A stretch of DNA of 7,142 bases from an uncultured Clostridia bacterium. GTDB taxonomy: Bacteria > Bacillota_A > Clostridia > TANB77 > CAG-508. This document shows positions 1 to 7,142 of this stretch, in pieces. Below the pieces are notes generated by a model. The model did no database searches. It was not told the DNA's origin and was given only the letters and a program-made list of their open reading frames with translations. The DNA lies in the NCBI GenBank assembly GCA_944388685.1, contig CALXJS010000071.1:1-7142 (forward strand), read 5' to 3'. The position numbers were made by a program, and so were the translations under genes. Numbering within the stretch: the first letter of the stretch is position 1; every line of letters begins with the position of its first letter.

Positions 1-16
1 CTTCTATATTTGCCAA
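1..16 (-). CDS. rpsT: Probable start of 30S ribosomal protein S20 gene (partial, TTG start)
   Basis: Only five codons are inside the window: TTG GCA AAT ATA GAA, reading (M)ANIE, which matches the usual S20 N-terminus (M-A/P-N-I-K/E-S-A-K-K). A perfect GGAGG at 25-29 sits 8 bases upstream of the TTG, and a strong promoter and leader precede it. S20 is a small primary-binding protein of the 30S subunit and is usually encoded by a single-gene unit, which fits the promoter directly in front. A non-AUG start is known for rpsT (UUG in E. coli, where it takes part in autoregulation). With so few residues the identity rests on the motif plus the expression signals, so it is a tentative call; the rest of the gene lies beyond position 1. 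Confidence 0.5.
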
Positions 17-24
17 GAAGTTTT

Positions 25-29
25 CCTCC
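25..29 (-). promoter_or_regulatory. Shine-Dalgarno of rpsT, decides the TTG start
   Basis: GGAGG on the minus strand inside an A-rich stretch, 8 bases from the TTG at 16-14. No ATG lies at a suitable distance, so the binding site is the main argument for the TTG start. Confidence 0.55.
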
Positions 30-44
30 TTTTTTCAAAATTTA

Positions 45-67
45 AGAGTGGGATTTGTTCCCACTCT
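45..67 (-). promoter_or_regulatory. Leader hairpin of rpsT (attenuator-like or terminator)
   Basis: A perfect 9-bp inverted repeat (arms 45-53 and 59-67, AGAGTGGGA and its complement) with a 5-base loop. In minus-strand RNA it is followed by UAAAUUUUG, a weak U-run. It lies downstream of the predicted start point near 87 and upstream of the rpsT ribosome binding site, so in the rpsT transcript it is a leader hairpin. It could also stop read-through from mscS. Which role applies cannot be decided from sequence. Confidence 0.55.
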
Positions 68-92
68 CTCGCTCTTGCTGTTTTCCTTATAT

Positions 93-121
93 ATTATACC
101 CACTTTTTACCAAAAATGCAA
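93..121 (-). promoter_or_regulatory. Sigma-A type promoter in front of rpsT
   Basis: On the minus strand a TTGCAT -35 box (116-121) is followed by a 17-base spacer (99-115) and a perfect TATAAT -10 box (93-98). The expected start point is an A near 87-88, giving a leader of about 70 bases. This is one of the two best promoters in the window. Confidence 0.75.
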
Positions 122-165
122 GAGTTTTTAAAATTTTATTCTAATTTTTGAAATATTATTTTACA

Positions 166-252
166 TTATTCTTCAACTTTTGCAACAATATCATCTTTAT
201 ATGCTGTACCGTTTTCTGCTTATACGTAATTAACTCTAGGAAAATTTTTAGC
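166..252 (-). pseudogene. Coding-like relic tail in frame after the MscS-family gene
   Basis: Directly after the TAA of the channel gene (255-253) the same frame continues as AKNFPRVNYV, then TAA (222-220), then AENGTAYKDDIVAKVEE, then TAA (168-166). The second stretch looks like real protein: charged, ending in an acidic tail, with ordinary codons such as GGT, GCA and GAA, unlike the bare A/T spacer beyond it. Both interrupting codons are TAA, one base away from AAA, GAA or CAA. The simplest reading is that an ancestral channel had about 28 more residues, now cut off by nonsense changes. It could also be a chance open stretch or the remnant of another gene. Confidence 0.4.
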
Positions 253-1131
253 TTAATCATTTATATATAATGGTAAATTTCCTTTTTGATATTCTTCCAT
301 AATTCTCATATTAATTTCATTTTGCACATTTCTTGCTTTTTTGGGATGAACCAAATATCTTAAATACATTTCTATATGTGATCTTTCTATTTTTATATAT
401 ATAATTGGGTCTAGGTTATTATAATAAATTCTATATTCTAAAATTGCCTCATCCACAGCATCTTCCATCTTTTTTGGAATTTCTTTCAAAGTTTCATTAT
501 CAAATAAAATTTCATATAATAATTCTTGTGTTTTCTTAATATCAGCTTCTAATGTAATATCTACTTTTATTTCATCCCATATATACTTAAATACTTTTGT
601 ATAATTTTTTAGTGTCTTAGTAAATATATATGAATTTGGTATATGTATAATTCTTCCTGTACTTTGTTCACCATATACTCTTTTTCCTATTTCTAAAATT
701 TCAAATCCTAAAGTATGTTTACTAATGACATCTCCCATAACATCATCAATTTCAATTCTATCTTCTATTTCAAAGGGTCTATTAATATTAATGTAAATCC
801 CTGCAAAAAAATTAAATATGATTTCTCTTATCGCAATGGTTAAACCTGCTGATATAAAACTAATAATCGTAATTAGTCCTGATAGTTTTTCTCCCCAAAG
901 AAGAAAAACCAATATAAAAGAAATCGCTGTTAGTATAATTCGTATTTTTCGATTTCTAAAAAATTTCTTTTTATCATTTACAGGTAGATTCGCATATATT
1001 TTTTTAATAATTGCTTTGATAATTCCAAAAAATAAAAATATGAATATTGTTAGTATTGTTAATTTTATGTATTCACTATCTATTCCTGTAATTCTTCCTA
1101 TATAATTTGAAAATTCTTGTATATATATCAT
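253..1131 (-). CDS. MscS-family small-conductance mechanosensitive channel
   Basis: A 292-residue membrane protein that would form a tension-gated pore releasing ions and small solutes on osmotic downshock. Visible parts: hydrophobic helices at about 21-44 and 64-80; a third, pore-lining type helix at about 84-116 (SFISAGLTIAIREIIFNFFA), running into the family signature NRPFEIEDRIEI at 117-128 that opens the beta domain; and IIHIPNSYIFTKTLKNYT at 161-178, equivalent to the IPN...NYS region of MscS. The remaining C-terminal part looks like the alpha/beta cage. Three helices and about 290 residues match the small MscS class. The ATG is preceded by AGGAAGGAG four bases upstream. It lies behind the pnp terminator and probably has its own weak promoter. 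Family assignment is secure; the physiological role is inferred. Confidence 0.92.
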   Translation of the reverse strand: MIYIQEFSNYIGRITGIDSEYIKLTILTIFIFLFFGIIKAIIKKIYANLPVNDKKKFFRNRKIRIILTAISFILVFLLWGEKLSGLITIISFISAGLTIAIREIIFNFFAGIYININRPFEIEDRIEIDDVMGDVISKHTLGFEILEIGKRVYGEQSTGRIIHIPNSYIFTKTLKNYTKVFKYIWDEIKVDITLEADIKKTQELLYEILFDNETLKEIPKKMEDAVDEAILEYRIYYNNLDPIIYIKIERSHIEMYLRYLVHPKKARNVQNEINMRIMEEYQKGNLPLYIND

Positions 1132-1173
1132 ATTTCTCCTTCCTAAAAATTTTATTTCATTTTTTTGTTTATT

Positions 1174-1179
1174 ATTATA
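1174..1179 (-). promoter_or_regulatory. Possible -10 box for the MscS-family gene
   Basis: A perfect TATAAT lies about 43 bases upstream of the start codon, between the pnp terminator and the ribosome binding site. No convincing -35 box is present at 16-18 bases (AATACT at 17). The region is so A/T-rich that a chance match is quite possible. Confidence 0.3.
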
Positions 1180-1220
1180 TATTTTACATTTGTCATAGTA
1201 TTACTGTTTTATAAGACTTT

Positions 1221-1250
1221 AAAAGAGGCGTAAATTCCTACACCCCTTTT
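1221..1250 (-). terminator. Intrinsic terminator after pnp
   Basis: In minus-strand RNA, 12-base arms (1250-1239 and 1232-1221) pair around the loop GGAAUU: AAAAGGGGUGUA with UACGCCUCUUUU. Two of the twelve pairs are G-U wobbles that exist only in minus-strand RNA and would be mismatches on the other strand, pointing to function in the pnp direction. The stem ends in UUUU and is preceded by AAAA. It sits about 130 bases after the pnp stop and ahead of the MscS-family gene. Confidence 0.75.
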
Positions 1251-1320
1251 ATATTTTATTTTTTCAACGAAGTTGGAAAAGAATTAAATTTTGGCAAGAA
1301 AAATTTTATTTAAAAGGCAA

Positions 1321-1345
1321 GGGCGCATACTTTTTGTATGTGACC
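1321..1345. repeat. Unexplained hairpin in the pnp 3' region
   Basis: Arms 1321-1330 and 1336-1345 around a TTTTT loop (core CATAC/GTATG). On the plus strand the 10-base arms pair with one G-A mismatch and one G-U wobble; in the pnp transcript the pairing is worse. It has no U-run. It falls in the 133-base stretch between the pnp stop and the terminator, which otherwise holds only A/T-rich DNA. Its role is unknown; it may be part of a dispersed repeat. Confidence 0.3.
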
Positions 1346-1383
1346 ACGTTTTAAATGAATTTTGACGCAGTCCAAAATTGTAA

Positions 1384-3516
1384 TTATTTTTCAACTCTTT
1401 CTTCTGATTTGTTTTCTGCCAAGTCTTTCATAGTTAAATTAATTCTACCTTGCTCATCGATATCTGTAACTCTTACAGTTACCTTGTCTCCAACATGTAA
1501 AACATCTTCTACGTGCTTAATTCTTTCTTTAGAGATTTGAGAAATATGTAACAATCCTTCTTTTCCTCCGCATCCTAAATCTACAAATGCTCCAAAGTTC
1601 ATAATTCTAACCACTTCTCCATAATAGATTCCATCTACTTCTACTTCTCTTACAATGTCTTCAATCATTTCTAACGCTTGTTCTGCTTTTTTGCTATCAT
1701 TTGAGTAAATAAATACTTGTCCATCTTCTTCTATATCGATTTTGACACCTGTTTCTTCGATAATTTTATTAATTGTTTTTCCACCAGTTCCAATAACATC
1801 TTTAATTTTATCAACTTTAATTTGTGTGCTAACAATTCTTGGTGCATATGGAGAAATATCTGCCCTTGGTTTATCTAATACAGGAAGCATAACATCTTCT
1901 AATATATGTTTCCTAGCAATTCTTGTTTTTTCAAAAGCTTCTTTAATAATATCATAAGATAATCCATCAACCTTAATATCTACTTGAATAGCTGTAATAC
2001 CTTTTTCTGTTCCTCCAACTTTAAAATCCATGTCTCCAAAGAAGTCTTCAATTCCTTGAATGTCGACTAACATCACATAATCTTTTTCATTATCTGGATT
2101 TGTAACCAACCCTGTTGAAATACCTGCAACTGGTCTTTTAATTGGTACACCTGCATCCATTAATGCTAACGTACTACCACAAATACTTGCTTGTGATGTT
2201 GAACCATTTGAAGACAATACTTCTGATACCACTCTGATAGCATATGGAAATTCTTCTTTTGATGGGATAACTGGTACCAATGCTTTTTCTGCTAATGCAC
2301 CATGTCCAATTTCTCTTCTTCCTGGTCCTCTTGAAGTTCTTGCTTCTCCTACACTATATCCTGGGAAGTTATAGTGATGCATATATCTTTTTGATTCTTC
2401 TGTATCAATTCCATCTAATACTTGTTCTTCACTAATCATTCCTAATGTAGCAACAGATAATACTTGTGTTTGTCCTCTTGTAAATAATGCGCTTCCATGT
2501 GTACGTGGTAATAATCCTACTTCACATGATAGAGGTCTTATTTCATCCAATGTTCTTCCATCTACTCTTTTATGTTCATCAAAAATTAAATGTCTTACAC
2601 ACTTCTTTTCTAAATCATGAATAGCTTCTCCAATATCCCCTTTATGTTCTTCAGCTAGTTCTTGTCCAAACTTTTCTTCATAACTATTGGCAATTTTTTC
2701 TGACAATTCTGAAACATTGTTATCTCTTGTTTCTTTATCTTTTTCTTGGACAGCTGTTAACATATCTTCTTTAAAATTCGTTTCTACAAATTCATAGATA
2801 TCTTCTGGTACTGCAAATGATTTATATTCAAATTTTGGTTTTCCAATTTCTTTTTTCATTTTTGCAATAAATTTACAAATTTTCTTAATTTCTTTATGTC
2901 CTTCTTTAATTGCTTTTAACATTAAATCATCTGGTATTTCATTTGCTCCTGCTTCAATCATAGCAATTTTCTTTTCTGTACCTGCAACTGTTAATGTTAA
3001 GTCACTTTTTTCTCTTTCTGCCTCTGTTGGATTTATAATAATATTTCCGTCAATTAATCCAACATTAACAGCTGCTGTTGGTCCACCAAATGGAATATCT
3101 GAAATTGATAATGCTGCTGAAGCACCAATCATCGCTGCTACTTCTGGTGAATTATCTTGGTCAACACATAAAACCGTTGCTACAACAACTACATCATTTC
3201 TAAAATCCTTTGGAAACAAAGGTCTTAAAGGTCTATCAATTGCTCTTGATGTTAAAATTGCCTTATCACTTGGCTTTCCTTCTCTTTTAATAAAACTTCC
3301 TGGTATTTTACCAACGGAATATAATTTTTCTTCATAATCTACTGAAAGTGGGAAAAAGTCAATCCCTTCCTTTGGTTCTTTAGAAGCCGTAACATTTACA
3401 AGCACAACTGTATCTCCATATCTAACCAATACACTTCCATTTGCTAATCCTGCCATTTTACCTGTTTCAAAAACAAGTTTTCTTCCTGCTAATTCTGTTT
3501 CATACGTTTTAAACAT
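1384..3516 (-). CDS. pnp: Polynucleotide phosphorylase (PNPase)
   Basis: A 710-residue 3'-5' exoribonuclease that uses phosphate to release nucleoside diphosphates and, in reverse, adds tails; it acts as a trimer in mRNA decay. Domain order is complete: first RNase PH domain (about 1-130), helical linker (about 230-310), second RNase PH domain (about 315-540), KH domain with the VIGTGGKTI loop (574-582), and S1 domain (about 628-698, with GEVVRIMNFGAFVDLG and EGLLHISQIS). In EDFFGDMDFK, D491, D497 and K499 align with the metal-binding D486, D492 and K494 of E. coli; HYNFPGYSVGEARTSRGPGRREIGH-type signature residues are also present. The start MFKTYETELAGRKL follows AGGAGG at seven bases; a frame extension to 3555 has no such site and adds residues foreign to the family. 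It lies behind rpsO, as in E. coli, with a large palindrome in its leader. Confidence 0.98.
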   Translation of the reverse strand: MFKTYETELAGRKLVFETGKMAGLANGSVLVRYGDTVVLVNVTASKEPKEGIDFFPLSVDYEEKLYSVGKIPGSFIKREGKPSDKAILTSRAIDRPLRPLFPKDFRNDVVVVATVLCVDQDNSPEVAAMIGASAALSISDIPFGGPTAAVNVGLIDGNIIINPTEAEREKSDLTLTVAGTEKKIAMIEAGANEIPDDLMLKAIKEGHKEIKKICKFIAKMKKEIGKPKFEYKSFAVPEDIYEFVETNFKEDMLTAVQEKDKETRDNNVSELSEKIANSYEEKFGQELAEEHKGDIGEAIHDLEKKCVRHLIFDEHKRVDGRTLDEIRPLSCEVGLLPRTHGSALFTRGQTQVLSVATLGMISEEQVLDGIDTEESKRYMHHYNFPGYSVGEARTSRGPGRREIGHGALAEKALVPVIPSKEEFPYAIRVVSEVLSSNGSTSQASICGSTLALMDAGVPIKRPVAGISTGLVTNPDNEKDYVMLVDIQGIEDFFGDMDFKVGGTEKGITAIQVDIKVDGLSYDIIKEAFEKTRIARKHILEDVMLPVLDKPRADISPYAPRIVSTQIKVDKIKDVIGTGGKTINKIIEETGVKIDIEEDGQVFIYSNDSKKAEQALEMIEDIVREVEVDGIYYGEVVRIMNFGAFVDLGCGGKEGLLHISQISKERIKHVEDVLHVGDKVTVRVTDIDEQGRINLTMKDLAENKSEERVEK

Positions 3517-3523
3517 AAAAAAT

Positions 3524-3529
3524 CCTCCT
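3524..3529 (-). promoter_or_regulatory. Shine-Dalgarno of pnp, fixes the start codon
   Basis: AGGAGG seven bases before the ATG at 3516. It selects MFKTYE as the N-terminus over the upstream in-frame ATG codons at 3555 and 3549. It lies about 60 bases downstream of the 61-bp stem, or about 30 bases if the outer arm pairs. Confidence 0.85.
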
Positions 3530-3557
3530 AAATTAAATATTTGCACCATTCTCAAAC

Positions 3558-3772
3558 TTTAGTAAACTTAATTTAGATGGTAACCTCTATGATAAGTTGT
3601 TGGGGACGTGCCAAATCGTTTCAAAATGAAACCAAAAGGGACAGACCTTAGTAAAAAAATTAAATTTATAAAATATTTGAGGTCTGTCCCTTTTGGTTTC
3701 ATTTTGAAACGATTTGGCACGTCCCCAACAACTCATCATACAAGCTACTTACCTAATCTCAAGTTTACTAAA
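3558..3772. repeat. Long palindromic (MITE-like) element between rpsO and pnp
   Basis: Two 61-base arms (3588-3648 and 3680-3740) are exact inverted copies apart from one position (A at 3594 against C at 3734), around a 31-base A/T-rich centre (3649-3679). In minus-strand RNA that one position becomes a G-U pair, so the rpsO-pnp transcript would form 61 continuous base pairs. Outside this, a second exact 12-base inverted pair (3558-3569 and 3761-3772, TTTAGTAAACTT) plus a shared GGTAA suggest the symmetric unit was once about 215 bp with a decayed base. Blocks such as GGGACG and GGTCTGTCCC resemble dispersed palindromes of Clostridia. No transposase gene or clear target duplication is visible, so mobility is inferred only. 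Confidence 0.85.
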
Positions 3773-3781
3773 ATTTTTTTA

Positions 3782-3804
3782 AAGCCCGATTATACACCGG
3801 GCTT
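3782..3804 (-). terminator. Terminator-like hairpin right after rpsO
   Basis: A perfect 7-bp GC-rich stem (AAGCCCG at 3782-3788 and its complement at 3798-3804) with a 9-base loop starts only five bases after the rpsO stop. In minus RNA it is followed by UAAAAAAAUUUU, not a proper U-run, so termination is probably partial, leaving pnp expressed by read-through, or the hairpin protects the rpsO 3' end after processing. It has no adjacent copy of the large palindrome and looks independent of it. Confidence 0.5.
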
Positions 3805-3809
3805 ATATG

Positions 3810-4073
3810 TTATTTTCTTATTCCTAATTTTTCAACGATTGTTCTATATCTGTTGATATCTTTTTTAGCAACATAATTTAATAGGTTTCTTCTTTTTCCA
3901 ACCATTTTTAGAAGACCTCTTCTTGAATGGTTGTCTTTTTTGTGAACTTTTAAGTGTTCTGTTAACTCATTAATTCTTTCAGTTAAAAGAGCGATTTGAA
4001 CTTCTGGTGAACCAGTATCATTTTCTTCTCTTTTATATGTGTTAATAATTTCTTGTTTTCTTTCCTTTGTCAT
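3810..4073 (-). CDS. rpsO: 30S ribosomal protein S15
   Basis: An 87-residue primary 16S rRNA-binding protein of the central domain, full length for the family (88-89 with the usual count). The RNA-contacting residues are all present: T20-G21-S22 in [17 protein letters not shown]26, and H40 with D47 and S50 in [16 protein letters not shown]. The ATG is preceded by AGGAGGTG at five to six bases. The gene has its own strong promoter at 4175-4203 and a leader of about 95 bases that can fold into a possible S15 binding site, so autoregulation is likely by analogy with other bacteria. It is followed by a weak terminator-like stem, the large palindrome and pnp. Confidence 0.98.
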
Positions 4074-4102
4074 CGTTTACACCTCCTATTTTTTTGTTTT
4101 AT

Positions 4103-4152
4103 CCTTCAACTGAGCCTAAGATTTGGTGCTTATCTATAAGCTAAGTAAAAGG
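4103..4152 (-). promoter_or_regulatory. Structured rpsO leader, candidate S15 autoregulatory element
   Basis: In minus RNA the stretch folds as one long stem: a 9-position helix with one U-U mismatch (4152-4144 with 4111-4103), a U-C internal mismatch, a 6-bp helix (4142-4137 with 4118-4113), one bulged U (4136), a 4-bp helix (4135-4132 with 4122-4119) and a 9-base loop. The 6-bp helix contains adjacent G4116-U4139 and G4115-C4140 pairs, in the same order as the G-U/G-C double pair of 16S helix 22 that S15 recognises. A competing small hairpin (4141-4137 with 4132-4128, loop UAGA) is incompatible with it. It ends some 20 bases before the ribosome binding site. Folding was done by eye. Confidence 0.45.
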
Positions 4153-4173
4153 TATGTTGTTTTTCAACATACC
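4151..4173. promoter_or_regulatory. Perfect 9-bp palindrome over the rpsO start point
   Basis: GGTATGTTG (4151-4159), a five-base loop, and its exact complement (4165-4173), immediately downstream of the -10 box. For transcripts coming from mrnC it is a stem followed by UUUUA and could terminate. For the rpsO promoter it spans +1, so it could be an operator or leave a 6- to 9-bp hairpin at the extreme 5' end of the mRNA. Its last two bases overlap the first helix of the folded leader. Confidence 0.6.
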
Positions 4174-4174
4174 T

Positions 4175-4203
4175 ATTTTACTATATATTTGCAATTTTTT
4201 CAA
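4175..4203 (-). promoter_or_regulatory. Sigma-A type promoter of rpsO(-pnp)
   Basis: Minus-strand TTGAAA (4198-4203), a 17-base spacer (4181-4197) and TAAAAT (4175-4180). The start point should lie near 4168-4170, about 95 bases ahead of the rpsO start codon. It separates rpsO-pnp from the rbgA-mrnC unit. Confidence 0.75.
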
Positions 4204-4261
4204 GTCTTATTTTTAATTTTTCATCATTTCTACCTTAATGGTTACAGTTTCGTGTACCAAA

Positions 4262-4654
4262 TTAAACTTGATTTAATATTTCTTTCAGTCTGGCATTTTG
4301 TTTTGTTAAATATAAATATCCAATCAAAGCTTCAAATGCTGTTGCGTACATATATTCTTGTACATTTGAATTTTTAGGTAAGTGGTGGTTTTGTGTATTT
4401 CTGCCTCTTCTTACAATATCTTTTTCCTCATCTGTTAGCATTTCATAAATTTTATTTAGCATTTCTGCCTGACTTTTTGCTTTTACATATTTAATAGCTT
4501 CTATATGTAATTTATGGGGTTTTAAATTTGTTTCATTAATTAATTTATTTCTTATATATAGTTCATATACTGCATCCCCAATATATGCCCATGTAAGTGG
4601 TGACATTAATTCTACTTCTTCTTTTGGTCTATCTATTTTTAAGAATTCTTCCAT
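4262..4654 (-). CDS. mrnC: Mini-ribonuclease III
   Basis: A 130-residue RNase III-like endonuclease without the double-stranded RNA-binding domain; in B. subtilis Mini-III matures the ends of 23S rRNA. The catalytic domain signatures are clear: SPLTWAYIGDAVYELYIR (18-35, with catalytic D27), RRGRN (82-86), and ATAFEALIGYLYL (104-116, with catalytic E108). Length fits the family, and nothing follows that could be a second domain. The start at 4654 is chosen because AAAGGAAG lies about eight to ten bases upstream; an ATG at 4675 in the same frame would add MKKEEKE but has no good binding site. It follows rbgA by 48 bases (27 with the longer start) and is presumably co-transcribed with it; in B. 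subtilis mrnC instead sits beside cysS. The downstream rpsO unit has its own promoter. Confidence 0.93.
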   Translation of the reverse strand: MEEFLKIDRPKEEVELMSPLTWAYIGDAVYELYIRNKLINETNLKPHKLHIEAIKYVKAKSQAEMLNKIYEMLTDEEKDIVRRGRNTQNHHLPKNSNVQEYMYATAFEALIGYLYLTKQNARLKEILNQV

Positions 4655-4702
4655 TTCTTTTTCTTCCTTTTTCATTTTATTTTAACTCATTTAGTTTTCA
4701 CG

Positions 4703-5620
4703 TTACAAAACTTTTTCTAATGTTATTTTTCCAATTTTTCCATTCTTAAATTCATCTAATACAATTCTTGCTGTTTTTTCCTCATCAATATTACCACCAG
4801 AAATGATACAACCTCTTTTTTTACCGATTGCTAAAAAGATTTCATAAATATTTTCATTTTCTAGTCTTTCTTGATTTTCTAATTGTTCATTTATATATTC
4901 TTCTGTTAATTTATATCTTTCACACAATACTTTTGGATAATTTTCTATTAAAAATTTTACTAAATAATATGCAATTTCTGTTCTTTGTAAAATATCTTCT
5001 TTTATAGTCCCTGTAAATGCAAGATGTAGTGCTACTTCTTCACTCTCAAATTTAGGCCATAATACACCTGGTGTATCTAATAATTCGATTTTTTCATTGA
5101 TACGAATCCATTGTTTTTGTTTCGTAACTCCTGGTTTATTTCCAACACCAGCAGATGTCTTCTTAGAAATTCGATTAATAAATGAAGACTTACCTACATT
5201 TGGTATTCCTAATACCATAGCTTTTATCTTTCTTCCAATTCTTCCTTTTTCAGCTTGTTCTTTTAAATATTCCTCCATAATTTTTTCTATTTTTCTAACA
5301 CATTCATCTATTCCTTTTCCAGAATTAGAATCTGTTAATACAGCTGGCATATTTTTCCTATTAAAATATTCTATCCATTTTTTATTTTGTTTTTCATCTG
5401 CTAAATCGCATTTATTTAATACTATGATTTTCTTTTTGTTTTTTGTAATTTCTGCTATATCTGGATTCTGACTAGATATAGGAATTCTTGCATCTAATAA
5501 TTCTATTACAATATCAACCAATTTTACATCATCTATAATTTGTCGCTTGGTTTTTGCCATATGTCCTGGATACCAGTTAATATTCATTTTATTTTCATTC
5601 TTTATATTATTGTCTTTCAT
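4703..5620 (-). CDS. rbgA: Ribosome biogenesis GTPase RbgA (YlqF)
   Basis: A 305-residue circularly permuted GTPase needed for late 50S subunit assembly. The motifs appear in permuted order: INWYPGHMAK (14-23), G4 NKCD (69-72), G5-like SNS (98-100), G1 GIPNVGKS (138-145), G2 region GVT (164-166) and G3 DTPG (182-185), followed by LWPKF and the C-terminal RNA-binding part containing KKRGCIISGG (267-276). Length is close to the B. subtilis protein (about 280) plus a short N-terminal extension. The start at 5620 has AAGGTGG five bases upstream. A later ATG at 5587 would begin MNINWYPGHM, closer to other family members, but lacks a site; an earlier one at 5686 lies in a hairpin and adds 22 unrelated residues. 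Confidence 0.95.
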   Translation of the reverse strand: MKDNNIKNENKMNINWYPGHMAKTKRQIIDDVKLVDIVIELLDARIPISSQNPDIAEITKNKKKIIVLNKCDLADEKQNKKWIEYFNRKNMPAVLTDSNSGKGIDECVRKIEKIMEEYLKEQAEKGRIGRKIKAMVLGIPNVGKSSFINRISKKTSAGVGNKPGVTKQKQWIRINEKIELLDTPGVLWPKFESEEVALHLAFTGTIKEDILQRTEIAYYLVKFLIENYPKVLCERYKLTEEYINEQLENQERLENENIYEIFLAIGKKRGCIISGGNIDEEKTARIVLDEFKNGKIGKITLEKVL

Positions 5621-5657
5621 CAGAACCACCTTTTTATGTTTTTTTATTAACAAAATA

Positions 5658-5683
5658 TCCAAATGGAAACGCCCCCATTTGGA
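5658..5683. repeat. Perfect hairpin upstream of rbgA
   Basis: TCCAAATGG (5658-5666), an 8-base loop, and its exact complement (5675-5683). In minus RNA it is followed by UAUUUUGUU, so it could terminate transcripts of the membrane-protein gene ending at 5752. Its GGGGGCGT and CCAAATGG words recall the large palindrome at 3588-3740, and it may be a short relative or remnant. The rest of the 131-base gap is plain A/T-rich DNA without a convincing promoter. Confidence 0.55.
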
Positions 5684-5751
5684 CACTTATACATGATAAA
5701 TATTTCTAAGTATTAATACTATTACTATAAAAACTATAAATCATATGATAA

Positions 5752-6231
5752 TTACATTGTTCTATAATTATTTTTATCTGCTCTTTCATCCAATTTTCTA
5801 TCATATTGTTCATTTTTATAAAACCAATCTGTCTTTTTATCTTTTGGGTGTGCTTTTCTATTTTTATCTGCTAATAAATCTAATAATACTGCTACTGGAA
5901 TAATTAATCCTATTAATGATATTATTAGTCCTGTATAATCTGTTAATGTCAATTGTGAAGCATCTTCTATTAGCATTGTAACTTTACTTGTTACATCTGT
6001 TCCAAAATACATTCCATAAGCTAATAGATATATTAATGCTCCCACCATTTTTCTTTTTACGATTAATACTAAACATAATAGTACTACAAATAATAATATA
6101 ATTTCCATTGTTTGATTAAATGGTGCTACTACAAATTCTTGATGCAATTCTGCCATAATTGCTACTATAATTCTAAATACCCAAAACATGACAATAAAAC
6201 AAGCTAATAACCATGTAGAAAAATTTCTCAT
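5752..6231 (-). CDS. Uncharacterised four-helix membrane protein
   Basis: A 159-residue protein that I cannot assign to a named family. It has four hydrophobic segments, at about 7-27, 42-58, 62-80 and 99-120, and no separate signal peptide. The last 40 residues are strongly hydrophilic and charged, with the distinctive stretch HPKDKKTDWFYKNEQYDRK at 128-146, rich in aromatic and charged residues, then DERADKNNYRTM. By the positive-inside rule the lysine- and arginine-rich tail should be cytoplasmic. The start is supported by AAGGAGG seven bases upstream. It sits alone between the DUF1292 terminator and the rbgA hairpin, so context gives little help. The open frame, start site and codon use make it a credible real gene. 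Confidence 0.8.
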   Translation of the reverse strand: MRNFSTWLLACFIVMFWVFRIIVAIMAELHQEFVVAPFNQTMEIILLFVVLLCLVLIVKRKMVGALIYLLAYGMYFGTDVTSKVTMLIEDASQLTLTDYTGLIISLIGLIIPVAVLLDLLADKNRKAHPKDKKTDWFYKNEQYDRKLDERADKNNYRTM

Positions 6232-6261
6232 TTGTTTTTTCCTCCTTTTTATACCAAAATA

Positions 6262-6281
6262 AAGGCGAATATATCCGCCTT
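6262..6281 (-). terminator. Intrinsic terminator after the DUF1292 gene
   Basis: A 6-bp stem AAGGCG (arms 6276-6281 and 6262-6267 in minus RNA) with an 8-base loop, followed by UAUUUUGG. It starts ten bases after the stop codon. The U-run is interrupted and the stem short, so termination may be incomplete; only 30 bases separate it from the next start codon, leaving no room for a clear promoter after it. Confidence 0.6.
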
Positions 6282-6290
6282 ATTATTTTA

Positions 6291-6602
6291 TTAATCTACA
6301 AAATCAAAATCATCCTTAAATTTTTCTTTGAAAATCTCAAAAACTTTGTTTAAAATTTCTTCATCTTCTACACTAACATAAGATTCTTCATCAGAATCAT
6401 CATCTGTATCTTCTACTTTTAATATAACAACTTCTCCTTCGTCTTCTTCATTTTCTTCTAAAACTGGTAATAATACAACATATTCCTCATCATCTAACTC
6501 TACTAAATCTAAAAATTCAAATTTAACTTCGTTTCCATCCTCATCATTTAATATTACAACGTTGTCTAAGTCTTCTCCTTCATAATTTTCATTATCGTTC
6601 AT
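6291..6602 (-). CDS. DUF1292 (YrzB-like) acidic protein
   Basis: A 103-residue soluble protein with about 40% Asp plus Glu. The core VILNDEDGNEVKFEFLDL followed by VELDDEEYVVLLPVLE (about 16-49) is the DUF1292 pattern. A very acidic middle (about 49-82) is followed by EEILNKVFEIFKEKF (81-95), the usual closing helix. The biochemical function of the family is not known. Its place right after ruvX is the conserved Firmicute order (yrrK-yrzB in Bacillus). AAAGGAG lies six bases ahead of the ATG, and the gap to ruvX is 60 bases of A/T-rich DNA with a weak inverted repeat, so co-transcription from the ruvX side is likely. Confidence 0.9.
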   Translation of the reverse strand: MNDNENYEGEDLDNVVILNDEDGNEVKFEFLDLVELDDEEYVVLLPVLEENEEDEGEVVILKVEDTDDDSDEESYVSVEDEEILNKVFEIFKEKFKDDFDFVD

Positions 6603-6662
6603 AAATTTCTCCTTTCAACTTATTAATTTTTATTATATTTATAATATAATACATGATTTAAA

Positions 6663-7094
6663 TTAATTTTGCAATGTATTTTTTAATTTATTTAGATATG
6701 TTTCTAAAATATATACTGCAGATATAGTATCTACAATATCTCTTTTTTTATGCTTATTAACTTCTAGTAAATTCATTGTCTTATGAGCCGCAACAGTTGT
6801 TAATCTTTCATCAATCACTTCAATCTTTATTTTGTTATATTTGCATTTTAATTTATGAACAAACTTTTCTGTAATTTCTGCTCTTTCTGAAATTGTACCA
6901 TTCATATTTAAAGGAAGTCCTACAACAATTGTGTCTACCTCATACTTTTCTAAAAGTTCATCTAATCTTTTTAAAACTATTTTATCAGAATGATTTCTTT
7001 GAATGGTCTCTAACCCCTGAACTGTTATATTTAAAGCATCTGTTATAGCAATTCCAACTCTTGCTTCTCCATAATCTATTCCTAATATTCTCAT
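6663..7094 (-). CDS. ruvX: RuvX/YqgF family pre-16S rRNA nuclease
   Basis: A 143-residue RNase H-like fold protein, called a putative Holliday junction resolvase and shown in E. coli to take part in 16S rRNA 5'-end maturation. Motifs: RILGIDYGEARVGIA (2-16, catalytic D7), VVGLPLNMNG (57-66), DERLTT (95-100, with E96) and the final acidic D122 in RDIVDTISAVYILETYL. Length is typical (about 138-150). The start overlaps the upstream signal: GAGG in the last codons of the IreB-like gene is six bases from the ATG, and only one base separates its stop from this ATG, so translation is probably coupled. Confidence 0.95.
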   Translation of the reverse strand: MRILGIDYGEARVGIAITDALNITVQGLETIQRNHSDKIVLKRLDELLEKYEVDTIVVGLPLNMNGTISERAEITEKFVHKLKCKYNKIKIEVIDERLTTVAAHKTMNLLEVNKHKKRDIVDTISAVYILETYLNKLKNTLQN

Positions 7095-7095
7095 A

Positions 7096-7142
7096 TTAGT
7101 CCTCTTCTAATCCTATATATTTTTTTACCATTTTTTCTAATA
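7096..7142 (-). CDS. ireB: C-terminus of an IreB-family protein (partial)
   Basis: The last 14 codons read LEKMVKKYIGLEED, then TAA, one base before the ruvX ATG. This resembles the C-terminus of IreB/YrzL (LIEELVKSYLEQHKE in B. subtilis), a small phosphoprotein of the IreK kinase pathway in Enterococcus, whose gene precedes ruvX in many Firmicutes. Position and the short match agree, but most of the gene is outside the window. Confidence 0.65.
   Translation of the reverse strand, partial: LEKMVKKYIGLEED

What the first reader, a model, noticed from the sequence alone, without database searches (positions are those of the whole stretch)
3558..3772. 61-bp perfect-in-RNA palindrome placed exactly between rpsO and pnp
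The arms differ at one site, and that site is G-U in the minus-strand (mRNA) sense but A-C in the other. The pnp transcript would therefore carry an uninterrupted duplex ahead of its ribosome binding site. In E. coli the rpsO-pnp spacer holds a hairpin cut by RNase III, and PNPase then represses its own synthesis. Here a repeat-derived stem may have taken over the same position. The near-identity of the arms implies recent arrival, gene conversion or selection. The regulatory role is inference.
Basis: partly seen in the sequence, partly recalled or inferred. Interest (0 to 1): 0.7.

Follow-up and report, generated by a model that had tools for sequence, protein, structure and literature searches.

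The report
Mobile palindrome capping pnp leader hairpin
The perfect hairpin between two RNA-related genes of a gut bacterium looks like a small mobile repeat sitting on the tip of an older, conserved RNA hairpin, which suggests that this hairpin tolerates, and perhaps attracts, ever-changing mobile tips.

Summary
The palindrome is real: 61-nt arms 3588-3648/3680-3740, one mismatch (3594/3734), G-U in the pnp mRNA sense. It does not replace a regulatory stem; it caps an intact native hairpin (3554-3590/3738-3776). That hairpin, with core GUAGCUU·G·UA…UA·G·AGGUUAC and covarying neighbouring helices, is in 85 of 93 distinct rpsO-pnp spacers of the window and relatives and has no Rfam match. In the window's group 14 of 18 spacers carry GGGAC-type palindromes, always at the apex, of five types. 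Such palindromes are dispersed MITE-like repeats; for two types the arms also flank an IS200-like (Y1) transposase gene. Loops flip between species while arms stay alike (two pnp-locus pairs, four other loci), so template switching or arm recombination can explain arm identity without selection on the RNA. Role: the native hairpin is probably an RNase III-type processing and PNPase autocontrol site, as in E. coli (inference); the repeat is probably tolerated extra double strand. Observation confirmed; interpretation partly supported.

The parts
3738..3776 (-). 5' arm of the native pnp-leader hairpin (core GUAGCUUGUAU at 3738-3748)
   Evidence: fold; core in 85 of 93 distinct spacers; covariation
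3554..3590 (-). 3' arm of the native pnp-leader hairpin (core AUAGAGGUUAC at 3580-3590)
   Evidence: fold
3680..3740 (-). first (mRNA 5') arm of the inserted palindrome, GGGGACGTGCC..GGGACAGACC type inverted repeat; its outer 3 nt coincide with the top of the native core
   Evidence: dispersed repeat
3588..3648 (-). second (mRNA 3') arm of the inserted palindrome; one G-U wobble (3594/3734)
3649..3679 (.). loop of the palindrome
   Evidence: loops at this site in relatives and at other loci invert between species
3810..4073 (-). rpsO (ribosomal protein S15)
   Evidence: PF00312
1384..3516 (-). pnp (PNPase), ATG at 3516
   Evidence: PF01138, PF03725, PF03726, PF00013, PF00575
3782..3804 (-). 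small GC-rich hairpin directly after rpsO (AAGCCCGGTGTATAATCGGGCTT in mRNA sense), terminator-like but with a short U run; possibly a leaky terminator
   Evidence: folds; not called by the terminator scan
3735..3762 (-). promoter-like match TTGAGA-16-TATGAT inside the native 5' arm (10 of 12)
   Evidence: four of the six -10 letters covary with their RNA partners in relatives, so a promoter role is doubtful

Best explanation
Two layers. (1) A native structured RNA in the rpsO-pnp spacer of this order of gut Clostridia: a hairpin with an invariant core (7 bp, G·G mismatch, 2 bp) and covarying helices next to it. It most likely acts as a processing site for a double-strand-specific RNase (RNase III or Mini-III) in the pnp leader, through which PNPase limits its own synthesis, as in E. 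coli (inferred). (2) A MITE-like palindrome, related to elements whose inverted repeats flank an IS200-like Y1 transposase gene, inserted at the apex of that hairpin. Related species carry different palindrome types at the same tip, and tips are trimmed, lost and exchanged. Arms stay identical because replication template switching or arm recombination copies one arm onto the other and inverts the loop. The insert lengthens the stem from about 40 to about 95 bp without changing the conserved core, so it is probably tolerated, with at most a modest effect on pnp.
For: Native hairpin: core in 85 of 93 distinct spacers; 12 of 24 pairs with both-side changes (shuffled mean 8.2, reached by 6 of 500), 91.8% of cells paired against 38-51% when slid; model hits in 74 of 117 family genomes, one place each apart from 9 mirror hits on the opposite strand; 30 of 30 fetched hits have rpsO before and pnp after. 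Apex position: 14 of 18 window-group spacers have GGGAC-type arms at the apex and 0 of 18 elsewhere in the spacer; of 67 others 0 at the apex and 7 elsewhere. Five types at one tip. Dispersed repeats: 104 exact arm matches; GGAGC/GACTC-type half-sites in 16 of 17 genomes, 111 in one, reversed-pattern control 0; TTTCC-type in 5 of 17, control 0. Inverted arms flank a Y1_Tnp gene for the window's type in L001, L059, L078 and for the GGAGC type in G012, G042, G019 (coordinates). Loop inversion: L095/L108 100% inverted vs 55% direct, L109/L123 99% vs 66%; among 34 flank-matched comparisons of MITEs elsewhere 5 inverted, 15 direct, 14 undecided.
Against: No transcript, RNase or PNPase data. 8 of 93 spacers lack the native hairpin, so it is dispensable. 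Genomes without a Mini-III hit do not lack it (9 of 12 have it, against 65 of 105 with one). The three transposase examples of the window's type share a neighbour gene and so are probably one locus in three genomes; the same seems true of at least two of the GGAGC examples. No target-site duplication was determined. The tree of the window group is poorly supported in places, so independent insertion, exchange between species and replacement are not separated. Short-read MAGs can err at palindromes; two fetched contigs end a few bases behind one (L340, L342).
Confidence: 0.7

Rival explanations
1. The long perfect stem is itself a selected regulatory device: species recruit palindromes to lengthen the pnp-leader duplex and so tune RNase III cutting and PNPase autocontrol.
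For: Long perfect stems of different sequence (all with GGGAC-type ends) recur at the same tip in the window's group; structure favours the mRNA strand.
Against: Loop inversion also occurs at other MITE loci, so arm identity needs no selection; single-arm, trimmed, remnant and empty tips occur in close relatives (L093, L094, L097, L098, L099, L124, L130, L135); 67 spacers outside the group have no GGGAC-type palindrome at the tip, most tips there being 24-33 nt and ten over 60 nt. The strand bias is explained by G-U pairs of the native part.
Confidence: 0.15
2. The apex is an actively chosen target: the Y1 (HUH-type) transposase inserts MITEs into loops of hairpins exposed as single-stranded DNA, and the pnp leader is simply one such hairpin.
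For: GGAGC-type MITEs sit inside outer inverted repeats more than chance: 40 of 74 copies have at least 9 of 12 complementary outer positions against 5.1% of cross-pairs, 0 of 2000 resamples as high. REP dimers inside palindromes (PMC3733652) and IS elements that target REPs (PMC1525189) are described (passages read).
Against: TTTCC-type copies show it only weakly (mean 5.08 vs 3.55, 2 of 2000 resamples as high, 1 of 13 copies at 9 of 12). Nested copies of the same family inflate the GGAGC count. The window's own type was not tested this way. Survivorship, with inserts elsewhere in the spacer removed by selection, gives the same picture at pnp.
Confidence: 0.4
3. Promoter reading: the conserved 5' arm is the pnp promoter (TTGAGA-16-TATGAT) and the hairpin is incidental.
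For: 10 of 12 match in the window; TATAAT is common at this place in relatives.
Against: Four of the six -10 letters change together with their pairing partners (columns 21-24 with 53-50 of A2: 5, 7, 3 and 3 sequences changed on both sides), as expected of RNA; the 3' arm core is equally invariant, which a promoter does not need.
Confidence: 0.1
4. The palindrome is an assembly or chimera artefact.
For: Inverted repeats are a known weak point of short-read MAGs (general knowledge); two fetched contigs end a few bases behind a MITE (L340, L342).
Against: Separate MAGs have the same architecture with different sequences; arm plus loop is about 80-130 nt in most, so a read anchored outside should settle it (inference); loops agree between genomes once orientation is allowed for.
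Confidence: 0.04

Closest known systems
E. coli and Streptomyces coelicolor rpsO-pnp intergenic RNase III hairpin (with PNPase autocontrol in E. coli)
   Same: Same gene order and position: a hairpin between rpsO and pnp besides the rpsO terminator (PMC5872136 passages; E. coli autocontrol also in PMC3328962 passages)
   Different: Sequence and core motif differ as far as seen; the host is a gut Clostridia lineage; cleavage and autocontrol untested here; the tip carries mobile palindromes
Actino-pnp RNA motif (Rfam RF01688)
   Same: A catalogued structured, cis-regulatory RNA named for pnp, in Actinomycetales (PMC2864571, table line seen; its place upstream of pnp is taken from the name and recall)
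   Different: No Actino-pnp match to the window spacer (E up to 1), to six relatives (E up to 1) or to 12 loci of other Clostridia (E up to 0.5)
REP/REPIN and TIR families of Y1 tyrosine transposases (RAYTs)
   Same: Dispersed small palindromes, often near gene ends, with arms that also bound a Y1 transposase gene; some REP dimers sit inside palindromes (PMC3733652 abstract and passages)
   Different: That text holds no word beginning or containing Clostridi or Firmicutes; here the arms are longer and stack at hairpin tips
Neisseria Correia elements (CREE/nemis)
   Same: Repeat-derived stems in mRNA that RNase III can cut (PMC2649163 passages)
   Different: Here the repeat caps a pre-existing conserved leader hairpin; cutting untested
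Template switching between inverted-repeat arms
   Same: Arm homogenisation plus spacer inversion (PMC8604942 abstract)
   Different: Described there in yeast coding DNA; here inferred in bacterial MITEs and a leader hairpin

Membership tests
MITE of a Y1 (IS200-like/RAYT-type) transposase family | dispersed multi-copy repeat | tested here: met
   104 exact arm occurrences in 92 stretches, the two arms of a palindrome counting apart; other tip types 111 and 56 half-sites in two genomes. Not testable in the window's own genome
MITE of a Y1 (IS200-like/RAYT-type) transposase family | terminal repeats shared with elements that carry the transposase | tested here: met
   Y1_Tnp ORFs between inverted arms of the window's type in L001, L059, L078, probably one locus in three genomes (same neighbouring long ORF)
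MITE of a Y1 (IS200-like/RAYT-type) transposase family | filled and empty orthologous sites | tested here: met
   GGAC-type arms at the pnp apex in 14 of 18 group spacers; L093 a remnant, L097, L099, L135 without
MITE of a Y1 (IS200-like/RAYT-type) transposase family | defined element ends and target-site duplication or target rule | tested here: inconclusive
   shared ends TGTCCAATTG seen for the TTTCC type; no duplication established; ends of the window's type not settled
CGTC-tagged REP superfamily (PMC3733652) | stem of 8-9 bp, loop of 4-5, no association with a transposase gene | tested here: not met
   arms of 46-60 nt in the palindromic tips and Y1_Tnp between arms
E. coli-type PNPase autocontrol leader | hairpin between rpsO and pnp, ahead of the pnp RBS | tested here: met
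E. coli-type PNPase autocontrol leader | RNase III cleavage of the stem | not testable with these tools
   no RNA data
E. coli-type PNPase autocontrol leader | PNPase represses its own synthesis through the processed leader | not testable with these tools
   no expression data
Actino-pnp (RF01688) | match to the covariance model | tested here: not met
Mini-III (MrnC) substrate | AGGU/ACCU duplex site | tested here: inconclusive
   the AGGU of the 3' core faces GCUU, not ACCU; no co-occurrence with a Mini-III hit; consensus from PMC4357697 passages

The most novel reading that the evidence does not exclude
Clostridia share a class-wide family of pnp-leader stems built on one geometry, a conserved 6-7 bp helix closed by a G·G mismatch under a freely varying helix (window type GUAGCUU·G/G·AGGUUAC; type Y GUAGAUU·G/G·AAUCUAC; type X UUAGCA·G·UUA/UAA·G·UGCUAA), read by a double-strand RNase for PNPase autocontrol; and in the window's group Y1 transposases insert palindromic MITEs into the loop of this very hairpin, so that a core RNA-decay regulator doubles as a structure-directed landing pad.
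Probability: 0.3. Interest if true: 0.75.

Novelty: new variant of a known kind. Interest (0 to 1): 0.6.

Why it matters
It adds a conserved pnp-leader RNA that Rfam does not hold and makes PNPase autocontrol in Clostridia directly testable. It gives natural replicates: the same leader capped by five palindrome types, single arms, remnants or nothing, which is what one would want to build to ask whether stem length matters. And it warns that perfect palindromes are poor evidence of selection, since their arms can be kept alike by loop-flipping exchange.

Tried and rejected
Own genome: none is held for the window, so copy number in the window's own genome is unknown; relatives were used instead. 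Viral contigs (exact 20-mer), plasmids and phages: no match in those collections. Rfam: nothing at gathering; at E up to 1 the window's spacer gives 30 sub-threshold matches, mostly microRNA precursors, because a long palindrome resembles them; rejected. Mini-III as the sole reader: a short RNase III-domain gene (137 aa; called Mini-III from its size, recalled) lies upstream of rpsO in the window and was seen there in 4 of 17 relatives' loci (L095, L096, L100, L108), but on another contig in G019, and genomes without a hit keep the leader (9 of 12, against 65 of 105); not supported. Promoter reading: see rivals. My first combined repeat pattern was wrongly built for the GGAGC type and found only the TTTCC type; one search replaced it. 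Sampling limits: the genus sample holds 11 of the 19 genomes; family, order and class samples also overlap; the model search used strict filters and missed G018, G057 and G090, whose spacers L107, L191 and L127 do have the hairpin with long tips, so 74 of 117 and 56 of 143 are lower bounds. Rows dropped: of 89 rpsO genomes, G039 (rpsO split over contigs) was not fetched and L147 and L155 had no pnp on the stretch; one search used 74 of 76 GGAGC copies (two too near a contig end); one search left L380 out. Several comparisons rest on one flank only, and L301/L357 is a weak inversion call (83% vs 70%). Parsimony on the weakly supported tree gave 12 changes for 6 tip states; I use it only to say that tip types are scattered. 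Confidence was lowered from 0.72 to 0.70 on re-checking, because the transposase examples of each type are probably not independent loci.

Papers, what was seen: PMC3733652 (abstract, outline, passages), PMC4357697, PMC3328962, PMC5872136, PMC1525189, PMC2649163 and PMC2864571 (passages), PMC8604942 (abstract, outline); others only in search listings. Searches for a clostridial pnp-leader motif in print; none surfaced in the rows listed, which is not proof of absence.

Full report
Observation. The window reads (minus strand) RuvX, DUF1292, an ORF without a Pfam match, a GTPase, a 137-aa RNase III-domain protein (Mini-III by size, recalled), rpsO, pnp, then a mechanosensitive-channel gene. Between rpsO and pnp lie arms 3588-3648 and 3680-3740, 61 nt, with one mismatch (3594/3734) that is G-U in the pnp sense. 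Folded as pnp mRNA the region gives -150.9 kcal/mol against a shuffle mean of -51.5 (z -24.1, 0 of 200); the opposite strand gives -125.9. The fold runs on outward from the palindrome to 3554 and 3776 through an imperfect helix.

The repeat is dispersed. A 20-nt piece of the arm was found in 92 stretches of the genome collection (80 rows listed, from 19 assemblies, all titled as uncultured Clostridia, Eubacteriales or Clostridium sp.), 104 exact occurrences, the two arms of a palindrome counting apart. In many of the printed examples the arm stands alone close behind what looks like a gene end or before a gene start; elsewhere two inverted arms bound an intergenic stretch. It was not found in viral contigs, plasmids or phages.

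The transposase. In L001, L059 and L078 two inverted arms of this type lie about 1.2-1.4 kb apart and enclose an ORF of 251-284 aa; the 251-252 aa tested match Y1_Tnp above its cut-off (36.2, 33.4 and 30.2 bits against 23). All three lie next to a similar ORF of 1047-1055 aa (isoleucyl-tRNA synthetase by its motifs, recalled), so they are probably one locus in three genomes. Y1_Tnp genes occur in 25 of 25 genomes searched. The GGAGC type has the same build: inverted half-sites at G012:C6:10851-12397, G042:C29:8294-9826 and G019:C13:12526-14080 enclose Y1_Tnp hits; G012 and G019 both have an S1-domain hit about 2 kb away, so these too may be one locus. For the TTTCC and GACTC types no transposase link was looked for. 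The palindrome thus resembles the miniature derivatives of TIR-bearing Y1 elements described for RAYTs (PMC3733652, abstract).

The native hairpin. PNPase gave hits in 18 of 19 of these genomes, 17 of them at pnp itself (one, G012, a contig-end piece) and one (G015) only in S1-domain proteins. The 17 rpsO-pnp spacers were compared. All 17 share a hairpin with core GTAGCTTGTAT…ATAGAGGTTAC; the window's palindrome is, but for 3 nt at each end, the content between these two strings (3591-3737). Of 97 genomes of the genus, 11 of them already among the 19, 89 had rpsO; 88 were fetched. With the earlier loci and the window, 104 spacers, 93 distinct, were extracted; two fetched loci lacked pnp. The core, allowing 2 mismatches a side, is in 85 of 93; the other 8 are spacers of 61-108 nt except L172 (207); L161 keeps TTAGGTAAGTA, a possible deletion scar.

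It is an RNA. In 48 spacers with tips of up to 31 nt, 24 pairs: 91.8% of cells paired (shuffled mean 83.7%, 0 of 500 as high; slid versions 38-51%), 12 pairs changed on both sides (shuffled mean 8.2, 6 of 500 as high), covariation 0.230 against 0.093 (0 of 500). Eight core pairs never vary and frame a G·G mismatch; the lowest five pairs given are poorly kept (20 of 48 unpaired at the worst), partly from misalignment. RNAalifold on 53 sequences finds the upper helix and 9 of 19 pairs with double changes. A covariance model hits 74 of 117 family genomes, 56 of 143 of the order and 3 of 196 of the class; these three were already met in the narrower searches. The samples overlap and the filters lose long tips (G018, G057, G090). 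Second hits in a genome are mirror images of the same place. The 30 fetched hits all have rpsO before and pnp after. Rfam has no matching family.

The tip is the landing place. In the window's group (18 spacers) 14 carry GGGAC-type arms inside the apex and none elsewhere; among 67 others none at the apex and 7 elsewhere (the group was drawn by relatedness, so cases are not independent). Types at the tip: GTGCC with GACAGACC (window, L100; single arm in L098), short GTGCC (L107; trimmed in L130), GGAGC (L095, L108, L127, L129), GACTC (L096; single arm in L094, L124) and TTTCC (L109, L123; remnant in L093); L097, L099 and L135 have none. They share GGGAC-type ends; if the two GTGCC types are one family there are four families. 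On a tree of rpsO and pnp stretches the types are scattered, but support is uneven. At four other sites flank-matched genomes also hold different families close to the same place: L264/L311/L333, L265/L285, L268/L345, L276/L318.

Why the arms are identical. At the pnp tip, L095 and L108 have loops 100% identical only when one is inverted (55% otherwise), and L109 and L123 99% inverted (66%). The loop of L109 differs by eye from most other printed copies of its family, L276 being nearest, so re-insertion in the other orientation is unlikely though not excluded. At other MITE loci 34 flank-matched comparisons gave 15 direct, 5 inverted (4 loci, one of them weak) and 14 undecided, the last including the family swaps and two contig-end cases; some rest on one flank. 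Arm homogenisation with spacer inversion is the stated outcome of template switching between inverted repeats (PMC8604942, abstract). A G-to-A change in one arm of L129 against L127 is matched in the other arm. Near-identity is therefore no evidence of selection or of recent arrival.

Are hairpin tips targets? For GGAGC-type MITEs the sequences just outside the element pair with each other more than chance: mean 7.89 of 12 against 4.35 for cross-pairs, 40 of 74 copies at 9 or more. For the TTTCC type the effect is small (5.08 against 3.55; 1 of 13). So tip targeting is plausible for one type and open for the others, including the window's, which was not tested this way.

Function. E. coli and Streptomyces have a hairpin cut by RNase III in this spacer (PMC5872136, passages), and E. 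[quoted passage not shown] The clostridial core, invariant on both sides and double-stranded, looks like a protein-read site. Mini-III prefers ACCU/AGGU duplexes (PMC4357697, passages); the core has AGGU facing GCUU, which is suggestive only, and leader presence does not follow Mini-III presence (9 of 12 without, 65 of 105 with). I commit to RNase III-type processing with PNPase autocontrol for the native stem (about 0.55) and to a tolerated, near-neutral cap for the palindrome. Both are inference.

Beyond the order. In a class sample 44 of 46 genomes had rpsO; 29 loci besides G019's were fetched, and their spacers often hold other long hairpins. Seven of the 29 share TTAGCAGTTA…TAAGTGCTAA (one mismatch a side allowed): nine invariant pairs split by a G·G (6 of 7) or G·A (1 of 7), then varying pairs of which most still pair. 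Four others (L367, L377, L383, L387) show GUAGAUU·G/G·AAUCUAC-like ends (L377 with one mismatch), the same geometry as the window's core. Twelve of these loci gave no Rfam match. This is a lead, not a tested family.

Verdict. Real, repeat-derived, and more interesting than a take-over: a conserved pnp-leader hairpin, absent from Rfam, wearing interchangeable mobile tips.

Noticed in passing
L361, L362, L363, L369, L376, L378, L382 (and L367, L377, L383, L387), rpsO-pnp spacers: Other Clostridia have different conserved long hairpins just upstream of pnp, with an invariant helix split by a G·G mismatch (TTAGCAGTTA…TAAGTGCTAA; GTAGATTG…GAATCTAC); no Rfam match.
   Followed up: partly
L264 vs L311/L333, L265 vs L285, L268 vs L345, L276 vs L318: At flank-matched intergenic sites different MITE families stand close to the same place in related genomes.
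   Followed up: partly
L309, L318, L328 and about half of the GGAGC-type copies: MITE palindromes nested inside the tips of other REP-like palindromes, building stacked hairpins.
   Followed up: partly
L003, L010, L013, L014, L021 and others of L001-L092: Single arms appear directly behind stop codons; in several the stop TAG seems to be formed with the first base of the repeat (taGGGACGTGCC); reading frames were not checked.
   Followed up: no
L025: A near-perfect minimal palindrome built from two inverted copies of GGAACGATAGGGACGTGCCAAATCGTTTC-like sequence, possibly the basic two-REP unit of the window's type.
   Followed up: no
L001, L059, L078: The Y1 transposase with arms of the window's type seems to hold one fixed place next to an isoleucyl-tRNA synthetase-like ORF in three genomes.
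   Followed up: no
window 4150-4174: A terminator-like hairpin, called on both strands, between rpsO and the RNase III-domain gene.
   Followed up: no
L107/L132, L108/L134, L130: About 150 nt of extra sequence with further hairpins right after rpsO in three relatives, another likely insertion.
   Followed up: no
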